From the NCBI GenBank assembly GCA_018677555.1, contig JAHHOT010000043.1, positions 1 to 45,912 of the forward strand: a DNA stretch of 45,912 nucleotides. The letters are read 5' to 3'. The notes under the pieces were generated by a model. That model was given only the letters and a program-made list of their open reading frames with translations. It had not been told where the DNA came from and ran no database searches. A program made the position numbers and the translations under genes. Shown here one piece after another: positions 1-45,912 of this stretch. Each line of letters opens with the position of its first letter. Position 1 is the stretch's first letter. Origin of the DNA: Gammaproteobacteria bacterium (GTDB lineage: Bacteria; Pseudomonadota; Gammaproteobacteria; Steroidobacterales; Woeseiaceae).

Positions 1-1
1 G

Positions 2-361
2 CGCGAGGGCATGCAGCTCGCCGACAAGCTGGACCGGTTGTTCGCCGGATACGAACCTCGACCGTCATTGCTGCACGGCGACCTGTGGGGAGGCAACTGG
101 GCTGCGGTAAACGGGGAACCCGTAATATTCGATCCCGCCGTGTACTTCGGCGATCGCGAAAGCGATCTCGCGATGACGCGCCTGTTCGGCGGCTTCGGTG
201 GGAGATTCTACGCTGCGTACAGCGAAAGCTGGCCGCTCGCGGATGGCAGCGAGGAGCGTTGTGCGCTGTACCAGCTCTATCACATTCTCAATCACCTGAA
301 CCTGTTCGGCGGCGGCTATCTGGAGCGATCGGTGCAGCTCGTGCGCGCACTGTCAATGTAG
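2..361 (+). CDS. Fructosamine kinase family protein, C-terminal part (5' end outside window)
   Basis: The frame is open from base 2, so the N-terminal half lies upstream of the window and the ATG at 11 is internal. The visible part carries the aminoglycoside-phosphotransferase-fold catalytic loop LLHGDLWGGN and then the metal-binding stretch IFDPAVYFGDRESDLAM, followed by the FYAAYSESWPL region typical of fructosamine-3-kinase/ketosamine kinase. Family members phosphorylate sugar adducts on protein amines so that they fall off, a cytosolic protein-repair activity. The stop is at 359-361 and the next gene starts only 6 bases later, so the two may be cotranscribed. Bacterial substrates of this family are often uncertain. 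Confidence 0.85.
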   Translation, partial: REGMQLADKLDRLFAGYEPRPSLLHGDLWGGNWAAVNGEPVIFDPAVYFGDRESDLAMTRLFGGFGGRFYAAYSESWPLADGSEERCALYQLYHILNHLNLFGGGYLERSVQLVRALSM

Positions 362-367
362 GGGACA

Positions 368-751
368 ATGATCAGCCGTCGCGAATTTACTGTAGGTGCT
401 GGCATGCTCGTGCTTGCGTCGCTGAGCGGCTGCCAGCCTGAAAAGGAGAAGCCTCCGATGTTCGGAATTATCGGCAAAATGATCGCCAACGAAGAAAAGC
501 GCGATGAACTCATCGCGATACTGCTTGAGGGTACGAAAGACATGCCGGGTTGCCTGAGCTATGTCATCGCCCGGGACTCGGCAGATGACAACGCGTTATG
601 GATTACCGAGGTTTGGGACAACCAGGAAAGTCACCAGGCGTCGCTGTCGCTGGAACCCGTGCAACAAGCGATAGCGAAAGGCAGGCCGCTGATCGCCGGC
701 TTTGGTGAGCGAATCGAAACGTCGCCGGTGGGCGGCTACGGTTTGAGTTGA
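368..751 (+). CDS. ABM-domain (putative monooxygenase) lipoprotein with Tat-like leader
   Basis: A 127-residue protein. The leader has an SRREF twin-arginine-like motif, a short hydrophobic stretch and a lipobox ending LSGC, so it is probably an exported lipoprotein. Residues about 30-110 (start near MFGIIGKMIANEEKRDEL, then GCLSYVIARDSADDNALWITEVWDN) match the antibiotic biosynthesis monooxygenase (ABM/quinol monooxygenase-like) ferredoxin fold. Such proteins are usually cytosolic dimers acting on quinols or similar small aromatics; an exported lipoprotein form is less usual. The gene follows the fructosamine-kinase-like gene with a 6-base gap. The actual substrate cannot be read from sequence. 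Confidence 0.75.
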   Translation: MISRREFTVGAGMLVLASLSGCQPEKEKPPMFGIIGKMIANEEKRDELIAILLEGTKDMPGCLSYVIARDSADDNALWITEVWDNQESHQASLSLEPVQQAIAKGRPLIAGFGERIETSPVGGYGLS

Positions 752-930
752 ATACTCCGGCGAGGTCAGAAAATGAGTTTACCCAGACTGCATGACTGGC
801 TTCAGGTTGCTGGCGTTGCTGGCGGAAGTTGAAAGTATGATGAGCCAGCGGTGTAAGTCTGAGGATCCGTGATCGGATTGGTCTGGCGCTAACGACTGTT
901 ACCCACTGAATAATTCCTACCACACAGCGA

Positions 931-1389
931 TCACTGCATGATTCTCGCCTGCACGTCCGGATCGGGGATGTCGCAGAAGCTTGCTCTACCGAGAAAGCGG
1001 TAGCGGTTCCTGGCTACGATGCCGTACAGGTAATCCTGAACGCGCCGCGGTAATACACGAAACACACCAAGAGCCTTCCATATGCCACCGAGCTCGGCGC
1101 CAACGCGGACGATCGCGTCAAGCGATGTATAGGCACGCCCTTCCTTGACGTAGAGCCACGACAGGGGATCATCCGGGCTCATGCCGTAGTGGCGCATCAA
1201 GGCAGCCCCGAGTTCAGACTGCATTGGAACAATGCGGAATTTTCGGTCGCGATCGTTTTTTGCAATCCAGCGAGCGCCCTTTGCACACAGGCCGCAGTTT
1301 GCATCCATCACGGTGAAGTGATCGGGCGGCTCGAATGGGGGCACCGAGGCGTCGTCAAGAAATGAGTAGACGTTAGTGGATAGCCGCAT
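931..1389 (-). CDS. DCC-family (DUF393) thiol-disulfide oxidoreductase-like protein
   Basis: The track ORF runs to 2166, but its first 259 codons are antisense to the GNAT gene. I start at the ATG at 1389, giving 152 residues (MRLSTNVYSF...). The family signature DANCGLCAKGARW (DxxCxxC) is about 35 residues in. The rest fits the DUF393 pattern: RFRIVPMQS-like strand, a SWLYVKEGRAYTSLDAIVRV stretch, and a C-terminal RNRYRFLGR segment. DUF393 proteins are predicted to be thioredoxin-fold redox proteins of unproven function. The gene is divergent from the GNAT gene, with about 150 bases between the two starts. Confidence 0.8.
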   Translation of the reverse strand: MRLSTNVYSFLDDASVPPFEPPDHFTVMDANCGLCAKGARWIAKNDRDRKFRIVPMQSELGAALMRHYGMSPDDPLSWLYVKEGRAYTSLDAIVRVGAELGGIWKALGVFRVLPRRVQDYLYGIVARNRYRFLGRASFCDIPDPDVQARIMQ

Positions 1390-1539
1390 CGGGATACAGG
1401 CAGAGCAAATCCGAATGATTGCAGCAGTGTAGCGAAAAACGGCGCACTCGAATTCCACGGCAGTGAGCAAGCAATTTCGTGGCGAACTGGGTCCTTGAGC
1501 TACAATTGTTTTCACCCCTCGAATCAATAGCAAACCCCG

Positions 1540-2157
1540 ATGGAATCGCGCACACGTTTGCCAGGCAAGCTCACCTTTCGCCCGTTGACGCCGCGCTACA
1601 TGAATGACCTGAGTGAGGTGCTTCGCGGTAGCTGGGGTTCGGGGTGCTGGTGCATGTACCCACGCCTGACTGAAAAGCAGACCCGTGAATTGCCGGGAGA
1701 GGGCACTCTCAGCGCACGCAAATGTGACGCAATGACGAAGCTGGCACGCCGCCGCCGTGCCCCGGGTTTGCTTGCGTTCCTGGGCGATGATCCGGCCGGA
1801 TGGGTCGCCGTTGCGCCACGGGAGGAATTTGCCCGGGTCGACGCGTCGCGGGCTACACCGCGCGTCGATGACGTAAACGTTTGGATCATTCCCTGCGTAA
1901 CCGTTCGAAAGACCGAACGTGGCAACGGTATCGCCGTCGAATTGATTCGTGCCGCGGTCGATTACGCTGCTCAAAATGGCGCGCCAGCCGTCGAGGCCTA
2001 TCCGCGGGCTGGCGACAAGCGCACCGAGGCGGATAACCTGTTCTTCGGCACCGAGACGATGTTTCGCCGTGCCGGCTTTCGGGTTGTACGGAAACCGCCG
2101 AAGAATCTTCCCCGCAACTGGGTTCCGAGGGTCACCATGCGGACAACGCTCGGATAA
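1540..2157 (+). CDS. GNAT family N-acetyltransferase
   Basis: A 205-residue protein. The acetyl-CoA binding motif A is seen as VTVRKTERGNGIAVELIRAA (RGxGIA type), preceded by the strand VWIIPCV and followed by the family continuation APAVEAYPRAG and a terminal LFFGTETMFRRAGFRVV element typical of GNAT enzymes. An N-terminal SGCWCMYPRLT stretch is typical of one uncharacterised GNAT subfamily. The acceptor substrate is unknown. The ATG at 1540 is the only start that keeps the N-terminal strand. A TACAAT hexamer at 1501-1506 could be its -10 box, but no good -35 is visible. Confidence 0.85.
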   Translation: MESRTRLPGKLTFRPLTPRYMNDLSEVLRGSWGSGCWCMYPRLTEKQTRELPGEGTLSARKCDAMTKLARRRRAPGLLAFLGDDPAGWVAVAPREEFARVDASRATPRVDDVNVWIIPCVTVRKTERGNGIAVELIRAAVDYAAQNGAPAVEAYPRAGDKRTEADNLFFGTETMFRRAGFRVVRKPPKNLPRNWVPRVTMRTTLG

Positions 2158-2229
2158 CGGAAACAATGTGGTGTCGGGAGACCACCCTGTGCAATGCTGC
2201 CCAACTATAAAAACAAAAAAGGATCGCTA

Positions 2230-3582
2230 ATGAGCACTTCCAACGGTGCGCAAGTTGAAGGACTGAGACGTGAGATCGGCGTTCGTGCCCTGGGTATTAG
2301 CATCGTCAACCTCGTGGTTGGTGGAGGAATTTTTGTTCTGCCAGGCTTGATCGCGGTACAGCTTGGGTCGGCTGCAATCGTTGCTTATCTCGTTTGCTCT
2401 TTGACTGTCGGCCTGGTGTTTCTTTGTTTTGCTGAAATTGGCAGTCGCATCACCCGCAGCGGCGGGGCGTACGCCTATATTGAGGAAGCGTTCGGACCTT
2501 TCGCGGGCTTCATAGCGTCAGTGCTTTTCTGGTTCGGGTTTGCAGCTCTTTCAGATGCTGCCATTACAGTCGCTATGGTGGAAACGATGGCCATAGCGTT
2601 CCCAATTCTTGCCGAACCTGTGCCACGTGGCATCTTTATCATTGCCCTATTCACGTTTCTGGTCATTGTGAACATCATGGGCGTCAAAGCTGGCGTGAGG
2701 CTGGTTGTATTTAATACGATGGTTAAACTGGTTCCACTGATACTTTTACTGGCGGTCGGGCTTTTCGCAATCAACTTCGAGAACCTTTCAATTACGGAGT
2801 GGCCGACATTGTCCAGCATCGGCGCGGCCACCGTTATTTTGTTTTTTGCGTTTGGCGGGGCCGAGTCCGGACTGAGTGCCAGCGGGGAAATCAAAAACCC
2901 GTCCAGGACCGTGCCTTTGGGTTTGTTGGTCGGTCTCACAGGGATTCTTGCGCTATACATAGGCTTGCAGAGTGTAGCGCAGGGGGTACTCGGCTCGGAG
3001 CTTGCAAATAACACAGAAGCGCCACTCGCTGCGGTTGCGACCGCCGTATTCGGCGAATGGGGTGCAAAGATGCTCCTGGTTGCGGGCGTTATCTCGATTT
3101 ACAGCACAGTAAGTGGAGACATGCTCGGCACACCAAGGGTGGTCTTTGCCTCGGCCCGCGATAAAAATCTGCCAGGTTTTCTGGCGGCTGTGCACCCGAA
3201 ATACAAGACGCCATATGTAGCGGTGATTTTCTTCGCAGCAATCGTATGCGCGTTTGCGCTAAGTGGCACATTCAAGCCGCTAGCGGTGTTGTCATCCGGC
3301 TCACTCCTCGTCATTTACGCAGGCGTCAGCCTTGCCGTACTTCGTTTACGCCACAGGGATGGTGAGCCAGGCGCAGGCCAGTTCAAGGTGCCTTTTGGCG
3401 CCACTATCCCGATTTTGAGTTGTCTCGTGGTCGGGTGGCTGCTTTTGCAACTCACTGCCGAGGAGGCAACCGGGCTAGCCGCACTGATAGGAGCCTCGAT
3501 CTTGATCTATGCAATACGAATCATAAGCAGACGGGTACAGGGTGGAAAAGAATCGAGACCTGTCAACGACTCTGGTTTGTAG
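2230..3582 (+). CDS. APC family amino acid permease
   Basis: The protein is 450 residues from the ATG at 2230, which is preceded by AAAAAAGGA; I prefer this to the track start at 2194, which has no ribosome site. The N-terminal GISIVNLVVGGGIFVLPG is the conserved first helix of the amino acid-polyamine-organocation superfamily, and about twelve hydrophobic segments follow. It should be an inner-membrane amino-acid importer or exchanger with a LeuT fold. Substrate specificity cannot be assigned. It ends at the edge of the AT-richer island that begins at 3583. Confidence 0.88.
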   Translation: MSTSNGAQVEGLRREIGVRALGISIVNLVVGGGIFVLPGLIAVQLGSAAIVAYLVCSLTVGLVFLCFAEIGSRITRSGGAYAYIEEAFGPFAGFIASVLFWFGFAALSDAAITVAMVETMAIAFPILAEPVPRGIFIIALFTFLVIVNIMGVKAGVRLVVFNTMVKLVPLILLLAVGLFAINFENLSITEWPTLSSIGAATVILFFAFGGAESGLSASGEIKNPSRTVPLGLLVGLTGILALYIGLQSVAQGVLGSELANNTEAPLAAVATAVFGEWGAKMLLVAGVISIYSTVSGDMLGTPRVVFASARDKNLPGFLAAVHPKYKTPYVAVIFFAAIVCAFALSGTFKPLAVLSSGSLLVIYAGVSLAVLRLRHRDGEPGAGQFKVPFGATIPILSCLVVGWLLLQLTAEEATGLAALIGASILIYAIRIISRRVQGGKESRPVNDSGL

Positions 3583-3972
3583 GGCTTACACCTGATTTAG
3601 TGATAAGGATGTCCGCTTTGTGGGGTCAATAGCTTCCGATTCTAGCAATACCTGCTGACCGTATCAGAATGGCCAATAGAGGTCAGAACAGGGCACTGTC
3701 AGGCGACTTCGTCAGGGGTGACCGATAGAGCCATAAAAACCGAACCGCGCTCCCAAAGTATTCGGTGGAGTTCATTTATGCGAATCAAGCCGTAAATATC
3801 GCGTTTTTTTTGCAGTATTCTCCCTAGTTATCCGGAACTTATGATGGTCCGACCCTGTTAACACCTATGTCCTGGAATGGGCTCAATGTGGCCATTGGTT
3901 GTGTTAAGTGTCATGAAGATAAGATCACTCAGTACAATACACTCGTGAGCTGAGCAGCAAAGGCGAACCAAA
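3583..3972. other. 390-bp gene-free stretch carrying one copy of a 52-bp repeat
   Basis: No convincing ORF lies here. It contains the first copy of the repeat described at 3631-3682. It is more AT-rich than the flanking permease gene, for example GCGTTTTTTTTGCAG near 3800. A TACAAT at 3933-3938 could be a -10 box for the lipoprotein gene at 3973, but no clear -35 is present. Confidence 0.6.
3631..3682 (+). repeat. Direct repeat copy 1 (52 bp), left flank of lipoprotein pair
   Basis: Begins AGCTTCCGATTCTAGCAATA. By eye 42 of 52 bases match the copy at 5257-5308 in the same orientation, including an unbroken CCGATTCTAGCAAT and TGCTGACCGT. The two copies are 1626 bases apart and bracket exactly the two lipoprotein genes. 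Confidence 0.8.
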
Positions 3973-4611
3973 ATGAACGAGAAAACAAGTTGTTGCCGGC
4001 GCGTTCAGAAGTCCGCGCCGGCGATTTCGGTGCTAGCACTGCTGGCAGTGTTAGTCGGTGGATGCGATACGACGGAACAGGACTGGGAGACCGCAAAGTT
4101 GGACGGTACCAGGGACGCTTACACGGCCTTCCTGAAAGACCATCCCACAGGCAGCCAATCTGACGAAGCATTGCGGGCTATTGAGACTCTCGATTGGGAG
4201 GCAGCTGAATCAGACGGTTCGTCGGCGATGCTCAAGCACTACTTGAAGACATATCCAGATGGCCGCTATGTCGAGCAAGCAACTTCCAGTATGAACGAGC
4301 TTAACCAGTACAGAGTCGTCGACACGACCGAGGTCGTCTGTTCCTTGAAAGATTTTTACTACCAGGGACTAATAGGTAGTGAGCCTGGTGTTGTTGAACC
4401 AACAGCCGGAGAAATTGGTTCATTCGAATGTCGCCTTCCAACCCAAACTGAAACAACCGTCATACCTCTTTCGCAATACGCGTTTGCACAAGGCGGCGTT
4501 GTCACGAGGGACTTTGGCGTATTTAAAGTGTTCTTTTCTTTCGGGTCGGGCACTTCGATAATGCTGACTGGAATTCAAATTGAGCAGTTGAAAGATTTTC
4601 TCGCCGAGTAA
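3973..4611 (+). CDS. Lipoprotein with two short alpha-hairpin-like repeats, function unknown
   Basis: A 212-residue protein. The leader (hydrophobic core LALLAVLV, lipobox VGGC at about residue 37) marks a lipoprotein. Two imperfect repeats follow: DWETAKLDGTRDAYTAFLKDHPTGSQSDEA and then DWEAAESDGSSAMLKHYLKTYPDGRYVEQA. Their 'W-x2-A-...-Y-x2-FL-...-P-x-G-x-x-x-x-A' layout resembles TPR-like repeats found in envelope proteins and caspase-associated proteins. The remaining hundred or so residues have no motif I recognise. An AAAGG at 3960-3964 is a plausible ribosome site. It converges on the lipoprotein gene at 4653, and both look like recently acquired accessory genes. Confidence 0.75.
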   Translation: MNEKTSCCRRVQKSAPAISVLALLAVLVGGCDTTEQDWETAKLDGTRDAYTAFLKDHPTGSQSDEALRAIETLDWEAAESDGSSAMLKHYLKTYPDGRYVEQATSSMNELNQYRVVDTTEVVCSLKDFYYQGLIGSEPGVVEPTAGEIGSFECRLPTQTETTVIPLSQYAFAQGGVVTRDFGVFKVFFSFGSGTSIMLTGIQIEQLKDFLAE

Positions 4612-4652
4612 GCCTTTCCATGAGAATCGCGGTTCGACCCCTACTACGCTGG

Positions 4653-5195
4653 TCAACGCATGTCGTACGCGTTGGTTGATTCCCAGTAGGCCCCCAATAC
4701 CTTCATAGGCGGTGACGCTGAAAGGCTAACCGAGACAACCTCGGTGCCCCTTTCGATCGTTTTGCCAGAGCAGCTTGCTCGGTAGCACACGCTCAACTCG
4801 TTCTCGCCCGCGAACTTTCCGTCTTGCGTCCATCCGAACGCTGGCCCGCAAAACTCCCTTTTCTCGCCTTGCGCAGTTGTAACGAGCACTGAAACTGTAG
4901 AGTCGTTCAGGAACTGGCCGACCTCTGATTTAAGTTGTTCTTTTGTATGCGGTGCAGGTGTGCCTGAGCCGAGTGCAAGACAGACGTTCGCGACTGATCC
5001 TACAACTGACGCGTTACTCAACATGACAGTCAGTGGCTTTAGAGGTATTTCAGTCTCAGATTCGACGACAGTGACGAAACTATACGCCTGTGGCCAACTC
5101 GGAATTGATGAGTCGCACCCAACCATCAGAATAGTTGCAATGAACAGGGCGACGATGCTGGACTGCATCTGAGAACCGGCGCGCAATCCGATCAA
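4653..5195 (-). CDS. Unknown lipoprotein
   Basis: 180 residues from a TTG start at 5195 (GGAG lies 10 bases upstream on the coding strand) or 171 from the ATG at 5168. The second start leaves a cleaner lipoprotein leader, MQSSIVALFIATILMVGC, so the true start is open. The mature part has several cysteines (NVCLALG, REFCGPAFGW, SVCYRASCSG) that could form disulfides in the periplasm. I do not recognise the family. It is convergent with the lipoprotein at 3973, separated by 41 bases, and lies within the same repeat-bracketed unit. Confidence 0.65.
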   Translation of the reverse strand: MIGLRAGSQMQSSIVALFIATILMVGCDSSIPSWPQAYSFVTVVESETEIPLKPLTVMLSNASVVGSVANVCLALGSGTPAPHTKEQLKSEVGQFLNDSTVSVLVTTAQGEKREFCGPAFGWTQDGKFAGENELSVCYRASCSGKTIERGTEVVSVSLSASPPMKVLGAYWESTNAYDMR

Positions 5196-5256
5196 GATTT
5201 TCTACTCCGGATACGAACAAATCATTAGGTTGTGCGAATGACTGCAACGGATCAAC

Positions 5257-5308
5257 AGCTGCCGATTCTAGCAATTCTTGCTGACCGTCTCAGTTGTGCC
5301 AATGAAGG
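5257..5308 (+). repeat. Direct repeat copy 2 (52 bp), right flank of lipoprotein pair
   Basis: Begins AGCTGCCGATTCTAGCAATT and matches the copy at 3631-3682 in the same orientation at 42 of 52 positions by eye. Confidence 0.8.
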
Positions 5309-5421
5309 ACACTGAAACAATTCATTTCGCCAAAACGAAATTCCAGCTTTCTACCGGCACGCAGACCTTGATCCGTCGCGGGCGGATCGTTACGCGCGAA
5401 ACCTGAAGTAGTTTCGAGCAA

Positions 5422-5439
5422 ATCCGCCACGTGGCGGAT
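5422..5439. terminator. 18-bp perfect palindrome ATCCGCCACGTGGCGGAT, possible weak terminator
   Basis: It lies 73-90 bases past the stop of the leftward hemH operon. A 7-bp stem with an ACGT loop could form. The tail is poor in T on the operon strand (TTTGC) and slightly better on the other strand (CTTTTCC), so a terminator role is uncertain. It could instead be a protein-binding site: it shares the frame ATCC-NN-CACGTG-NN-GGAT with the palindrome at 29839-29856. Confidence 0.4.
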
Positions 5440-5511
5440 CTTTTCCCAGGTTGGAAAAATTGGGGCGCACCCTTGATCTGGTGGGCGCCACTCTTCGCCT
5501 CGCTCTCCCCG

Positions 5512-6366
5512 CTACGAGAGCTGCGCAAGATACTCCTGTGCCATTTCGACAGCTGTTTTGTGCGGCCGGCCGACAATCTCCTCGAAGTCGGATTCCAGCT
5601 CAAACGCGCCATTGGCGATACCAACGTAGATTCCCGCGATTATTTGCCCCATGAAGTCGCCGTGCTCTGCGACACGGCTCGCGATGTAGTCATCCACTGA
5701 CATCGGCTTATAGACGAGCGAGGTACCAAATACCTGGTTCATCGCTTCAGCCAGTTCGGCCTGGGTGATTCCCGGTCCAGCCAGGTGAAAGGTTTTATTG
5801 TTGAAACGCTTATCGACGATAAGCGCTGCATAAGCGCGCGCAAGTTCCGCGCGGCTGGTGTAACTGCATAGACGATCGCCCGCGCAATTCTCGATAGCGC
5901 CCGCTTCAGCGTATGTGTCGCGATAGTCGAAATCGGGCTCAATATACAAGCCGTTCCTTCCCACGACCCATTCCATGCCGGATTGCCTGAGCACGTCCTC
6001 GGTATCGTGCATGCAGGCAACGACGGGATCGAATCCGCCGCAACTGGCGTTGCTCCCGATACTGGTAAACAGGATCTTGCGAACGCCGGCTGTCTGGGCC
6101 GCCTGGACAACGTTAGTGTGCTGCACGATACGCTCGTCGGGCGGCGCCATGCCGGAGATCAGTATGCAGACGTCGATGCCAGCAAGCGATTTTTCGAGCT
6201 GGGCTTTGTGATCGTAGTCACCCGGTCGAATTTCGATACCGAGATCGGCCGCCTTATCGGGCGTCCGTGCGAGGCCTGTCAATTCGTGTTCGGGTTCCGC
6301 GACCTTGAGCTGCCTGATCAGCGTGCGGCCGAACTGACCGCTGGCAGCCGTGACTGCAATTTTCAT
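5512..6366 (-). CDS. NmrA-like NAD(P)H-binding oxidoreductase (QOR2-like)
   Basis: 284 residues from the ATG at 6366 (MKIAVTAASGQFGRTL). The track start at 6447 adds residues that overlap the upstream VOC gene and look non-coding. The N-terminal TAASGQFGR is the dinucleotide-binding loop of atypical short-chain dehydrogenases, followed by RPGDYDHKAQLEKSLAGID and VRKILFTSIGS. The overall pattern is close to NAD(P)H:quinone oxidoreductase 2 or NmrA-type sensors. A Ser-Ile start of the active-site region is present, but the classical Tyr-x3-Lys motif is not obvious, as is common in this group. It is the last gene of the hemH-VOC-NmrA operon, 43 bases after the VOC gene. Confidence 0.8.
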   Translation of the reverse strand: MKIAVTAASGQFGRTLIRQLKVAEPEHELTGLARTPDKAADLGIEIRPGDYDHKAQLEKSLAGIDVCILISGMAPPDERIVQHTNVVQAAQTAGVRKILFTSIGSNASCGGFDPVVACMHDTEDVLRQSGMEWVVGRNGLYIEPDFDYRDTYAEAGAIENCAGDRLCSYTSRAELARAYAALIVDKRFNNKTFHLAGPGITQAELAEAMNQVFGTSLVYKPMSVDDYIASRVAEHGDFMGQIIAGIYVGIANGAFELESDFEEIVGRPHKTAVEMAQEYLAQLS

Positions 6367-6409
6367 TTCGTTTTGTCGTCCCTGTTGCAACAGGCGTGAC
6401 CCGGAAAAA

Positions 6410-7153
6410 TCAATCTTCCGACTCGTCCACCTCGTAGGCTTCGCCAAGGAAATCCGAATCGAACACGAATAACTTCGTACCTTCCGGCGCTTTCAGTTCC
6501 AGGAACGCGCCTTCAAAGCCTGGAAATTCCTTGTGAACGATTCCCTGCAGGTCGATGACGGATGCCAGCAACGACTTGTCAGGGCACTTGAAACAGAGCG
6601 ACGGGCTCTCGAGCGCAATACTTTCGCTCAGGCCAAGCGAGACGCCGCCGGCGTCGAAACGCATGTGTGTCGTGGGTTCCTCGCGCAGCTCGAGCAATTT
6701 CGGTGCCAGCGGCGCCCAGAAGCGGCCACCACGCAGAGCATCTCGCGTCGGCAGCGTTACCTCGAACCAGCCGCCGCAGACAGAATTGTCGATACTTTCA
6801 TCCGGAGGTGAGAATGTCCGCGCTTCGAGCATCCAGATGTTGTTCCTGTCGCGATCCTGCAACCCGAGCTGGTTGAATTCTTCCAGGTCGACTTTAATTA
6901 TCGTGAACTCGAAGCCGTGGTCGGCCATCGAGCGCGCGCGTTTTGCCAGGTCCGCCTGCACGAAGGTCAGCGCGGGGCTCGCGATTTCCGCTTCGTGCAG
7001 ACCGATGCAGAGATTGCCGTCGGACACCACCGCATACCTGTGTGGCCATACGTCACCGCTTTCCTGTTCCGCGAATCCCAGGGACTTGTAGAACGCAAGC
7101 GATTCGAGAATGTCGGATGTACGCACGCTGAATTCGAGGTAGTGTCCCAACAC
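6410..7153 (-). CDS. VOC (glyoxalase/dioxygenase fold) family protein, two-domain
   Basis: A 247-residue protein. The start LGHYLEFSVRTSDILESLAFYKSLGF is a classic VOC beta-alpha-beta module with the YKSLGF signature, and a second, more divergent module follows from about residue 125 (GGWFEVTLPTRDALRGGRFW). Two modules in one chain match the usual two-domain architecture. Catalytic metal ligands are not clear, so enzyme activity (glyoxalase, ring-cleaving dioxygenase, other) cannot be stated. The start codon lies 2 bases past the hemH stop, so translation is probably coupled to hemH. Confidence 0.8.
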   Translation of the reverse strand: MLGHYLEFSVRTSDILESLAFYKSLGFAEQESGDVWPHRYAVVSDGNLCIGLHEAEIASPALTFVQADLAKRARSMADHGFEFTIIKVDLEEFNQLGLQDRDRNNIWMLEARTFSPPDESIDNSVCGGWFEVTLPTRDALRGGRFWAPLAPKLLELREEPTTHMRFDAGGVSLGLSESIALESPSLCFKCPDKSLLASVIDLQGIVHKEFPGFEGAFLELKAPEGTKLFVFDSDFLGEAYEVDESED

Positions 7154-7155
7154 CG

Positions 7156-8268
7156 CTAGAATTCCGAACCCATTGCGCGTGCGCGTTGCCGGCTTTTCTC
7201 GAGCTGCCGGGCAGCTTCGGACACACTCCAGTCCGGAGACGCCTCGGGCCAGCCACTCACCGTTCGCTCGACCGTGCGGCTCAGGAACGACACATGGTCG
7301 TCGCGGGCATTCAGTGCGGGGATATAGCGAAGTTCACCGCCCCCGGACTCGGCAAAGATCTCGGCGTTCTGCATGGCGATTTCTTCGAGCGTCTCCAGGC
7401 AATCCGCCGAGAATCCGGGGCAGACAACGTCGAGTTTTTTCATGCCCTCCTTACCCAGCCGTTGTACTTCCTCGTCCGTGTACGGCCGCAGCCACTCCTG
7501 GCGTCCGACACGCGACTGGAAGCTCAACTGCCAGTCGCCTTCTTCCAGGTCGAGCGAGTCGGCAAGAAGGCGCCCGGTTTTCTGGCACTGGCAGTGATAC
7601 GGGTCGCCGTCGAGCAATGTCTGCTTCGGCACGCCGTGGAACGACATCAGCAATCGGTCGCCGCGACCGTTGACGTCCCAGAAATCACGCACGCTGGCGG
7701 CCAGGGCGGCAATGTATCCCGCCGAATCGTGATAGTGATTGATGAAACGGAGTTCCGGCACCCAGCGGCGTCGCGATAGCGATTTCACGACCGCATCGAA
7801 AACGGACCCTGTCGTCGTTCCCGAGTATTGTGGATACATCGGCAGCAGGACGATGCGCCGCACGCAGTTGTCGAACATTCGCTTCAGCGCAGCGTCGATC
7901 GATGGATTGCCGTAGGACATGGCAAGCTCGACGTTGACTGCGCCAGACAACCTGTTGGACAGTTTTTCCTGCAGGAGATCACGAATGTCCTGCGAGTGCA
8001 GCAACAATGGCGAGCCTTGCTCCGTCCAGATTTTCTCGTACGCTTCGGCCGATCGGGCCGGCCGCACGCGCAATATGTAGCCATGCAGAATCAGGCGCCA
8101 TATCGGCCGGGGTACCTCGATCACACGAGGGTCCGCCAGGAATTCCCCAAGGTAGCGCCGCACCGCGGACGGCGTCGGCGCCTCGGGTGTACCCAGGTTG
8201 ACGAGCAAAACGCCGAGTGACTCCGGCAATCCGTGTTCGTACTGAGGCGAGGCTTCGAAGCGTGGCAT
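7156..8268 (-). CDS. hemH: Ferrochelatase
   Basis: 370 residues from the ATG at 8268 (MPRFEASPQY); the 27 extra codons in the track ORF lack family similarity. It inserts Fe2+ into protoporphyrin IX in the last step of protoheme synthesis, at the cytoplasmic face of the inner membrane. The N-terminal GVLLVNLGTPEAP, the YPQYSGTTTGSVFDAV segment, the metal/porphyrin His in LLMSFHGVP (H211) and the acidic partner in PGFSADCLETLEEI (E292) are all present. Four Cys residues cluster near FHGVP and PGFSADC (HCQCQK, VVCPGFSADC); some ferrochelatases bind an iron-sulfur cluster, but ours lacks a clear C-terminal cysteine cluster. First gene of a three-gene leftward operon. Confidence 0.95.
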   Translation of the reverse strand: MPRFEASPQYEHGLPESLGVLLVNLGTPEAPTPSAVRRYLGEFLADPRVIEVPRPIWRLILHGYILRVRPARSAEAYEKIWTEQGSPLLLHSQDIRDLLQEKLSNRLSGAVNVELAMSYGNPSIDAALKRMFDNCVRRIVLLPMYPQYSGTTTGSVFDAVVKSLSRRRWVPELRFINHYHDSAGYIAALAASVRDFWDVNGRGDRLLMSFHGVPKQTLLDGDPYHCQCQKTGRLLADSLDLEEGDWQLSFQSRVGRQEWLRPYTDEEVQRLGKEGMKKLDVVCPGFSADCLETLEEIAMQNAEIFAESGGGELRYIPALNARDDHVSFLSRTVERTVSGWPEASPDWSVSEAARQLEKSRQRARAMGSEF

Positions 8269-8399
8269 AGGGCTCGGTGGCTGGGGATAACGCAAGTGCT
8301 TGACGAACAATACTAAATTGACCGAAGCGATTCTACAGACGGTTGTCATTTCGCCGTATCTGCACGTAGCATTGCACGCAATCTGACACGGGGGAAGTT

Positions 8400-8834
8400 A
8401 TGGAAAACAAAATGGAGAGGCCGAGCCCTGATCGCTGGACGCTTATCCGGGACGTCGCCGTGTTCCAGGTCAAGGTCATTTTCGACGGTTTACGCGATCT
8501 CCTGCTCGTGCCGATATCGCTGGTCACCGGGCTCGTCACCCTCGTAGGCGGCGGTACGGAGTTCTACGACCTGCTGCGACTGGGGCGTCGCAGCGAACGG
8601 TGGATCAATCTGTTTGGCGCTGCGGAGCGCGTTCACGGGCCCCCCTCGGACGCGGAACGGTTTGCCGCCGAGGACATCGACGAACTGGCCGCGCGAGTGG
8701 AATCGTTCATCGTCAATGAATACAAGCGCGGCGGCGTCACAGCGCAGGCAAAAGACCGGCTGGACTACGCCATCGACCGCATGCTGAAAATGCGCAAGGG
8801 AGACAGCGGGCCGACGGAACAAGACAAAAACTAG
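8400..8834 (+). CDS. Small conserved-looking membrane-associated protein, function unknown
   Basis: A 144-residue protein. The N-terminal part has one hydrophobic segment (LLLVPISLVTGLVTLVGGG, about residues 39-57) following an amphipathic FQVKVIFDGLRD stretch. The C-terminal half is charged and helical (FAAEDIDELAARVESFIVNEYKRGG). A GGGGGAAG ribosome site sits just before the ATG. It is divergent from hemH and converges on the AGCS symporter gene with a 4-base overlap of the coding ends. I do not recognise the family; a membrane-anchored cytoplasmic protein is the best description. Confidence 0.7.
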   Translation: MENKMERPSPDRWTLIRDVAVFQVKVIFDGLRDLLLVPISLVTGLVTLVGGGTEFYDLLRLGRRSERWINLFGAAERVHGPPSDAERFAAEDIDELAARVESFIVNEYKRGGVTAQAKDRLDYAIDRMLKMRKGDSGPTEQDKN

Positions 8835-10537
8835 TTTCGTGCCGGCCCGAATAACTCATCCAGTGTCGGCGGCGGCTCGTCGGTGTCGAGTTTGCCGGAC
8901 TTGAGACGCGCAACATAGTCGCGGTAAGCGCGCATCGCCTGGTAGCCGAATATCCACAGTATCGGCAGGTTCGTGTAAATGATGACGCCCAGCCCGATGC
9001 CGGTCAGGTTGTCGAGGTCGGCGCTGGTCTTGATGTGCCCCAGGGTGGCGACGAAGGTCAACAAGCAATAAACGACGTTGAACGCGGGTATCCATTTTTC
9101 ACCGGCAATATAGGTCACGCCCTGCTCGCCGTAGTATCCCCAGGCGATGATCGTCGATATCGCGAACAGCCACGACGCGATGGTGATCAGCCATTTGCCG
9201 AGCCCGGGCGTCACCGTGTCGAATGCTTTGGCCGTGAGCGTTGCACCAACGTGATCCTTGTAAAACCCGTCGCTGGTGAAGCGCGGCTTCTCCGTGCCAC
9301 TGTAGTCTTGCCAGGTGATGACAAATTCGTTGCCGACCGCCGCAACGCTGCCCGCTATGCGATGACGTGAATGGCCTGTCGACGGGTTCTCCTCGCCTTC
9401 GACGATGAGCAGAACGGGTTCTGCATCGCGCCATTCGTCCCCGCTTACCCTCGTTTGCGAGAAAGACCAGTTGCTCTCACTGCCGCTGATCTGCGGCAAT
9501 GACGTGAAGCCGGCGTCCGGTGCCCGGTTCCATATACCGGTCGAGAGAATGATCAGCGCGGTGAACGTGCAAACAACGATCGTATCGATGAAGGGCTCGA
9601 GCCCCGCAACCAGGCCTTCACGCACCGGTTCATTCGTTTTTACGGCAGAATGCGCAATCGCGGACGACCCCTGCCCGGCCTCGTTTGAGAACACGGCGCG
9701 CTTCATGCCGAACAGGAATGCAGACGCGACGGTGCCCCCGATGAATGCGCCGCTGGCGTCGGTCGGCGTGAACGCCGACGTGACGATCAATGCCAGCATC
9801 GACGGAATCCTGTCGTAATGAGTGAACAGGACGAAAAAGCCGGCGATAACATAGAAAAACACCATCACCGGGACCAGTGTGCCGGCGACCGCGCCAATAC
9901 GCTTGATGCCGCCCACGATGACGGCTGCGACCACGGCCGTCAGAACTGCACCGCTGATCCAGCCCGCGACGCCAAAGTATTCATTGGTGACGTCTGCCAC
10001 GTTCCAGGCCTGGAACATGTTGCCACCGGTTATGGACGACAACATGACGCACAAACTGAAGAGCACGGCGAGCGTCTTGCCGAGCCACTTCAGCTCCGGC
10101 TTCAGCCGTGAAAATGCCTTGTCGGCAACCCACATCGGGCCGCCATGCGGGTTGTCGGGATCGTGCGTGTTGCGGTACAGCATCGACAGCGTCACTTCGG
10201 TGAGCTTTATCGACATGCCCATTATGGCGACGATCCACATCCAGAAAATCGCCCCGGGACCGCCCAGCGTGATGGCCAGCGCGACGCCGCCAATGTTGCC
10301 CAGGCCCACGGTGCCGGAGAGGGCAGCCGACAGCGCCTGGAAATGGTTGATGGCTCCGGGATCCGATGGGTCGCTATAGGCACCGCGCAGCACCTTCGGA
10401 CCGTGCGAAAGCGCGCGGTACTGGCAGAAACCGCTCCAGACCGTAAACAGCACACCGGTGCCGGCGATGACATAGATCCAGGTCTCGTTCCAGAGTACGG
10501 CGTTGATCGTCGCCAGTATCGAACTCAGGTCGCCCAT
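8831..10537 (-). CDS. Alanine/glycine:cation symporter (AGCS) family protein with a polar insertion
   Basis: A 568-residue inner-membrane transporter. The family core is clear: GTGVLFTVWSGFCQYRAL near the N-terminus, ALSGTVGLGNIGGVALAIT (residues about 71-90), GGPMWVADKA and the signature SNEAGQGSSAIAHSAVKTNEPVREG (about 284-308). It should import alanine or glycine with Na+. Residues about 336-428 form a hydrophilic insertion (PDAGFTSLPQISGSESNWSF..., GNEFVITWQDYSGT) between two membrane helices; AGCS proteins are usually about 450-500 residues. The gene is 41 bases after the thiolase gene and probably cotranscribed with it. Confidence 0.9.
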   Translation of the reverse strand: MGDLSSILATINAVLWNETWIYVIAGTGVLFTVWSGFCQYRALSHGPKVLRGAYSDPSDPGAINHFQALSAALSGTVGLGNIGGVALAITLGGPGAIFWMWIVAIMGMSIKLTEVTLSMLYRNTHDPDNPHGGPMWVADKAFSRLKPELKWLGKTLAVLFSLCVMLSSITGGNMFQAWNVADVTNEYFGVAGWISGAVLTAVVAAVIVGGIKRIGAVAGTLVPVMVFFYVIAGFFVLFTHYDRIPSMLALIVTSAFTPTDASGAFIGGTVASAFLFGMKRAVFSNEAGQGSSAIAHSAVKTNEPVREGLVAGLEPFIDTIVVCTFTALIILSTGIWNRAPDAGFTSLPQISGSESNWSFSQTRVSGDEWRDAEPVLLIVEGEENPSTGHSRHRIAGSVAAVGNEFVITWQDYSGTEKPRFTSDGFYKDHVGATLTAKAFDTVTPGLGKWLITIASWLFAISTIIAWGYYGEQGVTYIAGEKWIPAFNVVYCLLTFVATLGHIKTSADLDNLTGIGLGVIIYTNLPILWIFGYQAMRAYRDYVARLKSGKLDTDEPPPTLDELFGPARN

Positions 10538-10578
10538 CTAAACCCCCCGGTTGATGTGCACGCGGACGCAGTGTTTTC

Positions 10579-11868
10579 TCAGGCTGCTTCCAATATCGCG
10601 GTTACGCCCATGCCGCCGGCGGTGCAAACCGACATCAGGCCGCGGCCCGATCCTTTGTTCTGCAACAGCTTGGCCATCGTTGCGACGACGCGCGCACCGG
10701 TCGCGGCGAACGGGTGACCTATGGCTATGCTGCCACCCTTGGTATTGAGCCTGGTGAGATCGATCGGCCCCAGCGCGCCGGTCCGACCGAGTTTTTCCCG
10801 GCAGAATTTTTCCGATTGCCAGGCCTTTAACGTTGCGATGGTCTGTGCCGCGAATGCTTCGTGAATTTCGTAGAAGTCGAAATCCTGCAACGCCAACTGC
10901 GCGTCGTTGAGCATGTCGGATACGGCGTAAGCCGGCGCCATCAATAATCCGTCGACGTCGATGAAATTCACGGCGGCGACCTTCGCAAAGGTAAGCCACG
11001 CGGCAACCGGCAAGTTCTTTCTCCTTGCCCATTCCTCCGATCCCAGTAACACCGCGGCGGCACCGTCGGTGAGCGGCGTGCTGTTGCCCGCCGTCATCGT
11101 TCCGTTGCCACTTTTTCGGTCGAACACGGGTTTGAGCTGGGCAAGTTTTTCGACGCTCGTGTCGCGCCGGATGTTGTTGTCCTCTTCAGCCCCTTTGTAA
11201 GGCACAACGAGATCGTCGTAGAAGCCGGCATCGTAGGCGGCTGCCGCTTTCATGTGGCTGGCGAGAGCCAGCTGATCCTGGTGTTCACGCCCGACCTCGA
11301 ACTCTTTGGCGGTAATTTCCGTGCTTTCGCCCATGGACAGGCCGGTGCGCGGCTCGACGACGCCGGGCAGCTTCGGCTTGAAGTGCCGTGGCCGCAATCC
11401 AAACCACGGTTTGACGCTCTGCCAGAAGGAACGGCCGCGGCCGCTCGCCAGCAGAAGCCGGCGATACTCGTCGGCATAAACGATCGGTGCATCGCTGATC
11501 GAGTCGGTGCCGCCAGCTATTCCGGATTCGATCTGGCCCAGTGCGATTTTATTGGCAATGAGTATGCAGGCTTCGATGCTGGTGCCGCAGGCACGCTGCA
11601 GATCCATGCCGGGCGTGCGCGGAGAAAGGCCGGAGCCGATCACGGACTCGCGCGCAAGATTCCAGTCGTCCGAATGCTTCAGCACAGCGCCAAGGGCGAC
11701 ATCGCCCAGCGTCTGTCCCCGCAGGTCGTATTTGTTCACGAGCGCCCCCAGCGTTTCGGTCATCATGTCCTGGTTCGAACACTCGGTATAAATCGAATTG
11801 GCGCGACAGAAGGGGATTCGCGTTCCCCCTATGACAGCGACCCTGATCGATTTGCCGTCGTGCAACAT
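10579..11868 (-). CDS. Thiolase family protein (FadI-like acetyl-CoA C-acyltransferase)
   Basis: A 429-residue cytosolic enzyme. The acyl-enzyme nucleophile is C94 in LQRACGTSIEA, the His/Asn motif is EIHEAFAAQ, the second His is GHPFAATGAR, and the C-terminal proton-transfer Cys is in SVCTAGGMG. The length and the start region (IRVAVIGGTRIPFCR) are close to FadI, the thiolase of beta-oxidation, rather than to the 390-residue biosynthetic acetoacetyl-CoA thiolases. A GGGAGAT ribosome site precedes the ATG at 11868. No FadJ-type partner is adjacent, and its neighbour downstream is the AGCS symporter. Confidence 0.88.
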   Translation of the reverse strand: MLHDGKSIRVAVIGGTRIPFCRANSIYTECSNQDMMTETLGALVNKYDLRGQTLGDVALGAVLKHSDDWNLARESVIGSGLSPRTPGMDLQRACGTSIEACILIANKIALGQIESGIAGGTDSISDAPIVYADEYRRLLLASGRGRSFWQSVKPWFGLRPRHFKPKLPGVVEPRTGLSMGESTEITAKEFEVGREHQDQLALASHMKAAAAYDAGFYDDLVVPYKGAEEDNNIRRDTSVEKLAQLKPVFDRKSGNGTMTAGNSTPLTDGAAAVLLGSEEWARRKNLPVAAWLTFAKVAAVNFIDVDGLLMAPAYAVSDMLNDAQLALQDFDFYEIHEAFAAQTIATLKAWQSEKFCREKLGRTGALGPIDLTRLNTKGGSIAIGHPFAATGARVVATMAKLLQNKGSGRGLMSVCTAGGMGVTAILEAA

Positions 11869-12023
11869 GCGTATCTCCCGGTTGTTATTGTTGGGTTGCT
11901 ACGGCCCTGGATTGGTTGGCAACTTTACACCATTGACCGGATCAAGCGTATTGCCGCCTGGCCCGGACGGGCGTTAAGGGTCGATAACGGCTAAAGTGCC
12001 TGCTTTTCCGATTCGAGAATACG

Positions 12024-13406
12024 GTGGATCCGGCGCAACCAAAGCAAAGGTGGCAACGCGAGATACGCGGGTTGATGCGCATCGCCGGTCCGCTGCTGGT
12101 CAATTTTATTGCCGTTGCGGCAATCCATTTCGCCGACGCTGTCATGTCCGGTCGCATAGGGCCGGAAACGATGGCCGCGGTGGCCGTCGGTGGCAGCCTG
12201 TGGATGGTCGGCTTCACCGCGTGCCTCGGGATCGTAATGTCCGTGTCACCGATCGTTTCGCGACGATTCGGCGCGGGCGAGTTTTCGACCATTGGACGCT
12301 ACACGCGCCAGGGCCTCATTCTCGGTCAGCTGATGGCGCTGATCCAGCTTGCGCTCGTGCAATTGTTTATCGAGCCTGTGCTGGTCGCGCTCGGTATCTC
12401 CGAGGAATTTCGCGAACTCACGGTTGGCTATGTCAAGGCAATCAGCTGGGGGCTGCCCGCTATCGCGGGCTTCCTCGTGTTTCGCTTCACCACCGAAGGC
12501 ATCGGCTTCACCCGGCCGATCATGTACATCTCGCTGCTGTCGGTGCTGACGAACGTGGCTGGAAACTACATCTTCATGTTCGGCAAATTCGGTGTTCCGG
12601 CGATGGGCGCCGTGGGCTGCGGCATCTCCAGTGCGATCACCATGTGGGTCATGCTGATTGCAATTGCCGGCTACATGTATCGACATCCCCGTTACCGTCC
12701 GCTGGAAATCTTCCACATGATGACGCGGGTGCGCCTGCCGCTGATACGCGAAATGCTCGCGCTGGGTGTTCCGATCGCGATAACGATGCTCGCCGAAACG
12801 GGACTGTTCTCGGCGGTCTCGGTGCTGATGGGTACGCGCGGCGCTACCGTCGCAGCGTCACACCAGATCGCATTGAACGTGACCTCGACGATCTTCATGA
12901 TTCCGCTTGCGTTGAGCGGCGCGATTACGGTGCGCGTCGGGCACGCGCTCGGCGCAAAGGATGCCGCGGCCGCGCGCTACAGCGGATGGATTGGCATCGG
13001 CATTGCCGGCACCTTCATGTTCTGTTCCGCGATCGCGGTGCTGATCTTTCGTGAAGCCGTTGTCGGGATTTATTCGCCCGACGCGGCCGTCCAGGCTATT
13101 GCCATCAACCTGCTGTTCATGGCGGCGATCTTCCAGGTTGCGGATGGCATTCAGATAAGCGCGGCCGGTGCGCTGCGCGGTTACAAGGACACCCGCGTGC
13201 CGATGGTCATCAATACCTTTGCCTTCTGGGTGCTTGCTTTTCCGCTCGCCTACATGGCGACAATCACCTATCGGTCGCCACCCCAGTACATCTGGGGCGC
13301 CTTTGTGCTTGGACTGACTGTCTCCGCAATCATGCTGAGCCTGCGATACAGGCACATTTCCGGGCGTGAGTATTTGGCGGCGCTAGCGGGTGAGCCGGCG
13401 CGGTAG
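12024..13406 (+). CDS. MATE family multidrug/cation antiporter (NorM type)
   Basis: 460 residues from a GTG start at 12024; an internal ATG at 12075 (MRIAGPLLVNF) is an alternative. Twelve hydrophobic segments in two homologous halves are seen, with MRIAGPLLVNFIAVAAIHFADAVMSGRIG opening the first half and IREMLALGVPIAITMLAETGLF opening the second. NorM-type MATE proteins export cationic drugs or metabolites in exchange for Na+ or H+. The substrate is unknown. It stands alone, divergent from the thiolase gene. It is one of three MATE genes in this window. Confidence 0.9.
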   Translation: MDPAQPKQRWQREIRGLMRIAGPLLVNFIAVAAIHFADAVMSGRIGPETMAAVAVGGSLWMVGFTACLGIVMSVSPIVSRRFGAGEFSTIGRYTRQGLILGQLMALIQLALVQLFIEPVLVALGISEEFRELTVGYVKAISWGLPAIAGFLVFRFTTEGIGFTRPIMYISLLSVLTNVAGNYIFMFGKFGVPAMGAVGCGISSAITMWVMLIAIAGYMYRHPRYRPLEIFHMMTRVRLPLIREMLALGVPIAITMLAETGLFSAVSVLMGTRGATVAASHQIALNVTSTIFMIPLALSGAITVRVGHALGAKDAAAARYSGWIGIGIAGTFMFCSAIAVLIFREAVVGIYSPDAAVQAIAINLLFMAAIFQVADGIQISAAGALRGYKDTRVPMVINTFAFWVLAFPLAYMATITYRSPPQYIWGAFVLGLTVSAIMLSLRYRHISGREYLAALAGEPAR

Positions 13407-13412
13407 TCGCGA

Positions 13413-14120
13413 CTAGCTTTCGCCGCTCTGCCCGAAGGATGGGGCGTCGCCCGCGAGGTATTCTTCTTCCTGCGCTGTATTCGCCCGGCCCAGCAACTTG
13501 TTGCGGTGCGGGAATCGCCCAAACTGCTCCACGATATCGGCGTGCAGGTCCGCAAACTGGGAAATGGTCTCGAAAGTTTCGCGATACGTCGGCGAAACGG
13601 CCTCCGCAAGGCGCTGGTAGACCTCGCGGGATTTTTTCTGCACTTTGCGGGATTCGGCGTGCTGCAGGGGCATATAAAAGAATGCGCGGTGAATCGGCGG
13701 AAGACCCCGGTCTTTCTTTTCCATGGCGCCCTCGACACACAGTTTGAGCGCGGCACGGTCCATCTCGAAAGCCTGTGACGTATTGCGGTAAATATTGCGG
13801 CGAAACTGGTCCAGCAGCAGGATCAACGCCAGGCATCCCTGTGGCTTGCGGGCCCAGTGATCGAGGCGGCCGCTCGACGCGCCATCAACATCCTCCGCGA
13901 ATTGTTCGGCGATTTGCCGGTCGAACTCCGGATCTTCACCGAACCAGACGTCCATGCGACCGTCTATCTGCGGTGCGCCGAGTTCCTTTTCGGCGAACCA
14001 GAATGACAGGATCGCGTCGATGCGGACCATGTCGTCGTCGGTGATCGTCGCTTCCACCGCATCGCTCAGCAATTTCACGCTCATTGTGTTGTCCGCAAGT
14101 TCCAGTGTATCCGGCTGCAT
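13413..14120 (-). CDS. DUF924 family protein
   Basis: A 235-residue protein. The pattern AILSFWFAEKELG ... MDVWFGEDPEFDRQI ... GCLALILLLDQFRRNIYRNTSQAFEMDRAAL ... HRAFFYMPLQHAESRKVQ is the distinctive DUF924 core, an all-helical, TPR-like fold. ETFETISQFADLHADIVEQFGRFPHRNKLLGRANTAQEEEYL completes the family. The biochemical role of DUF924 is not established. An ATG at 14084 (MSVKLLSD) is an alternative start. It is convergent with the NorM-type MATE gene, with only 6 bases between the stops. Confidence 0.9.
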   Translation of the reverse strand: MQPDTLELADNTMSVKLLSDAVEATITDDDMVRIDAILSFWFAEKELGAPQIDGRMDVWFGEDPEFDRQIAEQFAEDVDGASSGRLDHWARKPQGCLALILLLDQFRRNIYRNTSQAFEMDRAALKLCVEGAMEKKDRGLPPIHRAFFYMPLQHAESRKVQKKSREVYQRLAEAVSPTYRETFETISQFADLHADIVEQFGRFPHRNKLLGRANTAQEEEYLAGDAPSFGQSGES

Positions 14121-14258
14121 TCTGAGACCTGGATCACAGAATGCGCTCGGCCCGACCGCTCATAGTGCTTTCTACCAGCTGACTGTACCAAAAGCTGTGC
14201 GCTGGGACCCGAAATGCCGGAGGAGGCCTTTCGGGCAGCGCGACAAGGGGCGCTATGG

Positions 14259-14702
14259 ATGCGAGCGGTACCGATCATTGCGACAAGTCTTCTCCTTGTG
14301 GCCTGCGGGGGCCCGGTTGGCGGACCGGAACAGCAATTGCGTCAGTGGATCGCGGACGCAGAGGCCGCGGCGGAAGAGAAGGATCGTCGCAAGCTTCTTT
14401 CATTGGTATCCGAACACTATATCGACGCTCGTGGCAACGACATCGACGAGATCGATCGCATGCTACGCTTCTATTTCCTGCGCCAGCAAACCGTCAACCT
14501 GGCAACGGTGGTCGACGATATCGTCGTGAGCGGGGAGACTGCCGCGGATATCAGGGTAACCATAGGTTCGATGGGCCTCGATCAATCCAGCATCGGTTTC
14601 GACGCCGATGCTTACAAGTTTCACTTCGAACTGGAGAACAACGGCGACGAATGGCTGTTGATGGGCGCGCGCTGGGCGCGGTTGGGTGACGAATTGCGCT
14701 AG
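14259..14702 (+). CDS. Small lipoprotein, NTF2/SnoaL-like fold suspected
   Basis: 147 residues from the ATG at 14259. The track start at 14214 is possible, but the inner start is preceded by AAGGGG at good spacing and gives a clean leader, MRAVPIIATSLLLVACGG, with lipobox LLVAC. The mature part begins with a helix (QQLRQWIADAEAAAEEKDRRKLLSLVSEHY) followed by alternating strands, a layout like NTF2-like proteins. That fold assignment is inferred from secondary-structure pattern only. It lies just upstream of the LEA14-like lipoprotein gene and the gltBD operon. Confidence 0.65.
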   Translation: MRAVPIIATSLLLVACGGPVGGPEQQLRQWIADAEAAAEEKDRRKLLSLVSEHYIDARGNDIDEIDRMLRFYFLRQQTVNLATVVDDIVVSGETAADIRVTIGSMGLDQSSIGFDADAYKFHFELENNGDEWLLMGARWARLGDELR

Positions 14703-14761
14703 GCGATAGCTTTGCCAGACAACATGGATCAGCGACAATCAAGGGAATGCGGGGTGTGGAA

Positions 14762-15265
14762 ATGAGGCAGAACAGAATTCGACAGGACCTGATGGCGGTA
14801 CGCAACGGTGTCGCCGTGCTCGTTGCAGCTGTGTTACTCAACGGCTGCGCGACGACCCGGGAAATGCTGCGCTCGCCGAGCGTGTCGCTGACGGATGTGG
14901 AGCTGACGCAGGCAGGCTTCGATCGGCAAACCTTCATGCTCAGTTTCAACGTGGACAACCCGAATCCTTTTCCCCTTCCGATCAAAGAGGTGCGCTACCA
15001 GATCAACCTGGCCAACGAAAAGTTCGCGAGCGGTGAAGCACAGAGCAATTTTTCGATTCCGGCAGGTGGCACCGGGGCCTTCGACCTGAGCGTCGAGATA
15101 GACCTGCTGAAGCAAGCCTCTGCGCTGCTGTCGGTCGTGCGCAGCGGCATGCGCCACCACGTCGAGTATGAACTGTACGGCAGCATGAGCGTCGATATTC
15201 CATTGGTTCAGCCGATCGCGTTCTCCAACTCGGGCTCGATACAGATCGAGGGCAAACGATTCTGA
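14762..15265 (+). CDS. LEA14-like (WHy domain) lipoprotein
   Basis: 167 residues from the ATG at 14762 (an ATG at 14747 is also possible). The leader ends in the lipobox LLNGC, so it is a lipoprotein. The mature part contains the WHy/LEA_2 pattern: VSLTDVELTQAGFDRQTFMLSFNVDNPNPFPLPIKEVRYQINL, with the family's NPNPFPLPI turn, then FSIPAGGTGAFDLSVEIDLL. These single beta-sandwich proteins occur in the periplasm of many gammaproteobacteria and are thought to act in desiccation or stress tolerance. It sits 59 bases after the small lipoprotein gene. Confidence 0.82.
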   Translation: MRQNRIRQDLMAVRNGVAVLVAAVLLNGCATTREMLRSPSVSLTDVELTQAGFDRQTFMLSFNVDNPNPFPLPIKEVRYQINLANEKFASGEAQSNFSIPAGGTGAFDLSVEIDLLKQASALLSVVRSGMRHHVEYELYGSMSVDIPLVQPIAFSNSGSIQIEGKRF

Positions 15266-15578
15266 CCGGCTAATTGTTTCAGTCGCAACTGAGGCGCGGT
15301 GCCTGCGCGGCGCCGGTAGTTTCTGCAGAAACCTCTCTTGCTTGCCGATCGCGGCGACCGCCGCACAAATACAGTGCATTCTTGCGCTGGCTGAACTGTC
15401 GATGACTGGCATATACTCGGGGGTTCGGGTCGAAGCGAAGACGCGCAGACCAATCGCCGGTTTGCCTTTCTGACACGCCAGGGGTTGCTGGCAATCGTAG
15501 GACCCAGATCGACGTCTCAAGGATGTCTACTCTTGGATTTCGTTTTTGCGGATCGCCCTGGCGCGCCGCGGTGCATTC
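15266..15578 (+). promoter_or_regulatory. 313-bp leader of gltB with consecutive inverted repeats
   Basis: No gene is seen here. Three inverted repeats follow one another: TCAGT-CGCA-ACTGA at 15279-15292, GGCGC/GCGCC at 15293-15314, and the perfect palindrome GTTTCTGCAGAAAC at 15319-15332. A TATACT at 15412-15417 could be a -10 box but lacks a good -35. The gltB promoter probably lies here; the regulator is not identifiable. Confidence 0.4.
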
Positions 15579-21447
<5,869 letters not shown>

Positions 21448-21465
21448 ACGAGCTGCCACAATCTG

Positions 21466-23508
21466 TCATCCGCTCTCGGTCGCTTTGGGGAGGCGCACGA
21501 GGAACGATACGCCGCCGTCGCGATTCACGGCGCTGACCGAACCACCGTGTCCCTCCGCAACGAGCCTAACGATGTGCAGCCCGAGGCCGAGATGCTTGCC
21601 ATGCGATTCATCGCGCAGCGAAACCATGGAGTCGAACAGTTGTGCACGCATGTTCTCGGGCAATGGCGGCCCCGGGTTGTCGACGCGGAGTTCGTAATGG
21701 GTTTCCGTGGCGGACAGCGAGATGGCGATCTCGTCATTCTCCCGGGTGAAATCGACTGCATTGTCGACGAGCTTGTCGAGCATCTGGATGATGAGCTCCG
21801 GCGATCCGGCGACCATGCTGGGTGTTGTAGTCCCGCGGTAGTCGAAGCGTCGATCCGGCCATGCGTCGGAATAGGCGGCGACGGCCGAACTGACAACCTT
21901 GTCCACGCAGAAAAGATCTGCTTCGCTGTGTTTCATCAGTTCTTCGACGCGGTTCGCCTCGCTCATGGCGTTCAGTATCTTGCGCAGGCGTTCCGTACCG
22001 TCACGGGCGCGCGCCGTGTATTCCGCTGATGTCTCGCTGAGGTCTTCATGCTCGAGATTTTCCAGGGACGAGGACACGATAGTGAGCGGCGTACGAAGCT
22101 CATGGGACAGCTTCGATGCGAGCGTCCGCAGGTACTCGTTGTATTCGCCAAGCTGCTGCAAAACCTGCGAGAAACTGCGGGACAGGTCGCCAATTTCATC
22201 CTTCGCTCCTGCGCTTGGCAGCGCGGCTCGCAGTTGCTTGTCATCGATTGCCTTTTCAGCCGCGGAACTCAAGCGGCGTATGCGAAAAGACAACCAGCTT
22301 GCGTAGCCAAGAAGCGCGGCCGCGGCGATCGCCATCGCGATCAGGGTGATTGAGACCAGGCGGGCGAGGGCCGCGTTGGTGAGGCTGAGAATTGCGGCCG
22401 TGTCCTGTTGCAGCAGCAGCGCGCCGGTCTGAACGTTCCCGGACCAGACAGGCTTTGCGACGCCGACCACGGCCCGGCCGGTACGGGAGCTGCGAAACCA
22501 GTCGACGGCGTCCTGGCCGTCGAGCGCCTGCTGTATCAACGCCCCGCTTTCGAGGCCGGACGGATCGAGCTCCGGAAGCGCCGGCTCGCTGGCGGGCTCG
22601 AGGAGTGCCCGGTAGGCCAGGCGCAACCAGCCGCTCGTCGCGTCGCCTTCCCGCGAAGCACTTCGGGACGTATTGATTTCCCCGGCCAGCGCGAGCCGCC
22701 ATCCCGAGCGGTCGGCCACGATCAGGCGCAATCCCTCCAGCGCGTAACCTTCGATCGACGATTGCAGCAGGGGCGACGGCGCAACGAACGGGCCCGGCAG
22801 GTCGCCCGTGAAGCTGGTCAGGCGAATTCCCGGGTTTTCTCTTTGTGCGGTGTTGATGACAACGAGGCCGACCCGGTCGCCGATCAACTGGCGTGGCACC
22901 CGCGCTTCGAGCCGGAAGCCGAGCGGCGTATCCTGCCAATGCGCGAGGATTCGGCGCTCGTCCGAAATATTCCCGGCGGAAACACGGCGTGGGACCAGTG
23001 GCCCTGGCGCCTCGGGTAGAAACTCGAAGGTTACGATGTTGCCGGGTTCCGTCGCGCTTACCAGCGCAACGCGATCCGAATAGCGGGCGAACGCATTGCC
23101 TGCTGCTGAATCGCGATAGACAACGTTGGAGTCAGCCGCGTCGACGAACAAGTAGAAGTAATTCCCGTACAGCGCGGCGATGTATTGAATGTTGTTGCCG
23201 GCATCAGCAAGCTGACTCAGTGATCGACTGTCGACCGGCCAGTCGTCGAAGTATCCGTCGACGATCGGCGGTCTCGACAGCGGGTGGCCGTAAATCTGGT
23301 TGGTGCCGAGACGGTTCGGCTCGTTCTGCAGTTTGAACTCCGAGTGAAACGCGGACAGCGAATCCGCAATGGCCTGGCCCGTCCGTGACAGCATTTCCTG
23401 CTGGCCTTCACGCAGCGCGGTCTCCGTTTCGCGAATGAACTGGCAGCCGGCCCAGGGCAATACGAGAATCAGCAGACTGACCAGCAGCAACTGCCTGCGC
23501 AGGTTCAT
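21466..23508 (-). CDS. pdsS: Sensor histidine kinase of the proteobacterial dedicated sortase system
   Basis: A 680-residue inner-membrane kinase. An N-terminal membrane anchor (LLLVSLLILVLPWAGC) is followed by a large periplasmic sensor; its start PPIVDGYFDDWPVDSRSL resembles carbohydrate-binding module 9-like domains (about residues 70-235). A second membrane helix (LVSITLIAMAIAAAALLGYASWL) leads into HAMP, HisKA (KLSHELRTPLTIVSSSLENL, phospho-His near 468) and HATPase (LVDNAVDFT, GLGLHIVRLVAEGHGG). This arrangement next to a sortase and its VIT/vWA target is the defining context of PdsS. It overlaps pdsR by ATGA, so the two are translationally coupled. Confidence 0.88.
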   Translation of the reverse strand: MNLRRQLLLVSLLILVLPWAGCQFIRETETALREGQQEMLSRTGQAIADSLSAFHSEFKLQNEPNRLGTNQIYGHPLSRPPIVDGYFDDWPVDSRSLSQLADAGNNIQYIAALYGNYFYLFVDAADSNVVYRDSAAGNAFARYSDRVALVSATEPGNIVTFEFLPEAPGPLVPRRVSAGNISDERRILAHWQDTPLGFRLEARVPRQLIGDRVGLVVINTAQRENPGIRLTSFTGDLPGPFVAPSPLLQSSIEGYALEGLRLIVADRSGWRLALAGEINTSRSASREGDATSGWLRLAYRALLEPASEPALPELDPSGLESGALIQQALDGQDAVDWFRSSRTGRAVVGVAKPVWSGNVQTGALLLQQDTAAILSLTNAALARLVSITLIAMAIAAAALLGYASWLSFRIRRLSSAAEKAIDDKQLRAALPSAGAKDEIGDLSRSFSQVLQQLGEYNEYLRTLASKLSHELRTPLTIVSSSLENLEHEDLSETSAEYTARARDGTERLRKILNAMSEANRVEELMKHSEADLFCVDKVVSSAVAAYSDAWPDRRFDYRGTTTPSMVAGSPELIIQMLDKLVDNAVDFTRENDEIAISLSATETHYELRVDNPGPPLPENMRAQLFDSMVSLRDESHGKHLGLGLHIVRLVAEGHGGSVSAVNRDGGVSFLVRLPKATESG

Positions 23509-24200
23509 CCCGATTCGAGCCAGCGATAGCCCATGCCGTAGACGGTTTCGACGGCGTCAAACTTGTCGTCAATTGCAAGAAACTTGCGTCGGATCCTCTT
23601 TATATGTAAGGTGATGGTGTTGTCGTCGAGCACGGCCTGTGCGGCGTCCATCAATTGCTGCCGATTCTTCACGTGACCCGGGTAGCGTGCGAGCGCGTGA
23701 ACCATCCAGAATTCGGTCAGCGTCAGCCCGACCGGCTGGTCCTGCCAGCGCACAGTCATGCGATCGAGGTCGAGTTCGAGGTCGCCTCGGGCGATGCGGC
23801 TTTCATCCGCCTGCGGTTGTTGCATCGCGTCGAGCCTGCGGAACAAAGCCGCAACCCGGGCCATCAGGTGCGGAAGACTGATGTCCTTGGTCAGGTAGTC
23901 GTCGGCACCGAGCCGCAGTCCCGATACCGCGTCAAACTCACTGTCGCGTGCGGTCAGGAAAATTATCGGCAGATCGTTTGAGCGCGCACGCAAATCCCGG
24001 CACAACACGAAGCCGCCTTCAACTTCGTCTTTCAGGTTGATGTCGATGAGGACGAGATCGGGCAAACGAGAATCGAACGCGTCCATGGCGGGTTGCCGCG
24101 AATCGTACATCTCGACGCTGTATCCCTCACGACGAAACGCAGCCGCGTAATTCTCGCGAATTGCTGCCTCGTCTTCGACGATGGCTATTCGTTTGGCCAT
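23505..24200 (-). CDS. pdsR: OmpR-type response regulator of the dedicated sortase system
   Basis: A 231-residue regulator. The receiver domain has the acidic pair VEDEAAIRENYAAAF, the phospho-acceptor Asp in LVLIDINL (D53) and the Thr/Lys switch residues (FLTARD, YLTKDI). A winged-helix DNA-binding domain follows (LTLTEFWMVHALARYPGHVKNRQQLM, then TLHIKRIRRKF and VYGMGYRW). It is the cognate partner of PdsS and is divergent from the sortase target gene, so the 122-base gap between them is a likely target. Its stop overlaps the pdsS start. Confidence 0.88.
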   Translation of the reverse strand: MAKRIAIVEDEAAIRENYAAAFRREGYSVEMYDSRQPAMDAFDSRLPDLVLIDINLKDEVEGGFVLCRDLRARSNDLPIIFLTARDSEFDAVSGLRLGADDYLTKDISLPHLMARVAALFRRLDAMQQPQADESRIARGDLELDLDRMTVRWQDQPVGLTLTEFWMVHALARYPGHVKNRQQLMDAAQAVLDDNTITLHIKRIRRKFLAIDDKFDAVETVYGMGYRWLESG

Positions 24201-24221
24201 TCCGGTCCCGCACGATCAGAA

Positions 24222-24259
24222 GGCCACAATTTGCCACATTACGCCGGTGTATTGCCATG
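24222..24259. promoter_or_regulatory. Candidate PdsR operator: phased GCCACA/GCCATG repeats
   Basis: In the gap between pdsR and the sortase target gene, GCCACA occurs at 24223 and 24233 and a related GCCATG at 24254. Spacings of 10 and 21 bases place them on one face of the helix, as expected of OmpR-family direct-repeat sites. TTGCCA also repeats at 24231 and 24252. Assignment to PdsR is inference from position and spacing. Confidence 0.4.
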
Positions 24260-24322
24260 AAATCGCCCCTGGCGAGGCCCAATGCGCTGCTGCAATAGAG
24301 GGCAATGAAAGGGAGGATCGAA

Positions 24323-26419
24323 ATGCGGCAAGCACAGTGGGGTAGGAATGTCAGTGGCGGGGGCCTGCGCGAGCGCGCGCCGGCCTGGTGGGCGATGGTC
24401 GTCGCATTGGCCCTTGTTATGCCCTGGCCGTCATTCGCGCAGCCGACTGACGAGACGGCGGTTACGCCGGCCGGCGTGCAGACGGGCAGTTTGTTGCTGC
24501 GCATGAAATCCGGCTACGTCGTTGCCACGCGCCTGAATACGGACATCGGCATCAATGTCAGCGGCATCGTCAGTCGCGTTTCGCTCAAACAATCATTCAG
24601 GAACGACGGCGCGTCCTGGGTGGAAGGCGTATACGTGTTTCCGTTGCCCGACGAGGCGGCAGTCGATCACATGCGCATGTGGGTTGGAGAACGATTCATC
24701 GAAGGGGAAATTCGCGAGAAGGAGAAAGCAAAAAAGGAGTACGAGGCAGCGAAGGTCGCCGGCAAGAAAGCGAGCCTTGTCGAACAGCAGCGCGCTAACC
24801 TGTTTACGACGTCGGTGGCGAACATCGCGCCCGGCGAAACGGTCACCATCGAGATCGAGTACCTCGAAACGGTGCGCTATGACGACAATGCATTCAGCAT
24901 GCGCATACCGCTCACGCTGACGCCGAGATTCATTCCGGGCCGACAGGCGGGCAGGCAGGGATCCGGCTGGTCGGCCGATACGGATCGTGTCCCGGATGCC
25001 TCGCTCATCACGCCACCGATGGTTACAGCCTCCGCGGATCACAAGGTGACGCTCAACGCTGTCATCAATGCCGGTGTGCCGCTACAGGACCTGGAGAGCC
25101 GCTACCACCCGATACGCGTTAGCGGCAGCGGCACCAGCTACTCGGTTTCGCTTGGCAGCGACAAGGTGCCGATGGATCACGATCTCGAGCTGGTCTGGCG
25201 GCCTGTGCCGGACGCATCCCCACGGGCGATGCTGTTCTCGGAATCGATCAACGGCAATCCCTATTACCTCATGATGGTGTTGCCGCCCGCAGACGCGGCC
25301 GTGCCGACGGTCGTGCTGCCCCGCGAAATGATTTTCGTGATCGACACGTCGAGTTCGATGCACGGGACGTCCATCGAGCAGGCCAGGCAATCGCTGCAAC
25401 TCGCACTGGACGGTTTGCGGTCCGCGGACCGATTCAACGTCATCCAGTTCAACTCCACCGCGAGCTACCTGTTCCCGGCCGCGGTGGATGCAACTCGACG
25501 AAACCTCGAGCGCGCCAGGAACTACGTCGATCGCCTGCAGGCAAACGGGGGTACGAACATGCGGCCGGCACTGCGAATGGCGCTTAACGCGGCCGAGTAC
25601 CCGTCGCACCTGCGGCAAGTCATCTTCATCACGGACGGCAGCGTGGGTAACGAAGCCGAACTCTTCACGGTCATCGAGAACGATCTCGGGGATGCACGGC
25701 TTTTCACGGTCGGCATAGGTTCCGCGCCGAACGGGTGGTTCATGCGCAAGTCGGCCGAAGTCGGGCGTGGCACCTACACATTTATCAGTGCGCTTCACGA
25801 AGTGAACGAGAAGATGACGCAGTTGTTCAACAAGCTCGAGTCACCGCAGGTCACGGACATCGAAGTGATGTGGCCGTCTGGCGTGGTGACCGAAGCCTAC
25901 CCGGAACGCGTTGCCGACCTGTACGCGGGTGAGCCGGTGATGGTAAGAGCGAAGATGACCGGATACCCGCGAAGCGGCGACATTGTCAGCGTTCGTGGAG
26001 ACTCCGCCATGGGTGGCTGGCAGCAGGTGCTGGGCCTCGCAGACAACCAGGCCAGTCACGGCGTCGCCGCGTTGTGGGCGCATTCGCGCATCGAGGAACT
26101 CCTCGAGTCGGCGCGACGCGGCGCGGACGCTGACGCAACCCGTAGCGCGGTTATTGACACGGCACTCGAACACCATCTCGTCAGCAAGTACACGAGCCTG
26201 GTGGCGGTGGATAAGACGCCGGTCAGACCGGTAACCTCGAACCTCGACAGCGAACAGGTCCCGAACCTGCTACCACACGGCCAGAGCCAGCAGGCGATAT
26301 TCGGTTTCCCGGCAACCGCGACATCTGCCCCGGTGCAGCGTCTCATCGGCATTCTTTGTTTGCTGCTTGCGCTGACCCTGCTCTTGGTCCGCCGCCAGCG
26401 ACTGTCATGGGCCGCCTGA
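24323..26419 (+). CDS. Sortase target surface protein with VIT and vWA domains
   Basis: 698 residues from the ATG at 24323, chosen because AAGGGAGG lies 6-7 bases upstream (the track start is 24305). A signal peptide (MVVALALVMPWPSFAQ) is followed by a VIT domain (LKQSFRNDGASWVEGVYVFPLPDEAAVDHM..., IREKEKAKKEYEAAK) and a vWA domain with a complete MIDAS site: DTSSSMHG (D340), GGTNM and ITDGS. The C-terminus is a sorting signal: FPATAT at residue 662, a hydrophobic helix and the basic end RRQR. The motif departs from LPxTG in its first and fifth positions. The protein is expected to be cleaved and anchored by the adjacent sortase, whose gene overlaps it by 13 bases. Ligand unknown. Confidence 0.88.
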   Translation: MRQAQWGRNVSGGGLRERAPAWWAMVVALALVMPWPSFAQPTDETAVTPAGVQTGSLLLRMKSGYVVATRLNTDIGINVSGIVSRVSLKQSFRNDGASWVEGVYVFPLPDEAAVDHMRMWVGERFIEGEIREKEKAKKEYEAAKVAGKKASLVEQQRANLFTTSVANIAPGETVTIEIEYLETVRYDDNAFSMRIPLTLTPRFIPGRQAGRQGSGWSADTDRVPDASLITPPMVTASADHKVTLNAVINAGVPLQDLESRYHPIRVSGSGTSYSVSLGSDKVPMDHDLELVWRPVPDASPRAMLFSESINGNPYYLMMVLPPADAAVPTVVLPREMIFVIDTSSSMHGTSIEQARQSLQLALDGLRSADRFNVIQFNSTASYLFPAAVDATRRNLERARNYVDRLQANGGTNMRPALRMALNAAEYPSHLRQVIFITDGSVGNEAELFTVIENDLGDARLFTVGIGSAPNGWFMRKSAEVGRGTYTFISALHEVNEKMTQLFNKLESPQVTDIEVMWPSGVVTEAYPERVADLYAGEPVMVRAKMTGYPRSGDIVSVRGDSAMGGWQQVLGLADNQASHGVAALWAHSRIEELLESARRGADADATRSAVIDTALEHHLVSKYTSLVAVDKTPVRPVTSNLDSEQVPNLLPHGQSQQAIFGFPATATSAPVQRLIGILCLLLALTLLLVRRQRLSWAA

Positions 26420-26967
26420 TCGTGAGCTGCCTGCTATGCCTCGGCTTCTGGCAACTCGGCCAGGGCGCGTATATCCCGGCCAAGGCCTGGCTGGCGCAGG
26501 AGATGATGCAGCGCGCCTGGCAGCGGCTCGAGGAGGGCGAGAGCAATCCGGCGCCGTGGCCCTGGGCCGACACCTACCCGGTCGCCAAAATGAGTGCACG
26601 CAGCGGCGAGATTGAACTGATCATCCTGGAAGGCGGCTCGGGGAGGACCCTGGCATTCGCGCCGGGCCACCTGAGTGCAAGCGTGCTGCCCGGTGAAACC
26701 GGCAACAGCATTATTGCCGGACATCGCGACACACACTTCAGCTTCCTGCAACGGCTTCGCGTCGGCGATTCGCTGACCTTCGAAATGGCCGACGGCCGTG
26801 GCCACCTTTATCGAATCATCAGTATCGACATTGTCGATTCGCGGCGCGGCAGTATCGTTCTGGATACCGACGATCCGATGCTGAGCCTCGTTACCTGTTA
26901 TCCCTTCGATGCACAGGTAGCCGGCGGTCCCATGCGTTACGTGGTGAGCGCGGAGATGGTTTACTGA
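26407..26967 (+). CDS. Class GN sortase of the dedicated proteobacterial system
   Basis: 186 residues from the ATG at 26407 inside the end of the target gene; the track start (26356) would overlap it further. An N-terminal membrane anchor (LIVSCLLCLGFWQLG) leads into a sortase barrel. The catalytic residues are His106 in IIAGHRDTHF, Cys164 in LVTCYPFD and Arg177 in GGPMRYVV. It cuts the C-terminal signal of the neighbouring VIT/vWA protein and transfers it to an unknown acceptor in the envelope of this Gram-negative cell. The tight overlap with the target gene supports a one-enzyme, one-substrate system. Confidence 0.9.
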   Translation: MGRLIVSCLLCLGFWQLGQGAYIPAKAWLAQEMMQRAWQRLEEGESNPAPWPWADTYPVAKMSARSGEIELIILEGGSGRTLAFAPGHLSASVLPGETGNSIIAGHRDTHFSFLQRLRVGDSLTFEMADGRGHLYRIISIDIVDSRRGSIVLDTDDPMLSLVTCYPFDAQVAGGPMRYVVSAEMVY

Positions 26968-27076
26968 AAGCGTTCGTACTATTGTAAGCAGTCTGGAGCG
27001 AGGCTATTCAGGTCATGTATCTGGTCATAATGATGGCGCGATGCGCGCATGTTCCGTTACCCGAGCCTGGTCAGTC

Positions 27077-28189
27077 ATGAAATTAAAATACTGGCTTTTC
27101 GGCTCGGTCTTGCTGTTGCTCGTAATGGGAGTAACAGCGTCACAGGCGGTAAGCTCCTCACCGTCTGTCCACATCGACGATATCGCCATCTCCCGGGATA
27201 GTAAGACCCTGGCCGTCAGCATGTGGAGCTCTACGCCGGATCCGTCTTCCTTTATGGATATTGCAGATGTCCGTTACTGGGTAAGGTTCTACCAGTTGGA
27301 CAGCACGCGGTATCGTGACCTGAAGATCGCCGACAGGGCCTGGTCAATTGCGTTCTCACCTGGTGGAAGACTGTTCGCGACCGGGCACCGCAACGGAGCC
27401 ATTGATATACGGGACGTCGGGAGTGGTCGCGTTGAAATCAGTCTGGCCGCACACGATGACACGATCTGGTCACTGGATTTCTCGCCTGACGGCAACTACC
27501 TGGCCTCCGCGAGTATGGATGGTTCGGCGAAACTTTGGGACGTTTCGAGTGGGGAGCCGGTCAGGACGATCCAGCACGAAGACTGGGTTACGGCCATAAG
27601 CTTTTCCCCGGACGGCCACCATGTCGCGACCGGATCCAGGGACGGCAACGTGAGGATTTTTGACGTATCGGACGGCGAGCTGATCGCGGACTGGGTGGGA
27701 CATATCGGCGCGGTCCGACCAGGCGCACCGAATCCGCCGAAGGGCGTGATCGATCTGCGTTACTCCAACGACGGCAGCTTGATCGCAACCGGTGGTCGGG
27801 ACAACACGTTAGCGGTCTGGGACGTGAACAAGCGAGCGCTAAAATACCGCGTCGCCGAAGATCCGCGTGCCTGGACCAATAACGTCACGACAGTCGCATT
27901 TTCGCCCGATGGTCAGTACGTGGCAGCCGGTTACGGAGAAAACAGCGGCGAGCACCGGGCGGGAATGGTGCCGAACGGCTCTGTTTTCGTATACCGGTCG
28001 GCAGATGGCGAACGGGTTACGAATCTCCCGGGACTTAAAGTGGGAGTCGAGAGGCTGTTCTTCACGCGTGATGGAACGACCCTGATTGCTGGAGGTGGCG
28101 CCTGGCCATCGACGGCATCAATCGTCACATGGGACGTCGAAGCACGATCTGTTAAGAAAAGGTTTCGTCCGGGCCCGATGGACAAGTAG
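27077..28189 (+). CDS. Secreted seven-bladed WD40 beta-propeller protein
   Basis: 370 residues from the ATG at 27077 (the 12 track residues before it lack a signal-like pattern). A signal peptide (KYWLFGSVLLLLVMGVTASQA) directs it to the periplasm. Seven WD40-type units follow, each with an 'SPDG-like turn' and usually a closing W/F-D-V: e.g. AWSIAFSPGGRLFATG, IWSLDFSPDGNYLASAS...KLWDV, VTAISFSPDGHHVATGS...RIFDV, VIDLRYSNDGSLIATGG...AVWDV and VTTVAFSPDGQYVAAGY. Seven blades make a closed propeller, so it is probably a protein-binding scaffold. It lies 109 bases after the sortase gene on the same strand, but a separate promoter is likely. Its stop is 24 bases before a 30-bp repeat. Confidence 0.85.
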   Translation: MKLKYWLFGSVLLLLVMGVTASQAVSSSPSVHIDDIAISRDSKTLAVSMWSSTPDPSSFMDIADVRYWVRFYQLDSTRYRDLKIADRAWSIAFSPGGRLFATGHRNGAIDIRDVGSGRVEISLAAHDDTIWSLDFSPDGNYLASASMDGSAKLWDVSSGEPVRTIQHEDWVTAISFSPDGHHVATGSRDGNVRIFDVSDGELIADWVGHIGAVRPGAPNPPKGVIDLRYSNDGSLIATGGRDNTLAVWDVNKRALKYRVAEDPRAWTNNVTTVAFSPDGQYVAAGYGENSGEHRAGMVPNGSVFVYRSADGERVTNLPGLKVGVERLFFTRDGTTLIAGGGAWPSTASIVTWDVEARSVKKRFRPGPMDK

Positions 28190-28213
28190 GTGATGGTGCT
28201 GCCGCGAAATATG

Positions 28214-28243
28214 TAAAAATGTGCCGGGTCTATTTCTTCGTCA
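28214..28243 (+). repeat. 30-bp direct repeat copy 1, just after the WD40 gene
   Basis: Sequence TAAAAATGTGCCGGGTCTAT... ends TTCTTCGTCA. It matches the copy at 28695-28724 at 28 of 30 positions by eye, in the same orientation. It lies 24 bases after the WD40 stop. Confidence 0.85.
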
Positions 28244-28275
28244 TCTGTTTTGCAATTGGAGGAAGGGAGAGGAAC

Positions 28276-28689
28276 ATGCGGATAGCGGTAATACCAGGGT
28301 TGATACTCGCAATGATCGCTGCATGTTCGAGCGACGTCGCCAAAACAAGTGACTCGCCTCAATCCGCGGCTGAAGCATTTCTTGCGTTAGTTGATCAAGG
28401 CAACTATCAGGAATCCTGGTCAGAGGCCTCTTCATGGTTACGAGACAATGTTGACGCAAGTCAATGGGCTGAGCATGCGGGAAGCTATCGACAACCTTTA
28501 GGCATTGTAAAAAATCGCAAACTAGACTCTATCGAGTTTCAGGGCTCGCTAGAGGATATGCCAGACGGCAAGTACGCTTTCGTAATTTTTGACAGCTCGT
28601 TGGCAGACACCAGTAGTGCGTCCGAAATGGTGGGGTTGATGTTGGATGAAGATTCAATGTGGCGCGTCATTGGCTATCAAACTCTCTAA
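28276..28689 (+). CDS. DUF4019-like lipoprotein
   Basis: 137 residues from the ATG at 28276, which is preceded by GGAAGGGAGAGGA; the track start lies inside the upstream repeat. The leader ends in lipobox MIAAC. The mature part (SPQSAAEAFLALVDQGNYQESWSEASSWLRDNVDASQWAEHAGSYRQPLGIVKNRKL) fits the DUF4019 pattern of an SSLF-like small domain with the conserved W-x-x-A and R-x-P-LG elements. Function unknown; secreted or outer-membrane anchored. The gene is bracketed by the two 30-bp repeats, as if repeat plus gene form one unit, and is more AT-rich than the sortase genes. Confidence 0.8.
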   Translation: MRIAVIPGLILAMIAACSSDVAKTSDSPQSAAEAFLALVDQGNYQESWSEASSWLRDNVDASQWAEHAGSYRQPLGIVKNRKLDSIEFQGSLEDMPDGKYAFVIFDSSLADTSSASEMVGLMLDEDSMWRVIGYQTL

Positions 28690-28694
28690 ACTAC

Positions 28695-28724
28695 TAAAAA
28701 CGTGCCGGGTTTATTTCTTCGTCA
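28695..28724 (+). repeat. 30-bp direct repeat copy 2, just after the DUF4019-like gene
   Basis: Sequence TAAAAACGTGCCGGGTTTAT... ends TTCTTCGTCA. It starts 5 bases after the DUF4019-like stop codon and matches the copy at 28214-28243 at 28 of 30 positions. A TGCAA follows both copies a few bases further on. Confidence 0.85.
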
Positions 28725-28888
28725 CTATCCTGCAACCATACCGCGTGTCAGCTTCTCGTCGTAAGCCGCCGCCCGGCGTTTGTGAGTTACAATTTCCGCT
28801 TGTGACCCTTTGCAGTCGCTCACGCTTAGCAGGATATGGACACGTTATGCTGCAGTTTCGCAAGATAAGTAATAGGTAGACGGCGCTC

Positions 28889-29212
28889 GTGAGCAAAGCA
28901 AGTCCGTTGAGAGCAGCAGAATTTTTCGACAATCCGCAACTGTTGTCTAAAGAAGATGTTGAGCTGATCATCGAGTTCGGAAAAGAGAAAGGTCGAAAAA
29001 TTTGGGTGCCGCAATCCATTCTTGATCTGATGGGGGGCGAGGGATTTCTCCAAACTGGTAAGGTGACAAGGCCCCAAGATCGAAAGCTCAGACGAAGAAT
29101 CGCTATTCTACTCAAAGAGCTTGAAGAAGACGGCGTGCTTATTCGACGTCCAGAGCCGCAATCGAGCCGAATGCTCGGCGGAGTGGCATATGAGTCAAAA
29201 GACGCCGTCTAA
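28889..29212 (+). CDS. Cassette-borne small protein, function unknown
   Basis: 107 residues from a GTG at 28889. Charged and largely helical: LSKEDVELIIEFGKEKGRKIWVPQSILDLMGG, then KVTRPQDRKLRRRIAILLKELEEDGVLIRRP. The last part, with two basic-amphipathic helices and a beta hairpin-like end, resembles a winged-helix DNA-binding domain, but I cannot name a family. The stop codon TAA lies inside the GTCTAAC that opens the attC-like site, the usual layout of an integron gene cassette. Codon use is more AT-rich than neighbouring core genes. Confidence 0.7.
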   Translation: MSKASPLRAAEFFDNPQLLSKEDVELIIEFGKEKGRKIWVPQSILDLMGGEGFLQTGKVTRPQDRKLRRRIAILLKELEEDGVLIRRPEPQSSRMLGGVAYESKDAV

Positions 29213-29311
29213 CAAACCGCTGCGCTGGTCGCCGCTCGGCCCCTGTCACACGTCGTGCAATGATAAGATTGTGGCTTCGCACGAAGTGCGCCAGTGAGCT
29301 AAACGTTAGGC
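29207..29311 (+). other. attC-like integron recombination site (105 bp)
   Basis: The outer cores are GTCTAAC (29207-29213) and GTTAGGC (29305-29311), matching RYYYAAC and GTTRRRY. Inside each, after a 5-base spacer (AAACC, TAAAC), lie GCTgcgCTGG and CCAGtgAGC, which pair with an unequal bulge like the extrahelical bases that set attC polarity. Further in, CGTGC and GCACG can pair and CTTCGCACGAAG can form a hairpin. Length and layout fit attC sites of environmental gammaproteobacterial cassettes. Confidence 0.75.
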
Positions 29312-29344
29312 GGCATAGCCAAACATCGCGAACAAGGGAGTACT

Positions 29345-29677
29345 ATGAAGAGCATTGTAATATTGTTGATTCTCCTTTCACTGGTGACCAGCGGATTAGT
29401 GCTTGGCGAAGAATGTACGGCCAAAGATCCGCCTCTCGTCGACGTAATTCGAGAATATTCAGAAGCAACGGGAACCAAGTTCATTCTTGACCCACGAGTA
29501 CGCGCCAAAGTTAATATCGTTGGCAGAGACAAACTACACATAGATTCGGCTACTTTGATCGGAATCTTACTCATACATGGATATTCAGCTTTTGACTCCG
29601 GCGGTGTCGTCTATGTAGTCCCAAGCGTAGTTGGAACGGAATTGGCTGAGAAACTTGGAGAGCCATGGGAAGGGTAG
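29345..29677 (+). CDS. Secreted free-standing secretin N0-like (GspD/STN) domain protein
   Basis: A 110-residue protein. A signal peptide (MKSIVILLILLSLVTSGLVLG) precedes a single domain: LVDVIREYSEATGTKFILDPRVRAKVNIVGRDKLHIDSATLIGILLIHGYSAFDSGGVVYVVPS. This closely follows the N0 domain of type II secretins, where the motif 'TGKNFIxDPRVKGKVTV ... VLxxHGYAAVPSGGVVxIVP' recurs. No secretin N1-N3 or barrel follows, so it is not a pore subunit. It could bind secretion-system or TonB-type partners; that is inference. It begins 33 bases after the attC-like site. Confidence 0.75.
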   Translation: MKSIVILLILLSLVTSGLVLGEECTAKDPPLVDVIREYSEATGTKFILDPRVRAKVNIVGRDKLHIDSATLIGILLIHGYSAFDSGGVVYVVPSVVGTELAEKLGEPWEG

Positions 29678-29785
29678 AGAATATGCCGCCCAAATCACTG
29701 CACTGGCCGCTTCTGGCCGAGCCCGGCCTGTTATGCATCGATCATTACGGACACCCGAGTGGCTGGTATCGGGACATGCAGCCGT

Positions 29786-31027
29786 TCACGGACCTTGCGA
29801 CCGCATTCGCAATTCATTTTTTTCCACCTTGTTCAACAATCCCTCACGTGAGGGATTTGTGGAATCATTCTCATTTGCAACGTCGTCACGCATGTCGGCC
29901 GCACGATAGCCACAGCGTGGCACCGCGCGTCCGTCCGGGCGCCTGAAGAACCAGCGATTCCTGTAGTCTTTCTCTATGGTGAAGCCGCCTTCGTGGACCA
30001 GTCGATGATGCCGGCTGCACAGCAGCAAAAGATTATCGAGGCAGGTCTCGCCGCCGGCCGACCAGTGCTTGACATGATGTGCATCGACGAAGCGCTTGTG
30101 GTGACAGCCGGGGAATGCGCAGCCCCTGTCCCTTGCCTGCAGCGCCCGCTTGATGGCGCTCGGCACGATGCGGGTCTTGCGGCCGACGCTCAGCGGTTCA
30201 CCGTCCTTGTCTTCGACGATACGGATGACGGAGCTGTCGCAGGCAATGCGCCGGACCGATTCCACGGGCAGCCCGGCCCGACCTTGTCCTTTTTCAAGCG
30301 CCGACTGGTCGACATGCACTGTGACCTGGTAGTTGTCAGAGGTGCTGTTCGTGGCCGAAGACGAGTTGCCCGCCAGGAAGTCGCTGGCGATCTGCAGCAT
30401 GGCATCCGCCTGCAACGCCGACCAGCTTTGCTCCGCAAATTCCGGAGCGGATGAGGTTTGTGTCTCCCGCGCCTTGTCCAGTGCCCGGTCGATCAGCTCG
30501 CCGCTTTCCATTGGCACTTCCAGCGTGAAGACCATGGTGCCGCGTGCCGCATCGCGCCGTACCGTCAGTGAACGACCGGCGTGCGCGCGGTTGGCATCAC
30601 GCATTGAGTCTTCGCTGCCACAACGCAATTCCCGGCAACGCTCCTGCACCCGCGAGGCCGCGGTCTTCAGTGCGAACGCCAGCAACTCTTTTTCGTCGAC
30701 AAGGTGAGTAACACGCGTCATCGCCCGCACCTTCGAGTACGACAAGGTCCCCGATGCAAACGACGCAGAAACCGCCGGCAGCGTCTTCAGCGCATGCGCC
30801 ACCCGAACCTTCTCGCGCGCGGCACTCAGGCCGAGGTCACAGCGCCAGGCGAGCCACTCGACGCAGTTGTCGAAACCCCATCGGAGCCAGCCGGCGCGTT
30901 CGTCGAACTGGCGAATGAGTTGCAATAATTCATAATTGGCGGCATTGATGCGGGCGGACAATCGAACGATCGCCCCGTCCAGCGCATCGATGTGTTCACG
31001 GCCAAAATCGCGGGTGTTGGTCTCCAT
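29786..31027 (-). CDS. DUF222 domain HNH endonuclease
   Basis: A 413-residue protein. The DUF222 region spans roughly residues 30-250 (WLRWGFDNCVEWLAWRCDLGLSAAREKVRVAHALKTLP, LSYSKVRAMTRV, then VQERCRELRCG). A complete HNH nuclease follows: CAFPGCHHKRFVDAHHVKHWSAGGETCLDNLLLLCSRHHRLVHEGG, with paired Cys for zinc and the HH/N/H catalytic residues. Proteins of this architecture (13E12-repeat-like) are widespread in actinobacteria and proteobacteria; their cellular role is unclear. The promoter region carries a LexA-box match, so DNA-damage induction is predicted. A 20-bp palindrome sits in the last codons. It converges on the cassette gene. Confidence 0.9.
   Translation of the reverse strand: METNTRDFGREHIDALDGAIVRLSARINAANYELLQLIRQFDERAGWLRWGFDNCVEWLAWRCDLGLSAAREKVRVAHALKTLPAVSASFASGTLSYSKVRAMTRVTHLVDEKELLAFALKTAASRVQERCRELRCGSEDSMRDANRAHAGRSLTVRRDAARGTMVFTLEVPMESGELIDRALDKARETQTSSAPEFAEQSWSALQADAMLQIASDFLAGNSSSATNSTSDNYQVTVHVDQSALEKGQGRAGLPVESVRRIACDSSVIRIVEDKDGEPLSVGRKTRIVPSAIKRALQARDRGCAFPGCHHKRFVDAHHVKHWSAGGETCLDNLLLLCSRHHRLVHEGGFTIEKDYRNRWFFRRPDGRAVPRCGYRAADMRDDVANENDSTNPSREGLLNKVEKNELRMRSQGP
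29838..29857. repeat. 20-bp perfect palindrome AATCCCTCACGTGAGGGATT inside the HNH gene 3' end
   Basis: The sequence reads the same on both strands around a CACGTG centre and codes for NPSREGL near the C-terminus of the HNH protein. It shares ATCC-NN-CACGTG-NN-GGAT with the intergenic palindrome at 5422-5439. A stem of 8 bp with ACGT loop could form in RNA. Confidence 0.6.
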
Positions 31028-31057
31028 CCGGGCACGTCCTTGTGATGTTGAGGGATC

Positions 31058-31073
31058 CTGTAATTATATACAG
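31058..31073. promoter_or_regulatory. LexA (SOS) box, CTGTAATTATATACAG
   Basis: Matches the CTGT-N8-ACAG LexA operator of gammaproteobacteria, with an AT-only centre as in strong E. coli boxes. It covers the -10 element of the HNH gene promoter and lies 31-46 bases before its ATG. LexA bound here would block polymerase directly. Confidence 0.75.
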
Positions 31074-31091
31074 TTATTTCGATTTATCCAA
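31063..31091 (-). promoter_or_regulatory. Sigma-70 promoter of the DUF222/HNH gene
   Basis: On the minus strand TTGGAT (31091-31086) and a perfect TATAAT (31068-31063) are separated by 17 bases. This is the best -35/-10 pair seen in the window. The -10 box falls inside the LexA-box match. Confidence 0.7.
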
Positions 31092-31117
31092 TCATAATCA
31101 AGGAGTTATCGGATCGA

Positions 31118-32203
31118 TCAGGCGGATTTGGTGGCTATCTTGCGTAGCCCGACCGTCAGCAACGGCAGCACCAGCAACGCGAAGAACACCCAGGTCATGG
31201 TGCCGTAGCCCATCGCGATGAGGTCGATCAGGCCGACCTGTGACAGCAGCATCGCGCCCAGGACCAGCAGGACCGCGGTGACTGCACGCCAGTAATCCGG
31301 CATCGCTTTCCCGGCGGCTGCCAGCACGGCGGCGAGCCGCTCGTTGAAGGCGTGAATCATGCCGGTGCCGGTCTCGATGAACGTGCCGATCAGTACGATC
31401 GGGAACGCGATCTGCAACAAGGGATTGCCAAGTATGTCGAGCACAAAGTTGATCGGCACAGGTCGCTCGATGATTGCCGGATAGTGCGGAACCATCGCGA
31501 ACAAGAACATGACGGCTGGCAAGAGATACAGAGGGCCCGTCAACGCCCCCGCGATCAGCGCATCCTTGCGGGTCTTAATGTGTGTCGTAGCAAACAGGAT
31601 GGCCGGCAGCAGCGCGAGTTGCAGGGAGCCGTACCGCAGCCCGGACAGAAACCAGCCGTCGATGCCGTGGCCGGCAGCAAAGTTCTCCCGGAGGATTGGC
31701 CCGAACGCGACGATGCTCGATACGAGAATGATCGCGTACACGGCGTACAGCACGAACGACCAGAAGGACATGACGCCCTCGATCACTTTTGTACCCTTGA
31801 ATGCCAGCACCGCGATCGCAACGAGCAATACTGCAGTACCAAGGTTACCGGGCATATTGAACGTCTCCAGCGTGAGCGCGCCGATGGCGGCGCCGACGAC
31901 CGCGAGAACCAGTGCCACGGAGATCAGGTACGCGATCTCGTAAAGAAACCAGGCGCGCCCGAGGATTTGCTGAATAAAACTCCGGTAGTCGTAGCTGTGA
32001 GTCATTCTCGCCAGTTCGAAAGCAATGGCAGCGATTACACTGATGAGAATCGTCGACGGAATGAGCAGACCCAGCAGGCCGTTGATCGGGCCGTAGCGAA
32101 GAAAAAACTCGACGATTTCGCGGCCCGTGCCGTAGCCACCCGCAACATTGATGGACTGAAAGACCAGCCCGGGCAGCAGGAACCGCTGAAAAGCAGATTT
32201 CAT
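31118..32203 (-). CDS. YkvI-like family membrane transporter
   Basis: A 361-residue protein with about ten membrane helices. The start LLPGLVFQSINVAGGYGTGREIVEFFLRYGPINGLLGLLIP and the segment ARMTHSYDYRSFIQQILGRAWFLYEIAYL match the uncharacterised YkvI/COG3949 family, which is a LeuT-fold group of suspected amino-acid or solute transporters. GTFIETGTGMIHAFNERLA is a further family landmark. The substrate is unknown. A leader rich in AACAACAACAAGG lies directly upstream of the ATG at 32203. The gene is separated from the HNH gene by 90 bases that hold the SOS-box promoter. Confidence 0.8.
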   Translation of the reverse strand: MKSAFQRFLLPGLVFQSINVAGGYGTGREIVEFFLRYGPINGLLGLLIPSTILISVIAAIAFELARMTHSYDYRSFIQQILGRAWFLYEIAYLISVALVLAVVGAAIGALTLETFNMPGNLGTAVLLVAIAVLAFKGTKVIEGVMSFWSFVLYAVYAIILVSSIVAFGPILRENFAAGHGIDGWFLSGLRYGSLQLALLPAILFATTHIKTRKDALIAGALTGPLYLLPAVMFLFAMVPHYPAIIERPVPINFVLDILGNPLLQIAFPIVLIGTFIETGTGMIHAFNERLAAVLAAAGKAMPDYWRAVTAVLLVLGAMLLSQVGLIDLIAMGYGTMTWVFFALLVLPLLTVGLRKIATKSA

Positions 32204-32259
32204 AGGGCCTTGTTGTTGTTATTGGCCAGCGGCCAGTCTATCCGGGTTCGTCTGGGAAA

Positions 32260-32790
32260 TCACACCGCGGCTGTTATACGCAACAGCGCAGCAACGCTCG
32301 ACGCGTCGGTTATTTCACCTCGAGCGATCATCGCGATTGCCTCGCCGAGCGGTACTTTGCGTACCTCGATATCCTCGGTCTCGTCAAAATCGGTATCGCC
32401 CTCGGTGAGGTCCTGTGCGACGAATACGATGCCTTCCTCGTCGGTCAGCGAGGTGCTCAGGTGCAGGCGCATGATCTGGCTCCACGTCGTGGCTGTCAGC
32501 CCGGTTTCCTCACGCAGTTCGCGTTTGGCTGCATCCAGTGGATTTTCGTCGGCCGACCCGCCGCCCATCGGCACTTCCCAGGTCTTCATGCCGAGCGTGT
32601 AACGGTCCTGGCCGACGAGCCAGGTGTTGCCCTCCTCATCGATGGGCACAATGGCGATCGCCTTGTTTTTGAACTGCACGTGTCCGTAAGTGTTTTTGCC
32701 GCCGCGTGGATTGATCACCTTGTCGTTGCGCACGGTCATGTAGTCGTTCTCGAACACGACCTCGGTAGAAAGTACTTTCCAGTTGCTCAT
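32260..32790 (-). CDS. NUDIX hydrolase
   Basis: A 176-residue enzyme with an exact Nudix box, GGGSADENPLDAAKRELREETGL (G-x5-E-x7-REUxEExGU), in the middle of the chain. The N-terminal VFENDYMTVRNDKVINPRGGKNTYGHVQFKNKAIAIVPID segment and WLVGQDRYTLGMKTWEVPMGGG are typical of the ADP-ribose pyrophosphatase branch. It should hydrolyse a nucleoside-diphosphate derivative with Mg2+; ADP-ribose is a likely but unproven substrate. The ATG overlaps the stop of the SRPBCC gene by 4 bases, so the pair is one operon. Confidence 0.92.
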   Translation of the reverse strand: MSNWKVLSTEVVFENDYMTVRNDKVINPRGGKNTYGHVQFKNKAIAIVPIDEEGNTWLVGQDRYTLGMKTWEVPMGGGSADENPLDAAKRELREETGLTATTWSQIMRLHLSTSLTDEEGIVFVAQDLTEGDTDFDETEDIEVRKVPLGEAIAMIARGEITDASSVAALLRITAAV

Positions 32791-33236
32791 GACGAACTCG
32801 TCGCGTCGGATTCGACCATTTCAGCAAAACGACTCATGTCGGCTTCGGTGCGCTTGCGGATCGATCCGGCAAAAAAGATGGAAAAGAATCGCATCATTCC
32901 TTTGAACGACATGTTTGAGTACATATTCCACTGCGTCCTGCCGTCATCCATCGCTTTGAAGGTGTTGACGATCAATGTTTTTCCCCAGTTCGTTTCGTAA
33001 GTACCGGCGAGGAAATCCGGCTCGCGTCTCTCGGTCACCGTTTCCGTCATCATGATTTTGCGCCCGTTCTCGTTGTACACGAGCTCCGCAACCGAGTCGG
33101 GCTGGCCCGGCTGGCCGTGTTTGTGCGTGAAAGACTCCAGCGTTGGCTGCCAGCGAGACAGGTTATCCGGATTGTCCATGGCGGCCCACACCTGCTTGAT
33201 GCTGGCATTTACTATTTTCTCGATATTCACTTTCAT
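32787..33236 (-). CDS. SRPBCC family (Bet v1-like fold) protein
   Basis: A 149-residue protein. The start MKVNIEKIVNASIKQVWAAMDNPDNLSRWQPTLESF is the standard opening of polyketide-cyclase/SRPBCC proteins, with a long C-terminal helix (FFSIFFAGSIRKRTEADMSRFAEMVES) that lines the ligand cavity. These bind or transport small hydrophobic molecules; the ligand cannot be predicted. It precedes the NUDIX gene with an ATGA overlap. No signal peptide is seen, so it is cytosolic. Confidence 0.88.
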   Translation of the reverse strand: MKVNIEKIVNASIKQVWAAMDNPDNLSRWQPTLESFTHKHGQPGQPDSVAELVYNENGRKIMMTETVTERREPDFLAGTYETNWGKTLIVNTFKAMDDGRTQWNMYSNMSFKGMMRFFSIFFAGSIRKRTEADMSRFAEMVESDATSSS

Positions 33237-33413
33237 GCTGCTTCCGGCGTGGCTGAGCCCTGTGCAGGATTATAACCAAGCAGCGGCAGCACGCCTGGCC
33301 GGCGGCTTCGCCATCATTGAACACCGTCATTGCAGCGCGCTGGCATGTGCGTCATAGTTTGCTGATCTTGCCGGCGCCTTCGGGCGGCGGCGACGATCCT
33401 CCCCGGAACAAAC

Positions 33414-34793
33414 ATGGAATCAGCGCCAGCACGCCTGACTCAGGGGTCTGTCGGCCGACACCTGGTCGATATGACCGTACCGGTCCTGTTCGGCATCTTC
33501 ACCATGATGCTGCAGGCCTTCGCGGACGCGTGGTTCATCGGCCAGGTCGGCGACCGTGAGCTGGCAGCACTGAGTTTTGCTTTCCCGGTGCTGATGGTTG
33601 TCACCAGCGTTGCGATCGGCCTCGGCGCGGGAACCTCCTCCGTCGTGGCGCGTGCCATTGGCGCCAATAATCATCGGCGTGCCCGGCGGCTGACGACCGA
33701 CAGCCTCATCCTGACCTTCATCATCACAGCGGCTATTTGTGTCATCGGCATTCTCACGATCAACCCGCTCTTCCGACTGCTGGGCGCACCCGAAGACATG
33801 CTGCCGCTGATCGCCGGCTACATGAATATTCTCTACAGCGGGGTGCCCTTCGTCGTGGTGGGCATGGTGGGCATGAGCAGCATGCGAGCAACGGGAGACA
33901 CGCGGCTGCCCAGCATGCTCATGGTGATTGCGTCGGTCATGAATGTCGCCCTCGACCCGATCCTGATTTTCGGGCTTGGGCCGATTCCCGCCATGGAGTT
34001 GCGCGGCGCGGCGATGGCGGCGTTGATCGCTCGCGGCAGTATCTTTTTCGGCACCATATACCTGATGCGCTACCGGCTGGACATGATCAGCTTCAACAAG
34101 CCGGACCCTGCCGAGCTGAAAAGTTCGTGGTCCGATATTCTGCAGGTCGGCATTCCGGCAGCAGGCACGAATGCAATCATTCCCATTGCGACCGGCGTCA
34201 TCACCGCCATGCTCGCGCGCTACGGACCGGAAGCCGTGGCCGGCTTCGGCGTTGCCAGCCGCGTGGAGTCCCTGACACTGGTTGTTTTCTACGCACTGTC
34301 CGCCATCATCGGCCCGTTCGTCGGTCAGAACGTCGCGGCGCAAAAGGCGGATCGTATTAATCGTGCGCTGTGGCTTTGCAGCGTATTCTGCCTGGCGTCG
34401 GGCTTGTTGTTCGCGTTTGCACTGGCGCTCGCCAATTCCTGGATTCCATCGCTTTTCAGCGACAACCCGGAAGTGATCCGGGTTGCGTCCATCTTCATGC
34501 TGGTGGCACCCATCAGTTATGGTGCCTACGGCATGGTCATGGTGATGAACGCATCGTTCAACGGCATGGGCAAGCCGCTGCCCGCCGTCTGGATCAGCGT
34601 GTCGCGCATGGCTGTGATCTACGTGCCGATAGCGTTCGTTGCGGACCGGCTGTTCGGTATCCCGGGAATCTTCGCCGCTTACGCAATCGCAAATATTCTG
34701 TCGGGTGCACTGGCATACATCTGGGCACGATCGTCGGTGCAGGAGCAATGCGATCTGCACGAGGCCCCGGTGCTGGTAACCGAGACCGGATAA
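33414..34793 (+). CDS. MATE family efflux transporter (second copy)
   Basis: A 459-residue transporter with twelve hydrophobic segments. The opening VGRHLVDMTVPVLFGIFTMMLQAFADAWFIGQVGDRELAALSFAFPV is characteristic of the MATE/DinF-related group that includes many bacterial drug exporters, and ALDPILIFGLGPIPAMELRGAAMA is the first-half signature. It exports cationic or other small compounds using Na+ or H+. It is divergent from the SRPBCC-NUDIX operon. The protein is not closely similar by eye to either other MATE protein in the window. Confidence 0.9.
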   Translation: MESAPARLTQGSVGRHLVDMTVPVLFGIFTMMLQAFADAWFIGQVGDRELAALSFAFPVLMVVTSVAIGLGAGTSSVVARAIGANNHRRARRLTTDSLILTFIITAAICVIGILTINPLFRLLGAPEDMLPLIAGYMNILYSGVPFVVVGMVGMSSMRATGDTRLPSMLMVIASVMNVALDPILIFGLGPIPAMELRGAAMAALIARGSIFFGTIYLMRYRLDMISFNKPDPAELKSSWSDILQVGIPAAGTNAIIPIATGVITAMLARYGPEAVAGFGVASRVESLTLVVFYALSAIIGPFVGQNVAAQKADRINRALWLCSVFCLASGLLFAFALALANSWIPSLFSDNPEVIRVASIFMLVAPISYGAYGMVMVMNASFNGMGKPLPAVWISVSRMAVIYVPIAFVADRLFGIPGIFAAYAIANILSGALAYIWARSSVQEQCDLHEAPVLVTETG

Positions 34794-34903
34794 ATGGGGA
34801 CATTTAGCCTCGCACCGCGCGCGCCGCTCGTACATACTTGTCCTGGCGGGTTGCCGCACCTGCAAATAGCGAACTTGCCAATTAACAACAAGAGAGGGCG
34901 CTA

Positions 34904-35851
34904 ATGAGAAAACTTCTGAAAGCCTGTCTGCTGGTCGCCTGCGTTCAGGGCATCACTTTATCCTCGCTGGCATCGGCACAGTACGCGCCGGCCATCGACT
35001 TCGAATCGATCATGAACGGTTACTTCGACGACGAATCCGGCCTGATCAATTTCACGGACTACCGCGTCGCATTCGCGCCGGAGGCGCCGTTCAATGGCCT
35101 TGTGGCTGTGCTCGACGCCGAAGGCACTATTGTCGGTCAGCACAAATTTTTCCCGGACTACGCGAACAGGGAAGGTGTATTCGCGGTCATTCGTGCTGTC
35201 GGTCCCGCGGACGTTACGCTGACCACGCCTGGCCTCTACACGATCGTATTCGTGGTGAACAATCAGCCGGTCACGCGCTTCGCGGTACGCCTGGAAGAGA
35301 CGGGCAGCGGCGACGACCCGTTTGACCCTGTAAAAAAGTACGGGTTCGACGGCTACTGGCGCACGATGGCGCACCTGACGATGAAGACCTGGAAGGACGA
35401 GCAGGTGCCCGAGATCACGATGTGGGCGGGTAGCAAGGACCTGCCGGCGGGCAAAAGACAGGATATGTTCGTAGCAAGACTCTTGCGCGATGGAGAAATG
35501 GTCGCACACAGTCGGGAAACGACGGGCCACATCGCACAGGGTCACTTCGAACCGAAGTACGTGAGCATGTATCACCCGCATACCCGCAGGCAGATTCCGA
35601 ACGCAGAGTTGTTCATGTTAAAGGACTGGCAGGTCGATGGCGCCTACGAGATCGAAGTCATTCGCCAGTCGGACGGAAAAAAGATTCGCTCCTACGATTT
35701 CGACGTCGTCGATGGTGAGATACAGAGCATCCCGCAAAGCCAGCTCGGTTATGAATCTGCAACCGACTTCGTCTTGCCGCGTGTCCTTAGAAAGGGCGGA
35801 ACGGCACTTGAAATGATAGAGGCGATCTGGATCCAGGATATTAAACGATAG
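34904..35851 (+). CDS. Unknown secreted protein, two possible beta-sandwich units
   Basis: A 315-residue protein. A signal peptide (KLLKACLLVACVQGITLSSLASAQ) precedes a mature chain with no family I recognise. Two stretches with a similar beta pattern are seen: about residues 45-137 (DYRVAFAPEAPFNGLVAVLDAEGTIVGQHKFF ... YTIVFVVNNQPVTRFAVRLEE) and about 155-275 (TMKTWKDEQVPEITMWAGSKDL ... YEIEVIRQSDGKKIRSYDFDV). They could be two Ig-like units. GAGAGGG lies before the ATG. It is convergent with the dinF-like gene at 35855, just 3 bases away. Confidence 0.7.
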   Translation: MRKLLKACLLVACVQGITLSSLASAQYAPAIDFESIMNGYFDDESGLINFTDYRVAFAPEAPFNGLVAVLDAEGTIVGQHKFFPDYANREGVFAVIRAVGPADVTLTTPGLYTIVFVVNNQPVTRFAVRLEETGSGDDPFDPVKKYGFDGYWRTMAHLTMKTWKDEQVPEITMWAGSKDLPAGKRQDMFVARLLRDGEMVAHSRETTGHIAQGHFEPKYVSMYHPHTRRQIPNAELFMLKDWQVDGAYEIEVIRQSDGKKIRSYDFDVVDGEIQSIPQSQLGYESATDFVLPRVLRKGGTALEMIEAIWIQDIKR

Positions 35852-35854
35852 CAA

Positions 35855-37159
35855 TCAGAGTTCTGCGGCGATCCGGCGTCGGTAGTAGTAATGCATACCG
35901 ACGCCGCGGCTGACCATGAACAGTATGAAGGCAAGCCACAGTCCGTGATTGCCGAGCGGTTGCAAAAAATACCATGCTGGCAGGAAGATCAATGCGGTCG
36001 AGCCGAGCATGATGTCGCGCATGGCGCGCGACTTCGTCACGCCGATGAAGACACCGTCGTAAAGGTAAGACCACACGCTGATCATCGGCGAAACGATGAG
36101 CCACGGCAGGTACTCGAACGCCGTACTCCGCACGTTCTCGAGATCAGTGAGCAATGAAACCAGCGCCGCACCCGCCATAAGAAACATGACACTGTACCCG
36201 GCGGCGATAATGAGTGACCAGCGCAGCGTCAGGGAAACGGCTCGCCGCAACGCGATGCTGTCTTTTGCGCCGTAAGCTTTGCCGACCAGCGCCTCTGCGG
36301 CGTGGGCCAGTCCGTCGAGTCCGAAGGACAGGAGGTGATGCAAGGTCATCAGAACTGCATTTGCCGCCAGAATCAGATCGCTCTGGCGTGCGCCCTGTGA
36401 CGTGAAAAACGTGAATGCGAATACGAGCGCAAGGGTGCGAATAAAAAGGGCTGCGTTCACCTCGAAGAAGCGCGTGTACTCGCCGAAGCGTGTCAGTCGA
36501 TCCACCGACCACGCCGCAACCCGGCGCCTCAGTTCCGACCAGGCAAACATCAGCCCGACAGCGACCCCGCAGTATTCGGCGATGACAGAGGCAAGGGCGA
36601 CGCCGTCGACCTTCATGCCAAGGCCAAGCACGAATACCAGATCCAGAACGATGTTCGTCATATTGATGACAAGCACCAGAACAAGCGGTACACGAGCGTT
36701 TTGCAGTCCCAGAAACCAGCCGATCAGTGCGTAGTTTACGAGCGTCGCTGGTGCGCTCCAGATGCGAATGGAGAAATACTCCCGGGCATGCCCGGCCACG
36801 TCCGGGTTCGGTCCGATGAGATAGATCGAAAGGTTCCCCAGTGGCGCTTGCAGTGCCAACAGCAATGCCGAAACCACGACGGCGACAACCATTGCCTGCC
36901 CAAGAGCGGTCCTGAGGCCCGCGTTATCGTCTGCACCGCAAAGCTGCGCAGCGATACCTGTCGTACCCATGCGCAGAAAATTGAACGTCCAGTAGAGAAA
37001 GCCGAAAATCGTTGCGCCCACGGCGACGGCACCGAGGTAAATATCGCTTTCCAGGTGGCCAACGACCCCGGTGTCGACCATACCCAGGAGAGGTACGGAA
37101 ATATTGGACAGCACCATCGGCGCAGCTATGCGCCAGACATCTCTATTGTCGAGTTTGAT
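35855..37159 (-). CDS. DinF-type MATE transporter, start codon uncertain
   Basis: The chain resembles DinF throughout: MVLSNISVPLLGMVDTGVVGHLESDIYLGAVAVGATIFGFLYWTFNFLRMGTTGIAAQ. The first ATG is at 37117 (420 residues), which would remove residues normally placed before helix 1. In-frame codons upstream read IKLDNRDVWRIAAP before that ATG, as a DinF N-terminus should. No ATG, GTG, TTG or CTG lies between this ATG and the upstream stop at 37178-37180, so either a rare ATC start (37159, used here) or the internal ATG is real. It follows the acyl-CoA dehydrogenase gene closely. DinF exporters in E. coli are SOS-regulated; no LexA box is seen here. Confidence 0.85.
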   Translation of the reverse strand: MKLDNRDVWRIAAPMVLSNISVPLLGMVDTGVVGHLESDIYLGAVAVGATIFGFLYWTFNFLRMGTTGIAAQLCGADDNAGLRTALGQAMVVAVVVSALLLALQAPLGNLSIYLIGPNPDVAGHAREYFSIRIWSAPATLVNYALIGWFLGLQNARVPLVLVLVINMTNIVLDLVFVLGLGMKVDGVALASVIAEYCGVAVGLMFAWSELRRRVAAWSVDRLTRFGEYTRFFEVNAALFIRTLALVFAFTFFTSQGARQSDLILAANAVLMTLHHLLSFGLDGLAHAAEALVGKAYGAKDSIALRRAVSLTLRWSLIIAAGYSVMFLMAGAALVSLLTDLENVRSTAFEYLPWLIVSPMISVWSYLYDGVFIGVTKSRAMRDIMLGSTALIFLPAWYFLQPLGNHGLWLAFILFMVSRGVGMHYYYRRRIAAEL

Positions 37160-37177
37160 GGCGGGTTGCTGCGGTGA

Positions 37178-38380
37178 TCAGAAGGCGTTTACGCCGGTCA
37201 GTTCCTTGCCGACAACGAGCTGGTGAACGGTTTCCGTCCCCTCATAGGTGATCACGCTTTCAAGATTGAGCATGTGTCGGATTGGCACGTACTCCGCGCT
37301 GATGCCGCTGCCACCGAGGATGTCACGCGCATCGCGCGCGATATCGAGCGCGGCACGACAGTTATTCCACTTCGCCACTGATACCTGCGTCGGGCTCAAC
37401 TCACCACGATCCTTCAGGCGGCCGAGCTGCAGCGACAGCAGCTGCGCGGTCGTGATGCGTCGTGCCATGTCAGCCAGGCGTTGCTGCATGGCTTGATTGT
37501 GCGATAGAGGCTTGCCGAACAAGATGCGGTCCTGCGTGTAGTTCAGCACTTCGCTCAGGCAGGCCTGGGCGGCGCCGATGACGCCCCACGTGATGCCGTA
37601 ACGCGCCTGGGTCAGGCAGCTCAGCGGACCTTTCAGACCAACAACGCCGGGTAACACGTTTTCCTTCGGTACCCGCACGTTGTCGAAAAACAGGGCTGAC
37701 GTCACCGATGCGCGCAGTGAGAACTTGTTCTCGATTTCCTGGGCCTTGAAACCTGGTGTGTCCGTTTCAACGATGAAGCCGCGCACCCCTTCGTCGGTGT
37801 TTGCCCATACAACTGCCGCATGCGCCAGGTTGCCGTTGGTAATCCACATCTTCGAGCCGTTGATGACCCAGTCGCTGCCATCCTTTTTCGCGTGCGTCTT
37901 CATATTGCCCGGGTCCGAACCACCCTGTGGTTCGGTCAGCCCGAAGCAACCGATAGCCTCGCCACGCGCCATCGCCGGCAGCCAGCGCTGTTTCTGCTCT
38001 TCCGAACCATAGGCATGGATCGGGTACATGACCAGGCTCGACTGCACCGAGACGAAGCTGCGCAGGCCGCTGTCGCCACGCTCGAGTTCCTGGCAAATGA
38101 GCCCGTAACAGATGCTGTTGAGGCCGGCGCAGTCATAGCCGTCAATGGAACTGCCGAGGAGGCCGAGTTCGGCGACCTGTGGAATCAGGTCACGCGAAAA
38201 GTAGTGTTTCTCGAACGCATCGCGGATGCCCGGCAGGACCTTTTCGTCCACGAAGCGTGCGACCGTGTCCTGCACCAGGCATTCCTCTTCGGTGAGCTCC
38301 GAGCGCACGTCGAAAAGGTCCAGCGGATTGAGCGATTTCCTGCTCGCAGCGGTTGTTTTTGCGGGAGCTGTACTGGCCAC
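37178..38380 (-). CDS. gcdH: Acyl-CoA dehydrogenase, glutaryl-CoA dehydrogenase type
   Basis: A 400-residue flavoenzyme from a GTG start at 38380 (AGGAATCGAC lies just upstream). Glutaryl-CoA dehydrogenase oxidises and decarboxylates glutaryl-CoA to crotonyl-CoA in lysine and tryptophan degradation. FAD-binding and substrate motifs are ECFGLTEPQGGSDPGNMKTHAKK-like (seen as GCFGLTEPQGGSDPGNM), WITNGNLAHAAVVWAN and RYGITWGVIGAAQACLSEVLNYTQDRILFGKPLSHNQ. The catalytic base is E380 in ITYEGTETVHQLVVGKELTGVNAF, where the TVHQL and GVNAF pattern is that of the glutaryl-CoA subgroup. The dinF-like gene follows on the same strand. Confidence 0.82.
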   Translation of the reverse strand: MASTAPAKTTAASRKSLNPLDLFDVRSELTEEECLVQDTVARFVDEKVLPGIRDAFEKHYFSRDLIPQVAELGLLGSSIDGYDCAGLNSICYGLICQELERGDSGLRSFVSVQSSLVMYPIHAYGSEEQKQRWLPAMARGEAIGCFGLTEPQGGSDPGNMKTHAKKDGSDWVINGSKMWITNGNLAHAAVVWANTDEGVRGFIVETDTPGFKAQEIENKFSLRASVTSALFFDNVRVPKENVLPGVVGLKGPLSCLTQARYGITWGVIGAAQACLSEVLNYTQDRILFGKPLSHNQAMQQRLADMARRITTAQLLSLQLGRLKDRGELSPTQVSVAKWNNCRAALDIARDARDILGGSGISAEYVPIRHMLNLESVITYEGTETVHQLVVGKELTGVNAF

Positions 38381-38473
38381 GTCGATTCCTGCATGTGTTG
38401 TTATTGGCAGACCGTCGATTCTACCGGAAAGCGCTGTGCGGGGCAGGGTTGAGCGGTAAGGCGGCCTGTCGGG

Positions 38474-38941
38474 CTAGTAAGGAATGCCCAGGCGCTTGTA
38501 AAGGGTCGACAGCATCCAGAAAGGGCCAATCATCAGCATCTGGATATCACGGATCACCTGGCGCGGCGAGCCACCGGGTATTTGCCCGGCAACGAGCCCG
38601 ACCAGGCCTGCGGCCATCAGGCCGAGGGCCACGCCGCGGTGAGGAAGCCCGGATTTTGCCAGCCAGAGCTGCAGCGCGGTTAGCCCGATCACGAAGGGCA
38701 GCATGCCGATCGCAAGTGACACCGAAATGATGAAGTAATATACGACCGCCGCCATGAGAAAGGCGGTGCCCCAGTTGAGAATCGGTGAAATCGCGAAGAA
38801 CTCATCGGGAACCGGCAACGACCACAGCACGCCGACCACCGCAAATACGAGAACGAGCACCGCGGGCCAGTACAGAACCGGGTTATTGACGCTCCTGTGA
38901 CTTTCCCCGTAGTCAGCGAGCCAGCGATCCGTTTCGCTCAT
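38474..38941 (-). CDS. DUF962 (Mpo1-like) membrane protein with altered histidines
   Basis: A 155-residue protein with about four hydrophobic segments. The start DRWLADYGESHRSVNNPVLYWPAVLVLVFAVVGVLW follows the DUF962 pattern, in which 'YAxSHxxxxNxxxHW' is usual; here the second His position is Tyr (LYW). The later His found in typical members (GH in the fourth helix) seems to be Gln (LVAGQIPGG). Mpo1-type proteins are Fe2+-dependent dioxygenases acting on 2-hydroxy fatty acids in yeast, so loss of these His would argue against that activity. Family assignment is by eye. It is separate from the gcdH gene by 93 bases. Confidence 0.6.
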   Translation of the reverse strand: MSETDRWLADYGESHRSVNNPVLYWPAVLVLVFAVVGVLWSLPVPDEFFAISPILNWGTAFLMAAVVYYFIISVSLAIGMLPFVIGLTALQLWLAKSGLPHRGVALGLMAAGLVGLVAGQIPGGSPRQVIRDIQMLMIGPFWMLSTLYKRLGIPY

Positions 38942-39124
38942 GTATTTGCCTGTGCGGATTGCGAGCGGCCATTTTACACAGGAACCACGAACGCTCCAGC
39001 AAGCGAAAAAATGACAAAAAATTAAGCTCCGGTTCAGTATTCATGAGGGTACAATCCCGCCTTACTTCGCAAGGGCCGCTGGTCGCGGCCGTTCGGTTAC
39101 GGAAAGCCATTGAGGGAATCGACC

Positions 39125-39799
39125 ATGATTGAGAGACGCAGTTTGAAAATAATTTTCCTGAGCAGTTTTGTCACACTGCTCGCCGCCTGCCAGACACTGG
39201 ATCCGTATACCGGCGAATCGCAAACCAGCAAAGCAACGAAAGGTGCAATTATCGGTGCCGTGTCCGGCGCCGTTGTCGGCCTGGTGTCCGGAGACGACGC
39301 CGTGGAACGTCGACAGCGAGCGCTGATAGGCGCGGGCGTTGGCGCCCTGGCCGGCGGTGCCGTCGGCTACTACATGGACCGGCAGGAAGCCAAGCTCCGG
39401 GCCCAGTTGGAGAATACCGGGGTTAGCGTTGTGCGCGATGGCGATAACATCACGCTCAACATGCCGGGGCATGTGACGTTCGCTACCGACAGTTCCGATC
39501 TGAGCCCGCAGTTTTTCGAGGTGCTGAATTCCGTATCAACCGTGTTGAAAGAGTTCGAAAAGACGGTCGTCGAGGTGGCTGGCCACACCGATTCTCGCGG
39601 CACGGAACAATACAACCAGGCATTGTCGGACCGCCGGGCCCTGTCTGTCGTTTCCTACCTCAAAGCGCAAAATGTCCGTGATCAGCGATTTCTGATCGTG
39701 GGTATGGGCGAAACAATGCCGGTTGCCAGCAACGATACGCCGGAAGGACGCCAGGCGAATCGTCGCGTCGAGATCACGCTCGTGCCGCTGACCGCCTGA
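39125..39799 (+). CDS. OmpA-family lipoprotein with glycine-zipper segment
   Basis: 224 residues from the ATG at 39125; the track start is a TTG at 39110, but GAGGG lies before the chosen ATG. The leader ends in the lipobox LLAAC. A glycine-zipper region (TKGAIIGAVSGAVVGLVSG, ALIGAGVGALAGGAVGYYMDRQ) follows, then an OmpA C-terminal peptidoglycan-binding domain with VTFATDSSDLSPQFFEVLNSVSTVL and EVAGHTDSRGTEQYNQALSDRRALSVVSYL. This architecture matches YiaD-like outer-membrane lipoproteins that link the outer membrane to peptidoglycan. It is not clustered with the sortase genes, though an OmpA-type protein (PdsO) is part of that system elsewhere. Confidence 0.9.
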   Translation: MIERRSLKIIFLSSFVTLLAACQTLDPYTGESQTSKATKGAIIGAVSGAVVGLVSGDDAVERRQRALIGAGVGALAGGAVGYYMDRQEAKLRAQLENTGVSVVRDGDNITLNMPGHVTFATDSSDLSPQFFEVLNSVSTVLKEFEKTVVEVAGHTDSRGTEQYNQALSDRRALSVVSYLKAQNVRDQRFLIVGMGETMPVASNDTPEGRQANRRVEITLVPLTA

Positions 39800-39815
39800 C
39801 AGGCAACGCGTTACG

Positions 39816-40139
39816 TTGCGCTCGGACCAGGTCCTTACGCCGCGGGACGACGGCGCGTGGATAAGCTGCAAAGGTGACGTGATCCGCCTGTTGCATGACG
39901 ACTATGACGGGTCGCGTCACCAGCGCTTCATCATCGATAGGGGTCGCCGCAATACCTTGCTCGTGATTCACAACATCGACATCGCCGAGCGGATTCCGCT
40001 CGGGCTTGGCGATCGGGTGGAGGTGAGTGGAATGTACGAGTGGAACGATCTCGGCGGCCTCATCCACTGGACACACCACGACCCGCATGGCGAGGAGCAA
40101 GGCGGCTATGTTCGCCTGCGTTCGCGCGTCTACAAGTAA
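39816..40139 (+). CDS. DUF3465 family protein
   Basis: 107 residues from a TTG start at 39816; no better in-frame start is seen. The pattern GDVIRLLHDDYDGSRHQRFIIDRGRRNTLLVIHNIDIAERIPLGLGDRVEVSGMYEWNDLGGLIHWTHHDPHGEEQGGYVRL is typical of DUF3465, with the conserved HNIDxA and HWTHHDP elements. The fold looks like an OB-type beta barrel and the histidines could bind metal, but function is unknown. It follows the OmpA-family gene by 16 bases. It ends 15 bases before the rpoH terminator and is convergent with rpoH. Confidence 0.85.
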   Translation: MRSDQVLTPRDDGAWISCKGDVIRLLHDDYDGSRHQRFIIDRGRRNTLLVIHNIDIAERIPLGLGDRVEVSGMYEWNDLGGLIHWTHHDPHGEEQGGYVRLRSRVYK

Positions 40140-40148
40140 GCCGGGCAC

Positions 40149-40181
40149 AAAAAACCCCCGGCCGGAGATTCGGATCGGGGG
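40149..40181 (-). terminator. Rho-independent terminator of rpoH
   Basis: On the minus strand CCCCCG and CGGGGG form the outer stem, CCG/CGG can extend it inward, and a run of six T follows (AAAAAA at 40149-40154 on the plus strand). It lies 23 bases past the rpoH stop. The opposite strand lacks a T run, so it acts in the rpoH direction only. Confidence 0.85.
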
Positions 40182-40203
40182 CTCGTGAGCCGGGGCTCTG
40201 GTT

Positions 40204-41070
40204 TCAGACCGCCATCGAGGTACGCAGTTTCCGGATTGCGTTGCTCTCGATTTGCCGGATGCGCTCGGCGGACACGCCATACTCGCCGGCAAGATCATGC
40301 AGCGTCAGCTTGTCTTCGGTAAGCCAGCGCGTTTCCAGAATCCGCCGGCTACGGTCGTCCAGCTTTTCCAGCGCCGCTGACATCCGTGATGTCGCATCGT
40401 CGTGCCAGTCCTCGTTTTCAACGAGGGTTGCGGGATCCGAGTCGGCACTCGGCAAAAAAGCGGCCGGCGAATATACGCGATCCTCGTCCGAGGAATCCGG
40501 TACCGGATCGAACACCGCATCACGTGAACTCAGGCGCCGTTCCATCTCCGTCACTTCCTTCGGGCTTACGCCGAGATCCTTGGCAACCGCCTGGGTTTCG
40601 GCATGCGACAGCCAGGCAAGGCTTTTCTTCGACTTGCGCAGGTTGAAGAACAATTTTCGCTGCGCCTTGGTGGTCGCCACTTTGACGATACGCCAGTTGC
40701 GCAGGACGAATTCGTGGATCTCGGCTCGAATCCAGTGCACGGCGAAGGACACCAGCCGCACGTCGTAGTCGGGGTCGAACCGCTTCACGGCCTTCATGAG
40801 GCCAACGTTGCCCTCCTGGATCAGATCGGCGATCGGCAGTCCGTAGCCGGTGTAGCCCTTGGCGATGTGCACGACGAATCGCAGGTGCGCCATGACGAGT
40901 TCGCGCGCAGCTTCGAGATCCTCGTGGTCGCGAAATCGTCGCGCAAGGCTCTGCTCGTCTTCCTTGCTAAGAACAGGAATCGAGCCCACTGCGTGGATGT
41001 AAGCGTCAAGACTGCCAACCGGTCCGGCGACGGCCAGATCATGCGTCATCGTTGCGATAGCCTTAGTCAT
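40204..41070 (-). CDS. rpoH: Heat-shock sigma factor sigma-32
   Basis: A 288-residue sigma factor that directs RNA polymerase to heat-shock promoters (chaperones, proteases). Region 2 contains HLRFVVHIAKGYTGYGLPIADLIQEGNVGLMKAVKRFDPDYDVRLVSFAVHWIRAEI; the RpoH box that separates sigma-32 from other sigma factors is QRKLFFNLRKSKKS; region 4 ends ERIRQIESNAIRKLR. It follows ftsX as in most gammaproteobacteria. A GGAGG is 12 bases before the ATG, a long spacing, and a four-codon ORF (ATGAATCACAGATGA) sits between. CIRCE lies 37-63 bases before the ATG. Confidence 0.96.
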   Translation of the reverse strand: MTKAIATMTHDLAVAGPVGSLDAYIHAVGSIPVLSKEDEQSLARRFRDHEDLEAARELVMAHLRFVVHIAKGYTGYGLPIADLIQEGNVGLMKAVKRFDPDYDVRLVSFAVHWIRAEIHEFVLRNWRIVKVATTKAQRKLFFNLRKSKKSLAWLSHAETQAVAKDLGVSPKEVTEMERRLSSRDAVFDPVPDSSDEDRVYSPAAFLPSADSDPATLVENEDWHDDATSRMSAALEKLDDRSRRILETRWLTEDKLTLHDLAGEYGVSAERIRQIESNAIRKLRTSMAV

Positions 41071-41103
41071 CTGTGATTCATTCCTCCGTAAATCGGTAGA
41101 CGT

Positions 41104-41133
41104 ATTTTAGCACTCGTCAGGTTAGAGTGCTAA
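41104..41133 (-). promoter_or_regulatory. Candidate sigma-70 promoter of rpoH
   Basis: On the minus strand TTAGCA (41133-41128) and TAAAAT (41109-41104) lie 18 bases apart. Both elements fall within or touch the CIRCE element, so HrcA binding would block it. A more AT-rich stretch further upstream (41160-41195) could hold another promoter, but no good pair is seen. Confidence 0.5.
41107..41133. promoter_or_regulatory. CIRCE element (HrcA operator)
   Basis: TTAGCACTC (41107-41115), a 9-base spacer and GAGTGCTAA (41125-41133): a perfect match to the 9-9-9 CIRCE consensus. HrcA represses heat-shock operons such as groESL through this site. Here it lies in the rpoH promoter region, so repression of rpoH by HrcA is predicted. 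No groESL or hrcA gene is in the window. Confidence 0.9.
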
Positions 41134-41225
41134 CAGACCGGCCGGGTTCCGTGAATATTACCAAAATAAATATAGTAAAATCAGTAATTTACAAGGTATA
41201 CGTCACGCCGGATTATGTAATAAAG

Positions 41226-41246
41226 AAAAAAGCCGCGAGCTAGCGG
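41226..41246 (-). terminator. Short terminator overlapping the ftsX stop
   Basis: On the minus strand CCGC-TAGCTC-GCGG is followed by a T run (AAAAAA at 41226-41231 on the plus strand). The ftsX stop TAG lies in the loop. The 4-bp stem is weak, so some readthrough into rpoH is possible. Confidence 0.5.
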
Positions 41247-42205
41247 GGTTCGATGCGGCGCATGTGCCGCGCGGCGGCAATCCACGAGCCCGCGAGCCCC
41301 AGGAACACGGCGATTCCGACGATTGCCAGGCTCTCCATGAGGTCCAGTGACAGCATGCGATAGGCACTGTTGTACAGCCCGGCGAGGCGGGCTACCGGCT
41401 GCTCGAGCATGCGCAGCCCGGATGCGATCATGCCGAGCGCCAGCAGGCCACCGCCGAGGCCGTACCAGATCCCCGTGTACAGAAACGGGCGGCGAACGAA
41501 CGCGTTACTCGCACCGATGAGCTTGGTGACCTCGATCTCCTCGCGACGGTTCTGAATGTCGAGTCGAATCGTGTTGCCAATAACCACGACGATTGCTACC
41601 CCGAGCAGACCACTGGTCATCAGGATCGCGCGCTCCAGGATATCCAGGATCGCGTGAAAGCGGCGAACCCAGTCAGTATCTGCCTGTACAAAATCCGTTT
41701 CCGGCAAATTGGCCAGTTCCTCGTTGAGCAGAACGAGCGATGCTTCTGTATTACCCGTTCCCGGCCGAATGACCAGCGTGTGGGGCAACGGGTTCGCCGC
41801 CAGGTGATCCAGAGCGGCGCCGAATCCGGACGCTTCACGGAATTCCTGTAGCGCTTCTTCTGCCGGGATGACGGTTACCGATTCGACGTCCGCGCGCTGT
41901 TCGATGATGCTGGCGAGCTGTTGTGCGTCCTCAACGGTTACGTCGGAGGTCAGGTAGAGCGAGAAGTCGAGCGCATTGCCCCAACTGCGGCTGATCGATT
42001 GCGCGTTTTTCACGACGAGGTGCATGGCCGCCGGCAGCGCGAGAGTGACACCGATCACGAGGACGGTCATGAGACTTGCGAACGGATGGTGCACCAGCCG
42101 CCCGAGCGCGCCAACACAGGTACTCACATGTCGTACGAACCAGGTTCGCAGCGGGCTCGCCGGCGCCGCGGGCTTGAGCACTTCCGTTGCCGGCCTTACT
42201 GCCAC
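41240..42205 (-). CDS. ftsX: Cell-division protein FtsX (ABC-transporter-like permease)
   Basis: 321 residues from a GTG at 42205, which overlaps the end of ftsE by 10 bases; the track start at 42307 reads through ftsE in another frame. FtsX pairs with FtsE in the inner membrane and activates periplasmic cell-wall hydrolases during division. One N-terminal helix (LMTVLVIGVTLALPAAMHLVV) precedes the periplasmic domain (SLYLTSDVTVEDAQQLASIIEQRADVESVTVI), followed by three C-terminal helices around GNTIRLDIQNRREEIEVTKLIGAS. The length and order match other FtsX. Confidence 0.93.
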   Translation of the reverse strand: MAVRPATEVLKPAAPASPLRTWFVRHVSTCVGALGRLVHHPFASLMTVLVIGVTLALPAAMHLVVKNAQSISRSWGNALDFSLYLTSDVTVEDAQQLASIIEQRADVESVTVIPAEEALQEFREASGFGAALDHLAANPLPHTLVIRPGTGNTEASLVLLNEELANLPETDFVQADTDWVRRFHAILDILERAILMTSGLLGVAIVVVIGNTIRLDIQNRREEIEVTKLIGASNAFVRRPFLYTGIWYGLGGGLLALGMIASGLRMLEQPVARLAGLYNSAYRMLSLDLMESLAIVGIAVFLGLAGSWIAAARHMRRIEPR

Positions 42206-42918
42206 AGGTCTCCCTGCTCCTCGAGCAATCGCTCGCTGTATTCGGTAACGATGTCTTCTTCTTCCTCGATCTCGATGCGGCCGTTCGACAGAGGAATACG
42301 CCGGCAACCCAGTTGATCAATCAGCGCGATGTCGTGGCTCGCGATCAGAAGAGTCACGCCGACTTCATTGAATCGCCGGAAGATCCGCATGACTTCCAGC
42401 GAGAGGTCCGGGTCGAGATTGCCGGTCGGCTCGTCTGCAATCAGCAGCTTCGGTCGCGTGACAATGGCTCGCGCAATACCGACGCGTTGCTGTTCACCCG
42501 TGGACAGGGTTTCCGGCGACTGTTTTTCCTTGTTCAGTAAATCGACCTGGTCCAGCGCGGCGCGTACCTTGCGCGCCGCATCGCGATGACTGACACCGGC
42601 GATGATCAGGGGCAGAGCCACGTTGTCGAACACGGGGCGGTCATAAAGCAGTTTGTGGTCCTGGAACACCATGCCGATCTGGCGGCGATAGGCTGGAATG
42701 CGCCGGCGCGAAACGCGACTCGTGTTCTGCCCGTCGACGACAACGCTGCCGCTCGTGGGCCGGTCGATCAACGCGATCAAGCGGAGCAACGTACTCTTGC
42801 CCGCGCCCGAGTGCCCGGTGATGAAAACCATTTCGCCGGTTTCGATCGACAATGACAAACCGCTCAGCGCTTCCTGCCCACCGGGAAAACGCTTGGTGAC
42901 ATTGTCAATCTGAATCAA
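42196..42918 (-). CDS. ftsE: Cell-division ATP-binding protein FtsE
   Basis: A 240-residue cytosolic ATPase. Walker A is GHSGAGKSTLLRLI, the Q-loop MVFQDHKLL, the ABC signature LSTGEQQRVGIARAI, and Walker B LLIADEPTGNLD. FtsE drives conformational change in FtsX to switch on amidase activators at the septum. It is 9 bases after ftsY and overlaps ftsX by 10 bases, so ftsY-ftsE-ftsX form one leftward unit. The C-terminal end (DIVTEYSERLLEEQGDLWQ) is slightly longer than average. Confidence 0.95.
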   Translation of the reverse strand: MIQIDNVTKRFPGGQEALSGLSLSIETGEMVFITGHSGAGKSTLLRLIALIDRPTSGSVVVDGQNTSRVSRRRIPAYRRQIGMVFQDHKLLYDRPVFDNVALPLIIAGVSHRDAARKVRAALDQVDLLNKEKQSPETLSTGEQQRVGIARAIVTRPKLLIADEPTGNLDPDLSLEVMRIFRRFNEVGVTLLIASHDIALIDQLGCRRIPLSNGRIEIEEEEDIVTEYSERLLEEQGDLWQ

Positions 42919-42927
42919 GGTGCTTTC

Positions 42928-43893
42928 TCAGGCAGTGTCGTCAGTCGCGAGGAGCGCTTCAACGTACTGCCCCGCGTCAAATGGCTGCATGTCCTCCGCT
43001 CTTTCGCCGATGCCAATAAACCGTACCGGCACGCCGAGGGTTTTTGCGATGGAAAAAAGAATACCCCCTTTGGCGCTGCCGTCCAGCTTCGTAACGGTCA
43101 GGCCCGTCAGGCCAAGCGCCTGGTGAAACTTTTCGGCTTGCGCCAGCGCGTTTTGTCCCTGGCTGGCATCGAGTACAAGCATGATCTCCTGCGGGGCAGC
43201 CTCGCAGTGCCGCGCGAGTACTCTTTTCACCTTGGTGAGTTCATCCATCAGGCCCTGCTGGTTTTGCAGGCGGCCGGCCGTGTCGGCGAGCAGCACGTCG
43301 ATATTTCTTGTTCGAGCGGCTTCATAGGCGTCATAGACGACGGCGGCCGGATCGGCCCCGGCTTGCTGGGCAACCACGGGTACGTCATTGCGTTCACCCC
43401 AGGCCTGTAACTGTTCAACCGCAGCCGCGCGAAACGTATCGCCCGCGGCGAGCATAACGGTCATTCCCTGGTCCTTGAGACGACGCGCAAGTTTGCCGAT
43501 GGTCGTTGTTTTGCCTGCGCCGTTGACGCCGACCATGAGTATGACGAACGGGCCATCAACAGACTTTACTTCGAGTGGCCTGGCAACGGGCTCGAGGATG
43601 TCGGTCAACACGCGTTGCAGGCCGGCTTGAAGCGCGGCAATGTCCTTGCGCTCCTTACGCGCCAGGTCGGACTTCAACCGGTCGATGATGTGCTCGGTGG
43701 TGTCGACACCCACGTCCGCCATGACCAATCGCGTTTCGAGTTCTTCGAGCACATCGTCATCGATCTTGCCGCCCGGCGCGAGGTTGGCGAGATCGTAGGT
43801 GAGCCAGCTGTCCCCGCGATTGAGGCGCGCGCGCAGGCGCTTGATGAAACCTTCGCGAGCTTGACCGTCGGATTCTTCCTTCTTTCCAAACAC
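42928..43893 (-). CDS. ftsY: Signal-recognition-particle receptor FtsY
   Basis: A 321-residue protein that binds the SRP at the inner membrane and delivers ribosomes making membrane proteins to SecYEG. The NG GTPase core is complete: GVNGAGKTTTIGKLARRL (P loop), DTFRAAAVEQLQAWG, LADTAGRLQNQQGLMDEL and VTKLDGSAKGG. The acidic N-terminal A domain typical of enterics is almost absent; only about 15 residues (MFGKKEESDGQAREG) precede the N domain. Such short FtsY proteins are common outside enterics. It is divergent from rsmD. Confidence 0.95.
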   Translation of the reverse strand: MFGKKEESDGQAREGFIKRLRARLNRGDSWLTYDLANLAPGGKIDDDVLEELETRLVMADVGVDTTEHIIDRLKSDLARKERKDIAALQAGLQRVLTDILEPVARPLEVKSVDGPFVILMVGVNGAGKTTTIGKLARRLKDQGMTVMLAAGDTFRAAAVEQLQAWGERNDVPVVAQQAGADPAAVVYDAYEAARTRNIDVLLADTAGRLQNQQGLMDELTKVKRVLARHCEAAPQEIMLVLDASQGQNALAQAEKFHQALGLTGLTVTKLDGSAKGGILFSIAKTLGVPVRFIGIGERAEDMQPFDAGQYVEALLATDDTA

Positions 43894-43970
43894 AGCAACT
43901 TCTACAGGGATTAATTTACACTAGCAGCCAGATGCTCAGGCGCACGATGTTGTCCGACACGGAGGACCAA

Positions 43971-44588
43971 ATGGCGAGACGGCCCGGACGCCCCGACAAG
44001 AATTCCCGACCCGGTCGGCTGCGCATTGTAGCGGGAAAATGGCGCAGTCGTCTGCTTCCGGTCGGTGACGATCCGTCGTTGCGGCCTACGTCGGCGCGCG
44101 TCCGAGAGACGTTATTCAACTGGCTGGCCCCTGTCATCGGAGGTGCCACGGTCCTCGACCTGTTTGCGGGAACCGGTGCGCTGGGTCTCGAGGCGCTGTC
44201 GCGAGGCGCAAAACGCGCCGTTCTGGTCGAGCAATCGAAACCCACGCTGAGGCAATTAAAGGACAACATTGCCACACTGGACGCCGGCAATGCGTCAGTC
44301 GTGGCGAAGGACGCGTTGCAGTATCTCTGCCACGCCGAGCCCGAGCCGTTCGACATCGTGTTCCTCGATCCCCCGTATGCCGCCGGTCTCTACGAGGAAT
44401 TGTGTAGACTGCTCGATGAGGGGGGATGGCTGACACCGGGTGCACGCATCTATCTCGAGCTATCCGACGACACCGATTTTCCCGGCCTGCCGGCCGGTTG
44501 GACGGTATTGAACGACAAGACATCTGGCAAGGTGCGTTACCTGCTGCTGCGGGCGCCAGAGAGATCACAACAAAGGAGCAACGGATGA
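43971..44588 (+). CDS. rsmD: 16S rRNA (guanine-966-N2)-methyltransferase
   Basis: 205 residues from the ATG at 43971, chosen because GGAGGA lies 4-5 bases upstream and the protein then starts [10 protein letters not shown] like its relatives; the track start is 43932. It methylates G966 of 16S rRNA on the 30S subunit using S-adenosylmethionine. The AdoMet loop is [20 protein letters not shown] and the catalytic motif is [18 protein letters not shown]. Its N-terminal [36 protein letters not shown] is the RsmD signature. The stop overlaps the coaD start by ATGA. Confidence 0.94.
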
Positions 44589-45070
44589 CCGTATCCGCAA
44601 TGTATCCCGGAACCTTCGATCCGATCACGCTGGGCCACGAAGACCTGGTTCGTCGTGCCTGCCGTTTGTTCGACAAGGTCGTCGTCGCGATCGCGGCGAA
44701 TCCGGGAAAAGAGCCTATGTTTACCCTGGAAGAACGGGTCACGCTTGCAGAAGACGCCCTCCGGGAATTCGATAACGTGGAGGTCACTGGCTACGAAGGG
44801 CTCACCGTCGATTTTGCGCGCAAGAACGGCTTGCAGGTTATCGTTCGAGGCTTGCGGGCAATCTCGGATTTCGAATACGAGTTTCAGCTCGCCAACATGA
44901 ACCGGCACCTGACCGACGAAGTGGAAACCGCGTTTCTGACCCCGACCGAGAAATACACCTACATTTCGTCAAGCCTCGTTCGTGAAATCGCCAGCATGGG
45001 CGGCGACATCAGCGAATTCGTCTCGCCGGACGTCAATACCGCGCTGATGAAGCGCGTCGGTCAGCGCTGA
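44585..45070 (+). CDS. coaD: Phosphopantetheine adenylyltransferase
   Basis: 161 residues from the ATG at 44585 (AAAGGAG upstream); the track ORF runs in-frame through the end of rsmD. It makes dephospho-CoA from 4'-phosphopantetheine and ATP, the fourth step of coenzyme A synthesis. The nucleotidyltransferase motif is [16 protein letters not shown] (T/HxGH type), with [24 protein letters not shown] and the [10 protein letters not shown] motif near the end. Length is normal. It is translationally coupled to rsmD and overlaps the end of mutM by 10 bases. Confidence 0.95.
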
Positions 45071-45873
45071 CAGTTTTTGCAGTAGAAGGTCGAGCGCTGG
45101 CCGAGAACAATCGCGCTGAGCGGCCTTTTGCACGCTGGACAGGGCTGTCCATCTCGCGCATATACGTTCAGTTCCTGCTTGAAGTACCCGGGTTCGCCGT
45201 CTCCACCGTGGAAGTCGCGCAAGGTCGTGCCACCTGCGTCAATAGCCCTGGTCAGAACGGTTTTGATGGCATCGACCAGCCGCGGCATACGGTGCACGGC
45301 AATTCGATCGGAGCGTCGTTTCGGATGAATGCCGGCGAGGTAAAGGGCTTCGTTTGCGTAAATGTTGCCTACGCCGACAACTATATTGGCGTTCATGACC
45401 AGTTGCTTGACGGCGACGCGGCGCCCCCGGCTTGCGCGCCATAAATATTCGCTGGTGAACGCGTCGCTCAATGGTTCCGGGCCAAGGTCCCGAATCAGGG
45501 GATGTTCTTCCGGGGTCCGGGCCCACAGCCAGCAACCGAAACGCCGTGGATCGCGGAAGCGCAACGCTTTGCCGCTCGTTAGCCGGATATCGACGTGGTC
45601 GTGTTTGCCCGCGGGCTCGTCCGACTCGATGATTCGCAGGCTGCCGGACATTCCAAGGTGCAGCATAGCCGAGCCTGCATCGGTGTCGAGGAACAGATAC
45701 TTGGCGCGCCGTCTGATCGAGCGGATAGTCTGCCCGGCGAGGTTTGCCTCGAGTTCGTCCGGAATTGGCCAACGGAGACGCCGGTCGCGCACGACGACAT
45801 CGTTAACCCGTTGATTTTTCAACCAGGGCGCGATTCCGCGCCGGCTGGTTTCGACTTCCGGTAACTCAGGCAT
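45061..45873 (-). CDS. mutM: Formamidopyrimidine-DNA glycosylase
   Basis: 270 residues from the ATG at 45873 ([13 protein letters not shown]); the nine extra track codons are not needed, since the catalytic Pro must follow the removed Met. It excises 8-oxoguanine and ring-opened purines from DNA and nicks the strand. The active-site Pro-Glu-Leu is present, Lys of the RRAKYLFL strand binds the backbone, the helix-two-turn-helix is [23 protein letters not shown], and a zinc finger ([24 protein letters not shown]) ends the chain. Its stop codon lies inside the end of coaD. Confidence 0.96.
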
Positions 45874-45912
45874 AGGATTGAAAAGCGTGAACCAGGCCAC
45901 ACTATAGTGAGA

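Follow-up and report, generated by a model that had tools for sequence, protein, structure and literature searches.

The 45,912-nucleotide stretch of DNA analysed here (hereafter the window) raises the question of how rpoH, the gene of the sigma factor sigma-32, is controlled in bacteria that encode the repressor HrcA. Textbook control of sigma-32 derives from Escherichia coli, which lacks HrcA. In the window, the region upstream of rpoH carries a zero-mismatch CIRCE, TTAGCACTC-N9-GAGTGCTAA with GTCAGGTTA as the N9 loop, at 41107-41133, and we found no second match at up to 3 mismatches in the window. Our motif search confirms the preliminary description of this locus, which had placed a perfect CIRCE 37-63 bases before the rpoH ATG (41070, minus strand). 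The interval 41104-41133 consists of the CIRCE and three further bases, AAT, which complete a -10 hexamer. The features that matter for the analysis are the following:

40204..41070, minus strand: rpoH, encoding sigma-32, 288 aa (TIGR02392, 404 bits; NF005143, 424 bits)
41082..41087, minus strand: Shine-Dalgarno-like GGAGGA before rpoH, from the sequence
41104..41112, minus strand: TGCTAAAAT, putative sigma-70-type extended -10 that shares bases with the right CIRCE arm; final T kept in 84 of 95 rpoH loci
41107..41133, no strand assigned: CIRCE, perfect predicted HrcA operator (TTAGCACTC-N9-GAGTGCTAA), from the motif match and its conservation before rpoH
41122..41126, minus strand: putative sigma-E-type -10, TCTAA; 72 of 95 rpoH CIRCEs have TCNNA here
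41128..41133, minus strand: TTAGCA, weak sigma-70 -35, entirely CIRCE sequence
41145..41150, minus strand: putative sigma-E-type -35, GGAACC; 61 of 95 rpoH loci have GAAC equally far from CIRCE

The target gene is indeed rpoH, as had been proposed, since its product scores well above the RpoH equivalog cut-off (404 bits against 323 for TIGR02392). Its nearest relatives, at 77-81% identity, come from Woeseiaceae and other uncultured Gammaproteobacteria. The gene order ftsY-ftsE-ftsX-rpoH agrees with the ftsX-rpoH neighbourhood of E. coli, and because ftsX lies on the same strand as rpoH, the CIRCE would serve rpoH only. The ftsX open reading frame listed at window 41240-42307 (minus strand) has 355 aa, begins with TTG, and overlaps with ftsE. 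Because its match to the FtsX model begins at residue 60, the true start probably lies inside this frame.

The host is a Woeseiaceae-like gammaproteobacterium whose genome of 4.24 Mb is 82% complete. The preliminary description had suggested searching this genome for hrcA and for other copies of CIRCE, and both were found. The hrcA gene, a 352-aa frame on contig C46 (E=3.4e-65; PF01628, 221 bits), sits just upstream of grpE and has no CIRCE of its own, the best match there having 7 mismatches. The genome holds exactly two CIRCEs at up to 3 mismatches, one at rpoH and one before groESL. It also encodes RpoE (TIGR02939, 300 bits) with RseA (PF03872, 41 bits) adjoining, and GAACTT-N16-TCTAT is present before rpoE.

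The arrangement is conserved in relatives, another point that the preliminary description had put forward for checking. In a sample of 60 genomes of the same order, host included, rpoH was found in 57 and CIRCE in 58, and nearly all carry exactly two copies of CIRCE. Once coordinates had been matched and loci inspected, 55 of the 57 genomes with the gene proved to have a CIRCE immediately upstream of it. In one of the remaining two (G033) the locus is split across contigs. The other (G047) is a clear exception, where profile and motif searches detected no hrcA, no CIRCE anywhere, and no element at rpoH.

We then considered the class as a whole, using 140 genomes, one per family and, except for the host genome, no less than 90% complete, and counting a CIRCE when it had at most 3 mismatches and lay within about 350 bases upstream of rpoH, with start codons estimated from alignment offsets. 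In hrcA-positive genomes, a CIRCE precedes rpoH at 90 of the 99 loci, corresponding to 90 of 98 genomes; in hrcA-negative ones, it does so at 5 of 31 (Fisher p=4.9e-15), a p-value that is indicative, given that taking one genome per family lessens shared ancestry without removing it, and a contrast in which the absence of hrcA from draft genomes may reflect incompleteness. Two genomes with rpoH near contig ends, G117 and G185, have the element with 1 and 0 mismatches, respectively. Of the nine hrcA-positive loci lacking it, two (G092 and G155) retain half-sites. In the hrcA-negative genome G125, the left arm and TGCTAAAAT are kept and the right arm is broken, a pattern that fits an operator in decay. 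A CIRCE-like element persists at rpoH in five genomes for which no hrcA was detected, perhaps because their hrcA was missed or is divergent. Among genomes in which hrcA was not detected, G139, G176, G073, and G169 still have a good CIRCE (0-1 mismatch) before rpoH, which may reflect a missed hrcA, a very recent loss, or another binding protein. Outside the class, 36 of the 39 rpoH upstream regions from other Pseudomonadota lack CIRCE. The other three, all from genomes of one family of the same phylum outside Gammaproteobacteria, have a CIRCE and no GAAC box before an rpoH-like gene (L399, L407, and L408, in G255, G235, and G251), perhaps an independent gain. In one rpoH upstream region from Kangiellaceae (L080, about 2840-2902), a second, degenerate CIRCE-like repeat (TTAGCACTCATCAGCATAAGGTGCCAA) stands just before the perfect one.

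Judged by its repeat, the presence of hrcA in the genome, its position before a heat-shock gene, and its conservation and co-occurrence with hrcA, the element is, as far as sequence can tell, a genuine CIRCE. The distribution suggests that control of rpoH by HrcA is ancient, extends across the class, and disappeared together with hrcA.

Which promoter would this operator control? The preliminary description had proposed a single one, with TTAGCA (41133-41128) and TAAAAT (41109-41104) 18 apart. Our promoter scan finds this pair and a TG before the -10, and TGCTAAAAT with TTAGCA matches the extended -10 pattern of sigma-70 promoters (TGN-TANNNT, with a -35 at 16-18). The two halves of the pair differ in their standing. 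TAAAAT is backed by a T three bases past CIRCE that is conserved specifically at rpoH (84/95 rpoH loci in the class sample, against 11/87 groESL loci). TTAGCA is simply CIRCE sequence, and its conservation is no independent evidence because it is present wherever CIRCE occurs.

The single-promoter picture had missed a second conserved pattern, GGAACC-N-TCTAA, which is interleaved with the CIRCE. When aligned on CIRCE, rpoH loci share an upstream block, GGAAC(T/C)(T), whose GAAC begins 15-16 bases before the operator. In the class sample, GAAC occupies these positions (-16/-15) in 61 of 95 rpoH loci and at none of the 87 groESL CIRCEs; in a set of 93 rpoH loci, it was found in 60, against a mean of 1.1 and a maximum of 6 in shuffles. 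About a third of the rpoH CIRCEs lack it. The loop shows a linked bias, TCNNA, with TC from the CIRCE arm and NNA in the loop (72/95 at rpoH vs 14/87 at groESL). In the window, the TCTAA straddles the boundary between left arm and N9 loop, taking 2 bases from the end of the former and 3 from the start of the latter, and the spacer from GAACCC to TCTAA is 17 bases, within the 16-17 that separate the -35 hexamer from a sigma-E -10 of the form TCTRA or TCNNA. The -35 of the window reads GGAACC, where the full motif is GGAACTT. The published RpoE consensus for Shewanella, Pseudomonas, and E. coli is GAACTT-16/17-TCCAAA, and rpoH is among the Shewanella targets (PMC4336711). Since GGAAC-N18/19-TCTAA occurs in 4 copies in the host genome, with no excess over the reversed control, our assignment to sigma-E rests on position across species. 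Taken together, we read the GAAC block and TCNNA as a predicted sigma-E-type promoter, with -35 GGAACTT, 16-17 bases, and -10 TCNNA. Hence, the CIRCE at rpoH is probably, in most cases, interlocked with a sigma-E-type promoter, and two stress signals would meet on one stretch of 50 bases. The sequence, its conservation, the gene content, and the fixed geometry of promoter and operator are direct observations.

For comparison, the groESL CIRCEs of the class sample are preceded by TTGA at about -27 (74/87) and CTAT at -6 (46/87) instead of GAAC. The host groESL promoter (L002:1459-1527, in G000 contig C266) reads CTTGAAT-N13-CCCTATTA, which we take from the established consensus to be sigma-32-like, and it directly abuts a perfect CIRCE. 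These patterns point to a second, gene-specific promoter-operator geometry at groESL.

The rpoH pattern could also be explained by an HrcA operator laid over a lone sigma-70 promoter, TTAGCA/TAAAAT, the GGAAC box not being a working promoter. The scan result with its TG, the final T of the -10, whose conservation is confined to rpoH, and the third of rpoH CIRCE loci without GAAC at its fixed place all fit such an arrangement. It leaves unexplained a GAAC box that recurs in 61 of 95 loci when shuffles yield about one and groESL none, as well as the linked TCNNA bias, and rpoH is a known target of sigma-E in E. coli (PMC8745692) and Shewanella (PMC4336711). We consider this explanation unlikely.

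The two remaining alternatives deny the element a role as operator. The palindrome might work mainly as RNA, folding into a 5'-leader stem-loop that alters transcript stability or translation. In other bacteria, CIRCE elements fall inside the transcript at some genes, which lends this idea some plausibility. At the present locus, a sigma-70 start would be expected about 7 bases after 41104, leaving the CIRCE outside the transcript, and from a sigma-E start at most its 3' part would be transcribed. Moreover, the element tracks hrcA across the class (90/99 vs 5/31), a link not required of an RNA element, and we regard this role as very improbable. That the palindrome is a chance or decayed one without function has a negligible likelihood in our view: 100 dinucleotide shuffles of the window gave no CIRCE match, even when 3 mismatches were allowed, and about 90 families have kept the element.

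The interlocked operator and promoters have partial counterparts in known systems. In E. coli, the promoter rpoHP3 is driven by sigma-E (PMC8745692). Our positive control recovered GAACTT-N16-TCTGA (spacer 16) at E. coli rpoH, in the same ftsX-rpoH spacer as here. The E. coli locus differs in having no CIRCE and in that the promoter motif begins 120 bases from the ATG; a control search of E. coli found no hrcA. In Caulobacter, GroESL keeps HrcA folded and active at the groESL CIRCE; the operator and the repressor family are the same, whereas the target there is the chaperonin itself and not a sigma factor (PMC8119881). Binding of HrcA is known to be enhanced by GroE (PMC8533110). A CIRCE upstream of rpoH is not unique to the host: besides being widespread, the arrangement was already predicted in 2004 in Geobacter sulfurreducens (PMC545781, Table 8). 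There, too, a perfect CIRCE lies close upstream of rpoH, at -51, the genome has hrcA, and groESL is another target. G. sulfurreducens belongs to another phylum, and its hrcA-grpE-dnaK-dnaJ bears a CIRCE, unlike the hrcA of our host; the consulted parts of the paper describe no overlap with sigma-E at the rpoH CIRCE (PMC545781). In the searchable literature (titles, abstracts, and selected passages), we found no interlock of sigma-E promoter and CIRCE at rpoH, and a search combining rpoH, sigmaE, and HrcA gave no result. Within that literature, what is new is the interlock with a predicted sigma-E promoter, the CIRCE before rpoH being already known from the G. sulfurreducens prediction.

The results support the reading of the preliminary description that HrcA acts over rpoH, presumably as a repressor. 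Two of the conditions it had named as refuting, a genome lacking hrcA and an element not conserved in relatives, do not hold. We think it very likely that the operator puts rpoH transcription under the chaperonin-sensing HrcA and is interlocked with promoters of the sigma-E type and of the sigma-70 extended -10 type. Binding of HrcA, repression, use of the promoters, and the signal are what we infer in the following scheme. The left CIRCE arm and the loop would supply the -10 of the sigma-E promoter, and the right arm with AAT that of the sigma-70 promoter. At rest, free GroEL would keep HrcA folded and bound to the rpoH CIRCE, masking both -10 elements. Misfolded protein would titrate GroEL and HrcA would leave the site, allowing sigma-70, together with sigma-E under envelope stress, to transcribe rpoH. 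Sigma-32 would then transcribe groESL, whose own CIRCE would be released simultaneously, and the rise in GroESL would reactivate HrcA, closing the loop and restoring repression. Envelope stress sensed via RpoE would thus be a second input, subject to a veto by HrcA. One may go further and suppose that the ancestral gammaproteobacterial rpoH was a logic gate, with a sigma-E promoter for envelope stress and a sigma-70 promoter nested in a single HrcA operator answering to cytosolic chaperonin load, and that the E. coli circuit was derived from it after the loss of hrcA and CIRCE, with the sigma-E promoter left behind; on this history we are evenly divided.

If most hrcA-bearing Gammaproteobacteria gate rpoH by chaperonin availability, their heat-shock control would be a nested GroEL-feedback loop in which HrcA stands over both rpoH and groESL, and envelope stress would feed in through sigma-E at the same rpoH site. 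The fixed geometry of promoter and operator makes this scheme testable in cultured strains, and the natural series of hrcA losses would allow the origin of the E. coli-type circuit to be studied.
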